DNA of 50,023 bases, from NCBI GenBank assembly GCA_022448165.1, contig JAKVAS010000005.1:1-50023 (forward strand), given 5' to 3'. Below the pieces are notes generated by a model. The model made no database searches and was not told the origin of the DNA. It saw only the letters and a program-made list of their open reading frames with translations. The stretch comes from Crocinitomicaceae bacterium (GTDB lineage: Bacteria > Bacteroidota > Bacteroidia > Flavobacteriales_D > Crocinitomicaceae). The position numbers were made by a program, and so were the translations under genes. This document shows, piece by piece, positions 1 through 50,023 of this stretch (positions are counted from its first letter, which is position 1; every line of letters begins with the position of its first letter).

Positions 1-123
1 CACTGCTAAAGAGTCATAAGCATCTGACGATACTTCAAAATTTTGAGAAAAGCCATAGGATGATGACATCAGGCAAACAATCAAAAGGCAATAATTATAG
101 TAGTTACCTAACTTCAGTTTCAT
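1..123 (-). CDS. N-terminus of a secreted protein, cut by the window edge
   Basis: An ATG at 123 (minus strand) opens a frame that stays open to the window edge (41 codons). It begins MKLKLGNYYNYCLLIVCLMS and continues into SYGFSQNFEVSSD, a typical Bacteroidota signal peptide with probable cleavage after FSQ. The mature part is outside the window, so no function can be given. The signal-peptide shape makes a real gene start likely. Confidence 0.6.
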   Translation of the reverse strand, partial: MKLKLGNYYNYCLLIVCLMSSSYGFSQNFEVSSDAYDSLAV

Positions 124-587
124 AACGAATACTTTTTATAATGACCAATAAATATCGTACATACCTAAATGGCCAATGCTATTGTGGGAAAGAGCAAAAG
201 GTCAATTCTAGGTAGTAACGGTTGATAAAAAATCTTTGGCAAAACTAACAACAGCATTTGAATAAATAACCGCTAAAACTTGTAAAACATAAAAAAGGGG
301 TATTTTCCGCACCTTACATATTTTGACGTCATTTTATTCCTTTTTTCATTCAAGTTCAAGCATCGATTATATATATCATTGTATTGCTTATTTGGTGTAA
401 ACATATCTGTTTCCTTCATTAAATTTGACCATAAACTACTAAATGGTGGATTTGAGTTTCTTAACGGTATGAAAACGGTCCATTTGCGTTCCCATAAAAC
501 AAAGAAAGTCCACCAATTGGTGGACTCTAGTATTAAAAAACAGTTAAACCGTCTCCTACTTATTCAGGAAAAACCAAAACATCTGCT
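124..587. other. Intergenic gap with one palindromic terminator
   Basis: This stretch separates the truncated secreted gene from the small secreted gene at 588-908; both lie on the minus strand. An 85-codon plus-strand frame (379-636) runs through the palindrome and into the end of the neighbouring gene and has no recognisable features, so it is treated as spurious. Apart from the terminator at 507-526 and the presumed promoter of the leftmost gene, nothing is seen. Confidence 0.6.
501..526 (-). terminator. Rho-independent terminator of the 588-908 gene
   Basis: The perfect 20-bp palindrome AGTCCACCAATTGGTGGACT at 507-526 folds into an 8-bp stem with a 4-nt loop. On the minus strand it is followed by a T-rich run (TTTCTTTGTTTT). 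It lies about 60 bp past the stop codon of the minus-strand gene at 588-908. Confidence 0.6.
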
Positions 588-908
588 CTACTGTTTTTCA
601 AATGTAAACCGATACATATATGTCTCACAACCTTGACACGATGCGTTTATCATCATGCCGTTGAGTTTCTTTTCTATAATTTTTTCAAGTTCTTCACTCG
701 TTCCTTCTATTCCTAATAATTCTATTTCACCGTCCACAATTTGAAAGTGAGTAATTACAAAATCTTCCTCAGCTTCATTTAATTCTACATCGCTCAAATC
801 AATAATTACCTTCTCTCTTATTTCCTCCGCAAGTGTTGGATGTCCAGAGGCAAAACTTGCTGCTATCGTCATGAACATCATTCCAATTATTAATACTCCC
901 TTTTTCAT
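588..908 (-). CDS. Small secreted protein of unknown function
   Basis: This 106-residue protein starts with a signal peptide (MKKGVLIIGMMFMTIAASFA, cleavage probably near SFASG). The mature part is acidic and contains one CxxC pair (SCQGCETY) near residues 90-97. The segment VIIDLSDVELNEAEEDFVIT and the later VDGEIELLGIEGTSEELEKI alternate predicted strands and helices, compatible with a small alpha/beta fold. I do not recognise a family. It is a single-gene unit with its own terminator at 501-526. The CxxC could bind metal or form a disulfide in the periplasm; that is inference. Confidence 0.65.
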   Translation of the reverse strand: MKKGVLIIGMMFMTIAASFASGHPTLAEEIREKVIIDLSDVELNEAEEDFVITHFQIVDGEIELLGIEGTSEELEKIIEKKLNGMMINASCQGCETYMYRFTFEKQ

Positions 909-1103
909 ACTGTCTTAATTTTTTTCGTTATTCCTTTTGTATTAGTAGGACTTTCTAAAAACCAATTAGTTACAGACGTATTTTAAAAGATGTATTAACG
1001 GACAAATCTAAGGATGAGCATTTGTATTCATATAGACAAGTGGTAAGAAAAAAGTTATTCGGAATCAATTCAAGATGCTCTTTTCAATAAAAAAAGTAAA
1101 ACA

Positions 1104-2909
1104 CTATAAGATTCCAGCACCATCCTCACTTCCAGAAATTAGTCCTCTCAAATTTCTAAACAATTGTCGTCCATGACTATAATCATTGTACTCTACTGTC
1201 CTCACCGGACGATCATTTACATCCGATTCTAGACATTCAAGAATTCCCTCCGTTGCGCTTAACTTAATTCGGTCTCCCGTTTTAATTTTTCCTATCAATC
1301 CACCATCTGCAGCCTCTGGGCTGACATGAATTGCCGCTGGTATTTTTCCCGAAGCGCCCGACATTCTTCCATCTGTTACCAAGCCAACACGAAACCCTCT
1401 TTTTTGTAAAATTGTTAATGTTGGTGTCAATTTATGCAATTCCGGCATTCCTTTTTGCTTGGGACCTTGGAATGGAATTATAGCGACAAAGTCCTTGTTG
1501 AGTTCATCCTTCTTAAATGCTGTAATTAGGTCGTCTTGATCATCAAAAACAACTGCTTCAGCTTCAACAACATGAAATTCTGGTGCTACAGCGGATGTTT
1601 TAATCACGGCCGTTCCAATATTTCCTTTTACCACTTTTAATCCTCCCGTTTTCAAAAATGGATGATCCACAGAACGGATGATTTTATCATTCATTGATTT
1701 CTTCGGCCCTTCCACATATTCGATTTCACCATTTCTTAATTTTGGCTCCTTGGTATATGAAGTCAGCCCTGGGCCAATTATTGTGTTAACGTCCTCATGA
1801 AGCAATCCCTTTTGTAGTAAGGTATAAATAACGAAAGCCATCCCCCCTGAAGCATGAAAATGATTGATATCTGCGGAACCATTTGGATATACCTTTGTAA
1901 TAGATGGTATCACCTCCGAAAGATCCGAAAAGTCATCCCAAGTAACCCTAATTCCCGCTGCTTTCGCAATTGCATTAATATGAAGCGTGTGATTCGTAGA
2001 CCCCCCAGTTGCTAACAATCCAATGATTGCATTAACAATTGTTTTTTCACTAACAATTTGCCCAACGGATCGTTTGTATTCTTTAGATCGAACATTCTCA
2101 AGTAAAACTTGAACTGCTTTTCGATTAAGCGCCCTTCTCATTTCAGTATCTGGATTAACAAAACTAGAACCTGGTAGTTGTAGTCCCATAATTTCCATTA
2201 ACATTTGATTGCTATTTGCTGTACCATAAAACGTGCAGGTCCCAGGTGAGTGATACGAATCTGATTCCCCTTTGAGCAGTTCTTCTCTACCAATTTTTCC
2301 CTCTGCAAACTCTCTTCTAATTCTTGCTTTTTCCTCATTGGGAATACCGCTTGCCATTGGTCCTCCGGGAACAAAAACAGCAGGCAAATGACCGAAACTT
2401 AAACTGCCTATCAGTAGCCCTGGAACAATCTTGTCACAAATCCCCAAATTCATTACTCCATCAAACATGTCATGCGAAAGTGCAATTGCCGTAGATAACG
2501 CAATCACATCTCTACTCAACAAAGAAAGATCCATTCCTGGTTGACCTTGAGTTACACCATCACACATGGCTGGAGTTCCTCCCGCCACTTGAATTGATGC
2601 ATTCATTTCATTGGCGTATTTACGAAGCTCTTGCGGATAGAGTTCATACGGTTTATGTGCCGAAAGCATATCGTTGTAAGCTGTAACGATGCCTAAATTC
2701 GGTTGTTTTCCTTTCGATATAATCGCTTTATCTATTTTATTACTTCCTGCAAAAGCATGCGCAAGATTTCCACAACTTAAATGGTTTTTCCCAGATGCCG
2801 TATTGAAGTTAACCTCGACCATTTTTAAATATTCCGATCTTGAAGATGCACTTCTCTCAACAATTCTTTCTGTAATTTCAGCGACTTTTGAATTAATCAT
2901 TTTCTGCAT
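1104..2909 (-). CDS. edd: Phosphogluconate dehydratase
   Basis: Edd dehydrates 6-phosphogluconate to 2-keto-3-deoxy-6-phosphogluconate (KDPG), the first committed step of the Entner-Doudoroff pathway. It is a cytoplasmic Fe-S enzyme of the IlvD/Edd family. The 601-residue length matches the usual ~600. Conserved cysteine segments are present: SCGNLAHAF (residues ~45-53), MCDGVTQGQPGMDLS, GICDKIVPG and PGTCTFYGTANSNQ, plus the C-terminal VTDGRMSGASGKIPAAIHVSPEA block. The gene is last in a zwf-pgl-edd operon and overlaps pgl by 17 bp, so translation is probably coupled. An alternative start is Met4 (2900). The partner aldolase eda is about 18 kb away at 20922-21590. Confidence 0.95.
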   Translation of the reverse strand: MQKMINSKVAEITERIVERSASSRSEYLKMVEVNFNTASGKNHLSCGNLAHAFAGSNKIDKAIISKGKQPNLGIVTAYNDMLSAHKPYELYPQELRKYANEMNASIQVAGGTPAMCDGVTQGQPGMDLSLLSRDVIALSTAIALSHDMFDGVMNLGICDKIVPGLLIGSLSFGHLPAVFVPGGPMASGIPNEEKARIRREFAEGKIGREELLKGESDSYHSPGTCTFYGTANSNQMLMEIMGLQLPGSSFVNPDTEMRRALNRKAVQVLLENVRSKEYKRSVGQIVSEKTIVNAIIGLLATGGSTNHTLHINAIAKAAGIRVTWDDFSDLSEVIPSITKVYPNGSADINHFHASGGMAFVIYTLLQKGLLHEDVNTIIGPGLTSYTKEPKLRNGEIEYVEGPKKSMNDKIIRSVDHPFLKTGGLKVVKGNIGTAVIKTSAVAPEFHVVEAEAVVFDDQDDLITAFKKDELNKDFVAIIPFQGPKQKGMPELHKLTPTLTILQKRGFRVGLVTDGRMSGASGKIPAAIHVSPEAADGGLIGKIKTGDRIKLSATEGILECLESDVNDRPVRTVEYNDYSHGRQLFRNLRGLISGSEDGAGIL

Positions 2910-3564
2910 ATATTACTTTAATATCGGTTCGTTCCCTCAGCACATCATGGATTGGAAGATTTTTTTCATCATTTAGTAATACCTCTCGTTTTTCCTTCCC
3001 ATATATCACCAAGTAGATGTTTTTGGCTTTTAACAAGGTTCCAAGTCCACAAGTAATTCTCTTCTTTGGATGCAAAGGAGCTAACGTTGTAAAAACCCCT
3101 TCACTTTTCTCTTTTCTAATCAGTTCGGACGTCACATCTTTCGGAAAAATAGAAGCTATATGTCCATCTTTTCCCATTCCTAAAATCACAACATCTGTAT
3201 TTTCGATAAACGGCTGGTAACGCGACTTTAACTGCTCAAGGTTATTCAATGAATCTTCTGAATCAATGACCATTCCCGAAATTTGATATTTGCCTCTTTC
3301 CTGCCTCCTAAAACAAGAACGAATTAACCGTTCGTTACTATGTTCATCTGAAGGTGGAACAAATCGTTCGTCTACCAATCCAATATGAATCGAGGATAAA
3401 AATGAACAATCTTTATCTAACTGTCTATAAATTGGTCCTGGCGTCCCGCCTCCTGATAACAATATAGTCGCTACACCATTCGCTGAAACAGCCTCTTCCA
3501 AATCTTTCAAAATTTCTTTTGAGATTTGTTTCACCAAAACATTTTTATTCTCAAATACTCTCAT
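2893..3564 (-). CDS. pgl: 6-phosphogluconolactonase
   Basis: It hydrolyses 6-phosphogluconolactone to 6-phosphogluconate, between Zwf and Edd. At 223 residues it fits the DevB/NagB-like (SOL) family. Diagnostic motifs are LSGGGTPGPIYRQL (residues ~37-50), GLVDERFVPPSDEHSNERLI (~82-101) and LGMGKDGHIASIFP (~128-141), which supply the phosphate- and substrate-binding loops. It lies 8 bp downstream of zwf and overlaps edd, so all three steps are in one transcript. Confidence 0.93.
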   Translation of the reverse strand: MRVFENKNVLVKQISKEILKDLEEAVSANGVATILLSGGGTPGPIYRQLDKDCSFLSSIHIGLVDERFVPPSDEHSNERLIRSCFRRQERGKYQISGMVIDSEDSLNNLEQLKSRYQPFIENTDVVILGMGKDGHIASIFPKDVTSELIRKEKSEGVFTTLAPLHPKKRITCGLGTLLKAKNIYLVIYGKEKREVLLNDEKNLPIHDVLRERTDIKVIYAEND

Positions 3565-3572
3565 TAAACCTC

Positions 3573-5033
3573 CTACTTTCCTTCCCAGGATGTTCCTTCA
3601 TCCATCACATCATTTCCAGGCCCCCATTCTCCAGACTCATACAAAACGATCGGTGTATCCTTCCAATTATCAGTAATTGATTCTATCCATTTCCAAGCAG
3701 CTTCCAGTTCATCATGCCTCATGAATAGTGTGTGGTTTCCCCTTAAAATATCAATAATCAATCGTTCGTAAGCATCAGGCATTCTCTTTTGAAATGAATC
3801 CAAAAAATCTAATTTCAAAGAAATGGGCTGAAATCTATACCCACCAGGTCCCGGGATTTTGCTTAGTTGCACCAATTCAATTCTTTCATTAGGTTGCAAT
3901 CGAATTATCAATTGATTTCTCAACGAATGTTTTGAAGGTGGAAAAATATTATGTGGTGGTGTTTTAAAATTAATAACGATATCTGAATAACGTTTTTTCA
4001 TTCGTTTCCCTGTTCTCAAGTAAAACGGCACATTCTTCCAACGCCAATTATCGATATGCGCTTTCAAAGCCACAAAGGTTTCTGTTCCGGAATCATATTT
4101 TTGAATGTCCTCCAAATACGATTTCACATTCTCTCCCATTACATTCCCTCGAGTATATTGCCCTCTTACAATATTCTCTTTCACGGAAGACTTGTCAAAC
4201 AATCGTAAGGATTGAAGCACTTTTACTTTTTCGTTTCTTACCGCTCTTGCATTCAGGTTGGCCGGTGGCTCCATGGCAATCAAGCATAAAAGTTGAAGCA
4301 AGTGGTTTTGCACCATATCTAATAATGCCCCCGTTTTGTCATAATATCCTACTCGTTTCTCAACTCCCAAGCTTTCGGCTACAGTGATTTGAATATTTTC
4401 AATGTTTTCTGCATTCCAAGCACGCTCAAATAAGTGATTAGCAAAACGTAAAACCATTAAGTTTTGAACTGTTTCCTTTCCTAAATAATGATCTATCCTA
4501 AAAATCTGCTCTTCACGAAAAGCCGCAGAAATAATACTATCAATCTCTCTACTTGAAGCCAAATCATGCCCCAGTGGTTTTTCTAAAACGACCTTGCTTC
4601 TTTCATCTATTAACCCTGATTTTTTTAGTGCATCACTGATTTCAGCATAAGCAGGAGAGGGAACTGAGAAATAATATACGCGCTGACGTTCCGCATTTTC
4701 TAATAATACGGACTTGAGTGCCTCATAACTTTCAATATTGTTTTGCGGAATTCTTAATAATGACACTTGATTCAAAAAATCATCAATGCAATCCTCTTCC
4801 TCCGTATCGTCAAAAGTTGCTTTAATGAATGTTGTAAGCAGTTTATTAAATGCCTTTTCATCCTCTTTACTCCGTGAGACACATATAATTTGATGTGGTG
4901 CAGATAATTGTTCATCTGCAAATCGATGGTAAAATGCCGGAATAATCTTTCTTTTAGCTAAGTCACCATCACCGCCAAATATAACGGCATTAAATGGCTT
5001 AATCGTTGTGTCTATTTGTGAGTATGCATTCAT
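3573..5033 (-). CDS. zwf: Glucose-6-phosphate 1-dehydrogenase
   Basis: It oxidises glucose-6-phosphate to 6-phosphogluconolactone with NAD(P)+. The protein has 486 residues, the usual length. The N-terminal Rossmann segment reads VIFGGDGDLAKRKIIPAFY (GxxGDL type). The catalytic-site signature RIDHYLGKETVQNL is intact near residues 180-193, and the C-terminal domain carries NVPFYLRTGKRM. It is the first gene of zwf-pgl-edd. No dedicated gnd gene is visible nearby, so the operon is built to feed the Entner-Doudoroff route rather than the pentose phosphate branch (inference). Confidence 0.95.
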   Translation of the reverse strand: MNAYSQIDTTIKPFNAVIFGGDGDLAKRKIIPAFYHRFADEQLSAPHQIICVSRSKEDEKAFNKLLTTFIKATFDDTEEEDCIDDFLNQVSLLRIPQNNIESYEALKSVLLENAERQRVYYFSVPSPAYAEISDALKKSGLIDERSKVVLEKPLGHDLASSREIDSIISAAFREEQIFRIDHYLGKETVQNLMVLRFANHLFERAWNAENIENIQITVAESLGVEKRVGYYDKTGALLDMVQNHLLQLLCLIAMEPPANLNARAVRNEKVKVLQSLRLFDKSSVKENIVRGQYTRGNVMGENVKSYLEDIQKYDSGTETFVALKAHIDNWRWKNVPFYLRTGKRMKKRYSDIVINFKTPPHNIFPPSKHSLRNQLIIRLQPNERIELVQLSKIPGPGGYRFQPISLKLDFLDSFQKRMPDAYERLIIDILRGNHTLFMRHDELEAAWKWIESITDNWKDTPIVLYESGEWGPGNDVMDEGTSWEGK

Positions 5034-5177
5034 TCAAAATTCTCTTTTAATCAGATTGAATCTCTTTTAGCTCAATCATTCAGCTGTACGACAGCACTCT
5101 ACAAATTACACTTTTTCTTGGATTGGAATCAATTTTAAATTAAATGTCACGGAGGAACTACAAAAAGATCCACTTTA

Positions 5178-5223
5178 TCAAAATTAAGACGCCGTATTCA
5201 AAACACTGTTTGGTAAACGTCTT
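5178..5223 (-). terminator. Possible terminator after the I78-like lipoprotein gene
   Basis: AAGACG (5186-5191) and CGTCTT (5218-5223) can pair around an inner short hairpin made of CAAAC and GTTTTG. On the minus strand a weak T-rich stretch (AATTTTG) follows. It lies 20 bp beyond the stop of the gene at 5244-5798. The loop is large, so support is modest. Confidence 0.3.
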
Positions 5224-5243
5224 ACTTTTCAATTAATTAAGCT

Positions 5244-5798
5244 TTATTCAACAGAATATGCCGTTACAATTCCTTTATTTATAGTTACGCTAACCCTTCC
5301 TGAAATATAATCATCGGTTACAATCATGTGTTCACCATCTATTTGAATAATTCTAAAGGGGATTTTATTTTTCCTAGCGTAGGCAATCGCTTCTTTTTCT
5401 GTAAGGCCAATCCATTTATCTTTTTTATCTTTTTCTTTTCCTTCTATGAAATAATCAACTATCCTTCCATCTTCAATTGTTGCATTGATTCTACCCACTC
5501 GATAATCTTTTGTTATAGGATAAAACTCACCATCTTCTTTCACCACTCGAAAAAGAATATCGTACTCCTTAGCAAAAGACTGCGCTTCTAAATTCGTCAT
5601 CCCTAATAATATATCCATGTCACTTGTATCCAAAGGTGTTTTAGCATCAGCCACCTTTGATACCTCCGCATTTTTATTGGTCTCTTCAATCTTTTTTCCT
5701 TTCTGTGCATTTCCTAAAGAAGCGCAAGAAGCAATTCCAAAAAAACCAATTAATATTCCAACCGCAATTCTGTTCGATAATTTACTATTCGCTTTCAT
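5244..5798 (-). CDS. Lipoprotein with two I78-inhibitor-like repeats
   Basis: The protein has 184 residues. A lipobox IASC places the lipidated cysteine at residue 25. After a Lys/Glu-rich linker come two similar ~58-residue units. Unit 1 (about 63-120) contains LLGMTNLEAQSFAKEYDI and DYRVGRINATIEDGRIVDY. Unit 2 (about 129-184) contains WIGLTEKEAIAYARKNKI and DYISGRVSVTINKGIVTAY. The pattern of a G[LM]T-xx-EA helix, a DGE turn and a DYxxGRxxxTIxxG hairpin resembles the peptidase inhibitor I78 / potato-inhibitor-I-like fold. The role would be binding or inhibiting a protease at the cell envelope, but inhibitory activity is inferred only from the fold. A short start-less reading frame ends 11 bp upstream. 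Confidence 0.75.
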   Translation of the reverse strand: MKANSKLSNRIAVGILIGFFGIASCASLGNAQKGKKIEETNKNAEVSKVADAKTPLDTSDMDILLGMTNLEAQSFAKEYDILFRVVKEDGEFYPITKDYRVGRINATIEDGRIVDYFIEGKEKDKKDKWIGLTEKEAIAYARKNKIPFRIIQIDGEHMIVTDDYISGRVSVTINKGIVTAYSVE

Positions 5799-5809
5799 AA
5801 CTCTTCTAT

Positions 5810-6019
5810 TTATTTGATATAATCAACACCAACTTTGTGCCAAAAACTTAATTCACATTGGTCTCCTCCAAATTTAATCTCTTCTGAATCGTTTTTCACT
5901 TTCCCGCTGTGTTTTATTAATTGTTTTTTCCAAATGAGAAATTCTTCCCAATCTGGGGATACACTATCCCAATTGCAAATTAAACAATTGACCCTACAAA
6001 CCTTTAATAAAGGGAAATT
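5810..6019 (-). pseudogene. Start-less 69-codon frame, probable gene remnant
   Basis: On the minus strand a frame is open from just after a TGA at 6020-6022 to a TAA at 5810-5812. It contains no ATG, GTG or TTG. The translation is strongly protein-like, with five tryptophans, for example CNWDSVSPDWEEFLIWKKQL and GGDQCELSFWHKVGVDYIK, and a CxxC (NCLICN). It ends 11 bp before the ATG of the lipoprotein gene. The adjacent frame just upstream reads NNTPRICKHLKFPFIKG, suggesting that a one-base shift split a small cysteine-containing protein. I do not recognise the family. The region 5799-6119 otherwise holds only the divergent promoter area for the gene at 6120. Confidence 0.4.
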
Positions 6020-6119
6020 TCAAGTGTTTGCAAATTCTTGGCGTGTTATTTAAGCAGCATATAAAGAATCATACAGGCTTTTCAAAAAACATCAATTGTC
6101 TGTTATCAATTAATAAGCT

Positions 6120-6410
6120 ATGAAAACAATAATCATATTCTTAATCTATCTTTCCCCATCCTTAGCGTTTGCTCAAATTGGTCAAGGAAAGGAGCCAAGT
6201 CATATTGACATTGCAACAGACTCCGCAACGGTACAAGTAACAAGGCAACTCGATTCTTCTGACTTCGATAGGATCTCTAATCGATTACTTTGTTCATATC
6301 CACATCTAATTTCCGTTGGTCTTAACAGCCAAACAAATTGCGTAAAGTTCATTTATTCTACCAGCATTACAGATGAACACCTAAACCAACTCATTCATTA
6401 CTTTAAATAA
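6120..6410 (+). CDS. Small secreted protein of unknown function
   Basis: The protein has 96 residues with a clear signal peptide (MKTIIIFLIYLSPSLAFAQ, cleavage after AFA). The mature ~77 residues contain ATVQVTRQLDSSDFDRIS, a central single Cys pair in LLCSYPHLISVGLNSQTNC, and a final helix TDEHLNQLIHYFK. This beta-alpha-beta pattern suggests a small ferredoxin-like fold, but no metal motif such as MxCxxC is present. The stop codon is only 6 bp before the next ATG, so it is probably co-transcribed with the T9SS protein at 6417. Confidence 0.65.
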   Translation: MKTIIIFLIYLSPSLAFAQIGQGKEPSHIDIATDSATVQVTRQLDSSDFDRISNRLLCSYPHLISVGLNSQTNCVKFIYSTSITDEHLNQLIHYFK

Positions 6411-6416
6411 ATCGCT

Positions 6417-7688
6417 ATGAAAACTCTTATCAATTTCACTCTTCTCTCCTTTCTCCTCTTATTATATACAGATGGTAAATCACAATGTAATACAGCAACA
6501 TCAATTTGTAATCAAGGAGTTGTAGGTCCTTTTACCTTTAGCACCCCTGGTCCTTCTGTGAGTACCTGTTTAGACTTTTATGGACCTGGTTACGCTTATG
6601 TTGTTTTGTATATTACACAAAGTGGCCCATTAGAAATGTTGATTAATGGAAGTGCAAGTTCAGGGTTTCTTGATGTTGCCATATTTTTAATTCCCCCCGG
6701 TCAAGATCCTTGTGTTGCAATTCAAAACTCTGCTAATCAAATCTCATGTAATTATGCATCTTCAGCAAGCGGGTGTAATCAAATAGGAACCTATTTTTCA
6801 TGTCCTTCTTCCGTTTCTTCACCAATGGTTTCTGCAGGAGATAAGCTCATGATCGTTGTTGAAAACTGGTCAGGTAGTTCATCTAACTTCACCCTTCAGC
6901 TCGCCCCTTCTCCCGCTGCTCAATCGGGTCCTGGAAACGCAACGGTAAACCCTCCTTCATCAACTGTATACACATCTACACCATCATTTCAAATGACTGC
7001 GGTTGACAATGGTGGAGTTTGGTCCGGGGTCGGCATTACGCCAGGAGGAATTTTTGACCCCTCCATCAGTGGTGCAGGAACATTTACACTTACGTATTCT
7101 CTCGGAACACCACCATGTGATGCTGTCAGCACGTATCAGATCACTGTAAACTTAAATTTAGCTGTTGAGATAAACACAATTGATTTATTCTGCGAAGGTG
7201 ATAAAGTCAAACTTCTTTGGGAAACGGAATCCCAAAGCAATTGCGATTATTTTACTTTTGAACGAAGCAGAGACGGATTCGACTTTCAAATCGTTGACGT
7301 TATTGATGGGGCCGGGACAACAAACGAACTATTGCAGTATATTTCCTCTGTCGATTATGATTTTGAATATAAATATTATAGACTTGTTGAGGTTGACTAT
7401 AATGGTGAAAAAACCATCTATGGACCTTTTAACGGAGATTGTTCCATCGATGATTTTCTAATATACCCTAACCCAACAAGTGCCATAATCAATATTCAGT
7501 TGGTCGGATTTCATCTCAATAAAACAAATATGAAAGTTATTGATGCCTTTGGAAAAATTATTATTCGTCAAAAAGCCATGATCAATTCAGAACAACATCT
7601 ATCCCTTAAAGGGCTAAGTGCCGGTATTTATACGTTAGTTATTGAAGATGAATATCATCGAGAAATCAGTAAGATTGTAAAACTATAA
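6417..7688 (+). CDS. Secreted T9SS cargo protein
   Basis: The protein has 423 residues with signal peptide MKTLINFTLLSFLLLLYTDG. It ends with a type-A T9SS sorting domain (residues ~345-423): IYPNPTSAIINIQL, then a central GKIIIRQKAMINSEQHLSL, then LSAGIYTLVIE and a basic last strand ISKIVKL. It is therefore expected to cross the outer membrane through PorU/SprA-type machinery and be anchored on or released from the surface. The N-terminal half is Ser/Pro/Gly-rich with six or more cysteines and looks like a beta-sandwich (residues ~30-160), followed by an Ig-like repeat (~165-245). No enzymatic motif is seen. Confidence 0.85.
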   Translation: MKTLINFTLLSFLLLLYTDGKSQCNTATSICNQGVVGPFTFSTPGPSVSTCLDFYGPGYAYVVLYITQSGPLEMLINGSASSGFLDVAIFLIPPGQDPCVAIQNSANQISCNYASSASGCNQIGTYFSCPSSVSSPMVSAGDKLMIVVENWSGSSSNFTLQLAPSPAAQSGPGNATVNPPSSTVYTSTPSFQMTAVDNGGVWSGVGITPGGIFDPSISGAGTFTLTYSLGTPPCDAVSTYQITVNLNLAVEINTIDLFCEGDKVKLLWETESQSNCDYFTFERSRDGFDFQIVDVIDGAGTTNELLQYISSVDYDFEYKYYRLVEVDYNGEKTIYGPFNGDCSIDDFLIYPNPTSAIINIQLVGFHLNKTNMKVIDAFGKIIIRQKAMINSEQHLSLKGLSAGIYTLVIEDEYHREISKIVKL

Positions 7689-7731
7689 ACCTTTATCTTT
7701 AAGGGATTATACTTTTTCATATCATAAAATT

Positions 7732-8109
7732 ATGACATTCCGATACGCGAGACACACCAACCAACTAAAAGCGATCAAACAATTCTATGTCGATGTAATA
7801 GGGCTTGAAATTCTCGGTGGTTTTGAAAATCACGATGGATATGATGGTGTCTTTCTTGGTGTTAAGGGTGAAAATTGGCACTTAGAATTTACAATATCTG
7901 AAGATCGTTGTAAACATAGTTTTGACGAAGATGATTTAGTTGCTTTTTATCCTGAGACTGAAGAAGCATATACCGCTTTATCAAAACGAATTGAAAAACA
8001 CAACATTCAGAAAATCAAAGCAAAAAACCCATATTGGAATCAAAATGGAATTGTAATCACGGATCCTGACGGATTTATTGTTGTTGTATGTAATTTAAAG
8101 TTCACTTGA
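7732..8109 (+). CDS. VOC (glyoxalase/bleomycin resistance) family protein
   Basis: The protein has 125 residues. The vicinal-oxygen-chelate fold is recognisable: RYARHTNQLKAIKQFYVDVI at the start, GLEILGGFENHDGYDGVFLG, LEFTISEDRC, and the typical C-terminal NPYWNQNGIVITDPDGFIVV. Possible metal ligands are His8, Glu54 of HLEF and a later acidic residue. Members act on diverse small molecules, so the substrate cannot be assigned. It lies 20 bp before the acetyltransferase gene, with a promoter-like element between them. Confidence 0.82.
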   Translation: MTFRYARHTNQLKAIKQFYVDVIGLEILGGFENHDGYDGVFLGVKGENWHLEFTISEDRCKHSFDEDDLVAFYPETEEAYTALSKRIEKHNIQKIKAKNPYWNQNGIVITDPDGFIVVVCNLKFT

Positions 8110-8124
8110 TTTACATTAACTTTG
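8094..8124 (+). promoter_or_regulatory. Bacteroidota-type promoter, possibly for a leaderless mRNA
   Basis: TAACTTTG at 8117-8124 matches the Bacteroidota -7 consensus TAnnTTTG exactly. TTTA at 8094-8097 matches the -33 TTTG at three of four positions, with a 19-nt spacer. The ATG of the acetyltransferase gene is at 8129, so transcription would start at or within a few bases of the start codon. The -33 element lies inside the end of the VOC gene. Confidence 0.4.
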
Positions 8125-8128
8125 TTCA

Positions 8129-8659
8129 ATGTCTATTAACGTAATATCTACAACTGAATATTCACTGAGTGAATTAGAGAAAACTCGACTTTACGAGATT
8201 ATGCGCGATGCGTATGCCTCCACGGAAGAAGAAATTTGGGGTAAAAATTACATCCGAATGTCGAAATCTGAGTATTTCCAATTACTAGATGAAGACCAAG
8301 TTCTTATTGCGAAATGGAACAATGAAATTGCTGGATGTATTTATTATTACCAAAAAGATGAAAAATCTTTTGGTTTTGGTTTACTCGGCACACATATGGA
8401 CTTCACAAAACGTGGAATTGGAAAATCACTCATTCAAGCGGTGGAAGATCTAGCAAAAAAAGCTGGAGCACAATTTATGAAAATCGAAATTTTACGTGTT
8501 AGAGGTGTCGATGTTCCTGGCAAGATCATCCTTAAGAAATGGTATGAAACATTGGGTTATTCTTACACTCATTCTGAAGACTTTGCGAAAATTAAGCCCG
8601 AAAAAGCTTCCTTGTTGTTAAAGCCTTCTGATTTTGATTGTTATAAAAAAGTACTATAA
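8129..8659 (+). CDS. GNAT family N-acetyltransferase
   Basis: The protein has 176 residues. The acetyl-CoA binding core is visible around residues 70-125: IAGCIYYYQKDEKSFGFGLL, then GTHMDFTKRGIGKSLIQAVE (motif A, R/Q-x-x-G-x-G/A type), and LAKKAGAQFMKIEIL. The C-terminal WYETLGYSYTHSEDF is the usual motif B strand-helix. The substrate is unknown; small amines and protein N-termini are both possible for such stand-alone GNATs. It converges with the bestrophin gene, leaving 9 bp between stops. Confidence 0.85.
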   Translation: MSINVISTTEYSLSELEKTRLYEIMRDAYASTEEEIWGKNYIRMSKSEYFQLLDEDQVLIAKWNNEIAGCIYYYQKDEKSFGFGLLGTHMDFTKRGIGKSLIQAVEDLAKKAGAQFMKIEILRVRGVDVPGKIILKKWYETLGYSYTHSEDFAKIKPEKASLLLKPSDFDCYKKVL

Positions 8660-8668
8660 ATAGATTGG

Positions 8669-9535
8669 TTATATAAATCGCTCATCCATATTCGCCTTAA
8701 TTTTCTTACACAAATTGTCCGTTGGAAGATCATTTGCATCTTTTCCGAATGGATCTTCAATTTCTTCTGCAAGCACCTCCATTGAAACCAGTACATAGAA
8801 AACAAACGTCGCAATCAGTGCTGAAAAGTAACCAAATGTAGTTACAAAGGCCAACGGTAATGTTACCACATATAGAAAAATAAACTTCTTTAAAAAAAGA
8901 CTATAAGAAAATGGTATCGGCGTGTTTAGTATTCGTTCGCAAGCACCAAGACTATCTAATAACGCATTTACATTTGTTGATATTGAAAGGTATTCCTCAT
9001 CAGACATTTTGCCATTCTCTTTTAACCCACGGAGTCGAGCAAAAATTCGAGCTGTAATTTCACTCGGAATATGTTCCTTTCTCTGAATTTCCCGAACCTC
9101 TTCTCCTGTAAGCTCCAACTCCTCTATTAACACTCCATTTCTCAAGTGCTCTTTCATTGAAAACGCAAAATTCGAAATCATTCTGCGAAAATAGTCTTCA
9201 TCTTCTTTAGAAAGGTTCAACGCTGCTATTTTCACACCTAAATTTCGAGAATCATTTACGAGACAGCCCCATTTCTTTCTTCCTTCCCACCATCGATCAT
9301 AAGCCGTATTTGTTCTAAAAACAAGCAATAAGGAAATTACAAATCCAACCAACGAATATACCGTTGTTAGTTCCTTCAATTGTGTGTACTGAGGAAAATA
9401 TTCAATTTCCACAAACGCTATCAACACAGTAAAAAGCCCCATGTAAATTAACTCTTTCCATAAAATTCGTATAGTATCACTCTTGTGTAGACCAAAGATC
9501 AGGTGAAACCAACTTTTCGGATCGTACTTAATCAT
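8669..9535 (-). CDS. Bestrophin family membrane channel (YneE/UPF0187)
   Basis: The protein has 288 residues. The N-terminal MIKYDPKSWFHLIFGLHKSD and the segment LLVFRTNTAYDRWWEGRKKWG are hallmarks of bacterial bestrophins, where RTNxAYxRWWEGR lies near the ion pore. Transmembrane segments are seen at about 27-47, 52-75 and 205-250. The C-terminal EEIEDPFGKDANDLPTDNLC is also family-typical (EDPFGxDxNDLP). Bacterial homologues conduct small ions; selectivity differs among members, so chloride or cation transport is not settled from sequence. Confidence 0.9.
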   Translation of the reverse strand: MIKYDPKSWFHLIFGLHKSDTIRILWKELIYMGLFTVLIAFVEIEYFPQYTQLKELTTVYSLVGFVISLLLVFRTNTAYDRWWEGRKKWGCLVNDSRNLGVKIAALNLSKEDEDYFRRMISNFAFSMKEHLRNGVLIEELELTGEEVREIQRKEHIPSEITARIFARLRGLKENGKMSDEEYLSISTNVNALLDSLGACERILNTPIPFSYSLFLKKFIFLYVVTLPLAFVTTFGYFSALIATFVFYVLVSMEVLAEEIEDPFGKDANDLPTDNLCKKIKANMDERFI

Positions 9536-9560
9536 ATTGCATTTTATTTGATAAGAGAAG

Positions 9561-10217
9561 TTATTTTATTGACTTCAAAAATAAAGACATATCCTCAAAT
9601 TGCCAATCTGCCAAAGATAATTTTGGTTCTGGATGATGTGTTTTCTCCGGAATACAAACAACTTTCATTCTTGCTGCTTTTCCTGAAATAATTCCGTTCA
9701 AAGAATCTTCTATTACTAAACATTTCAATGGATCAATATTCAAACGATTTGCCACTGTAAGATATACAGATGGGTGGGGCTTGCCGAATGCTTCATTCTC
9801 AGCAGAATGCGTCTCATCAAATTGATCATGAATAGATAGTGCGTTCAAAACAGCCTCAATCAATACAACATATGAAGATGTTGCTAAGCCAATTTTCAAC
9901 CCTTTATTTCTTAAAAAAGCAAGTGTGTCCAAAACACCTGGAAGTGGGTCTCCATTTTTTGCAATCAACTGCACCATTCGCTGAACAATTTTGTTTTCAA
10001 CCTCCTTTGTTGAGTATTTTTCCCAACCCACTTGATCATACCAAAACTCAATAACCTCATCGATACGTAAGCCTACCGTTTTTTGAAAATCTTTCTTTGT
10101 TAATGGACAACCAACCTCGTCAAATGTTTCCTGCATTGCAATCTTCCAAAGAGGTTCAGAGTCGATAAGCACTCCGTCCATATCAAAAATAACTGCCTGA
10201 TAATCTTTTATGTTCAT
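9561..10217 (-). CDS. hxpB: HAD-superfamily sugar-phosphate phosphatase (HxpB/YniC-like)
   Basis: The protein has 218 residues. HAD motif I is FDMDGVLIDSEPLW (residues ~11-24, nucleophile Asp in DMD). Motif II is ATSS, motif III uses the Lys in GKPHPSVY, and motif IV is VIEDSLNGI. The cap domain is the beta-phosphoglucomutase-type helical cap, and the length fits. Close relatives dephosphorylate 2-deoxyglucose-6-P or hexitol phosphates; true beta-phosphoglucomutase is an alternative. The start overlaps the stop of the upstream secreted-protein gene by 4 bp, indicating co-translation. Confidence 0.8.
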   Translation of the reverse strand: MNIKDYQAVIFDMDGVLIDSEPLWKIAMQETFDEVGCPLTKKDFQKTVGLRIDEVIEFWYDQVGWEKYSTKEVENKIVQRMVQLIAKNGDPLPGVLDTLAFLRNKGLKIGLATSSYVVLIEAVLNALSIHDQFDETHSAENEAFGKPHPSVYLTVANRLNIDPLKCLVIEDSLNGIISGKAARMKVVCIPEKTHHPEPKLSLADWQFEDMSLFLKSIK

Positions 10218-11059
10218 TTATTTGGGTTAATCTTATATAGCTTTCCTCCACCTAAAATCTTCTGCACTTCATCTGCAATGTATATTTCATTCGCAGACTT
10301 TACGACTAAACTTTCCTTTTGCGTTAACAAACCAAAAGGCACTGTTTTCTCCTTTATTAAATGTCCATTCTTAAGCGTCATTATAATCAATCGGTTGTAG
10401 GTCATTAGGTAAAACTTGTCCTTATATATATCAGCTGCTGTAATAACATCTTTCCAAAATCCACCCTTTCCAATATATACTTCATGATCTTTTTTTAATG
10501 TATATTTTCCCGGTTTCTTTGGGCACTTGTAAACACGAGTGGTTCCTGTAGATGGCTTTGATCTATTCTTCGTGAAAATCCAAATTGAATCATTGTAAAC
10601 TGCAATTGCTTCACAATCATAGAATCGTTTTTTTTCCTTCGGAGGAAAATCCTTTTGATCTTTATATTTCAAAGAAATTTTACTCGCGTTAACCGACTTT
10701 TTCTTTAATAAATCACTTTTCTTCACCTTATAAATTGCCAATTTTTTTCGGCTATTTAAATTATTTCCTAAGTCCGAAATATAAATGTACTTCTTATCGC
10801 TAGCGAGGTCTTCCCAGTCTTTATTGCTTACTCCCTCAACTTCAATTTTTTTGATGATTTTCCCTTTAAGGTTTAGCAAAAACAATTCCGCTTTATTTCC
10901 TCCATCATTAAGGGCAACAAACGTTGAATCATTCAGTAATTCAAGCCCGGAAATTTCTCGCAACTTATCTGACAATTTAAACTTTTCTCCCTTTTGAGAA
11001 AATGTACTCAGACTAACCAATAGCGCAATTATAAATGATATTAGTTTTAATGACTTCAC
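10214..11059 (-). CDS. Secreted propeller-like protein of unknown function
   Basis: The protein has 281 residues with signal peptide MKSLKLISFIIALLVSLSTF followed by SQ. The mature protein has recurring strand-rich segments such as LREISGLELLNDSTFVALND, DWEDLASDKKYIYISDLGNN, FYDCEAIAVYNDSIWIFTKN and KESLVVKSANEIYIADE. These resemble blades of a beta-propeller, as in SdiA-regulated or esterase-like periplasmic proteins. It is very lysine-rich. No catalytic motif is visible. It sits between the CNNM/CBS gene and hxpB, all on the minus strand with tiny gaps, so it is probably part of one transcript. Confidence 0.65.
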   Translation of the reverse strand: MKSLKLISFIIALLVSLSTFSQKGEKFKLSDKLREISGLELLNDSTFVALNDGGNKAELFLLNLKGKIIKKIEVEGVSNKDWEDLASDKKYIYISDLGNNLNSRKKLAIYKVKKSDLLKKKSVNASKISLKYKDQKDFPPKEKKRFYDCEAIAVYNDSIWIFTKNRSKPSTGTTRVYKCPKKPGKYTLKKDHEVYIGKGGFWKDVITAADIYKDKFYLMTYNRLIIMTLKNGHLIKEKTVPFGLLTQKESLVVKSANEIYIADEVQKILGGGKLYKINPNK

Positions 11060-11070
11060 CTTCGATTTTT

Positions 11071-12327
11071 TTAAGTCGTAATAACTCTCACTATATCAAT
11101 TCGGCGATCGCTCACCTCTTCGATAACAATAGTCATTTCGTTTATCTCAACTCTTGTGCCAGCTTCTGGAATTGCCTCCAAATGATGAATAATTAATCCG
11201 CCTAGCGTTTCATATTCCTCTTCTTCATTAAGCTTGAGTTTGTATGTCTCATTCAAGTAATCAATGTCTATTCTAGCTGAAAAAAGATACTCTCCTTCTT
11301 TCACTTTTTTCTCTAGCCAATCCTCTTTATCGTGTTCATCTTCGATTTCCCCGAAAATCTCCTCAATTACATCTTCAATTGTTACAATTCCTGCTGTTCC
11401 TCCATACTCATCAACAACCACGGCAATGTTTCCAGATTTTTCCGTAAAAAGTTGCAATAACTCCTTTCCTGGAATGGCTTCAGGAACAAATGAAATTGGT
11501 AATAATATCTGCTTGATTGAAGTAGGGTTCTTAAACATTTCAAACGAGTGAACATATCCGATTATATTGTCGATGTTTTCCCGGTAAATGATAATCTTAG
11601 ATAATCCAGTATCTACAAAGCCTTGATGTAATGTCTGAATATCACTAGAGATATCTAATGATACCACCTCTGTTCTCGGAATCATGCAATCTCGGGCTTT
11701 TACAGAGTCAAAATCCAATGCATTTTGCAGTATTTGCATTTCATTTCCAAAATCCTCTTCTTCCTTTATCCGCTGATTCAAATCTTGTACGTAATCCTCA
11801 AGATCGACCTTTGAAAAAACCTTTTCTGTGGTGTCACTATCAACTTTTAGAAGTCTTAAAATCAAGTTGCTAATTCCCAACACTAAATAAGTTGGGAAAT
11901 ACAGAATACTGTACACTATCAACATCGGAAAAGATGCATATTTTAAGTATCGATTAGGACTTAATTGTACAAATGCCTTTGGTAAAAACTCGGCAAGAAT
12001 CAGCACCAATCCTGTTGATATAATCGTTTGAAGCAGCAAAGTTAACGCTTCATCGTGTACTCCTAAATTATCTTGTATAATCGGGTCAAGAACTTGAGCT
12101 GCAAAGAGTCCAAAAAATACAAGTGCAATATTATTCCCAAGTAACAGCATGGCAATAAAATGCGGTTCATTCTTATAAAACCTCGCTAAAATCTTACTGT
12201 TAAAGGTTCCCTTGGACTTATCCAGTTCTATCTTCAACCGATTGGAAGATATATAAGCAATCTCCATTCCTGAGAAAAACCCAGAAAAGATAAGCGTTAA
12301 AACAATACCTATTAGTGGAACTATCAT
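11071..12327 (-). CDS. CNNM/CBS/CorC_HlyC domain membrane protein (GldE-like)
   Basis: The protein has 418 residues. The N-terminal DUF21/CNNM transmembrane domain covers about 1-165 (GFFSGMEIAYISSNRLKIEL, LLLGNNIALVFFGLFAAQVL). Two CBS motifs follow at about 195-315: ARDCMIPRTEVVSLDIS and VVDEYGGTAGIVTIEDVIEE. A CorC_HlyC domain ends the protein. Relatives mediate Mg2+/Co2+ export or resistance; in gliding Bacteroidota the same architecture is named GldE. Without gldD next to it I keep the general call. The gene is 30 bp downstream of purD on the same strand. Confidence 0.88.
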   Translation of the reverse strand: MIVPLIGIVLTLIFSGFFSGMEIAYISSNRLKIELDKSKGTFNSKILARFYKNEPHFIAMLLLGNNIALVFFGLFAAQVLDPIIQDNLGVHDEALTLLLQTIISTGLVLILAEFLPKAFVQLSPNRYLKYASFPMLIVYSILYFPTYLVLGISNLILRLLKVDSDTTEKVFSKVDLEDYVQDLNQRIKEEEDFGNEMQILQNALDFDSVKARDCMIPRTEVVSLDISSDIQTLHQGFVDTGLSKIIIYRENIDNIIGYVHSFEMFKNPTSIKQILLPISFVPEAIPGKELLQLFTEKSGNIAVVVDEYGGTAGIVTIEDVIEEIFGEIEDEHDKEDWLEKKVKEGEYLFSARIDIDYLNETYKLKLNEEEEYETLGGLIIHHLEAIPEAGTRVEINEMTIVIEEVSDRRIDIVRVITT

Positions 12328-12365
12328 TTGAATGTTAGAGCACCTAAGATACTAAATCTGTTGAT

Positions 12366-13640
12366 TCAAAGTACATCTTGTCCAATGTCTCTGCGGAAAA
12401 ATGCTCCGTCAAATTCAATTTTCCCAACAGAGTCGTATGATCTTTTCAATGCTGTTTCCAAATCCTTTCCAAAAGATGTAGCTGCAAGTACGCGTCCTCC
12501 AGCAGACAATATTGCTGGTCCATCAGACTTTGTTCCTGCATGGAATACTAAACTATCTGTAATCGTATTCAGACCGAAAATTTGCTTTCCTTGAGCATAC
12601 TTTTCTGGATAACCTCCAGAAACCATCATGATCGTAGCTGCACTTCTTTCTTCAAACTGAACATCTCTTTCAGATAGGGTGTTTGTTGCCACTCCTTCAA
12701 ACAAGTCAAGAATATCTGATTTCAATCGCGGAATCACAACCTCCGTCTCTGGATCTCCCATTCGACAGTTGTATTCGATTACATATGGTTCATTCTTTAC
12801 ATTAATAATTCCAAAAAATATAAAGCCTTTATATTTGATTCCTTCCGACCTTAACCCTTTAACCGTTGGAATGATAATCTGATTCTCAATTTTATCTAAG
12901 AACGTTGGATTTGCAAAAGGTACAGGTGAAACGGCCCCCATTCCTCCTGTGTTCAATCCAGTATCTCCTTCTCCAATACGTTTATAATCCTTTGCTTCTG
13001 GCAACTTCTTATATGAATCGCCATCCGTGATTACGAAACATGAAAGTTCTACACCATCAAGAAATTGTTCGATTACTACTCTAGAGCTAGCGTCTCCAAA
13101 CTTTGCATCCGCAAGCATATTTTTCAACTCTGCTTTAGCTTCTTCAAGATTATCAAGAATCAACACTCCTTTTCCTCCAGCCAACCCATCAGCCTTCAAC
13201 ACATATGGTGCCTTCATAGATTCTAAGAAAGCATATCCTGCCTCCAGCGTATCTTTAGTAAAGGTTCCATACTTTGCTGTTGGAATTTTATGACGAGCCA
13301 TGAATTTCTTGGCAAAATCCTTACTTCCTTCCAGTTGCGCAGCTTCTTTATTCGGTCCAATTACTCCTACCTTAGATAATTCAGAATCCGCTTCAAAGAA
13401 ATCAGTGATTCCTTCAACTAAAGGGCCTTCAGGACCAACAACAACAATATCAATGTTATTTTCAAGGACAAATGCCTTTACATCCTTAAACTTTGAAGGA
13501 GAAAGATCAACATTTGTTCCATGTTGCTTTGTTCCTGCATTCCCTGGGGCAATAAATAACTCTTCAAGAATCGAGCTTTGTGCAATTTTCCATGCCAATG
13601 CATGTTCACGACCTCCTGAACCTAATAATAAAACGCGCAT
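12366..13640 (-). CDS. purD: Phosphoribosylamine-glycine ligase (GAR synthetase)
   Basis: It joins phosphoribosylamine and glycine with ATP to form GAR, the second step of purine synthesis. At 424 residues it is normal in length. It begins with MRVLLLGSGGREHALAWKIA, carries the ATP-grasp segments PYVLKADGLAGGKGVLIL and EQFLDGVELSCFVITDG, and includes EYNCRMGDPETEVVIPRL, the PurD signature. It follows purQ with a 4-bp gap, so the two are co-transcribed. Confidence 0.96.
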   Translation of the reverse strand: MRVLLLGSGGREHALAWKIAQSSILEELFIAPGNAGTKQHGTNVDLSPSKFKDVKAFVLENNIDIVVVGPEGPLVEGITDFFEADSELSKVGVIGPNKEAAQLEGSKDFAKKFMARHKIPTAKYGTFTKDTLEAGYAFLESMKAPYVLKADGLAGGKGVLILDNLEEAKAELKNMLADAKFGDASSRVVIEQFLDGVELSCFVITDGDSYKKLPEAKDYKRIGEGDTGLNTGGMGAVSPVPFANPTFLDKIENQIIIPTVKGLRSEGIKYKGFIFFGIINVKNEPYVIEYNCRMGDPETEVVIPRLKSDILDLFEGVATNTLSERDVQFEERSAATIMMVSGGYPEKYAQGKQIFGLNTITDSLVFHAGTKSDGPAILSAGGRVLAATSFGKDLETALKRSYDSVGKIEFDGAFFRRDIGQDVL

Positions 13641-13644
13641 CTAA

Positions 13645-14337
13645 TTAATTTTGGCAAAATTTCAACATTGACTCAAACATAGCTCTACCATCTTCGTTCG
13701 AAAGCTCTTTATCTGCAGCTCTCTCAGGATGAGGCATCATTCCGAACACATTTCTTCCTTCATTACAAATTCCTGCAATATTAGAAATCGAGCCATTAGG
13801 GTTCACCTCATCTATAACCTCTCCTTCAGCTGTACAATATTTAAACAATACCTGATTATTACTTTCAAGTTTTGCAATTACCTCATCAGAAGCGTAAAAC
13901 CTACCTTCTCCATGAGCAATTGGAATTTTATATGCTTTATTATTGTCCAATCCTTTTGTAATACCTGACTGATCCGTTGTCGGTTTCAAATAAATGTTTT
14001 TACAAATAAATCGTTGATTATCATTATGAAGCAATGCTCCTTCCAATAATCCTGACTCCGTCAAAATTTGAAACCCATTACAAACACCCAAAACAAAGCC
14101 TCCGCTATTTGCATGTTTAATTACCTCTCCCATAATTGGAGACAATTTTGCAATTGCCCCTGAGCGTAAATAATCCCCGTAGGAAAACCCACCTGGAAGT
14201 ACTACACAGTCAACCCCTTTGAGGTCTGTGTCTTTATGCCATAAACGTTCTACTGATTGACCTAAAATGTCTTCTAAAACGTAAACCATATCTTGGTCGC
14301 AATTCGACCCTGGAAAAGTAACAACTCCGAACTTCAT
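13645..14337 (-). CDS. purQ: FGAM synthase glutaminase subunit
   Basis: PurQ releases ammonia from glutamine for the FGAM synthase complex (PurL/PurS/PurQ). It has 230 residues. The class I amidotransferase nucleophile lies in GVCNGFQILTESGLL (Cys ~86), and His/Glu of the triad in MMPHPERA near the C-terminus. The oxyanion-loop segment VVLPGGFSYGDYLRSGA is intact. A stand-alone PurQ implies a split PurL/PurS elsewhere in the genome rather than the long fused PurL. purQ-purD form a tight pair. Confidence 0.95.
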   Translation of the reverse strand: MKFGVVTFPGSNCDQDMVYVLEDILGQSVERLWHKDTDLKGVDCVVLPGGFSYGDYLRSGAIAKLSPIMGEVIKHANSGGFVLGVCNGFQILTESGLLEGALLHNDNQRFICKNIYLKPTTDQSGITKGLDNNKAYKIPIAHGEGRFYASDEVIAKLESNNQVLFKYCTAEGEVIDEVNPNGSISNIAGICNEGRNVFGMMPHPERAADKELSNEDGRAMFESMLKFCQN

Positions 14338-14382
14338 GTCTTATTAAATTAAAGTTGTCACAAAATTACGATAAATCGAATC

Positions 14383-15345
14383 CTAAAGCTCGAAAGGAAC
14401 AAAAAACTTACTCACAGAAAAGATGAATAATAGATAAAAAATGACAGTTGGAACCGTTTTGGGCATTTTTTCCCCAAATCCGTATGGCATAAAAAAGACC
14501 AAAACAATAAGTAAACCACTGATTGGCTCTATCTTTTGGAAAGCAAGAAATTCCATTGACGCCAGTAAACCTAAGAAAATTACCATTAAAATGTGTAACC
14601 TAAAAATCTTCTTTAATCGTATAGAGCTTTGCTGGCTTTTTTGAATTACAGCACCTATACTAATTATTGATAAAAGAAATGTTCCTCCGGTAATGACATA
14701 AATATCAGGAAATAGCCACTCCAATGATGCACTACTAAATTGCTTGTTCAATAATTTCGTTTCAGAAATAACACTATATGTACCTGCGTATAGCAATGGA
14801 ACCGCATATCCAACAACCGCAAGAGCAGACTCTCTAAAAATAAATGGGCGAAGAGTCCAAATCATCCAAAAAAGAAACGGAACCGAAATCAGCAAAAAAG
14901 GATGAAACGTTGTTGCCACACCTAATAAAAATGCTGCATTAAAAATTGTTCGTCTCCCATCTAGGTTTTGATCCAATCTCAAAAGCTGCACCAATGTCAT
15001 TACAACAAACAACTGAGCAATACCAAACCCGTTTAAAAAATAAAAAGAATGAAAATAACTTGAAAATATAAGAAAAAGCAATGCTGGAAGGTAATTGTTC
15101 TTTTCCTTAAACCCATTTCTGTTAAATGCCCAGTTTAACAAAATTGCATTTATGACAACTAATCCAGGGCCTAATACTACTGAAATAATCATTGACTCCT
15201 TTAATGGAATATTCCAAAACCCAAAACCTGTGTTTATTGAAGGGAGATGGTGTCCCATCCATAAATTTAATCCCACATATAGAGCCGCAATAAGCGGAAG
15301 CATCAAAAGTACTCCGGACCTATTTCCAAAAAATATTTTTACCAC
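14383..15345 (-). CDS. Polytopic membrane protein, DUF6427-like
   Basis: The protein has 320 residues with about nine or ten hydrophobic segments, starting MVKIFFGNRSGVLLMLPLIA. Recognisable features are SYFHSFYFLNGFGIAQLFVV, LLRLDQNLDGRRTIFNAAFL and HPFLLISVPFLFWMIWTLRP. The overall form and its position beside purine genes fit the DUF6427 family of Flavobacteriia. The function is unknown; the layout resembles EpsG/Wzy-like membrane enzymes, but no active-site motif supports that. It ends 45 bp upstream of purQ. Confidence 0.75.
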   Translation of the reverse strand: MVKIFFGNRSGVLLMLPLIAALYVGLNLWMGHHLPSINTGFGFWNIPLKESMIISVVLGPGLVVINAILLNWAFNRNGFKEKNNYLPALLFLIFSSYFHSFYFLNGFGIAQLFVVMTLVQLLRLDQNLDGRRTIFNAAFLLGVATTFHPFLLISVPFLFWMIWTLRPFIFRESALAVVGYAVPLLYAGTYSVISETKLLNKQFSSASLEWLFPDIYVITGGTFLLSIISIGAVIQKSQQSSIRLKKIFRLHILMVIFLGLLASMEFLAFQKIEPISGLLIVLVFFMPYGFGEKMPKTVPTVIFYLLFIFSVSKFFVPFEL

Positions 15346-15483
15346 GAAGACGAAGATACATTTTTTATCCTCTGATTATTGCGTAGTAACGCTCATAATT
15401 TTATATTTAACCCTTCGTGAAAAATAAGGAAGAAAGACATAGTGCTGAAGAAGGCGGAAATGCTCACAAATAAACCAAATATT

Positions 15484-15858
15484 ATGGCAACACAAAGATA
15501 TTCAGATAGCGACCTTCAAGAATTCAAAGAGCTAATTTTAGGCAAACTAAATGAAGCAAAAGAAGATCTTGATTTATTAAACGGATCACTTTCGCACAGT
15601 GATAATCATGGAACAGACGATACTGGTCGAAGATTCAATATGATGGAGGATGGTTCAGACACTCTTTCACGTGAAGAAGTTGCCCAATTAGCTGCTCGAC
15701 AAGAGAAGTTTATCAGCAACTTGCAGAATGCACTAGTCCGTATTGAAAACAAAACATATGGAATCTGCCGTGTTACTGGAAAATTAATTCAAAAAGAACG
15801 TTTGAAACTAGTTCCACATGCGACTCTAAGCATTGAAGCTAAGAACGCACAAAGCTAA
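15484..15858 (+). CDS. TraR/DksA-family protein lacking zinc cysteines
   Basis: I choose the ATG at 15484 (MATQRYSDSDLQEFKELIL, 124 residues) over an ATG 42 bp upstream, because MATxRYSDxDLxEF is the usual family N-terminus. An N-terminal helical hairpin (~5-85) resembles the DksA coiled coil with acidic tip. The C-terminal motif YGICRVTGKLIQKERLKLVP and HATLSIEAKN aligns with the C4 zinc finger, but only one Cys remains. This zinc-less form is known in Flavobacteria. Members act on RNA polymerase, often with ppGpp. It is followed 6 bp later by lspA. Confidence 0.85.
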   Translation: MATQRYSDSDLQEFKELILGKLNEAKEDLDLLNGSLSHSDNHGTDDTGRRFNMMEDGSDTLSREEVAQLAARQEKFISNLQNALVRIENKTYGICRVTGKLIQKERLKLVPHATLSIEAKNAQS

Positions 15859-15864
15859 AAAGCA

Positions 15865-16536
15865 TTGAAGAAAAAAGTATTGATCGTTGCACTTATAGTT
15901 GCAACTGTCCTTTTATTAGATCAAATCATTAAGATCTACGTAAAAACTTCTTTTGAGCCACTCGAAACAAGGGGATTGTTGGGAGAATGGCTTGTTATGG
16001 AATATATCGAAAATCCTGGGATGGCTTTCGGAACGACATTTGGCTCCCAAATGTGGCACAAATTGGCTTTAAGTATTTTCAGAATTATTGCAATTACAGC
16101 CATTACTTATTATTGGATAAAACAGGTTAAAAAAGGTGCTCGCTTGGAATTCCTAATTGCGATTGGACTAGTTCTAGCTGGTGCAGCTGGCAACTTAATC
16201 GATTCCATGTTTTATGATTTTGCCTTTGAGTATGACCCTTGTATTTGGTACAACCGCCTAGAAGGTTCGGGAGTTATGACTGATTGCGGGCTAGGAGGAA
16301 TGAGAGAAACAAGACATACTGGCTTCCTTTTAGGAAATGTGGTAGACATGTTTAAATTTCAAGCAGAATGGCCTTCTTGGGTTCCATGGCTTGGTGGAAA
16401 AGAGGTGTTTCCCGCTATCTGGAATTTAGCCGACGCTTCCATTACCCTTGGTATAATAATGGTGTTTCTGCGTCAGCGCACCTACTTCCCAAAAAACAAC
16501 CCTCAAAAAAACTCCATTCCAACTCCAGAAGCTTAA
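15865..16536 (+). CDS. lspA: Lipoprotein signal peptidase (SPase II)
   Basis: LspA cleaves prolipoprotein signal peptides in the inner membrane after lipidation. The start codon is TTG at 15865 (KKKVLIVALIVATVLLLDQI follows); no ATG fits better. The family motifs are present: DQIIKIYVK (~20-28), ENPGMAFG, AGAAGNLIDS and the two catalytic aspartates in GNVVDM (~153) and NLADASI (~193). The protein has 223 residues, longer than the ~165 of proteobacterial LspA, because of an insertion (~130-180) with WYNRLEGSG and WPSWVPWLGGKE, as seen in Bacteroidota. The many lipoproteins in this window are its substrates. Confidence 0.93.
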   Translation: MKKKVLIVALIVATVLLLDQIIKIYVKTSFEPLETRGLLGEWLVMEYIENPGMAFGTTFGSQMWHKLALSIFRIIAITAITYYWIKQVKKGARLEFLIAIGLVLAGAAGNLIDSMFYDFAFEYDPCIWYNRLEGSGVMTDCGLGGMRETRHTGFLLGNVVDMFKFQAEWPSWVPWLGGKEVFPAIWNLADASITLGIIMVFLRQRTYFPKNNPQKNSIPTPEA

Positions 16537-16872
16537 CTTGCTAATATATTAGAGATACTGAAAAACTGTACGAAACACACAGTGGGCTTTTATTTGCAAT
16601 TGCAGATGGAATTATTCAAGGTCTGAAAAAGTGTTTTTAACGGATTTGCTCTCTGGCCATAGTTGAATGCAACAAAGACAGTAATCTTTTGAAGATGAAG
16701 AGTTCATAAGCGCAATGAGAGTTATTGCCGATGCCGCAAAGAAACTATTGATAATGAATCGAAAATTATCAATTCCTTTTTCAAAGGACTTGACTGCTCG
16801 TTTTCAAAAGAACTTAGACAGTAAAGAGTAAGAATGTAAACAACTATTACTAAAAATTAGGTGTTTCTAATA
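16537..16872 (+). pseudogene. Gap holding a possible decayed gene
   Basis: No intact gene lies here. Two protein-like plus-strand fragments in different frames occur in order. One is ETHSGLLFAIADGIIQGLKK (about 16572-16631), ending at a TAA. The other is a 48-residue frame from 16685 to the TAA at 16829-16831, including EEFISAMRVIADAAKKLL and PFSKDLTARFQKNLDSKE. Stops and frame changes between them suggest a small gene broken by mutation. No family is recognised, and chance open frames in AT-rich DNA cannot be excluded. Confidence 0.25.
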
Positions 16873-17247
16873 TTAAGGATGGATGACAATTTGTTCTTTG
16901 TTTGTAATTTCTTGTTCTACCTTTAAAATTCCATGTCCTTTTTTTCCTTCTCTTATAACATCAACATCTAATACGGCTACTCCTGCCTGTCCTAACTGAT
17001 AAACATCATTAAAATTAAAGTATGCTATCCCAAATTGATCACTCTTTTCCTTCATATGTAAAACAGGTATAGAGTTGAGCTCATACGGTGGTGATGTCAA
17101 TAACTCAACTGTTGCATTAGCGACAGCATTACCCTGAATGTCTACAACATAAATTTCAACGAGTGTATCTTTTTTTTCTTTACAACTTACAAGTGTCAAT
17201 AGAAGCAGTAAAGACAAAGCTCCTTTGATAGCTATGATTTTATTCAT
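16873..17247 (-). CDS. Small lipoprotein, member of a local paralogous set
   Basis: The protein has 124 residues. Lipobox LVSC puts the lipidated Cys at 22. The mature part (LVEIYVVDIQGNAVANATVE) has the form of a carboxypeptidase-regulatory-like or transthyretin-like beta-sandwich. Residues ~78-113 (FNDVYQLGQAGVAVLDVDV, then GHGILKVEQEIT) are nearly identical to the gene at 17363, so the two are recent duplicates. A terminator separates it from that gene, so it has its own promoter. The function is unknown, presumably envelope binding. Confidence 0.7.
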   Translation of the reverse strand: MNKIIAIKGALSLLLLLTLVSCKEKKDTLVEIYVVDIQGNAVANATVELLTSPPYELNSIPVLHMKEKSDQFGIAYFNFNDVYQLGQAGVAVLDVDVIREGKKGHGILKVEQEITNKEQIVIHP

Positions 17248-17308
17248 AATAGGTCATTGAGATTAGTTAATAGTATAACCATCAACACCACACAAAAGTT
17301 ACAAGCAT

Positions 17309-17336
17309 AAAAAAGGCGCCGAATAAATCCGACACC
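17309..17336 (-). terminator. Rho-independent terminator after the two-lipoprotein unit
   Basis: The stem is ggcgccg (17315-17321) with cgacacc (17330-17336), pairing with two G-U wobbles, loop of 8 nt. On the minus strand it is followed by a run of six T (17309-17314). It begins 27 bp past the stop of the 17363-17737 gene and shields the lipoprotein gene at 16873 from read-through. Confidence 0.65.
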
Positions 17337-17362
17337 CTCTTCTTTTTCAGCTTTGTGTAAAG

Positions 17363-17737
17363 TTATTGAACAAATACAGTTTCCGTTGTGGTAACCTCCT
17401 GTTCTACTTTAATAATTCCTTGCCCTGTTAATGCACCTTTATCAACATCAATATTCAAAACAGCCACTCCAGCTTGACCTAATTGATACTTTTCGTTGAA
17501 ATTAAATACCGCCTCTCCAGAAGAGTTTGTAGATGTAGTGTCGTATGATGTAACACTTGCAGGTGTACTCGTTGTTGATTGCCCATAAAGAACAACTCGT
17601 GCTCCAACCACCGCTTGGTTTGATGCATCTCTCACAACTATTTTTGCAATTGTATCCTGTTTTTTTCTACAGCCAATCATCGCTGTAAACCCAATAAATG
17701 CTAGCAAACAAAATGCTATATACTTATTCAATTTCAT
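17363..17737 (-). CDS. Small lipoprotein, paralogue of the 16873 gene
   Basis: The protein has 124 residues. Lipobox MIGC puts the lipidated Cys at 23, followed by basic residues (RKKQ). The mature domain starts IAKIVVRDASNQAVVGARVV, a transthyretin/CarboxypepD_reg-like start. Thr/Ser-rich loops follow, then FNEKYQLGQAGVAVLNIDVD and GQGIIKVEQEVT, shared with the next lipoprotein. It lies 6 bp after the gene at 17744-18127, so both are on one transcript ended by the terminator at 17309-17336. The function is unknown. Confidence 0.7.
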   Translation of the reverse strand: MKLNKYIAFCLLAFIGFTAMIGCRKKQDTIAKIVVRDASNQAVVGARVVLYGQSTTSTPASVTSYDTTSTNSSGEAVFNFNEKYQLGQAGVAVLNIDVDKGALTGQGIIKVEQEVTTTETVFVQ

Positions 17738-17743
17738 ATCTTA

Positions 17744-18127
17744 TTAATTTGGAAGGTAAACTGTTTCAACCGCTGTAGTATGTGCGCGGCTTCTAATGTA
17801 TCCTGTTGTTGTCTTTGTACTTGTTTTAGCTACTATATCAAAGTATGCCACAGTGTTGTCCTCTCCTGCTGCATCGTAGTATGTTTGCATATTAAATAAT
17901 GCAAATCCTGAACCGTTCGTTACAACAGTATCTACAAATGTATTAGTAACTGGGTTTGAATCTGGGTCGCCAATGATAACGACTTTACAACCTTCAACTA
18001 ATTCATTACTCGCTGAACGAACAAATATTTTAATCGCAGAAGGATCGTCATTTTTGCAAGATTGAACGAAACCAATCGACAAACAAACCAAAATGAAAAG
18101 ACTTATTTTTTTTACTGTATTATTCAT
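17744..18127 (-). CDS. Small lipoprotein, divergent member of the set
   Basis: The ATG at 18127 (MNNTVKKISLFILVCLSIGF) is preferred to one seven codons upstream because it gives a normal lipoprotein signal, with lipobox-like VQSC and Cys at 24. The mature part begins SAIKIFVRSASNELVEGCKV, matching the beta-sandwich start of the two neighbours. The middle differs and lacks the YQLGQAG block, having YYDAAGEDNTVAYFDIVAK instead. It is therefore an older duplicate, and the first gene of the two-gene unit. Confidence 0.68.
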   Translation of the reverse strand: MNNTVKKISLFILVCLSIGFVQSCKNDDPSAIKIFVRSASNELVEGCKVVIIGDPDSNPVTNTFVDTVVTNGSGFALFNMQTYYDAAGEDNTVAYFDIVAKTSTKTTTGYIRSRAHTTAVETVYLPN

Positions 18128-18327
18128 AATCTTACTGTTGCACCTCAAATATAGCCTAAATATTAGATTATATAAAAGATGTTTAACCCTTAATTCTTAA
18201 CTTCGTACGCACCGAAGAAGGATTTGTTACATTAAACAATTAAATCCCTCTAAAAGTTACAGGTTATCAAATGTTTATATGCTTGTATAACGAAATAAGA
18301 CGTAAAACGTTGGCTTAGATTGAAGAA

Positions 18328-19350
18328 ATGAACGAAAAAATTGAAAAAATAAAAGAAGAAATAGCTGGTCATGTTATTGCTTCTAAAGAAAACCTTGAAT
18401 CATTTAGGATTCGATTTTTAGGGTCCAAAAGCGTTGTTAAAGATCTCTTTTCGGATCTAAAAACGGTTGCAAATGAACAAAGACGTGAAATCGGACAACG
18501 ATTAAATGCTCTTCGCCAAGAAGCACAAACACGTTTTGATCAAGCAAAAGAACAACTTGAGGACGCTGCTAGTGACGATGAAAAACTGGATCTTTCTCGA
18601 CCAGGAGATAGTATTGAAATTGGAGCGCGTCATCCTCTTTCATTAGTTCGAAGTGAAATTATTGAGATTTTTAATCGTATTGGTTTTTCTGTTTCCGAAG
18701 GTCCAGAAATTGAAGACGATTGGCATAATTTCTCAGCATTAAACTTTCCTCCTGAGCACCCCGCAAGAGATATGCAGGATACATTTTTTATTCAGAAAGG
18801 GGAAGAAGAAATTGCTTTAAGGACACATACATCTTCTGTACAGGTTCGAGTTATGGAAAATTCAAAACCACCAATTCGAACAATTTCCCCAGGACGCGTT
18901 TATAGAAATGAAGCTATTTCGGCCAGAGCACATTGTTTCTTCCACCAAGTTGAAGGACTCTATATAGATAAGGATGTTTCATTTGCAGATTTGAAACAAA
19001 CTTTGATGCACTTCGCCAAAGAAATGTTCGGTGAGAAGGCACAAATTAGATTACGCCCTTCTTATTTCCCTTTTACTGAGCCAAGTGCTGAAGTAGATGT
19101 TTCTTGTACCATCTGTAACAAAAAAGGATGTAATGTTTGTAAGTATACGGGGTGGTTGGAGATCTTAGGTTGTGGAATGGTTGATCCGAACGTATTAGAC
19201 TCAAGTAATATCGACAGCAAGGAATATTCAGGATTTGCTTTCGGAATGGGTGTAGAACGAATCGCTCAACTGAAGTATCGCGTTAATGACCTCAGACTTT
19301 ATTCTGAGAATGATGTACGCTTTTTAAAACAATTTACACCAGGAATATAA
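18328..19350 (+). CDS. pheS: Phenylalanine-tRNA ligase alpha subunit
   Basis: It charges tRNA-Phe together with PheT, which is not in this window. It has 340 residues. The N-terminal coiled coil (1-85) binds tRNA. Class II motifs follow: HPLSLVRSEIIEIFNRIGFS, RTHTSSVQVRVM, GRVYRNEAISARAHCFFHQV (motif 2) and FAFGMGVERIAQLKY (motif 3). A cysteine knuckle CTICNKKGCNVCKYTGWLE occurs near residue 255, as in many PheS proteins. The stop overlaps the start of ytxJ by one base. Confidence 0.96.
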   Translation: MNEKIEKIKEEIAGHVIASKENLESFRIRFLGSKSVVKDLFSDLKTVANEQRREIGQRLNALRQEAQTRFDQAKEQLEDAASDDEKLDLSRPGDSIEIGARHPLSLVRSEIIEIFNRIGFSVSEGPEIEDDWHNFSALNFPPEHPARDMQDTFFIQKGEEEIALRTHTSSVQVRVMENSKPPIRTISPGRVYRNEAISARAHCFFHQVEGLYIDKDVSFADLKQTLMHFAKEMFGEKAQIRLRPSYFPFTEPSAEVDVSCTICNKKGCNVCKYTGWLEILGCGMVDPNVLDSSNIDSKEYSGFAFGMGVERIAQLKYRVNDLRLYSENDVRFLKQFTPGI

Positions 19351-19721
19351 TGGGTTGGTTTTCAAAAAAAGAAGAAGAAAAAAAATTAAACTGGATTGAG
19401 TTAACAACAGAACAGCAATTAGAAGAAGCCATTAATCGCTCTTCAGAAAAGCCTGCTTTGCTTTTTAAGCATAGCACTAGATGCAGTATCTCATCAATGG
19501 CGTTTAACGGGTTTCAAACAAGATGGCAGGGAGAAGAAGGAGACATTGATATCTATTACTTAGACCTTATTCGTTTCCGCAATGTTTCAGATAAAATTGC
19601 GGAACTTACAAATGTGATTCACCAATCTCCTCAAGTAATTGTACTTAAAAATAAAGAAGTTGTTTATACAGCAACACATTCTTCAATCAGTGCACATGAT
19701 GCACTAAAATCTATTCAATAA
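19350..19721 (+). CDS. ytxJ: Bacillithiol-system monothiol bacilliredoxin
   Basis: The protein has 123 residues. The thioredoxin-like fold carries LLFKHSTRCSISSMAFNGF near residues 37-55, where the single active Cys corresponds to the TCPIS site of YtxJ; here the residue after Cys is Ser instead of Pro. The cis-Pro loop is QSPQVIVLKNKEVVY. YtxJ proteins remove bacillithiol from mixed disulfides on proteins. Its presence implies that the host makes bacillithiol. The start overlaps the pheS stop, so translation is coupled. Confidence 0.87.
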   Translation: MGWFSKKEEEKKLNWIELTTEQQLEEAINRSSEKPALLFKHSTRCSISSMAFNGFQTRWQGEEGDIDIYYLDLIRFRNVSDKIAELTNVIHQSPQVIVLKNKEVVYTATHSSISAHDALKSIQ

Positions 19722-19724
19722 AAT

Positions 19725-20792
19725 ATGAAGAAATACGTCATCATTGCTCTAGTCATATTGGCAGCCGTAGCGTTCCTAATCGTCCCCCTATTCGGAAATA
19801 AAATTACCGAACGTGCAACATTTGCCTTTAAAGACAATATTGCTGTTCCAATTGGTAGCTCTGCTAAATTAGAAATTTTACCCGGTCAGGGCATTGAAAA
19901 AATTGAGCTTCGATTAGGGAATGACGTAATTAAGACTTGGGAAGATGTTTCTGGAAATGTTGCCTATAATCTTGAAACAAAAAACATGAATTTGGGAGCA
20001 AAACAGCTCATCGTTCGTAGTTTTTATGGTGAAGATGATTTTGACAACGACCGTAGAATGCTTCGTATAGTTTCAGACATAAAACCAACAAGATTAACGG
20101 CCGTAATTGAAAAAGAATACCCTCACGACCCTCGAAACTTTACTCAGGGATTGGAGTTCTACAAAGGAAAGCTCTTTGAAGGAACTGGTGACCCTGGTCA
20201 CACTGGACAAACGAAAATTGGAGAAATTGATCTAGAAACAGGAACGTTTAAAAATGATCAATTCATTAGTTTAGACGCCAATTATTTCGGTGAGGGAATC
20301 ACCATTCTAAATGATAAGTTATATCAACTAACTTGGCAAAAGGGGAAGTGTTTCGTCTATGACGTAAACGCATTGGATCAAATTTCTATCTCTGAAGAAT
20401 TTACCTATCTAGGAGAGGGGTGGGGACTTTGCAATAACGGTGTGTCCCTAATTATGTCTGATGGTTCTGAACACATTACGTTTAGAAACCCTGAAACTTT
20501 TGAAATTGAAAAAACACTTAATGTTTACAATCACCTTGGGCCAATTGTTAGTTTAAACGAACTAGAATGGATTAATGGAAGAATCTATGCAAATATTTGG
20601 CAAGGAGATGAAATTATTGTGATTGACCCAACATCAGGGAAGGTATTAGAGCGAATTGATGCCATAGATATCGTTATCAACGGTCGTGGAAATGGAGAAG
20701 TTCTTAATGGAATTGCTTATCAGGCTGAAGAAAATAAATTGTACTTGACTGGAAAAAACTGGCCAAGTCTATTTGAAGTTTCCGTGCAATAG
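19725..20792 (+). CDS. Glutaminyl-peptide cyclotransferase (beta-propeller type)
   Basis: The protein has 355 residues. An N-terminal membrane or signal segment (KYVIIALVILAAVAFLIVPL) is followed by an Ig-like region (~30-125) and a five-bladed propeller (~130-355). Family signatures are EYPHDPRNFTQGLEFYKGKL, FEGTGDPGHTGQTKIGEIDL, YFGEGITILNDKLYQLTWQ, LGEGWGLCNNG and LNELEWINGRIYANIWQGD. The enzyme converts N-terminal Gln of secreted peptides to pyroglutamate and acts outside the cytoplasm, where it can cap cargo proteins beginning with Q (several here start Q after cleavage). It is 3 bp after ytxJ. Confidence 0.9.
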   Translation: MKKYVIIALVILAAVAFLIVPLFGNKITERATFAFKDNIAVPIGSSAKLEILPGQGIEKIELRLGNDVIKTWEDVSGNVAYNLETKNMNLGAKQLIVRSFYGEDDFDNDRRMLRIVSDIKPTRLTAVIEKEYPHDPRNFTQGLEFYKGKLFEGTGDPGHTGQTKIGEIDLETGTFKNDQFISLDANYFGEGITILNDKLYQLTWQKGKCFVYDVNALDQISISEEFTYLGEGWGLCNNGVSLIMSDGSEHITFRNPETFEIEKTLNVYNHLGPIVSLNELEWINGRIYANIWQGDEIIVIDPTSGKVLERIDAIDIVINGRGNGEVLNGIAYQAEENKLYLTGKNWPSLFEVSVQ

Positions 20793-20921
20793 TTTTCATT
20801 TTCAATGAAGAAAATATACCTCTTGTACTTGAATATCTCTTAATACACTCTTGTTTACTTCAAAAGGAGATGCTAACTTAGTAACGATCACATCTTTAAT
20901 TGATCATATAATTTCGTGCAA

Positions 20922-21590
20922 ATGGCAAATTATTCAAGAATAGAGGTAGCTGCAACAATGAAAAAGTTAGGAATGGTTCCATTGTTTTATCATCCCGACA
21001 TTGAAATTGGAAAACAAATTCTTAAAGCATGCTATAAAGGTGGTGCTCGACTAATGGAATTTACGGCAAGAGGAGATTTTGCTTTTGAAGTATTCTCAGA
21101 ACTGAACAAATACGCCCTCAAAAACCTCCCAGGAATGATCATGGGTGTTGGCTCTATCACTGACGCTGCTGCTGCATCTTTGTATATGCAAATAGGAGCG
21201 AATTTTATAGTAACTCCGTCCTTACGTGAAGACATTGCAATCGTTTGTAATCGAAGAAAGGTCCTGTGGTCACCGGGGTGTGGTTCATTGGCGGAAATTA
21301 ATCGAGCAGAAGAACTTGGTTGTGAAATAATCAAATTATTCCCGGGATCCACTTATGGAGCAAGCTTTGTGAAAGCAGTCAAAGGTCCACAGCCCTGGAC
21401 AAGTATCATGCCCACCGGTGGAGTTAGTACTGAAAAATCTAATCTGTCTGCTTGGTTTAATGCAGGTGCAACTTGCGTAGGAATCGGATCTAAGTTAATT
21501 TCTAATGATCTTATTGATGCCGGAGATTTCAACGCTATAACGAACAAGGTTGAAACAACACTCACCATAATTAGAGAGATTAGAGAATAG
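20922..21590 (+). CDS. eda: KDPG/KHG aldolase
   Basis: It cleaves KDPG to pyruvate and glyceraldehyde-3-phosphate, the last Entner-Doudoroff step. I use the ATG at 20922 (MANYSRIEVAATMKKLGMVP, 222 residues) over an in-frame GTG 6 bp upstream. The active-site Glu lies in GARLMEFTARGDFAFEVF, the Schiff-base Lys in EIIKLFPGSTYGASFVKAVK, and the phosphate loop in IMPTGGVSTEKSNLSAWF. It is separate from the zwf-pgl-edd operon at 1.1-5.0 kb and has its own 123-bp upstream region. Confidence 0.94.
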   Translation: MANYSRIEVAATMKKLGMVPLFYHPDIEIGKQILKACYKGGARLMEFTARGDFAFEVFSELNKYALKNLPGMIMGVGSITDAAAASLYMQIGANFIVTPSLREDIAIVCNRRKVLWSPGCGSLAEINRAEELGCEIIKLFPGSTYGASFVKAVKGPQPWTSIMPTGGVSTEKSNLSAWFNAGATCVGIGSKLISNDLIDAGDFNAITNKVETTLTIIREIRE

Positions 21591-21660
21591 TTGTTTTTTC
21601 TTAATTGCCTTTATTATTAACGCGGCAAGACTTCCATATGATGTCAGAAATAAAGCATTT

Positions 21661-22374
21661 CTACTCTGGCTTAAACTGCGTAAATGGATCAAATTGATTC
21701 ATTGTATTTACCTCGCGAACGGTACTATCTTCCACACGAATTATTCTTCCTGGATACTTTTCAATCATAGACATATCGTGCGTAGCCATCAATACCGCAG
21801 CTTTTTGTTCTTTTGCAACAGCAATCAATAATTGCATAATTTCTGCTGAAGTTTCTGGGTCAAGATTTCCTGTAGGCTCATCTGCTAAAATCAGAGACGG
21901 ATTGTTTAGTAATGCACGAGCCACGGAAACTCGTTGCTGCTCCCCCCCTGAAAGAGCATGTGGCATTGAATTAATCTTGTCTTTTAAGCCAACCATTGTA
22001 AGTACTTCTTGCGCTCTTGAAAGCATAAGCTTCTTACTTTTCCAACCAGAGGCTCCCATTACGAAAAGTAAATTTTTTAAAATCGTACGGTCTGTCAATA
22101 ATTGAAAATCTTGAAATACAATACCAAGACTTCGTCTTAGTTTTGGAATATCCTTTTGTCTCAAACGATTTATATCAAAGCCAACCACTGTACCTTCCCC
22201 CTCATATAAATTAAGTTCACCATATAATGTTTTTAGCAAACTACTTTTACCGCTTCCAGTCCTACCGATAAGATAAACAAACTCGTCATTAGCAATGGAT
22301 ACATTGATATCCTTCAAAATGGAAACACCACTTTGTTGAATAACGCCTGATTTTATTTCGATGATTGTGCTCAT
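21661..22374 (-). CDS. ftsE: Cell-division ABC ATPase FtsE
   Basis: FtsE drives the FtsEX complex that regulates peptidoglycan hydrolysis at the septum. I choose ATG 22374 (MSTIIEIKSGVIQQSG) over the in-frame TTG at 22380. ABC motifs are Walker A GRTGSGKSS, Q-loop FQDFQLLTDRTILKN, signature LSGGEQQRVSVARALL, Walker B LILADEPTGNLDPETS and H-loop MATHD. FQDFxLLxDRTVxxN is characteristic of FtsE rather than LolD. ftsX is not adjacent, which is usual in Bacteroidota. It is divergent from the TPR gene. Confidence 0.9.
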   Translation of the reverse strand: MSTIIEIKSGVIQQSGVSILKDINVSIANDEFVYLIGRTGSGKSSLLKTLYGELNLYEGEGTVVGFDINRLRQKDIPKLRRSLGIVFQDFQLLTDRTILKNLLFVMGASGWKSKKLMLSRAQEVLTMVGLKDKINSMPHALSGGEQQRVSVARALLNNPSLILADEPTGNLDPETSAEIMQLLIAVAKEQKAAVLMATHDMSMIEKYPGRIIRVEDSTVREVNTMNQFDPFTQFKPE

Positions 22375-22523
22375 ATACAATTAAGTAAAGTTGGACAATA
22401 ACTGGCATAGTTTATGGAACACCCTAAAATAATCTTAACAAAAAATCGTTTAAAACTTTCAAACGGTCTCTCCAAACCCCCATTCAAGTAGTTTAATTTT
22501 ACTTGGTTAAAAGCAGCATTATA

Positions 22524-25500
22524 ATGAGTAGATTTTTTCTAACCATAGCGTTTCTCTCGCACCTGTTAGTTTTCGGGCAAACCTCGGACAAGTATAACAG
22601 TGAATACGCAGAATTTTATCGAGCAGAAGACCTGTTCGAAAAGGAGCAATACGGCGCCGCTCGAATGGAGTTCCGTTCATTTATGAATAGTTTTGATCGT
22701 CCGAACGATCCGATGTACGTAAAGGCAGCCTACTATGAGGCAATATCTGCGTTGGAATTATATAACAACGATGCCATTCGTTTACTCGAAGAATTTAATC
22801 GTAATTATCCTGAAAGCATACACAAAAAAGGTATTTACTTTCGTCTTGGGAAATACTATTACTACAAGAGAAAATACGAGGATGCTCTTGTTTGGTTTAA
22901 TAAGTTAAGTGCTCATGATGTCGACGCTGACGATCGCGAGGAATTCTACTTCAAAATAGGATATGCCAATTTCAAGGAAAAACAACTAGATGCTGCGCGA
23001 GATGCCTTTTATGAAGTAAAAGATGGTGTTACACAATATGCAAGTCCTGCGCTTTACTATTATTCGCACATTGCTTATCAGCACGAAAAGTACCAAATGG
23101 CATTGGATGGTTTCTTGAAACTTGAACAAGACCCCAAGTTTGGAAAGGTTGTTCCTTATTACATTGCGCAAATTTATTATTTACAAGAAAAGTATGAATT
23201 AGTTACTGAATATGCTTCCAAGGTTTCAAGCGATAGTAAATTAACCAATAAAAAAAGTATGGATCACCTTATTGGAGATGCATTTTATAGAATTGGAAAA
23301 TATGATGAATCCGTTCCCTATCTAGAACGATACAATAAAGCCAAAGAAACTACACGAGAAGACGATTACCGTTTAGGGTATGCTTATTATAAAAGTGGGC
23401 ATTGCGACAAAGCAATACGCATGTTTGATCGTGTGAAAAAAGAAAAAGATAGCTTAGCTCAAGTTGCTTACTATCATATTGGAGAATGTTTAATCAAGGC
23501 TGACAATAAAGTTTCTGCACGATCCGCATTTGAAGCTGCTGCGTTCATTGATAAAGACCCTGTCATTCAGGAAGATGCGCTTTACAACTATGCCGTTTTA
23601 TCATATGAAATGGATATCAACCCATACGATGAAGCGGTTGAAGCCTTTGAAATGTACTTAGCGCGATACCCAAATTCAGAACGAAAAGAGGATGTTTACC
23701 AATACTTAGTAAACGTATATACAAATACAAATAATTATGCAAAAGCACTTACCTCTTTAGACAAATTACCAAATAAAGATGTTCGCCTTAAAACAGCATA
23801 TCAACTAATTGCTTTCAATCAAGGTGTTAGTCGTTTTCAGAAAGCAAATTATCCAGGAGCCATTGAATCCTTTAAATTGGTCGACCTCTACCCCATCGAT
23901 CCAATGCTTTCAGGAAAAGCCGTGTATTGGAAAGCAGATGCAAATTACCGTCTTCATAAATACGATAAAGCAATTCTTGGATATAAAAAATTCATTGGAT
24001 TGCCTTCTACCCTTTCTCCCCAGTTGAAGCATGAAGCACGTTACAATATTGGATATTGTCATTTAAAAACAGCTGATGTTATTAGCAAAAAAATTGCTGC
24101 CGAAACGAATGAGGATCGCAAAAAAGCTCTCATTGCACAACGTGATATTCCGCTCAGCAAGTCGTCAGAGGCGTTTAGAAGCTTCGTGAAAGATCGACCC
24201 GACGGAGGACAAAAAACGGCAGATGCATATATGCGCATTGGTGATGCGTACTTTGTGCAGAAAAAGAACAATCTAGCCATCGACTATTATAAAAAAGCAT
24301 TGGTGCTCAAGTCGGGATACGAAGATCAAGCTTTATTTTATATCGCTACCACTTATGGTTATACTCCGGGGGGGGCGAACAACAAAATCACTCATTTGTT
24401 AGACATCATTAACAACTATAAAAGCTCTAAATACTTACAGCAATCCGTTTACAACGTTGCAGATAGTTACAAATCACAAACAAAATACACTAAAGCCAAA
24501 CAATATTTCAATCAAATTATTTTTGATTATCCAAGTTCAAACCTTGTTGTTACATCACGAATCAACGTGGCTGATATCAACTGGAAAGAAGGAAATATCG
24601 CGCAAGCTGAAATGGAATATCTTGATATTCTTGAACAATACGGCAAGGACAATAATGTTTGTAAAACTGCAGCTGGTCAATTAAAGGATTTGTACCTGTC
24701 TCAAAATGAACAGGAAAAAATTGAACAACTAGCAAACGATTATGCATGTATTGAGCTAAACGCTACAGAACAAGAAAATTTATATTACTTACCTGCAATC
24801 GAAGCATATAATGATAGTATAAAGCCATCAGAAGAAAAATACCAGGATGCAATCGCCAAATTCAATAAATACCTAAACAAGTTTCCAGAAGGGCGCTACG
24901 AGTTTGATGTTAAGAACTACCTAGCAGACTGTCACTTCGAATTGGGTGAAGTGGAAACCGCCATTAGTCTATACCGTGAAACTTTAGAAGGACCAAACAC
25001 TGGGTTTACAGAAGAGGCTGCGCTTCGTGTTTCCAAGCATCTATTTAATAACGGATTCTATGAAGAGTCTATTCCATATTATGGTAGACTGGAACAAACA
25101 AGTTCTAACCCTGAAATTATTTTCAATGCTAAGCTCGGTTTAATGCGTGCAAATTATCTCATCGAAAATTGGACAAATGCTTCCAATTATGCAGATCAAG
25201 TATTGAAGAACTCTCAAATAAACAATGAGCTTGAGCTAACCGCTTACTATGTAAAAGGAATGTCGAATTACAACATTAACAAGTACGGAGAAGCAAAATC
25301 AGCTTTAGAATGGGTTGTGAATAACACAACAACAGAGCGTGCTTCAGAGGCGAAGTTCTCCATTGCGGAAATGCACTACAAGCAACAACAATTTGATCAT
25401 GCAGAAAGCGAAGTAAATAAGTTATTAAAAATGAAGCCATCCTTCAATTACTGGGTAGCAAAAGGAATGATTCTAAAATCTCGTGTTTATGTCGCCCAAG

Positions 25501-25682
25501 ACAAGTTATTTGACGCGGAATCAAACTTAAAATCAGTAATTGATCACTATCCTGTTTCTGATGATGGAATTTTAAACGAAGCCGATGCACTTTGGAGTGA
25601 ATTAATGCAGTTGAAAGATCAACCAAAGAATCTCGAAGAAGAAGAAGAAACAACCATAGAAATTAACGGAGAAGCAAATTAA
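22524..25682 (+). CDS. Large secreted TPR-repeat protein
   Basis: I start at ATG 22524 (MSRFFLTIAFLSHLLVFGQT, 1052 residues) because it gives a clean signal peptide; a TTG start 21 bp upstream would not. The mature protein is almost entirely TPR/Sel1-like helical repeats, for example YYYKRKYEDALVWFNKL, DAFYRIGKYDESVPYLERYN, FKLVDLYPIDPMLSGKAVYW and VADSYKSQTKYTKAKQYFNQ. It ends with an acidic tail (EEEEET). Such proteins are scaffolds in the periplasm or at the outer membrane. The next gene, an outer-membrane barrel, starts 1 bp after its stop, so the two are probably partners. Confidence 0.85.
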   Translation: MSRFFLTIAFLSHLLVFGQTSDKYNSEYAEFYRAEDLFEKEQYGAARMEFRSFMNSFDRPNDPMYVKAAYYEAISALELYNNDAIRLLEEFNRNYPESIHKKGIYFRLGKYYYYKRKYEDALVWFNKLSAHDVDADDREEFYFKIGYANFKEKQLDAARDAFYEVKDGVTQYASPALYYYSHIAYQHEKYQMALDGFLKLEQDPKFGKVVPYYIAQIYYLQEKYELVTEYASKVSSDSKLTNKKSMDHLIGDAFYRIGKYDESVPYLERYNKAKETTREDDYRLGYAYYKSGHCDKAIRMFDRVKKEKDSLAQVAYYHIGECLIKADNKVSARSAFEAAAFIDKDPVIQEDALYNYAVLSYEMDINPYDEAVEAFEMYLARYPNSERKEDVYQYLVNVYTNTNNYAKALTSLDKLPNKDVRLKTAYQLIAFNQGVSRFQKANYPGAIESFKLVDLYPIDPMLSGKAVYWKADANYRLHKYDKAILGYKKFIGLPSTLSPQLKHEARYNIGYCHLKTADVISKKIAAETNEDRKKALIAQRDIPLSKSSEAFRSFVKDRPDGGQKTADAYMRIGDAYFVQKKNNLAIDYYKKALVLKSGYEDQALFYIATTYGYTPGGANNKITHLLDIINNYKSSKYLQQSVYNVADSYKSQTKYTKAKQYFNQIIFDYPSSNLVVTSRINVADINWKEGNIAQAEMEYLDILEQYGKDNNVCKTAAGQLKDLYLSQNEQEKIEQLANDYACIELNATEQENLYYLPAIEAYNDSIKPSEEKYQDAIAKFNKYLNKFPEGRYEFDVKNYLADCHFELGEVETAISLYRETLEGPNTGFTEEAALRVSKHLFNNGFYEESIPYYGRLEQTSSNPEIIFNAKLGLMRANYLIENWTNASNYADQVLKNSQINNELELTAYYVKGMSNYNINKYGEAKSALEWVVNNTTTERASEAKFSIAEMHYKQQQFDHAESEVNKLLKMKPSFNYWVAKGMILKSRVYVAQDKLFDAESNLKSVIDHYPVSDDGILNEADALWSELMQLKDQPKNLEEEEETTIEINGEAN

Positions 25683-25683
25683 G

Positions 25684-27393
25684 ATGAAAAATATAATCAC
25701 CATAATATTTGTCGTAATCACATCTGTTTCTTTCGGACAGGATGTTGATCACACACTTCACGGAACTGGACAACGACATGTTGAGCCTGCCTACCGAATT
25801 GCTACATCACCAACGATTATCGACACTGTAATCCCAACTCCGATGGTAAAATATCCTTTGTTGGTATTAAAATACGAAACAGAAACAGAGGTTGAGATGA
25901 TTAATCCTGCGTCAATTAAAACAACGGAAAATCTCAGTCAATTGTACAATACATACATTAAAATGGGGGTGAGCACAGAGTTCATGCCAATTGGAGAAGT
26001 ATATTTTGACGCAAAACGCTCCCGTAAATATTTATATGGAGCCCATTTGAAACACCTAAGCTCTTTTGGAGATATTAGAGGGTTTGCTCCTGCACAGTTT
26101 GATAGAACACGCTTCAATACATACGGCGCTATTAATGAACGTAAATATACCTTGCGTGGAGACATTCATTACAACAATCAAGGTTTACATTATTATGGAA
26201 TTTCTGACACTCTTGGTTTATCTAAGGATAGTATTGCACAACGTTACAGCGACTTCGGAATGGAAGCCTCATTCTTCGGACATAAAAAAGACAGTGCGAA
26301 CATCAATTACATTGTTGGCGTGGAATACAATAATTTCTCGTCAAAGAAGCCATTAACGGAAGGTCGTGATGATTGGAGAGCTAGCGAAAACTTCTTTGGT
26401 ATTTCTTCTAGTGCTTGGTATAAACTAGGTGAAGAAGTATACGCTGCCGATTTCGATATCCACTACAACGGATACAAATACGGAGTTGCTGATTCTATAT
26501 ATTCAAATGTTCAAGATTCAGGAATTGTGATGAACAACACCATCGTGAGTTTACGCCCACACATCACAACTCGCTTAATGAATAATCGCTTTAAGGCAAA
26601 AGTTGGGTTAAACTTCACTATAAATTCACACAACATAACTCAGGCTCATATCTATCCATTGGCAGAATTAAAATACAGTATGTTCAATGATATTTTCATC
26701 CCTTACGTTGGGCTTCGAGGAGGAATGAAACAAAACACATTTAAAAACTTAAGTTCAATTAATGAATTTATTTTACCAAATGTCAACATGTTGAATGAAA
26801 ATAAAGCAATTGACTTTTATGGAGGGATCAAAGGAACATTGAGTAAGCAAATTAGCTTTAATGCGGGAATAAGTTTCGCTAATGTGAAAAATCGAGCAAT
26901 GTTTGTCACAGATACAACGTTTTCAATCGGTAATAAATTCAATGTGATTTTTGACACAATGAACATTACAACTATCGACGGTTCAATTTCTTACCAACTA
27001 AAAGAAAAGCTTAAAGTTGACGCCATCGCTAGGTTCTATTCATACAACGTTTTAAATAACTCTTATGCTTGGAACCTTCCGAATTTAGAAGTAACACTTC
27101 GAGGATCATATAATTTGTTTGATAAATTCTTATTCAACCTAGACCTAAACGTTGAACAAGGAAGACGCGCTTTGGTATATGCTCCAGGAACTGATGTAAC
27201 ACTTGAAAACGGTCAATATATACAAAAGCTAAACTTCATTACAGACGTAAACCTTGGTGTTGAATATCGCTATAATCAACGTATTTCCGCATTTGTTCAG
27301 TTTAACAACATCGCCTCTCAGCGATATGCTCGTTGGTATAATACACCTGTTCATGCATTCCAAGCTGTTGGAGGAGTAACCTTTAGACTGTAA
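25684..27393 (+). CDS. Outer-membrane beta-barrel protein, TonB-receptor-like
   Basis: The protein has 569 residues with signal peptide MKNIITIIFVVITSVSFGQD. Regular amphipathic strands run from ~90 to the end (for example NYIVGVEYNNFSS, AWYKLGEEVYAADFDIHYNG, KLKVDAIARFYSYN, FNLDLNVEQGR), and it finishes with a barrel-type last strand AVGGVTFRL ending in an aromatic-x-Leu pattern. A C-terminal AFVQFNNIASQRYARWYNTP segment recalls TonB-dependent receptors, but no plug domain or TonB box is obvious. It is translationally linked to the TPR gene. Confidence 0.8.
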   Translation: MKNIITIIFVVITSVSFGQDVDHTLHGTGQRHVEPAYRIATSPTIIDTVIPTPMVKYPLLVLKYETETEVEMINPASIKTTENLSQLYNTYIKMGVSTEFMPIGEVYFDAKRSRKYLYGAHLKHLSSFGDIRGFAPAQFDRTRFNTYGAINERKYTLRGDIHYNNQGLHYYGISDTLGLSKDSIAQRYSDFGMEASFFGHKKDSANINYIVGVEYNNFSSKKPLTEGRDDWRASENFFGISSSAWYKLGEEVYAADFDIHYNGYKYGVADSIYSNVQDSGIVMNNTIVSLRPHITTRLMNNRFKAKVGLNFTINSHNITQAHIYPLAELKYSMFNDIFIPYVGLRGGMKQNTFKNLSSINEFILPNVNMLNENKAIDFYGGIKGTLSKQISFNAGISFANVKNRAMFVTDTTFSIGNKFNVIFDTMNITTIDGSISYQLKEKLKVDAIARFYSYNVLNNSYAWNLPNLEVTLRGSYNLFDKFLFNLDLNVEQGRRALVYAPGTDVTLENGQYIQKLNFITDVNLGVEYRYNQRISAFVQFNNIASQRYARWYNTPVHAFQAVGGVTFRL

Positions 27394-27639
27394 AGTAATT
27401 AGAAATTGCCTTATTTCTTAGAAGAACTTCCTAATTACGAATTGTTGCTGAAGCTGAGAAGTTAATTATAGAATCTATTCAGTAGTTTATTAGATACAAA
27501 AGTGATTTTAATAATTCTTATTGTTTTATATAAATCATTTACCCTCTCTATTTCCTTTAATTCCCGAGTATTTATGTATTCCTATTTTTGTATAAAATTC
27601 CGAAATTGGGAAAAATTAATCAAGACAAAAACGTCTTAA

Positions 27640-27668
27640 CCCCTATTTTTAAAGGTATGGGGCTTTTT
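27640..27668 (+). terminator. Terminator of the TPR/barrel operon
   Basis: CCCCTATTT (27640-27648) pairs with AAAGGTA-GGGG (27653-27662, one bulged T and two G-U pairs), followed by CTTTTT at 27663-27668. It lies about 250 bp past the barrel stop codon, so the transcript would have a long 3' end, and it precedes the candidate small gene. Confidence 0.4.
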
Positions 27669-27753
27669 GGCACGATTTTCAAGTAACCTATAATATACGA
27701 TCAACATTTAGTGTAATTTAAGATTTAACCTAAATGGCAAGGGAGTATAACAA

Positions 27754-27924
27754 ATGAACTTAAAAATATTACGCCTACTTTTTTACAATTTAATAGAACA
27801 AGGATATAGCGAAAAATTAATTTCTTGTAAACTACGTTATCGTTTTTCATTTATGAGGGTTGATGATAAACATATAGAAGTTTCTTCACACAGGAGTATC
27901 AATTTTTCAGCTTGTACGGCTTGA
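27754..27924 (+). CDS. Candidate 56-residue basic protein
   Basis: ATG 27754 is preceded by GGGAG at 27740-27744, a reasonable ribosome binding site. The frame gives MNLKILRLLFYNLIEQGYSE and continues with KLISCKLRYRFSF and HIEVSSHRSINFSACTA before TGA. The product is basic with an amphipathic N-terminal helix and two Cys. A strong hairpin with TTTT follows 37 bp later (27961-27994), and a TATAAT-like box lies upstream near 27690. The enclosed arrangement favours a real small gene or an sRNA; no family is recognised. Confidence 0.35.
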   Translation: MNLKILRLLFYNLIEQGYSEKLISCKLRYRFSFMRVDDKHIEVSSHRSINFSACTA

Positions 27925-27960
27925 GAGGTGGTTTCCTTCTTTGTTCTATTGATAAACAAA

Positions 27961-27994
27961 CGACTGTTTGAAAAGTATTTCAAACAGTCGTTTT
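27961..27994 (+). terminator. Strong hairpin terminator
   Basis: A perfect 13-bp inverted repeat: CGACTGTTTGAAA at 27961-27973 and its complement at 27978-27990, with a 4-nt loop AGTA and TTTT at 27991-27994. It is best read as terminating plus-strand transcription of the candidate small gene, but minus-strand use after galE is also possible. Confidence 0.6.
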
Positions 27995-28048
27995 CCATTT
28001 ATAACAAAACTATTCTGCGTTCAACAACAATTTGCCGTACATAGCATA

Positions 28049-28081
28049 AAAAAACAGCTGTCTATCAAGACAGCTGTTTTC
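28049..28081 (-). terminator. Terminator of the galE/polysaccharide operon
   Basis: AAAACAGCTGTCT (28052-28064) and its perfect complement (28069-28081) enclose loop ATCA. On the minus strand the hairpin ends in seven T residues (28049-28055 read as A on plus). It lies 30 bp beyond the galE stop codon at 28111. With A and T runs on both sides it can act in both directions. Confidence 0.7.
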
Positions 28082-28110
28082 ATGCGCTTCACATTTTTTG
28101 CAAAGACACA

Positions 28111-29165
28111 TCATCTAACCCTACCACTAAAAAAGTATGACTTGAACGCAGACATTTCCATACATTTCTTTTCCCAATTCCATGCATCCTTCAATGCATC
28201 CTTCACAGACCGTTTAGAAGACCAGTTCAATAATTCCTTTGCTTTATTCGTGTCTGCAAATATCTGTTCCATGTCTCCTTTTCTTCTACGCCCCATTTTC
28301 CATTCTAAATCCTTTCCGCTAACTTCCTCAAACGCATCAATTATCTCCAGGACACTCTTTCCTTTTCCAGTACCAAGGTTAACAACCTCGTGTGTTTTTT
28401 CTGTTTGTTTCATCAACCATTCTATTCCTACAACATGAGCTTCAGCAACGTCGCATACATGCACATAATCTCTAATACATGTACCATCCGGCGTGTTATA
28501 GTCGTTTCCAAAACAGTTAAAAATTCTATTTTTCTCATTGCTGTTTGAGTAATGAACGGAACCAAATTATTCGGACACCCTTGTGGTAATTCACCAATAT
28601 GACTTGATGGATGCGCCCCAATTGGATTAAAATAGCGCATACACAACACGTTCAAGTTAGGATTAGCCTTAACAACGTCCTGTAAAATTTGCTCGCCAAT
28701 TCTTTTAGTAGTCGCGTATGGAGACTGCCCTATTCCAATTGGTGTTGACTCAGTAACAACGTTATTCGTTTTAGACACATCATAAAGCGTACACGATGAA
28801 GAAAAAATAAAGTTTTGAACGTTGTAGGCAATGGCTAATTCGACAACCGTAAGAAGTGTCCCTAAATTATTCCGATAATATTTCAAAGGAACTTCAACCG
28901 ACTCTCCTACTGCTTTATACGCAGCAAAGTGAATGATTCCTTCAAATAAATATTTTTGAAAAATAGACTTAACAGCTCCATAGTCAGTCAAATCTATTTT
29001 ATAAAAACAAATTTTCTTCTTTACAATTTTCTCAATTCCTTCAATAATTCTTTCTTCAGAGTTTCTAAAATCATCAATGATTATTGGGTTGTACCCCTGT
29101 TGAATCAATTCAACAACCGTATGTGATCCTATATATCCGGCTCCACCCGTTACTAGTATATTCAT
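28111..29165 (-). pseudogene. galE: UDP-glucose 4-epimerase, split by a one-base frameshift
   Basis: GalE interconverts UDP-glucose and UDP-galactose (or the GlcNAc/GalNAc forms). The N-terminal part starts at ATG 29165 with MNILVTGGAGYIGSHTVVEL (NAD site) and contains SSSCTLYD and the catalytic PYATTK. At the five-A run of the coding strand (28529-28533) the frame is lost. The other frame continues exactly where expected with FGNDYNTPDGTCIRDYVHVC and VVNLGTGKGKSVLEIIDAFE to the stop at 28111. One extra A restores a 351-residue protein with the normal nine-residue spacing between QTA and FGNDY. It may be a real pseudogene, a sequence error, or rescued by -1 slippage. It ends the polysaccharide operon. 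Confidence 0.88.
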
Positions 29166-29176
29166 ATTTAACTTAT

Positions 29177-29683
29177 TTATTGGCAATGGTTAATTATTAA
29201 TGCTATTAATACCGGAACCACAATAAATGCCGCAACCCTAACCCTGCGCACTCTCAATTCTCGATATTGCTTTGCTTGCTTTTGATGAATCTTTTTTGTC
29301 TTAAGGTTTGATTGTATCTCAATAACTAGATTATCTAAAAACCCCTCATCTTCTTTCGATAAATAGTTCACTGCTCCAGTCTGAAGAACCTTCGTTGTAA
29401 TCAGTTTATCACGCTGTCCAGATATCATAATTATAAATGGCATTTTCTTTCGTAAACTCAGCCTCTTTATAAAGTCTAGCCCATTCATGTTATTTTTATC
29501 TTGAGAGTCCAAGTAATAATCCAAAAGAATAATGTCGGGGTTATAGATGTCTAGCTTTTCAAGGGCCGCCTCAGCTGAATCAAATGGCAACACTCTAGCT
29601 TCTAATTCCAGCTCTAGAATATGCTTTATGGTTTCAAGAATAATCTTGCTATCCTCAATAATAAATATACAGGCTCCTTTCAT
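29177..29683 (-). CDS. Receiver-domain protein with C-terminal membrane helix
   Basis: The protein has 168 residues. The receiver domain covers ~1-125: acidic pair ED at 10-11, phospho-acceptor Asp55 in IILLDYYLD, Ser/Thr in MISGQ, and the switch Lys in YLSKEDEG. No DNA-binding or enzymatic output domain follows. A basic linker (KQAKQYRELRVRRVR) leads to a hydrophobic helix AAFIVVPVLIALII (~150-164), likely anchoring it to the inner membrane with positive-inside topology. It overlaps the WecA-like gene by 4 bp and is 11 bp before galE, so it is embedded in the polysaccharide operon and may control the membrane glycan machinery directly (inference). Confidence 0.85.
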   Translation of the reverse strand: MKGACIFIIEDSKIILETIKHILELELEARVLPFDSAEAALEKLDIYNPDIILLDYYLDSQDKNNMNGLDFIKRLSLRKKMPFIIMISGQRDKLITTKVLQTGAVNYLSKEDEGFLDNLVIEIQSNLKTKKIHQKQAKQYRELRVRRVRVAAFIVVPVLIALIINHCQ

Positions 29684-30768
29684 TTCAAATTTGATTTAAG
29701 TAGTTGATTATTGCCTATTTCCCTATTCTTTTTCGCAATTGTTTTTCGCCATAAGCTGTGGTGCTTTCTGAAAACCAAAAATTGTAATAGTCCATAAAAG
29801 CTAACACAGCAAAGAATTAGCGTAACAAGACTTGCAAGAAATTTATCTGGATTTAGCAATAAAAATGCTGTCAGAATTAATGTCAAATTCAGGGTGAAAA
29901 TTAAAGCAACAATCTTTCTATGTGACCACCCTAATCGTAACAATACATAGTGAAAATGATTTCTATCTGCCTTAAATGGTTTTTTAGTAATGACGTATCT
30001 TCCTAAGAATAATCGAACCATGTCTACACAACAGAAAATAATCAAAGCAACCCCCACAATTGAAAATTTAGGATCGCCCGCTTCTGTTACTTTTAACACA
30101 CCGACAGAAAGATAAGTTCCGATTAAAAGAGAACCTGTATTTCCCATAAAAATCTTCGCCGGTTGAAAATTATACACTAAAAAAGATGCAGAAACCCCAA
30201 TCATAGCCATACTTAAATAGAGGTAAGAAAGCTGTCCTTGTAGGTAAAATATAATTGTCAAAACAATACTTGACGCAAAAGTAATGCTGACCAGCAAACC
30301 GTCTATACCATCTATCAGGTTGACAGCCTTAACAACACCTAAAATGAAAAGTACAGTCAAGGCGAGGTCTAAATAATGTGGTGGGCTTATTCCCACAATT
30401 AACTCTAAAATAGGCGTAACAGAAAAGCCTAATAGATACAGACAAACAGCGATAAGCCCCTGAAAGACAAATTTCATTTTTGATGATAAATCCATTCGAT
30501 CATGCACAAAGCCTAATATTCCAGACGCGCCAATCAATGAACAAAACAATGTTACTTCCAAGTTTCTGGCAAAGCCTATTGCGAATAATAAGCCCGAAAA
30601 GAAAACAATTCCTCCCATTGAGGGAATCGGCGATTTATGCACTGACCGATTATTGGGAACATCCAATGTCTCGGACCTTTTCAGAAACCTAATTAATAAT
30701 GGTATAGACACAATTACAACTAACCCAGTTAGAATCATTGTCCAAAAATGAAATATAAGGTCTTTCAT
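29680..30768 (-). CDS. WecA/MraY-family undecaprenyl-phosphate sugar-1-P transferase
   Basis: The protein has 362 residues with about ten transmembrane segments. It transfers a HexNAc-1-phosphate from UDP-sugar to the lipid carrier and starts O-antigen, capsule or teichoic-type glycan synthesis. Family motifs are SVHKSPIPSMGGIVFFSGLL near the N-terminus, AVNLIDGIDGLLVSI (catalytic Asp pair), FMGNTGSLLIG, and KADRNHFHYVLLRLGWSHRK, the HxH carbohydrate-recognition loop typical of WecA/TagO rather than MraY. Relatives in Bacteroidota are annotated as glycosyltransferase family 4 lipid carrier transferases. It is followed in overlap by the membrane receiver gene. Confidence 0.9.
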   Translation of the reverse strand: MKDLIFHFWTMILTGLVVIVSIPLLIRFLKRSETLDVPNNRSVHKSPIPSMGGIVFFSGLLFAIGFARNLEVTLFCSLIGASGILGFVHDRMDLSSKMKFVFQGLIAVCLYLLGFSVTPILELIVGISPPHYLDLALTVLFILGVVKAVNLIDGIDGLLVSITFASSIVLTIIFYLQGQLSYLYLSMAMIGVSASFLVYNFQPAKIFMGNTGSLLIGTYLSVGVLKVTEAGDPKFSIVGVALIIFCCVDMVRLFLGRYVITKKPFKADRNHFHYVLLRLGWSHRKIVALIFTLNLTLILTAFLLLNPDKFLASLVTLILCCVSFYGLLQFLVFRKHHSLWRKTIAKKNREIGNNQLLKSNLK

Positions 30769-30792
30769 AGTTATTTATTATTTAAATACTTA

Positions 30793-31977
30793 TCAGTGTT
30801 TTGCTATTATTTGTTCAAAATCACCTGAACGCAATCGAATACGATCAAGCTCTCCTAATTTTGGAACATTCATTTTATGCGCATATTCAAATCTCAGCCA
30901 TTCTATGAGATCGTCATATTGCTCAGCAATTCGTTTCCAAGTGTATTCTTTATGTGAAATTAGGAGCATCGCTTTTTTATTCTTGATGTATTCCTTTTCA
31001 AGCGTAGTCTTAATTATTGCTTTTAATTCATTTTCACTCCCAAAGTAAAGTGCTTGCGCTTTCGTTGTTTCTCGATTAAAAGAAACGTTAAACGAAATAA
31101 CAGGCAAGCCTAAGCACATCGCCTGTACCAAAGAGGGGTTTGTTCCTCCCGCCTCGCGTCCATGAATGTAAGCTTTCGCATTTCCTCGTAAAAAATCAAT
31201 CTCCTCCAATTCATAAATCGGGTTCAATAATTGAATATTACTTAAGCTCCCATATTCTTTATACAGTGCCTTTCCAAACTCACTTTTCGACCAATCTCCT
31301 ACTATTACGAGCTGTTCTTTTTCTACTGAAAATGTACGAAGGATGAGTTCGATATTATTTTCAGGTTCAATTGGTGCAACTTTTATGAAGTAATCATTAT
31401 TTACAAAGGGATACTTGTTCATTAGCGCTTCATTGCTTCTATCTACAGTTTTATGATTTCCTCCATAAGGGATAACTTTACTTACAGTTCCATAATACAT
31501 GGTTGTATATCTCTGGATTGCCTTGTTATCAACTACATCTACATGAGAGTAACGAATTGCAAAGCCTTCGCTCAATCGTAAGAACCACTTTGCCAACCTT
31601 CCCCATTTCTTTCGTCGCCACTCCAAACCATCGATATTAACAATGATTTTTTTTCTAGTAAAAAGTCGAACTAATGGAAGCATTGTACATCCAGAAACAC
31701 CTAAAATCAAAAGTGTGTCCGCATAAAATAAAGCTCGAAAAATTGCGATGTAATAATACAACACACCCTGAAGTCCATTTGCCTTTAATGGAATAAACTT
31801 CAATCTAGCCCCTTTATAGCTGGACTTTCGCTCACTGCGCTTAAGATCTTTTGTACTGCAAAACACCGTTATCTCATATTTATATGATAGCTGCTCTACC
31901 AGGTTTTCTGTAAGCGTTTCAAAACCCTCATGATTTACTGGTATTCCGACGCTTCCTATAATTGCTAACCTTTTCAT
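30793..31977 (-). CDS. Glycosyltransferase with DUF1972 N-terminal domain (GT4)
   Basis: I choose ATG 31977 (MKRLAIIGSVGIPVNHEGFE, 394 residues) rather than an upstream start, because the DUF1972 domain begins there. Typical segments are the N-terminal GxPxxxGGFET-like motif (here VNHEGFETLTENLVEQL), IVNIDGLEWRRKKWGRLAKW and KVIPYGG. The C-terminal GT4 donor domain shows APIEPENNIELILRTF and REAGGTNPSLVQAMCLGLPV. Proteins of this kind are often rhamnosyltransferases in capsule and O-antigen loci; the exact sugar is unknown. The gene is 24 bp upstream of the WecA-like gene. Confidence 0.88.
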   Translation of the reverse strand: MKRLAIIGSVGIPVNHEGFETLTENLVEQLSYKYEITVFCSTKDLKRSERKSSYKGARLKFIPLKANGLQGVLYYYIAIFRALFYADTLLILGVSGCTMLPLVRLFTRKKIIVNIDGLEWRRKKWGRLAKWFLRLSEGFAIRYSHVDVVDNKAIQRYTTMYYGTVSKVIPYGGNHKTVDRSNEALMNKYPFVNNDYFIKVAPIEPENNIELILRTFSVEKEQLVIVGDWSKSEFGKALYKEYGSLSNIQLLNPIYELEEIDFLRGNAKAYIHGREAGGTNPSLVQAMCLGLPVISFNVSFNRETTKAQALYFGSENELKAIIKTTLEKEYIKNKKAMLLISHKEYTWKRIAEQYDDLIEWLRFEYAHKMNVPKLGELDRIRLRSGDFEQIIAKH

Positions 31978-32063
31978 ACTCTTAATTTGATTTAACTTGC
32001 TTAAATTTCGTTCCAAACCCCGAAAACACTGATATACAAGGGGGTTTCAATTTCAATATATTC

Positions 32064-33224
32064 TCATTTTGGGTCAGTTATTCTATAATTGACCCGCCTA
32101 TTCTGCCGATGAATTGCTCTCCAATTTGATTGGAACCTCTCTAGAGTGAATTTATTTTCAAATACTTCCTTTGCTTTCATTCCCATTTCTTTCACTCTTG
32201 ATTTTGACTCAATCATTTCTATGAGTACTTGAGCAAATTGATTAGAGTCATTTGGAGGAATTAAAAAACCATTGGAACCATCCGTTATCATCTCAGCAGC
32301 ACCGCTATTTTTTGTGACAATTACAGGCTTTTCTGCAGACATTGCTTCCAATACTGCAATAGGAAAAGAGCCATTCATTAAAGATGGTACTATGCATACA
32401 TCTGCCTTATTCATCTCAGTGCGGATGTCATTACAAAACCCTTTCATTGATACAACCGATTCTAATCCGGCTTCTTTAATTTTTTCAGCCAACGATTCTA
32501 ATAGATGTTCTTTTCCAAGAGGAGTTCCTCCAACAATTACAAACTTTGATTTTTCCAAGGTTACCCGTGGAATTTGAGAAAGTGCCTCTATCAAGTACCA
32601 TTGTCCTTTCTTTGGGATTATTCGTCCAAAAAGGTAGAAGGTTAAACGTCCATGAACTTCTTTTTCGTCGGCCAATATTGAGGGTATTCCATTGTGAATG
32701 CAATAACTCTTTGAACTGATACCTGGTACGATTCGCGCTAAACTATTCTCCGTTGCTTTGGAAACACATACTATGTAATCACTGTACTTATTAACGAAAT
32801 TTGCCATTGTCCATGCAGCTAGCTTTGGGCGCTCTATAATTTCGTGAACATGTACAAAGCTTCTTACCTTCAGTTTTTTTAAGGTTCGTAATAAAAAAAA
32901 ACATGATAGTGTGTTTACATAGGCTAAATCAAATTGGTGTTTTTGATGTTCATTTCGAAACCATTTTTCGAATGACCAATAGCTTGTCAAGCATTTAAAA
33001 ACTCCCTTTATAGAAAATAGTGCCTGATAAAAAATTGGCATTTTCGGCTGTATAACAATCAATACATTTTTGACATTTTGCTCAATATATTCTATTAACG
33101 GCCCATCTTTCAGTAAGTAAACAATTTTCAATTTATTCTTTGGAAAAGATTGAAGCGCATTTACTAAAATTCGATCCGCACCATACAGTTCACAGGAAGG
33201 GTGAAATACAACGATCGTTTTCAT
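32064..33224 (-). CDS. GT4-family glycosyltransferase
   Basis: The protein has 386 residues with GT-B fold. The N-terminal acceptor domain starts MKTIVVFHPSCELYGADRIL (the G-A-D/E-R start common in GT4). SFVHVHEIIERP precedes the linker. The donor domain has FYLFGRIIPKKGQWYLIEAL, FVIVGGTPLGKEHLLESLAE and PSLMNGSFPIAVLEAMSAEK. In the E-x7-E motif the first Glu is replaced (MNGSFPIAVLE), a variation seen in some active members. It is cytoplasmic, acting on lipid-linked intermediates. It is separated from neighbouring genes by 86 and 214 bp. Confidence 0.9.
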   Translation of the reverse strand: MKTIVVFHPSCELYGADRILVNALQSFPKNKLKIVYLLKDGPLIEYIEQNVKNVLIVIQPKMPIFYQALFSIKGVFKCLTSYWSFEKWFRNEHQKHQFDLAYVNTLSCFFLLRTLKKLKVRSFVHVHEIIERPKLAAWTMANFVNKYSDYIVCVSKATENSLARIVPGISSKSYCIHNGIPSILADEKEVHGRLTFYLFGRIIPKKGQWYLIEALSQIPRVTLEKSKFVIVGGTPLGKEHLLESLAEKIKEAGLESVVSMKGFCNDIRTEMNKADVCIVPSLMNGSFPIAVLEAMSAEKPVIVTKNSGAAEMITDGSNGFLIPPNDSNQFAQVLIEMIESKSRVKEMGMKAKEVFENKFTLERFQSNWRAIHRQNRRVNYRITDPK

Positions 33225-33438
33225 AATGTTTTTTAATTAAATTCTTTCATAATATTTTTTCCTTTAACCTCTCATGCGAAAGGTCTCTTATGGCGATATA
33301 TGGCTTGATAATTGAATTTTATCCAAAAAAAAAGAGCTGCTTCTAAGAAAATAGCTTTGTGTTTTTTCGTGTATTTCCAACTCAATAGAAGTTCGAATTA
33401 ACTCGATCAACTTTATTACAATGTCATTATTTTATAAC

Positions 33439-36078
33439 CTAAGCTATTTGTTGAATGTCCTGTAAAATTTCACTGACGGTAGTTGATAAATTGTCATTTC
33501 GATGAATCACGTACCTCGCTCTTTTTTTGTCTCTAGAAAACTCATCGAATAGTGTCAAGTATTTCTTTGTAAGTATAGCGTTGTGGGAAGCATTTTTTTC
33601 CTGTTTACGTTTAGCTATTATCTCTGGATCAGCACTGAGGAAAACATTTAAAGATGGTTTTAAAATGAATCGATACAACCATTTGGCAAACTTTCTATTC
33701 ACCCTTAGGTTTGTTCGTTGAGGATGGTTTATCAAATCAAAATAATAGCGATCATACAATACTATTTTTCCGGCCAAAACATAGCGTATATAAACATAGA
33801 ATTGACCAAATAAATAATCAAAATAGTAATATGAAAAGCGCATATAAGAGCCTAAAATGGACGTCCCTATAACAGGTTCTCTATCTAAATTCGAGGCGTT
33901 CGCTTCCATTCTTTGCGAACCTCCATACTTAAATGCACTTAAAGTTGGTAACATTTTAGGGCGATAACGCATCAAAACGACCTCTCTTCTATACTTCTTT
34001 TTAAGCTGTTCTTTAACGGTTTCAATTACTGTTGATTTCCCAATTCCATCCACACCACTGAAAGTCAGTATAAACCCTCTACGTCGTACCCTTTCTGTTA
34101 GAATATCCAAAATGTATTGAGCTTTAGCTACTAAGCGCTTCAAAAATGATGGTCTTAAATCTTTATTCAATTTCTTATTAAAAGCAACTTTACAAACCCT
34201 AAATGCTCTTAACAAATCAGTCATGTTTGAAAATTCAAGTCCATATTTTTTAAAAAAATATCTTAATGTTCTTAATTGATTTTCCCTTTCTGAATTTTCA
34301 AACCGCTCAAAATGCCTCTTCGGTACAGGAGAATTACTTAACGTATAAAACATCAATACATATTCAGCATCATGATGTAATGCAGGCACAACAACTCCAT
34401 TTCTATTCACCTTAGACTCAGATAAAAGCTCATTTATATCCATAAAACGCACACCCTTTCGTTTAAAATCATAAATGAAGTCAATACTCAAATAACCACT
34501 ATCATGAAAGAATAGTTCCAAAGTTGTCATGAAAGACTTCTTGATACATTTAAAGCGCTTTACATCTTTATGATTAGTACAAAACCTGATTGTTTTTTGA
34601 AGGTCATCGGAATGAAGAGCGATCTCGAAATCAGACGCTACAGGAAGAGCTGACAAGTCTACTTCGTTAAATTTCAAAAAAGAATGCTGTACCTTTCCTA
34701 AAAAGGAGCCAAACTTAGAAATAAAGCCCTCTCTATTTTCTACTTCTTTTGGTAAGACATAAAGCATAGCTTCTTTCCAAACCGATAATTCATGTGCTGA
34801 TATACTCTCATCAGAGTTTTCAAGTTTTGTTAAGTATAATTTCCGAGAAATAATGTACAGTAAGTACATTTGAATGTGTCTTTTTACATTGATCGAATAT
34901 TTCTGAATCTCATTTTGAATTACTTCTCGAGATTCAATCGTAAAATTAATACGTGCATAAATTTGATTAAAATTCCACTTTTTGAGTTGTATTCCTGTTT
35001 GAAAATGATAATGGAACAGGTCAAACAAAAGAGGAGCTGATTTTATTGATGTTTCCCAATCGTAAATAAACAACTTACCTTCTGACAAGTACATGTTCCA
35101 TGGAGTAAAATCGCCATGCGCCAATCCCGTTGAAAATTTATAGTCATTTGGAATATCATTAAACACTTTTAAAAGAAGATTTTCAATGCTTGTCCTTTCT
35201 TCACTTTCAATAGAGATACAATCATTAATGATCCGTTTACCAAATTCAGATTCATCAAAGCGCATTTCAGACCTCGACAAATCAGAAATTTCTACAAGCG
35301 CATTGGCATGCTGTTCAAGGAACAGGCTGGTTGGTTTTTTATTTTCAGCACTCAGTTTCGATATTGTAATTACTCCTTTATACCCCGTAGACCTTGCACA
35401 AGGAACCTTAATGTTTTTAAAGGATTTTCTTTCTAAATGAAAAAGTATATTTGCTTCATTTTCTATATTCCTTTGAGAATTTTTACTCATTCCAAATTTA
35501 AGGAAATGCGTACTTTTCTTTTTTGTTACTAGAGCTACGTGAATCGTTCTTTCAACCCCTGGTTTTGCCATGAATATTGAAAAATCATCAAAATTCAAAT
35601 TTTTCGGCCCTATCTCAATACAATTAAAAGAATTTGAGTGAACTGTCATTGCTTTTGATATAAACCCATCTAATCGAGTTATTGCAAGAAAATGAAACCC
35701 TAATCTCATTAACTTCCCTCGTTTTGTAGAAGTATCATAGAAATCAATTATAGATTTCATTTGACCTTTTGGGTAAACCCATCGTATGGATCCATTTATT
35801 CTAATGAATCTAAATTCTCTTTTAAACGCCCTCTTTATCCCTTTTGAGGACCCAAACTCTATAATTCGTTCATATTTATCATATAAATCTGATAATTGTG
35901 CACTATCACCTGTAATTAATGCGTGATTGTCTAATTGCTTCTCTCTCTTTTGAAAAGGACTATTTTCAAACCGATCACTCGTATCGATTATGTGAACTTC
36001 AGATGTTTCAGGAATAAATAGCTTTCGTAGAACTTCTAAATCTTTATATGAAACCTTCTTCATGATTATCGTTTTCAA
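33439..36078 (-). CDS. Three-part protein: APH-like kinase, NTase-like region, thymidylate-kinase-like domain
   Basis: The protein has 879 residues. Region A (~1-130) is unassigned. Region B (~130-450) resembles aminoglycoside/choline phosphotransferases, with GLAHGDFTPWNMYL (~318-331, Brenner motif HGD-N) and FIYDWETS (~338-345, DWE Mg2+ motif). Region C (~475-640) has VASDFEIALHSDD and LSIDFIYDFKRKGVRFMDI, recalling nucleotidyltransferase-type acidic motifs; this is tentative. Region D (~665-879) is thymidylate-kinase-like: P-loop FSGVDGIGKSTVIETV, DR motif VLYDRYYFDL, and the lid-region basic segment. The gene heads the polysaccharide block, and a palindrome and direct repeat lie upstream. 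It could phosphorylate a sugar, lipid or nucleotide for glycan synthesis. An alternative start is ATG 36063. Confidence 0.8.
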   Translation of the reverse strand: MKTIIMKKVSYKDLEVLRKLFIPETSEVHIIDTSDRFENSPFQKREKQLDNHALITGDSAQLSDLYDKYERIIEFGSSKGIKRAFKREFRFIRINGSIRWVYPKGQMKSIIDFYDTSTKRGKLMRLGFHFLAITRLDGFISKAMTVHSNSFNCIEIGPKNLNFDDFSIFMAKPGVERTIHVALVTKKKSTHFLKFGMSKNSQRNIENEANILFHLERKSFKNIKVPCARSTGYKGVITISKLSAENKKPTSLFLEQHANALVEISDLSRSEMRFDESEFGKRIINDCISIESEERTSIENLLLKVFNDIPNDYKFSTGLAHGDFTPWNMYLSEGKLFIYDWETSIKSAPLLFDLFHYHFQTGIQLKKWNFNQIYARINFTIESREVIQNEIQKYSINVKRHIQMYLLYIISRKLYLTKLENSDESISAHELSVWKEAMLYVLPKEVENREGFISKFGSFLGKVQHSFLKFNEVDLSALPVASDFEIALHSDDLQKTIRFCTNHKDVKRFKCIKKSFMTTLELFFHDSGYLSIDFIYDFKRKGVRFMDINELLSESKVNRNGVVVPALHHDAEYVLMFYTLSNSPVPKRHFERFENSERENQLRTLRYFFKKYGLEFSNMTDLLRAFRVCKVAFNKKLNKDLRPSFLKRLVAKAQYILDILTERVRRRGFILTFSGVDGIGKSTVIETVKEQLKKKYRREVVLMRYRPKMLPTLSAFKYGGSQRMEANASNLDREPVIGTSILGSYMRFSYYYFDYLFGQFYVYIRYVLAGKIVLYDRYYFDLINHPQRTNLRVNRKFAKWLYRFILKPSLNVFLSADPEIIAKRKQEKNASHNAILTKKYLTLFDEFSRDKKRARYVIHRNDNLSTTVSEILQDIQQIA

Positions 36079-36555
36079 AAGAAGTCTCAGAATTATGCCG
36101 TATTATGCCACAAAAGGAAAACTGCCCATACATAAAGAGATACAGGGCTAACACACTGAAAAATAGTTCGTTTTCACATTTCTTGTTTGGGATCAAATTC
36201 TCATTTTGAGAAAAGGTTGTCATTAAGAATTTACTCCTAAAAAATTCTTTTCACAACCAATCCCACCTAACAGACCTAATAATCCAGCTAAGAATTTAAT
36301 TAGTGTTCTGTTGGGGGCATTGGTAGTATAGTCTCATTATAGGGTTATATAACAGGGTAAAATGAATCATAAGTTTACATTGATTAAGACTTTAAACAAT
36401 TGTAATGGGCTTATCATCCACCTATAACCAATACCGTAATTTTTTTTGATCTATTAGATACTAAATGTTTTTTTCATTTATTTCAAAAATCTCCATAGCA
36501 AAGAAGTCAAAGTGAATTAAATCGACCTGACTTATAAGTTATTTGTTAGGAATCT
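36079..36555. other. Regulatory-looking gap upstream of the 879-residue gene
   Basis: No gene is seen in these 477 bp. The direct repeat ATTATGCC at 36092-36099 and 36102-36109 (10-bp period) sits close to the start of the downstream gene. The palindrome TTCTCATTTTGAGAA is at 36198-36212. The remainder (36220-36555) is AT-rich and holds no reading frame, terminator or RNA that I can support. Its length suggests several regulatory sites for the minus-strand gene at 33439-36078. Confidence 0.5.
36198..36212. promoter_or_regulatory. Palindrome TTCTCA-N3-TGAGAA, candidate activator site
   Basis: Perfect 6-bp arms with a 3-bp spacer, about 120 bp upstream of the ATG at 36078. That is the usual distance of a sigma-54 enhancer-type site. 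The same arms occur at 37113-37127 and, with one mismatch, at 41420-41434 in front of the NtrC-type regulator. Binding by that regulator is inference. Confidence 0.35.
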
Positions 36556-36993
36556 CTATTTTATTAAAAACCAACCCTTTAACTTTTCAATTCTATTGTT
36601 TCTCCACATCTTTTTTTGATTCTGAATAGCCTTATCCATCATTACCAACAACCGAGTCATTGCATGTTGTTCCGTTTTTTCTATATAATCAATTGCGCCG
36701 TATTTTAGTGCATCTATTACTACATCCATATTCTCTTGAGCTGAAAGAAAAATCACCTGAATTAAAGGGTCAGCAGACTTAATTTCCCTAAGCACATGAA
36801 GCCCGTCCATTTGGTCAAGCATATGGTCAAGAATTACAATATTTGGTGATGCTCCCTTATAATCTAAGCACCCTTTTCCCGTATCAAATAGTTGAATATT
36901 TTTGTACCCGTCATTAACGAGCGTATTACGAATCAATTCTGCATAAAACTTATCGTCCTCAACAATAAATATTTTAATCTCAGTTGTTTTCAT
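36556..36993 (-). CDS. Stand-alone response regulator receiver
   Basis: The protein has 145 residues. The receiver domain covers ~5-125 with acidic residues ED at 12-13, phospho-acceptor Asp56 in IVILDHMLDQMDG, Ser in FLSAQ and Lys in YIEKTEQHA. The C-terminal ~20 residues (KKMWRNNRIEKLKGWFLIK) are basic and aromatic, without an output domain. It is likely a phosphate relay or a protein-protein switch, possibly receiving phosphate from the HPt domain of the hybrid kinase encoded just upstream. A terminator separates it from that operon, so it is transcribed on its own. Confidence 0.88.
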   Translation of the reverse strand: MKTTEIKIFIVEDDKFYAELIRNTLVNDGYKNIQLFDTGKGCLDYKGASPNIVILDHMLDQMDGLHVLREIKSADPLIQVIFLSAQENMDVVIDALKYGAIDYIEKTEQHAMTRLLVMMDKAIQNQKKMWRNNRIEKLKGWFLIK

Positions 36994-37045
36994 AATTGTT
37001 CAATTTCTCGTTCAATTATATCTTATCAAAATTGTTCCAACAACT

Positions 37046-37070
37046 AAAAACCCCTTATTTAAAGGGGTTT
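37046..37070 (-). terminator. Terminator of the NtrC/H-NOX/kinase operon
   Basis: AAACCCCTT (37048-37056) pairs with AAGGGGTTT (37062-37070) around a 5-nt loop. On the minus strand it ends in a run of five T (37046-37050). It lies about 46 bp past the kinase stop codon and upstream of the lone receiver gene. Confidence 0.65.
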
Positions 37071-37108
37071 ATCAAGTAAAGACGTGATTTTATCTCTAAA
37101 AATGAAAC

Positions 37109-37131
37109 AGCTTTCTCAGTTTGAGAAAGCT
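37109..37131 (-). repeat. Hairpin across the end of the kinase gene
   Basis: The 10-bp arms AGCTTTCTCA (37109-37118) and TGAGAAAGCT (37122-37131) flank a 3-nt loop and span the kinase stop codon (37116-37118). A T-rich stretch (GTTTCATTTTT) follows on the minus strand. It can be a first terminator in tandem with 37046-37070. It also contains the TTCTCA-N3-TGAGAA palindrome. Confidence 0.45.
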
Positions 37132-39545
37132 TGATTCAGTTCAATAATAACCGCTTCAAGTAATGGTATCAGTTCAAGCGCTCGATTCTTTCTATCTTCA
37201 AATGTAAAATCATCCATCTCGATACTTCTAACAATCACAACAATATCATTTGTACATATATGTGCTGCCGCCGCCTTCATCGTATGTGCAATCGTTTTAA
37301 GCTGATCTTCGTTTTTCTCTGTGATAGCTTTATAAAAAGACTCAATATTCAATTTTGTTTCCTCCACAAATAAATTGACCATTCGCTTTTGAAAGACTTC
37401 ATCTCCTCTTGTTATGGAGTCAATTCCTTTCCTATTAATCCCAGATTTCAATTTGTTTTTAAATGGAATGATTGGTTCTGCCAACAAGTATTTCGTAAGT
37501 ATTTTATAGAAATCGTCTTGGGAGAAGGGTTTACTCAAATAATCATTCATTCCCGCTTCTTTACATTTTTCAGTTTCACCTTGAATTGCATTCGCGGTAA
37601 GTGCAATAATAGGAACCTTTGTTAGGTTTAGTTCATTTCTTATAATCTTCGAGGCTTCAATTCCGTTCATAATTGGCATTCTAATATCCATCAAAATAAG
37701 ATCAAACTCTTCCGTTTTAAGCAATTCGACAGCTTCTTTTCCATTAATTGCCTCCACAATAACACACCCCCAGTTCCCTAAAATAGTATTGACCAAAAAA
37801 CGATTAACTTCTGCATCTTCTACCACTAAAATCCTATATCCTTCAAGACTTTTAGGCCCGCCAATGTTTGATGAGCTTCTATCTTCTACAGGTAAATTTG
37901 TTCGTTCAAAACTTAGGTTGAACCTAAACTTTGATCCGACCCCTAACTCCGAAGACACTTTTAACTCCCCTCCCATATTTTCGATAATCCCATTGGCTAT
38001 TGCTAAACCAAGGCCAGTACCATTTTCCGACGACGTATTCGTATTAGATGCTTGTTCAAAAATATTAAAAACCTTCTCAATATCTTCTTCAGGAATCCCC
38101 ACACCAGTATCGGCAACTTCAAATGAATAAACATCAAACTCTTTAGTACTCGATATTAATTCTATTTCTAATGTAATCGAACCGACTTCTGTGAATTTAA
38201 CCGCATTTCCAATTAGGTTAAAGAGTACTTCCTTTAATCGTGTCGCATCCAAAAGATAATTTCTATTTGGAATGAGTCCATCAATAAAATTCACTGAAAG
38301 TCCCTTCTTTCTCCCAATTACAGAAAAACTCCGATGAATGTGTTCCATCACTTCAGATAAATCTGTAGGCTCCTTAACACGTTCAAGTTTTCCTGATTGT
38401 ATTTTTAAGAGATCAAGTATTTCATTAATCAGACAAAGTAAATTATCTCCTGAAGCCATTATTGTTTCCAAGTATTTACGTTGAGTAGGCGTTGGAACGC
38501 TATTTAACATTAACTCGGAAATTCCAATAATCGCATTTAGAGGAGTTCTAATTTCATGGCTAATATTCGCTAAAAACAAATCTTTTGCTTCTAAAGAGCG
38601 TTCCGCTATTGCTTTGGCTGCTCTAAGCTCCTCTTCTAGGTTTTTCTGAAAGGAAATGTCAAGATGGATGCCTACAGACCCCATTATTACACCGTTTTCA
38701 TTATAGTAAGGTGCTCCACTAACCAAGACCCATACCTCTCCTCCACCTTTCTTTTGTAGTTTTACTTCGTACACTTCCGAATCTCCTTCTAAACGCTCTT
38801 GGTTACGAATTTTCATTCGTTCTTCTTCCTCTTTAGAAAGAAAATAACTTGCTGCATCTTTTCCGACTAATTCTTTATTAGTATATCCCGTAAGCTTAGA
38901 AAATTTAGGATATGCTTTTATAATTTTACCATTTCGGTCTACCTCAAGTAAACCTAATTCCATATTTTCAATGATACTTCGGTACTTTTCTTCACTGAGC
39001 ATCAGTGATTTCTCAACACGCTTTCTATCCGAAATATCTCTAGCTAGAACATTAAATATGCCTCCCTCGGAAATCGACAAGTCAACCGTTTGACCTAACC
39101 ATACTTCTTTTCCTTCAGCATTTATTACAGGAAATTCAGTATAGGTAGATTGCAGCTTTTCTTGTAGTTGAAACTTATAAAATCCATTTACTCTTTTTCG
39201 ATATTTTTCCGCAACGAAACGTCTGAAGTTGGACCCTATCAACTCTTCTTCAGTATATCCAGAAAACCGAAGCATCATTCCGTTTGCATAAGTAATTCTT
39301 CCTTCAGTATCGCATGAATAGATTAAATCCGTTGCATTTTCTACCAAATTTCGATAGACCCGCTCTCGGTCCTTTATTTCAATTATTTGCCTTCTTAATT
39401 CTGCTTCTTGATTATCTCTTATAGTTACTAGCTCTTGATTCGCTTGAAATAACTCCAAAGACTTCTCTTCAAGAATACGTTCTGCTTCTTTTCGCGCTTC
39501 TTTCTCACGAGCCAATTTCCGTTTTAAGCGTTCAAGTTCACTCAC
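37116..39545 (-). CDS. Hybrid sensor histidine kinase with two PAS, receiver and HPt domains
   Basis: The protein has 809 residues with no transmembrane segment. The start is GTG at 39545, sharing one base with the H-NOX stop (TAGTG). In order: N-terminal coiled coil (~1-60, LKRKLAREKEARKEAERILE), PAS (~63-175), PAS with PAC (~185-305), HisKA with FLANISHEIRTPLNAIIG (His ~331), HATPase_c (GNAVKFTEVGS, DTGVGIPEEDIE, GTGLGLAIANGI), receiver (~573-690, ILVVEDAEVNRF, Asp in LILMDIRMP) and HPt (~715-800, His in TIAHTMKAAAAHI). It can pass phosphate internally to HPt and on to Asp54 of the NtrC-type regulator or the lone receivers. Input probably comes from the co-translated H-NOX-like protein. Confidence 0.93.
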   Translation of the reverse strand: MSELERLKRKLAREKEARKEAERILEEKSLELFQANQELVTIRDNQEAELRRQIIEIKDRERVYRNLVENATDLIYSCDTEGRITYANGMMLRFSGYTEEELIGSNFRRFVAEKYRKRVNGFYKFQLQEKLQSTYTEFPVINAEGKEVWLGQTVDLSISEGGIFNVLARDISDRKRVEKSLMLSEEKYRSIIENMELGLLEVDRNGKIIKAYPKFSKLTGYTNKELVGKDAASYFLSKEEEERMKIRNQERLEGDSEVYEVKLQKKGGGEVWVLVSGAPYYNENGVIMGSVGIHLDISFQKNLEEELRAAKAIAERSLEAKDLFLANISHEIRTPLNAIIGISELMLNSVPTPTQRKYLETIMASGDNLLCLINEILDLLKIQSGKLERVKEPTDLSEVMEHIHRSFSVIGRKKGLSVNFIDGLIPNRNYLLDATRLKEVLFNLIGNAVKFTEVGSITLEIELISSTKEFDVYSFEVADTGVGIPEEDIEKVFNIFEQASNTNTSSENGTGLGLAIANGIIENMGGELKVSSELGVGSKFRFNLSFERTNLPVEDRSSSNIGGPKSLEGYRILVVEDAEVNRFLVNTILGNWGCVIVEAINGKEAVELLKTEEFDLILMDIRMPIMNGIEASKIIRNELNLTKVPIIALTANAIQGETEKCKEAGMNDYLSKPFSQDDFYKILTKYLLAEPIIPFKNKLKSGINRKGIDSITRGDEVFQKRMVNLFVEETKLNIESFYKAITEKNEDQLKTIAHTMKAAAAHICTNDIVVIVRSIEMDDFTFEDRKNRALELIPLLEAVIIELNQAFSN

Positions 39546-40078
39546 TAATCAAGTTTAATTAAAAAGTTAACAGCCAAGTCGTTCTCAGTTATTCTTGTCA
39601 TTTTAACCTGGCCTTCATTCTTAAACTGTTTTAAGCAACCCTGAATTAGTCCTAATGCTAACTCACCAAGGTCTAAATCCGAGTAATATATGATTTCAAA
39701 TTTTTTATCATCAATTCGTTTTGTTTCAAAGTTTGGAAGCTTCGCTTCTGGATATATTTTCCTCACTTCTGTTCTAATTAATTCTTTTGCTTTTTCTAAA
39801 AAATCAAACAGTGTGTCTGTGTTTGCAAAAATTGAAGGGTACAATATGGTAAAAGACTCTAATAAATAGAGTCCAAAAAATTGGAAAATATTAGAAACTT
39901 CTTTCTTCGTTCTTTTAGATAAAGCAGAAACCATTTTTAATAGATCAGACTTAGGGTACATGCCAATTGAAGTATAAATACCATCTAGCCCAGATTCCTC
40001 AATAACTTCTTCAAGTATTTCATCTCCAAACTCTTTTTCAACCATCTCTAGAAACTCTGTAAATATCACGCCTTTCAT
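39545..40078 (-). CDS. H-NOX-family protein lacking the heme-ligand His
   Basis: The protein has 177 residues, a full-length H-NOX (HNOB) domain. The start [20 protein letters not shown] and SGLDGIYTSIGMYPKSDLLK are family-typical. The proximal heme ligand, His102 in characterised H-NOX proteins, aligns with Arg102 here (IRTEVRKIYPEAKLP). The YxSxR motif (131/133/135) reads Y131-Y-S133-D-L135, so the Arg that grips the heme propionates is lost. Ordinary heme binding is therefore unlikely. The rest of the fold, including LGELALGLIQGCLKQF, is well kept, which argues against decay. It overlaps the NtrC-type gene by 4 bp and the kinase gene by 1 bp, so it probably serves as the sensory or regulatory partner of that kinase. 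Confidence 0.9.
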   Translation of the reverse strand: MKGVIFTEFLEMVEKEFGDEILEEVIEESGLDGIYTSIGMYPKSDLLKMVSALSKRTKKEVSNIFQFFGLYLLESFTILYPSIFANTDTLFDFLEKAKELIRTEVRKIYPEAKLPNFETKRIDDKKFEIIYYSDLDLGELALGLIQGCLKQFKNEGQVKMTRITENDLAVNFLIKLD

Positions 40079-41409
40079 TCGATCTCCTTTAATAATCGGT
40101 AAATAGATGATTTTCCTATTCCTAAGCGTTTAGAAACTTCAGGAATGTTTTGATTCATTTCGTCTAAACATTGCAAAATGATTCGTTTATTCATCTCCTT
40201 TAATGTTAGGTTTTCTAGTAGAATAGAACTCATAGACCCGCCTCCCATAAAGGTAATATCGTGAGCTTTAATCTCCCCCCCTTCACACATTACCGACGCT
40301 AACTCAATCACAGACTTCAATTCTCTAACATTACCTGGATATGAATGATTCATCATTTTTTTTCGAGCCTCTTCACTAATCGTAATCATATTTTTCTTTG
40401 GTAAAGCTTCATCAATAAAATGTTTAGCCAACACCAATATGTCTTGTTTTCTATCTCTCAATGTTGGTATTTTTATTGGCAACCCTACTAATCGATAAAA
40501 CAAGTCCTGTCTAAAGGTTCCTTTTTCCACTTCCGCAGTTAAATCTTTATGTGTTGCACAAATAATCCTACAGTTTATCTGAATCGGTTTGTTTCCACCC
40601 ACACGTTGCACTTCTCTCTCTTGTAGCACACGTAATAGCTTTACTTGACTATTTAGGTCCAACTCTCCTACCTCATCAATAAATAATGTTCCTCCATTCG
40701 CCTCTTCAAACTTGCCTATTCTTAACGATGAGGCTCCTGTAAACGCCCCTTTCTCATGTCCGAACAACTCACTTTCAATTAGCCCTTCGGGTATTGCTGC
40801 AATATTAACGGCTACAAATTTTTTCTTACTAAAAGCCGAGTTGTAGTGAATTGATTTTGCTACAACTTCCTTACCCGTACCTGTTTCTCCAGTGATTGAA
40901 ACATTGATAGAAGATCCTGCCGCCTTTTCAAGTAGCTTAAACATCCCTTTAAAGTTGGGACTATTACCTACTAGAAACTTCTCAAACTTGTATTTCTTAT
41001 TTACTTCATTTTGAAGCTCTTCCACCTTACCTTTAAGTTGCTGTTGTTCTTTAATTTTTGACACTAAATTCCAAAGTCGCTCCTTGGTGTCAACATCTTT
41101 CATTAAATAGTCATATGCACCTTCTCGAAACAGCTCAACGGCAACCTCAAGCTCTTCCTGTCCAGAAATAATAAGCACTTCTGTATCTGGAGACTCTTTC
41201 TTTATAAATTTTAGTAATTCTAAGCCGTCTGAGTCTGGAAGTTGATAATCAAGCGTAATTAAGTTCGGTCGAGAAAAAAGAGCCTTCTTTAATTCTTTTC
41301 CTGATCGAACTACTTCAACTTCATATTCAGGAATTAATTCTAATTGGTAGCTCAAAAAGTCTGAGTACCATTTATCATCTTCTGCAACAATAATTCTGAA
41401 AACTTCCAT
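40075..41409 (-). CDS. NtrC-type sigma-54-dependent response regulator
   Basis: The protein has 444 residues. The receiver domain covers 1-120 with Asp54 in [13 protein letters not shown] and switch Lys in YLMKDVDT. The AAA+ domain (~145-385) has Walker A GETGTGKE (174-181), the sigma-54 contact loop GAFTGA (221-226), Walker [15 protein letters not shown] and the Arg-finger region FRQDLFYRL. The C-terminal Fis-type HTH (~400-444) reads [20 protein letters not shown]. It activates sigma-54 promoters after phosphorylation. It is the first gene of the operon with the H-NOX-like protein and hybrid kinase. Two inverted repeats directly upstream of its start suggest autoregulation. Confidence 0.94.
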
Positions 41410-41419
41410 GGTGTGGTTT

Positions 41420-41454
41420 TTCTCAATTTAAGAAAAATTCTCTAAATAAGAGAA
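41420..41454. promoter_or_regulatory. Two tandem inverted repeats before the NtrC-type gene
   Basis: TTCTCAATTTAAGAA at 41420-41434 is a one-mismatch version of the TTCTCA-N3-TGAGAA palindrome. TTCTCT-AAATA-AGAGAA follows at 41438-41454. They begin 11 bp upstream of the ATG at 41409. This position suits operator sites for self-control or an mRNA leader structure. Confidence 0.35.
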
Positions 41455-41599
41455 TTACGTCGCGGAAATTATTTCTTAATTGTACAACCTTACCTTGTTA
41501 TCTTGCATACTAAAGGTCTCATCGAATAAATCGTACTTTCCATAATTATAAACCAATCCGTCTAAAAATTAGACTGTTTCAGCACAACAATTGTTTTAT

Positions 41600-42322
41600 T
41601 TAGGAGCTATAGAAAATTTCTCCCTCTTCTACCAAATCGTTCCCGCGCATACGCAAGAATAACTGTATTAGTGCCACAACATCCTTTTCGCAATATACTT
41701 TTATTCGTTCAAGGTCATTTTCCTCAAAATAAACACGGGCTACATCAGCTCCAGAAATATCATCCTTTGGAGTAGGAATATTAAACACATCACATAAAAG
41801 AGCTAAAGACGTATAGGCTTTAAAATCTCCAAATTTCCATAGTTCCATTGTGTCTATGTGTGAGATCTCCCACGGTTTTTTTCCTGCAATATTTAAGGTG
41901 TTAGGAAGACGAATTCCATTAATTAACATCCGACGACAGATGTACGGAAAATCAAACTCCTTAGCGTTATGGCCACAAAGAATACTCATCGGAGAATTAT
42001 AATGTTCATCTAATAATGACTTGAACTGTTTCAATAACGTCTCTTCATCATCATGATAAAACGATTTCATACGAATTTGCTTCCCTGTAGAGGTCGAGTT
42101 TACAAATCCAACAGAAATACAAACGATTTTACCGAACTCTGCATAAATCCCTGCTCGATCTTTATAGATCTCTTCATAAGTTTTATCTTCTTTCTTCAGA
42201 AACCGTGTTTTAGACTCAAATAATTCACGGGTCTTTTCCCTTACTTTATCGAAGGTATATACTTGAGGAACTGTCTCAATATCCAAAAAAAGGATTTTTT
42301 CAATTTGTACTTTGTCTAACAT
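41600..42322 (-). CDS. PolB-like 3'-5' exonuclease (DEDD family)
   Basis: I start at ATG 42322 (MLDKVQIEKILFLDIETVPQ, 240 residues) because the exonuclease core begins there; an in-frame start 26 codons upstream adds no conserved sequence. The four acidic positions are visible: DIE in FLDIETVPQ (Exo I), the Asp of CGHNAKEFDFPYI (Exo II), DTMELWKFGDFK, and YCEKDVVALIQLFLR (Exo III, Y-x3-D, DEDDy type). The family is annotated as predicted 3'-5' exonuclease related to the DNA polymerase B domain and probably trims DNA. It is divergent from msrC. Confidence 0.87.
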   Translation of the reverse strand: MLDKVQIEKILFLDIETVPQVYTFDKVREKTRELFESKTRFLKKEDKTYEEIYKDRAGIYAEFGKIVCISVGFVNSTSTGKQIRMKSFYHDDEETLLKQFKSLLDEHYNSPMSILCGHNAKEFDFPYICRRMLINGIRLPNTLNIAGKKPWEISHIDTMELWKFGDFKAYTSLALLCDVFNIPTPKDDISGADVARVYFEENDLERIKVYCEKDVVALIQLFLRMRGNDLVEEGEIFYSS

Positions 42323-42411
42323 ATATTCATTGATTTTGGATAGGTTTTTTAACAAAAACCGCAAAATAAAAGTATTAAAATACGGTTGTTCCTTATTCAA
42401 GTTAAGGAAAA

Positions 42412-42443
42412 ATTGGAGAACCGAATCAAAAAAAGCAATTTTG
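42412..42443 (+). promoter_or_regulatory. Bacteroidota-type promoter of msrC
   Basis: ATTG at 42412-42415 (consensus TTTG) and CAATTTTG at 42436-42443 (consensus TAnnTTTG, seven of eight) are separated by 20 nt, the optimal spacing. The predicted start of transcription is a few bases further on, just before the ATG at 42458, leaving a very short leader. Confidence 0.4.
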
Positions 42444-42457
42444 TATAAACGTTACGT

Positions 42458-42937
42458 ATGGCTGAAGATTTAATGAAAATACAAGGTGAAAAGTCAACCG
42501 TTTATGAGAATCTTTTCCCTCAAATTAAAGCGTTAATTGGCGATGAGACAGATATAATTGCCAATTTAGCAAACGTTGTAGCTGCCTTAAAAGAATCTTT
42601 TGATTTCTTTTGGGTAGGTTTTTATCTAGTCAAAGAAGATGAACTTGTTCTTGGTCCGTTTCAAGGTCCTGTTGCCTGTACGAGAATTCAAAAGGGTCGT
42701 GGAGTTTGTGGAGTTTCATGGGAACGATCAGAAACACTCATTGTTGATGATGTTGATGCCTTTCCTGGCCATATCGCTTGCAGCTCTCTTTCTAAGAGTG
42801 AAATCGTCGTTCCTTTAATTCGCAACAATCGGGTGATTGGTATTTTGGATGTAGATAGTAATGAATTGGCTACTTTTGATAGCATTGATGATCAATACCT
42901 AAATGAATTATGCGAATGGCTAGTTTCCGTTATTTAG
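42458..42937 (+). CDS. msrC: Free methionine-(R)-sulfoxide reductase (GAF domain)
   Basis: It reduces free Met-R-sulfoxide in the cytoplasm, using thioredoxin. It has 159 residues, one GAF domain. The catalytic and resolving cysteines are present in PVACTRIQKGRGVCGVSWER and GHIACSSLSKSEIVVPL (three Cys as in E. coli fRMsr), and the C-terminal IGILDVDSNELATFDSID is characteristic. The end overlaps the next gene by 28 bp, so they form an operon of four plus-strand genes (to 46603). Confidence 0.93.
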   Translation: MAEDLMKIQGEKSTVYENLFPQIKALIGDETDIIANLANVVAALKESFDFFWVGFYLVKEDELVLGPFQGPVACTRIQKGRGVCGVSWERSETLIVDDVDAFPGHIACSSLSKSEIVVPLIRNNRVIGILDVDSNELATFDSIDDQYLNELCEWLVSVI

Positions 42938-44508
42938 TTTTTTCCGGACTGAGTCTGCTTCTTTTTGGATGTGCCCAAATAGGCACACTTTCGGGAGGGG
43001 AAAAAGACACCTCTGCACCAAAACCCATAGAAGATAAAACAACTCCTCCTTCCGCTTCCACAAATTTTTCTTCAAATAAAATCAAAATTACTTTTGATGA
43101 GTTTTTTAAACTTAACAACCCTAATCAAAATGTGAAAATGGTTCCTCCTCATGCTCAGGTTAATGTTGAGATGAAAGGAAAAACACTTGCACTCTCCTGG
43201 AAAGATACGCTGAAATCAAATCAAACCTATGCTATCTATTTAAACGGAGCGATTAAAGATTTAACAGAAGGCAATGATTCAACTATGCAGTACGTGTTCT
43301 CAACAGGTTCAGTGTTGGATTCATTAACTTATACCGTGAGTGTTGTAGATGCATACTCAAATGCTCCGATGGATAAAATACTTGTTGCATTATTCCATCC
43401 CGAAACAAAGGAGTTAATCAGTTTTAATAAAACAAACAACAAAGGCCTCTCTACACTTAATTATTTAGCTCCTGGAAACTATGAGTTATTGGCCTTCAAT
43501 GACCTAAATGGAGATCTAGAGCTACAACCTAATGAACACGTCGGTTTTCCTAATAAGAAAGTGATAACAATACATCCAGATTCTGCCAACCGCGCAACAG
43601 AGCCTCTATTGCTTTTTAACCCTGAAGCGAAACCCGAAATAAGAACTATAAAATACGTTCCCCCTGGAAGCATCATAATTGGAAGCACTCAGGAAATTAA
43701 AAATGAAACCCTTTATTTAAACGGTAACAAAGTCAACTCCTCTCAATATATTCATTTGAATCAGGATAGCTTAAAGTTATTTGTTAGTGCAGACACTTCT
43801 TTTCGTGCAGAAATTATTTTAAACTCTGATTTAGTTAATGATACCGTTTCCTGCAGAGTTGTAAAGGGAAGAAAGAAGCCTGTTTTGGTTAAATGTATCA
43901 ATTCCGATAATACATTTTCACCTAGCGAATCCATTCGTTTTGAAGTCGGTGATTTAATTACAATGATTGATACTTCAAAAGTGACCATCCTCAATGAAAA
44001 AGATTCTTCACTTATATCCAATGAAGTCATCTCATGGGATAAGAATGAAATCACACTCAATATTTCTTGGGAAGAATTTACTCAAATTCAAGTAGAGTTT
44101 GGAAACCAAGCAATCCAAACAGTAAATGGATCCGCATATAAAACAAACTATCCCATCACATTAAACCCAGCAAGAAAATACGGTAGTATAATAGTAGCAT
44201 TGAACTATGAATCTTCTATTATTCTTGAACTATATGATGGAACTGGGCTCGTTGAAAAATTGATGCTCGACGCTCCGAATACTCCGCTTACGATTTCTGA
44301 ACTTTCTCCAGGAAACTATACTTTTCGTGTCATTTTAGATGAAAACGGAAATGGAAAATGGGATACGGGAAACTACGAACGGCGTAAACAACCCGAAACT
44401 ATCGAATATTACTCTAAACCCACAACCGTTCGCGCTAATTGGGACGTTGAAGTCGAATTAATTCCGATTTCAGAAGTAACAGAAGAAGATGAAGAGTCCA
44501 CTAAATAG
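42910..44508 (+). CDS. Lipoprotein with N-terminal Ig-like (Big_5) domain
   Basis: The protein has 532 residues. Signal sequence and lipobox LFGC put the lipidated Cys at 21, followed by AQIGTLSGGEKDTSAPKPIE, the usual start of a Bacteroidota family with a Big_5-type Ig-like domain (~35-140; SNKIKITFDEFFKL, YAIYLNGAIKDLTEGND). Later regions have DLNGDLELQPNE and DENGNGKWDTGNYERRKQPE, the C-terminal part of that family with calcium-like DxNGNGxxD turns. It is presumably exposed in the periplasm or on the surface; the function is unknown. Two ATG codons (42910 and 42916) are possible starts. It overlaps msrC and the flippase-like gene. Confidence 0.82.
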   Translation: MRMASFRYLVFSGLSLLLFGCAQIGTLSGGEKDTSAPKPIEDKTTPPSASTNFSSNKIKITFDEFFKLNNPNQNVKMVPPHAQVNVEMKGKTLALSWKDTLKSNQTYAIYLNGAIKDLTEGNDSTMQYVFSTGSVLDSLTYTVSVVDAYSNAPMDKILVALFHPETKELISFNKTNNKGLSTLNYLAPGNYELLAFNDLNGDLELQPNEHVGFPNKKVITIHPDSANRATEPLLLFNPEAKPEIRTIKYVPPGSIIIGSTQEIKNETLYLNGNKVNSSQYIHLNQDSLKLFVSADTSFRAEIILNSDLVNDTVSCRVVKGRKKPVLVKCINSDNTFSPSESIRFEVGDLITMIDTSKVTILNEKDSSLISNEVISWDKNEITLNISWEEFTQIQVEFGNQAIQTVNGSAYKTNYPITLNPARKYGSIIVALNYESSIILELYDGTGLVEKLMLDAPNTPLTISELSPGNYTFRVILDENGNGKWDTGNYERRKQPETIEYYSKPTTVRANWDVEVELIPISEVTEEDEESTK

Positions 44509-45661
44509 TGCTTTTAGCCGATGGAAAATCTTGCTTGCAATCTCGATTGGCCTATTGATTTCTGCCTGGATGGTTTACCGAAGTGTTTCGCAAACACACT
44601 TCATTGAAGTAAATACAAATAAAGGAACCCATAATTGGATAGATGGAAATAATAATCAATCTATTGATTTAGACGACCCTTCCGATTTTGAACCCACAAA
44701 ACATGGAAACTATTCCATACAAACGATCGGTGACACACTACAAAGCGTAAATTGGACATATACTAGCTACTTGTGGGTTTTCGCAGCACTTCTTTTTATG
44801 GTCGGTCGTGATTTCTTCTATATAATGCGCATCCGTTTACTCACTAAAAACAAACTCACATGGAAAGCTTCTTTTTATGTGATCATGTTATGGGAATTCG
44901 CTTCTGCCCTGTCTCCAGGTGTTGTAGGAGGGTCTGCTGTAGCAATGTTTATTTTAAATCGTGAAACGATTCCTTTTGGAAAAGCTACAGCAATTGTAAT
45001 TATTACAGCATTCATGGACAACTTGTTTTATGTAGTTATGATTCCATTTGTATTCATATTTGTGCATCACAGTGATTTGTTTCCAACCAATGAAGCAAGC
45101 TCTGTTGGTCTAATGTGGTGGTTTTGGATAGGGTTTTCTGTTATTCTCGGCGTTTGTTTCCTTTTGTATCTAACGATCTTTTGGTATCCAAAACTTGCGA
45201 CCCGTTTTCTCTTGTTTGTTTTTCGATTTCCTCTCATTAAACGTTGGAAGTTTATTGCACTAGAGTGGGGTAAAGACATTGAGCGTGCCTCTCGAGAGTT
45301 TAGTAAAGAGCCTAAAGGCTTTTGGGGTAAAGTTTTTCTTTCTACGTTAGCCAGTTGGGTTTCCCGTTATCTCGTCGTAAATGCTATTTTAAATGCTTTT
45401 CTTGCATTAGGATTTTTAGATAATGTCCGTTTACTCGGAAAACAGCTTATACTTTGGTTATTCATGCTTGTAAGTTTCACTCCTGGTGGAAGTGGTGTTG
45501 CTGAGTATGGTTTTGGTGCGCTACTTTCAGATTTTACAACTTCCGCTCTACTATTAACTGCTATGGCAATTATTTGGCGATTAATTTCCTATTTTCCTTA
45601 TTTATTTATTGGGTCAATCATGTTGCCAAAATGGATTCAACGTACGCGAAGGCACCATTAA
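44489..45661 (+). CDS. Flippase-like membrane protein (LPG-synthase TM domain, UPF0104)
   Basis: The protein has 390 residues with an N-terminal hydrophobic segment (~14-31), a short extracytoplasmic loop (~38-90), then six to eight membrane segments. The UPF0104/LPG_synthase_TM signature is seen in LWEFASALSPGVVGGSAVAM (~129-148) and LVSFTPGGSGVAEYGFGALL (~328-347). Members translocate lipids or prenyl-phospho-sugars; MprF-type synthases fuse this domain to a transferase that is missing here. The start overlaps the lipoprotein gene by 20 bp. Confidence 0.87.
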   Translation: MKSPLNSAFSRWKILLAISIGLLISAWMVYRSVSQTHFIEVNTNKGTHNWIDGNNNQSIDLDDPSDFEPTKHGNYSIQTIGDTLQSVNWTYTSYLWVFAALLFMVGRDFFYIMRIRLLTKNKLTWKASFYVIMLWEFASALSPGVVGGSAVAMFILNRETIPFGKATAIVIITAFMDNLFYVVMIPFVFIFVHHSDLFPTNEASSVGLMWWFWIGFSVILGVCFLLYLTIFWYPKLATRFLLFVFRFPLIKRWKFIALEWGKDIERASREFSKEPKGFWGKVFLSTLASWVSRYLVVNAILNAFLALGFLDNVRLLGKQLILWLFMLVSFTPGGSGVAEYGFGALLSDFTTSALLLTAMAIIWRLISYFPYLFIGSIMLPKWIQRTRRHH

Positions 45662-45691
45662 TTGTCAAAGACAAACCTAATTTACCTTTTT

Positions 45692-46603
45692 ATGAAATCG
45701 CTCTTATTCATCATTTCTATATACCTCACTTTTAGTGCATTTTCACAAGACTATCCTAACTTGGTTTCAAATCAGGAAATCACAACTATTGCCTACTGGA
45801 ATCTTGGTGACAAGGTTCGCTATCATTGTGTTCAAGAGCAACAAAATTTTAAGAATGGAAAAGACAAACCATACATAACTGATAAAAAAGAATTTGATCT
45901 TACACTGGAAGTTATGGATAGTTCATCAACTTCTTATACGATACAATTGAAGTATTCAAACTTTATTCTTCCAGAAAGCACCAATAATGATTTTGTTCAA
46001 AGTATTCTGACTGAATTCTCTATTCTTTACACTACGGACGAATTTGGAGCATTTGACTCCATTGTGAACAAAACAGAACTGAAAGAAAGAGTACAAACTA
46101 CTATTGATCTTAATTACAATGATTTGGATAGTCTTACTATTTCCAGACTTAAAACACTTTTTTCCAAAGAAAACAATATTGAAAACCTCTTTATTGAAGA
46201 CATCTACAGTATTCATAATTTATATGGTATCGGATTGACTCTTAATGAGCCTATAACCTATGACCTAGACTATCCAACACTGGAAGACATATCTGTACTT
46301 GGACAGGGAACAATAACAGTAAAAACAATTAACGCAACACGCAATTATGCTAGTATTTATATGACACAGCGTCCAAACAAAGTAGATTTAAAGAAATACA
46401 TTAAAGACTTAGGAAGGGTATTGTTTCCTGAGCACCTAGATGATTTGAGTAATTTTTCCGTTTCGTCTAAAATGAACCAGTTCTACGATATGACACTTAG
46501 CAATGGTTGGATGACAAAGATTAAGTCCAAAAAAACAACCACGGTTAAAGTCAAAAAGAAAATGAACAAACAAGTTAATTCTTACAGCTATATATTACAG
46601 TAG
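45692..46603 (+). CDS. Secreted protein of unknown function
   Basis: The ATG at 45692 gives MKSLLFIISIYLTFSAFSQD, a clean signal peptide; a TTG 30 bp upstream touching the previous stop is the other option. The mature ~283 residues have alternating strands and charged loops (KKEFDLTLEVMDSSSTSYTI, QGTITVKTINATRNYASIYM) and a lysine-rich C-terminus (KSKKTTTVKVKKKMNKQ). No catalytic motif or sorting domain is seen. It is the last gene of the msrC-lipoprotein-flippase operon. Confidence 0.7.
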   Translation: MKSLLFIISIYLTFSAFSQDYPNLVSNQEITTIAYWNLGDKVRYHCVQEQQNFKNGKDKPYITDKKEFDLTLEVMDSSSTSYTIQLKYSNFILPESTNNDFVQSILTEFSILYTTDEFGAFDSIVNKTELKERVQTTIDLNYNDLDSLTISRLKTLFSKENNIENLFIEDIYSIHNLYGIGLTLNEPITYDLDYPTLEDISVLGQGTITVKTINATRNYASIYMTQRPNKVDLKKYIKDLGRVLFPEHLDDLSNFSVSSKMNQFYDMTLSNGWMTKIKSKKTTTVKVKKKMNKQVNSYSYILQ

Positions 46604-47028
46604 CGTTTTAAATTTAAGGAGTTCTACAACCTAAAACAGTGTGTTTTTATTACCAAACGTTATGTTTACTAAACACCTATGAAAAATTACTGTAAATATT
46701 GGGCGTAAATAGAAACATATCTATTTAAAAACTCAAAAGGAGAACTTTTTATTTAAGAAGAGGCACATACTGTATTGGAAGACATGGGTACACAAAACGT
46801 TTACAGCTGGAGTTAGATCATGATTCTAATACAAAAACACTCAGAAACATTGCTGTTGAAAACCATAGTAAGGAGAAGGAATATGTTGTCAATCATTCTG
46901 GATATTTAGAGATGATATGAAATCATCTTTCTAGTGGAACAAAACTGCAAACATCCGTATTTAGGTTAAATTATAAAACAAAGAAGAGAGCACCTTAAGG
47001 CGCCCCCTTCTTCCAGATATCTTTAATT
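46604..47028. other. Gap with a start-less reading frame and a terminator
   Basis: Between the secreted-protein gene (plus) and the T9SS gene (minus) there is no intact gene. A plus-strand frame without ATG runs 46732-46920 (62 residues, for example TFYLRRGTYCIGRHGYTKRL and NIAVENHSKEKEYVVNHSGY, ending TGA); it could be the tail of a broken gene or chance. The terminator at 46974-47012 belongs to the T9SS gene. Confidence 0.3.
46974..47012 (-). terminator. Rho-independent terminator of the T9SS cargo gene
   Basis: The 14-bp arms aagaagagagcacc (46981-46994) and ggcgcccccttctt (46999-47012) pair with some G-U wobbles around loop TTAA. On the minus strand TTTGTTTTA follows. It begins 16 bp past the stop codon at 47029. 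Confidence 0.7.
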
Positions 47029-49371
47029 TTATTGTTTTACCAATCTTTTCATATATACCACTCCATCTTCGAATTGAACATCTACTAAATAAACACCTGC
47101 TGGCAAAGTATGAACATCCATTTCTACTTTTCCTTGAGGTTTAAGTTCATAATTCGAGATAACCTGTCCTCTTAAATTTTTAAGAGCAATTTTACCAGCA
47201 AATTTTGATTCATTAATAACCATCGCTATTGCACTTGCTGGGTTTGGAAATAATTCAATATTTCGGAAATCACCAATTTCATTTTCCTCAATTAAATACC
47301 TATATCTTCCTGCATCGATATCAGCTAAAACAGTCAACATCTCTTCCGAGAACTCTTCGGTTCCCTCTGAAACATTATTTGCCTTTTGTCCTACATAGTG
47401 CGCTGCATTTTGATTTGGTGCACATCCCGATGGATCATTCACAATATGTACTAATACAAACTGTTTTCCACTTGTCAACCCTGAAAACGTATGTGTTCCA
47501 CTAGTTGTCCAACCCGACATTGCAACAATTGCCCCTGCAGCTGGGTCCCACAACCACCATATGTGCATTACTCCAGCTGGATTATTCGCTGATGTAGCAA
47601 TGATATCATAAGTATTACCGTTTGTATTCGTGTTTAAAGATGTAAACGTTGCATCTATAGTAATTGCTTCAACCTCAAATGTCACTAACTTCTCTAACCA
47701 ACCAACACACTCATTTTGTACTGCAAGCTTAATTTGATATTCATATCCAGGCTGTAATTGAAGTCCATTAGACGCGACCATTTGTGAGAAGTTCTTAATG
47801 TCTGCCTGACCACCTTGCCATCCAAAACCAGTATAATATTGAAAATTACTACCTGTTGACCCAACAGGTCTTCTCCATAAATCCATAAAGTGGTTTGTTT
47901 CATTAAGGGAAGTCGTTCCATCAAAAATGATATCTTCTCCGCATGAAAACTTATATTTTTCATTTCCTTGATTATCGGTAAGAATAAAATCGCTCACAAG
48001 CGTTCCTTTTACACCGTCATCATAAATTCCAATGAATGATCCGTGGGTAGAACTCCAAGAGTAAGTAACCGTTCCTGTAGGGTTTGGCTGAAATGGATCA
48101 TAATCCACAGCCATAGCTTGATTTCCATTGTAATCACCAACAATCACCTTATCTCCATCTGATTGAATAAAAATGATCTCACCGTCTGAATTTTTCATGT
48201 TATTCGCTGGTGCAGATTGCAGTAACGCTGTCAAAACACCTGTGTTTTTATCCAACGACTGTGCGAAATATCGATAACTTACAAGAGGTCCATTTTGCTG
48301 CACTTTCATTCCTGTTACATACATTGTTGGACATGACCCAACAGCTAAACGGGCCCCGTCCATAGTTGGAATATTACGCTGCCAAACAATTGCAGAGTTA
48401 GTCACATTATATTTAACAATATCATCACCAGAAGCTACGTAGATGTGATTAGTAGCAGGATCTTTCTTAACGTCATCTATTTCATCTATATAAAAGCTAT
48501 TGGGAGGCGTTGCTATTGCATGTACTATCGGAGTAAATGTAGGGTCAAAAGCCCCTGCGGACGTATAACGTACTACAACTCCTGCTGCATCAGCAATTGT
48601 ACCGTAATTAACTGTATATGTGCTTAAAACACCTATTTCAGTTCCATTAGTGCAACTTGAAGCAAGGTAAATATTTCCTTGAGCATCAATCTCCATATCT
48701 GAAGTAGTCATTGCTCCATTATCACTAACCTCCTTGACCCATTCAAGGGTCATTGTTATTCGATTATACTTTGCTAAAAACCCCGCGTTTCTATAACCAT
48801 TATAAGGAGAAATAACCTGTGATCCCGTACTTGTAATGAACTCTACATCGTGTGTAAACCCACCGCCAACATAACCATAAGCATATAAGAAATCACCATA
48901 AATTTCAACATCTGTTACTTGACACCAACCTAAAATATCAGTAAAACTAGGCACCCAATTAGAAGGGTTGTTTTTATCAAGCCTATTAATTCTTGCGCCT
49001 CCAATATTCCCATTAATTGGCTGGTATTCAGATGAAACATACACATAATTTCCATCTACTGCTACACCTCCTGCAGCATGTCCATTAGGTGTAGTGTTGC
49101 CGTTGGAAAGCCCCATGAAATGAGAGTAGCCTTGTGTCCCATCATCATTATATTGGCTTAACATTAAACGATAGCCCGTTCCAGATGGAACCGGTTCTCT
49201 TTCTAATAAATAGATTTTATCATTTTCATCGATAGCACCTGTATAAGTTTGCTTATTTCCGCTTCCAGCATCTTCAAAGTTGATGTCATGTTTCCACCCT
49301 TGTGACCAAGTAGTAGGAATGCTAAAAATCCCTCCTAGCATTACCCCGAATGCTAATTTTTTAATTTTCAT
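47029..49371 (-). CDS. Large T9SS cargo protein, beta-propeller-like
   Basis: I use ATG 49371 (MKIKKLAFGVMLGGIFSIPT, 780 residues) because it gives a signal peptide ending TWSQ; the frame also has an earlier ATG without signal features. The first ~440 residues carry repeated YVSSEYQP/IYLASS/IYVASGDDI-type strands, as in PQQ/WD-like propellers that record ordered events. Ig/PKD-like domains follow (~450-690). The C-terminus is a type-A T9SS sorting domain (LFPNPASAIAMVI, GKIALKNLRGQVISNYEL, LPAGVYLVDVQFEDGVVYMK, ending RLVKQ). It is exported through the T9SS to the surface; ligand unknown. Confidence 0.85.
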   Translation of the reverse strand: MKIKKLAFGVMLGGIFSIPTTWSQGWKHDINFEDAGSGNKQTYTGAIDENDKIYLLEREPVPSGTGYRLMLSQYNDDGTQGYSHFMGLSNGNTTPNGHAAGGVAVDGNYVYVSSEYQPINGNIGGARINRLDKNNPSNWVPSFTDILGWCQVTDVEIYGDFLYAYGYVGGGFTHDVEFITSTGSQVISPYNGYRNAGFLAKYNRITMTLEWVKEVSDNGAMTTSDMEIDAQGNIYLASSCTNGTEIGVLSTYTVNYGTIADAAGVVVRYTSAGAFDPTFTPIVHAIATPPNSFYIDEIDDVKKDPATNHIYVASGDDIVKYNVTNSAIVWQRNIPTMDGARLAVGSCPTMYVTGMKVQQNGPLVSYRYFAQSLDKNTGVLTALLQSAPANNMKNSDGEIIFIQSDGDKVIVGDYNGNQAMAVDYDPFQPNPTGTVTYSWSSTHGSFIGIYDDGVKGTLVSDFILTDNQGNEKYKFSCGEDIIFDGTTSLNETNHFMDLWRRPVGSTGSNFQYYTGFGWQGGQADIKNFSQMVASNGLQLQPGYEYQIKLAVQNECVGWLEKLVTFEVEAITIDATFTSLNTNTNGNTYDIIATSANNPAGVMHIWWLWDPAAGAIVAMSGWTTSGTHTFSGLTSGKQFVLVHIVNDPSGCAPNQNAAHYVGQKANNVSEGTEEFSEEMLTVLADIDAGRYRYLIEENEIGDFRNIELFPNPASAIAMVINESKFAGKIALKNLRGQVISNYELKPQGKVEMDVHTLPAGVYLVDVQFEDGVVYMKRLVKQ

Positions 49372-49453
49372 AATGATTATCGTTTGATTTCTGCGAAGTT
49401 GCACAAAAGCCAAAGCTCTCATCAAATAAAGTTTACCAACGTCTTATTTTAGT

Positions 49454-49798
49454 TTACGAACAGTCTTTTTGTACTGGTTTATCATGCTCATTTTGAAAAC
49501 AACTAATTGCTGTCAATCGATTACCACCATTTTCTGTGTCTTTACATTTCCACCTACAATCAATAACTGGATCTCCCAAAACACCATAACTAGAGTAGAG
49601 TTTTCCTGCATTCCAGGTTAAACCACCGTCGTAACTGTATGCATAATTATCCTAACTCCCGCAACAAGGTTGTTCGTGTTATTTAGGTTCATTATAATGC
49701 TTGGTTCATTTGGTGAGAAAGCATCACTGACTAAAACATTCTGAGCAAATTAAAGACTGTATGCTCACAAATGAAAGTATAAGGAATCTCGTTTTCAT
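49454..49798 (-). pseudogene. Frameshifted remnant of a secreted protein
   Basis: From ATG 49798 a signal peptide MKTRFLILSFVSIQSLICS is seen, then the frame shifts (near 49740) and continues QNVLVSDAFSPNEPSIIMNL and NNTNNLVAGVR. It shifts again (near 49650) to NNYAYSYDGGLTWNAGKLYS and SYGVLGDPVID, before ending in unrelated residues at a TAA (49454-49456). The NEPSI-N-VAG-YSxDGGxTW pattern is the start of the sialidase/BNR-like secreted proteins common in Bacteroidota. At least two one-base shifts and loss of most of the gene make this a true remnant. Confidence 0.75.
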
Positions 49799-49883
49799 AT
49801 TGAACTAAACAAAAAAATGAAGGGATAACCATTATTAACCCAAATTGTCAACGGTTTATACATTTTAATTTAAGTGAAAATAA

Positions 49884-49913
49884 AAAAAGCAGTTGACCTG
49901 TCAACTGCTTTTT
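49884..49913. terminator. Bidirectional terminator hairpin
   Basis: AAAAAGCAGTTGAC (49884-49897) and its perfect complement GTCAACTGCTTTTT (49900-49913) form a 14-bp stem with a 2-nt loop on paper. A and T runs on the two sides allow use in both directions. A second small hairpin, GAGGAC-AAGT-GTCCTC, follows at 49916-49931. The remaining sequence 49932-50023 shows nothing recognisable. Confidence 0.6.
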
Positions 49914-50023
49914 CCGAGGACAAGTGTCCTCATGCTAACCTAACCACTATGTTTAATAGACGCACAAAATCATGCCAACCTTACATTTTTACATCTTTAT
50001 TTCATGTAAATCGGTAAAAACAA

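Follow-up and report, generated by a model that had tools for sequence, protein, structure and literature searches.

The window, a stretch of 50,023 nucleotides from a Crocinitomicaceae genome (assembly GCA_022448165.1, contig JAKVAS010000005.1), carries on its reverse strand a set of four signalling genes that encode a sigma-54-type response regulator, a protein of the H-NOX (HNOB) family, a hybrid histidine kinase and a single-domain receiver. The stop codon of the regulator gene overlaps the start codon of the H-NOX gene (ATGA), and the GTG start codon of the kinase gene overlaps the H-NOX stop codon. The kinase contains all of the motifs SHEIRTP, DTGVG, GTGLGL and LMDIRMP; a heme-based NO sensor of the H-NOX type is expected to have such a histidine kinase, or a c-di-GMP enzyme, as its partner in the operon. 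The Pfam search of the four encoded proteins gave no GGDEF domain. The kinase and receiver genes are separated by 125 bases that contain a terminator-like hairpin; the number of terminator-like sites detected was five, where shuffled sequences averaged 2.7 (sd 1.6). The scan of kinase-receiver gaps with a sigma-54 promoter consensus gave no site in the window or in two loci of the same genus, L050 and L051, and three sites matching 8 of 10 letters in the gaps of more distant loci. Genes for a glycosyltransferase and a sugar epimerase lie farther down the window. A Por secretion-tail protein, the G+C content and the Bacteroidota affiliation of the relatives all point to Bacteroidota as the phylum.

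The same four-gene order was found in 12 of the 20 other regions that were fetched, and the H-NOX protein has His102 in all 12 of these loci. A thirteenth related locus (L066) carries the first three genes and then reaches the end of its contig. The initial annotation had described the operon position of the H-NOX gene as intact, which agrees with the gene order common to related genomes and with the start and stop overlaps.

Table 1. Features of the H-NOX operon and its surroundings, numbered from the first base of the window.
Feature	Position	Strand	Basis or remarks
Sigma-54-type response regulator	40075-41409	-	REC PF00072, AAA PF00158, weak C-terminal HTH matches
H-NOX/HNOB protein	39545-40078	-	177 aa, ATG start, PF07700
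Codon 102, AGA (Arg), where the proximal His codon is expected	39773-39775	-	alignments
Codon 135, TTA (Leu), where the Arg of YxSxR is expected	39674-39676	-	alignments
Hybrid histidine kinase	37116-39545	-	two PAS, HisKA, HATPase, REC; Hpt below cut-off
Coiled-coil-like N-terminal kinase segment, about aa 1-45, AR..AE..LE.KS.ELF	39411-39545	-	coiled coil judged by eye
Terminator-like hairpin in the kinase/receiver gap	37048-37070	-	consensus match only
Single-domain receiver (REC), fourth gene of the conserved set	36556-36993	-	PF00072, synteny
Wzz-type gene relic	36253-36330	-	similarity to L050

The Pfam profile search assigned the H-NOX protein to PF07700 (HNOB) over residues 2-158 with 121.8 bits (E 3.4e-35; curated cut-off 25.5). 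When the protein is aligned to the solved H-NOX chains 6bde, 6ocv, 6bdd and 2kii, Arg102 falls under the proximal His and Leu135 under the Arg of YxSxR in all four cases; we take these two columns to be the heme ligand and the propionate-binding Arg of the family. Residues P115, Y131 and S133 are retained, so that only the Arg is missing from the propionate motif, and the register is identical in alignments to the same-genus orthologues. Both replacements, as first proposed from the sequence of the window, are thus confirmed. Moreover, an alignment that would place a different His at the proximal position was not obtained: the protein contains no His at all, hence no alternative His ligand is possible and an Fe-His bond cannot form. 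Its single Cys (Cys148) also occurs in the His-bearing orthologues and is for this reason not a compensating change. Codon 102 is AGA in the window and CAT or CAC in the two nearest orthologues, while codon 135 is TTA as against AGG or CGG; each codon differs at all three bases, which makes a read error unlikely. On these residues, the protein is probably a natural heme-blind H-NOX, predicted to bind no heme and to report no NO.

The tabulation of residues 102 and 135 proposed in the initial annotation was carried out on 147 distinct H-NOX sequences from loci retrieved in genus, family, class and phylum searches, with contained sequences collapsed. The tally leaves out five low-scoring matches that were not fetched and nine loci without an H-NOX reading frame (three of them hit by chance with the pattern, six obtained with the Wzz query). 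His102 was present in 145 of the 147 sequences, which makes chance variation at this position unlikely; the exceptions are the window protein, which has Arg, and L047, which has Leu. As L047 was fetched for its missing His, the count without it is 145 of 146, with the window as the sole exception. The other H-NOX proteins read from the genus of the window have His.

Arg135 is less strictly kept, being present in 140 of the 143 His-bearing sequences that reach this position and replaced by another residue in three. Both His-less sequences also lack it (Fisher p = 0.001, conditional on the selection of L047). Among plasmid records, 18 matched, and His was found at the site in all six that were read (6/18); one plasmid protein (L203) retains His and has Asn at 135, showing that Arg135 can go while the His stays. 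The IMG/VR scan gave 17 pattern stretches and no relative. No second genome with the R102/L135 combination was found in the lineage searches and pattern scans.

The second His-less protein was detected with a degenerate DNA pattern, in which codon 102 lacks a middle A, in the genome_contigs collection, which is described as covering 84,980 species. This pattern is blind to Lys, Asn, Gln, Asp, Glu and Tyr at position 102, and its any-codon form, when tested on 45 fetched loci, failed to recover the other H-NOX class as well as some proteins of the same class. Three of its four matches lay in unrelated frames and one was a true H-NOX, L047, which comes from a proteobacterial MAG and carries Leu102 and His135. 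Conservation was scored against 44 clade sequences (chosen by Thr7-Glu8 from the 64 available), in which 34 positions are conserved at 90% or more. The window protein keeps 29 of the 34 positions and departs at T40M, L64I, F73L, H102R and R135L, and L047 departs at three (F17W, H102L and R135H). When the His-bearing sequences of the clade were themselves scored in this way, leaving one out at a time as a control, they departed at up to seven positions (median one); five or three departures are therefore unremarkable in number and remarkable in kind, since both heme anchors are affected. The loss of the ligand is less secure in L047 than in the window, because L047 contains six His (one of them three residues before the site), along with three Cys, and because one base change could have sufficed to turn a His codon into its codon 102 (CTT) and an Arg codon into its codon 135 (CAC). 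Downstream of the L047 gene lies a gene for a hybrid kinase; the N-terminal segment of this kinase, RDARKQAERILEEKSLELY, is very similar to the corresponding one in the window, KEARKEAERILEEKSLELF.

The AF2 model of the window H-NOX, built on an alignment of two sequences (the window protein and L047), had a pLDDT of 81.2 and a pTM of 0.80. The best 20 PDB rows for this model were all H-NOX structures, mutants included, and their TMq lay between 0.77 and 0.86, and the chains 6bde and 6bdd were among the nearest both by sequence and by fold. The model and the PF07700 match support the claim of the initial annotation that the H-NOX fold is preserved.

The nearest orthologues of the window H-NOX are those of two same-genus genomes, L050 (G022) and L051 (G028), which are 48% and 47% identical to it, lie in the same operon and have both His102 and Arg135. 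Identity between the window and L050 was 77.9% for the regulator, 64.5% for the kinase and 57.9% for the receiver, and between the window and L051 it was 68.2%, 49.4% and 54.5%, respectively. For H-NOX the values were 48.0% (window and L050), 47.5% (window and L051) and 55.4% (L050 and L051). On the tree based on the regulator and the kinase, the terminal branches of the window and L050 were similar for the regulator (0.164 and 0.138), the kinase (0.351 and 0.330) and the receiver (0.373 and 0.378), whereas for H-NOX they were 0.797 and 0.242; the H-NOX branch of the window is thus about 2.5-3.3 times that of its sister. The bootstrap ratio for H-NOX exceeded 1 in 60 of 60 replicates with a median of 2.53 (1.38-8.42), whereas the kinase and the regulator had medians of 0.97 and 1.14, respectively. 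When L051 served as the outgroup, the Tajima-type counts were 32 against 18 in H-NOX (p = 0.065) and balanced in the regulator, the kinase and the receiver. Of six H-NOX relative-rate tests that used more distant outgroups, one fell below 0.05. An acceleration confined to the H-NOX gene is likely on these comparisons, although not proven. In the free H-NOX tree, the window and L050 grouped together at 89%.

The comparison of the window and L050 H-NOX genes gave a pN of 0.32 and a pS of 0.87, with synonymous sites saturated. In a neutral simulation (n = 2000) at 0.2 substitutions per site, about 1% of the copies stayed open. The frame is open despite this saturation, which argues that it was kept by selection for most of the time. 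Compared with the sister pair, identity is lowered in helix F and in residues 85-89, with few residues in each.

The N-terminal segment of the window kinase is 73% identical to that of the sister kinase, the highest value of the four kinase segments compared. In 28 records, the strict motif occurred in 17 of the 21 H-box kinase frames lying directly downstream of an H-NOX gene. Of the four frames without it, the three that were read, those of L050, L051 and L203, matched the motif loosely; the fourth (L069) lies beside an H-NOX of the other class. The motif was also present in two further frames downstream of H-NOX that lack an H-box and in one frame just upstream of H-NOX (L054), and it was missing from the sole H-box frame not downstream of H-NOX, a control of one. 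This distribution suggests that the segment is likely the docking element for H-NOX.

In eight of the 12 loci with the four-gene order (L050, L051, L053, L062, L063, L065, L067 and L068), a Poly_export-type gene and a Wzz-type gene come after the receiver, and the domains were confirmed for L050, L051 and L053; neither gene was found in the available stretches of L052, L055, L056 and L064. The control of surface polysaccharide export is thus the most likely role of the module. In the window, both genes are missing after the receiver. A relic of the Wzz-type gene was detected between 36079 and 36556, with 21 residues that are 81% identical to L050 (40.4 bits, as against 25.4 bits for the best of 300 single-base shuffles) and with 83% identity over 59 bases at the DNA level. 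Elsewhere in the genome, a draft of 306 contigs and 86.5% completeness, which limits how the absence of the export genes is to be read, one distant match to each was found on contig C223 (24% and 20% identity). The export genes were probably lost recently, because what is left of Wzz still closely resembles the sister sequence. The loss of the heme site may be older, given that codon 102 differs at every base.

Kinase-linked H-NOX proteins, such as those of the Shewanella and Vibrio H-NOX-HnoK systems and of Kordia algicida (6bdd and 6bde), share with the window protein the fold, the family profile and an adjacent histidine kinase, but the window protein lacks the proximal His and Arg135. PMC7108781 describes activation as a change in which the proximal His and helix F are displaced and the subdomains rotate, with helices A-C and F in contact with the kinase, and reports the proximal His to be absolutely conserved in 598 sequences of the V. 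cholerae type. His-less members are described in group 5, a large alphaproteobacterial group in which fewer than 10% of the sequences have His and most have Pro, as outlined in PMC8738867. The proteins of Paracoccus denitrificans and R. sphaeroides have no His, and the hnoX mutant underproduces biofilm, as stated in PMC5588039. Group 5 proteins of the P. denitrificans type resemble the window protein in the missing ligand, and are likewise without conserved Cys (PMC8738867, PMC5588039), but they mostly have Pro at the site, with a diguanylate cyclase as the partner in P. denitrificans. The window H-NOX, in contrast, has Arg and no adjacent diguanylate cyclase, is accompanied by a hybrid kinase and a sigma-54 regulator, and its nearest relatives have His. 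The H-NOX regions of sGC alpha also bind no heme and stand beside a signalling output (PMC2576301), but sGC alpha is a eukaryotic fusion subunit whose beta partner does bind heme. The window model matched an sGC chain A, taken as alpha, with a TMq of about 0.5 at 11-13% identity, far below its match to bacterial H-NOX. Another structural match is the H103G mutant of Shewanella oneidensis H-NOX (2kil, the partner of 2kii), in which the His was also removed; it is engineered and, per its title, in the Fe(II)CO state, whereas the window protein is natural. This mutant has reportedly been used as a trapped, kinase-inhibiting state. No description of a His-less H-NOX in a Bacteroidota kinase operon was found among the open-licence papers listed in the literature searches. 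His-less H-NOX proteins as such are already known, and the Arg102 variant in a kinase operon appears to be new.

The reading that we prefer, with a probability of about one half, is that the window encodes a heme-blind H-NOX that has lost its heme anchors, kept its fold and its partner, and acts as a ligand-independent kinase subunit. The sensor of a conserved regulator/H-NOX/kinase/receiver module would have lost the heme ligand and the propionate Arg in one lineage of the genus. It would still contact the N-terminal segment of the kinase, which would then be driven by its own PAS domains. As helix F is not fixed by an Fe-His bond, the protein may rest in a conformation similar to the NO-bound one that inhibits the kinase. 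This reading is based on the R102/L135 pair in a protein that has no His, keeps most conserved positions and is predicted to fold, on kinase, regulator and receiver branches close to those of the sister with the coiled-coil segment kept, on the frame open at saturated synonymous sites and on the four-gene order with its invariant His102 in other genomes. It is further supported by the loss of both anchors in another phylum (L047) beside a similar kinase segment, and by the biofilm phenotype reported for the deletion of a His-less H-NOX (PMC5588039). Of the proposals in the initial annotation, the loss of both anchors with fold, operon and kinase intact stood, and a constitutive adaptor is preferred to the sensing of something other than heme-bound NO, which has found no positive support. 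A broader and rather doubtful suggestion is that kinase-linked H-NOX proteins can turn, repeatedly and independently, into permanent mimics of the NO-present state that hold the kinase in one state. The removal of the His and the propionate Arg would release helix F and hard-wire the former NO response; the engineered H103G mutant would then have natural equivalents in the window H-NOX and L047.

The main rival to a ligand-independent subunit is the gradual loss of the sensor, which we consider unlikely but credible: the module would have become useless once the export genes were gone, selection would have been relaxed, and the frame would stay open mainly through translational coupling, as the overlaps on both sides of H-NOX allow. 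The long branch seen in H-NOX only, the disappearance of the Wzz and Poly_export genes beside the operon with a Wzz relic left, and the occurrence of the heme-less form in one genome only all fit such decay. The same acceleration, which also suits relaxed constraint, counts against the preferred reading; so do the lost export genes, the single R102/L135 genome and the fact that Arg135 alone is lost in some His-bearing proteins (3 of 143, and also L203). However, decay agrees poorly with the conserved positions still kept, with a fold predicted with fair confidence and with the roughly 1% of neutral copies that remain open. The relic suggests a recent export loss, yet codon 102 has already changed at all three bases, and L047 lost its heme anchors with nearly all other conserved positions kept.

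V4R/XylR-type sensors are probably related to H-NOX, and the emptied pocket might similarly have been re-used for another ligand, either small and hydrophobic or anionic, or a porphyrin without an iron ligand. The acceleration of H-NOX only, with the lowered identity in helix F and residues 85-89, and an Arg in the pocket that could pair with an acid are in line with this, but no relatives sharing R102 were found that could reveal a new pocket motif, nor was there any positive sign of a ligand, and we regard re-use as improbable. Heme ligation by residues other than His exists in other protein families, so gas sensing through a heme held by Tyr, Cys148, Met or Arg was considered as well. The retention of Y131, S133 and P115 is in line with it, but it is made very improbable by the loss of the propionate Arg together with the His in a protein that has no other His. 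An error of sequencing or assembly, for which the fragmented and incomplete draft gives some occasion, is hardly credible, as two codons differ at every base, the frame is intact and the flanking operon genes show orthologue-level identity to the sister. A heme-free H-NOX can also control its kinase by zinc-cysteine redox sensing, as in Vibrio cholerae (PMC7108781). Such a site (groups 2-4) needs three Cys and a His or Gln and was rejected for the window protein, which has one Cys and no His.

H-NOX control is thought to run from the breakage of the Fe-His bond through the movement of helix F to the control of the kinase. The window H-NOX and its His-bearing orthologue from the same genus provide a natural pair for asking which part of this control needs heme. 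Moreover, it is unsafe to annotate all HNOB-kinase operons as NO-sensing, and the loci described here link H-NOX/kinase modules to polysaccharide export.

Other H-NOX sequences with unusual features were found outside the window. The proteobacterial protein carrying Leu102 (locus L047) contains three Cys, and a His (IEHVIL) lies three residues ahead of its ligand site. Unlike the window protein, it could therefore conceivably use a displaced ligand or a Cys site. The plasmid-borne H-NOX of Pseudooceanicola algae (L203) retains the proximal His and has Asn in the Arg135 position. The H-NOX match of a further locus, L201 (genome G453), contains internal stops and is probably a broken copy.

Features of the H-NOX loci and of the window
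Feature	Location	Strand	Remarks
Leu102 H-NOX	L047:3562-4107		
Plasmid-borne H-NOX, Pseudooceanicola algae	L203:4001-4543		
879-aa ORF	window 33439-36078	-	between Wzz relic and glycosyltransferase genes
Wzz-type polysaccharide co-polymerase relic, 21 residues	window 36253-36330	-	directly after receiver gene
Terminator-like hairpin	window 37048-37070	-	between kinase and receiver gene
Sigma-54 regulator	window 40075-41409	-	GAFTGA in sigma-54 contact loop

The contact loop of the window regulator differs from that of four regions from related genomes (L050, L051, L052 and L056), in which it reads GSFTGA. The terminator-like hairpin suggests that the receiver forms a transcription unit of its own. 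The 879-aa ORF gave an APH-like match below the cut-off and a thymidylate-kinase match close to its C-terminus.

At the place of the window's Wzz-type relic, related genomes carry complete export genes. In 8 of the 12 loci from these genomes (L050-L068), Poly_export and Wzz genes come after the set of sigma-54 regulator, H-NOX, hybrid kinase and receiver; this arrangement constitutes an apparent NO-responsive polysaccharide-export switch.
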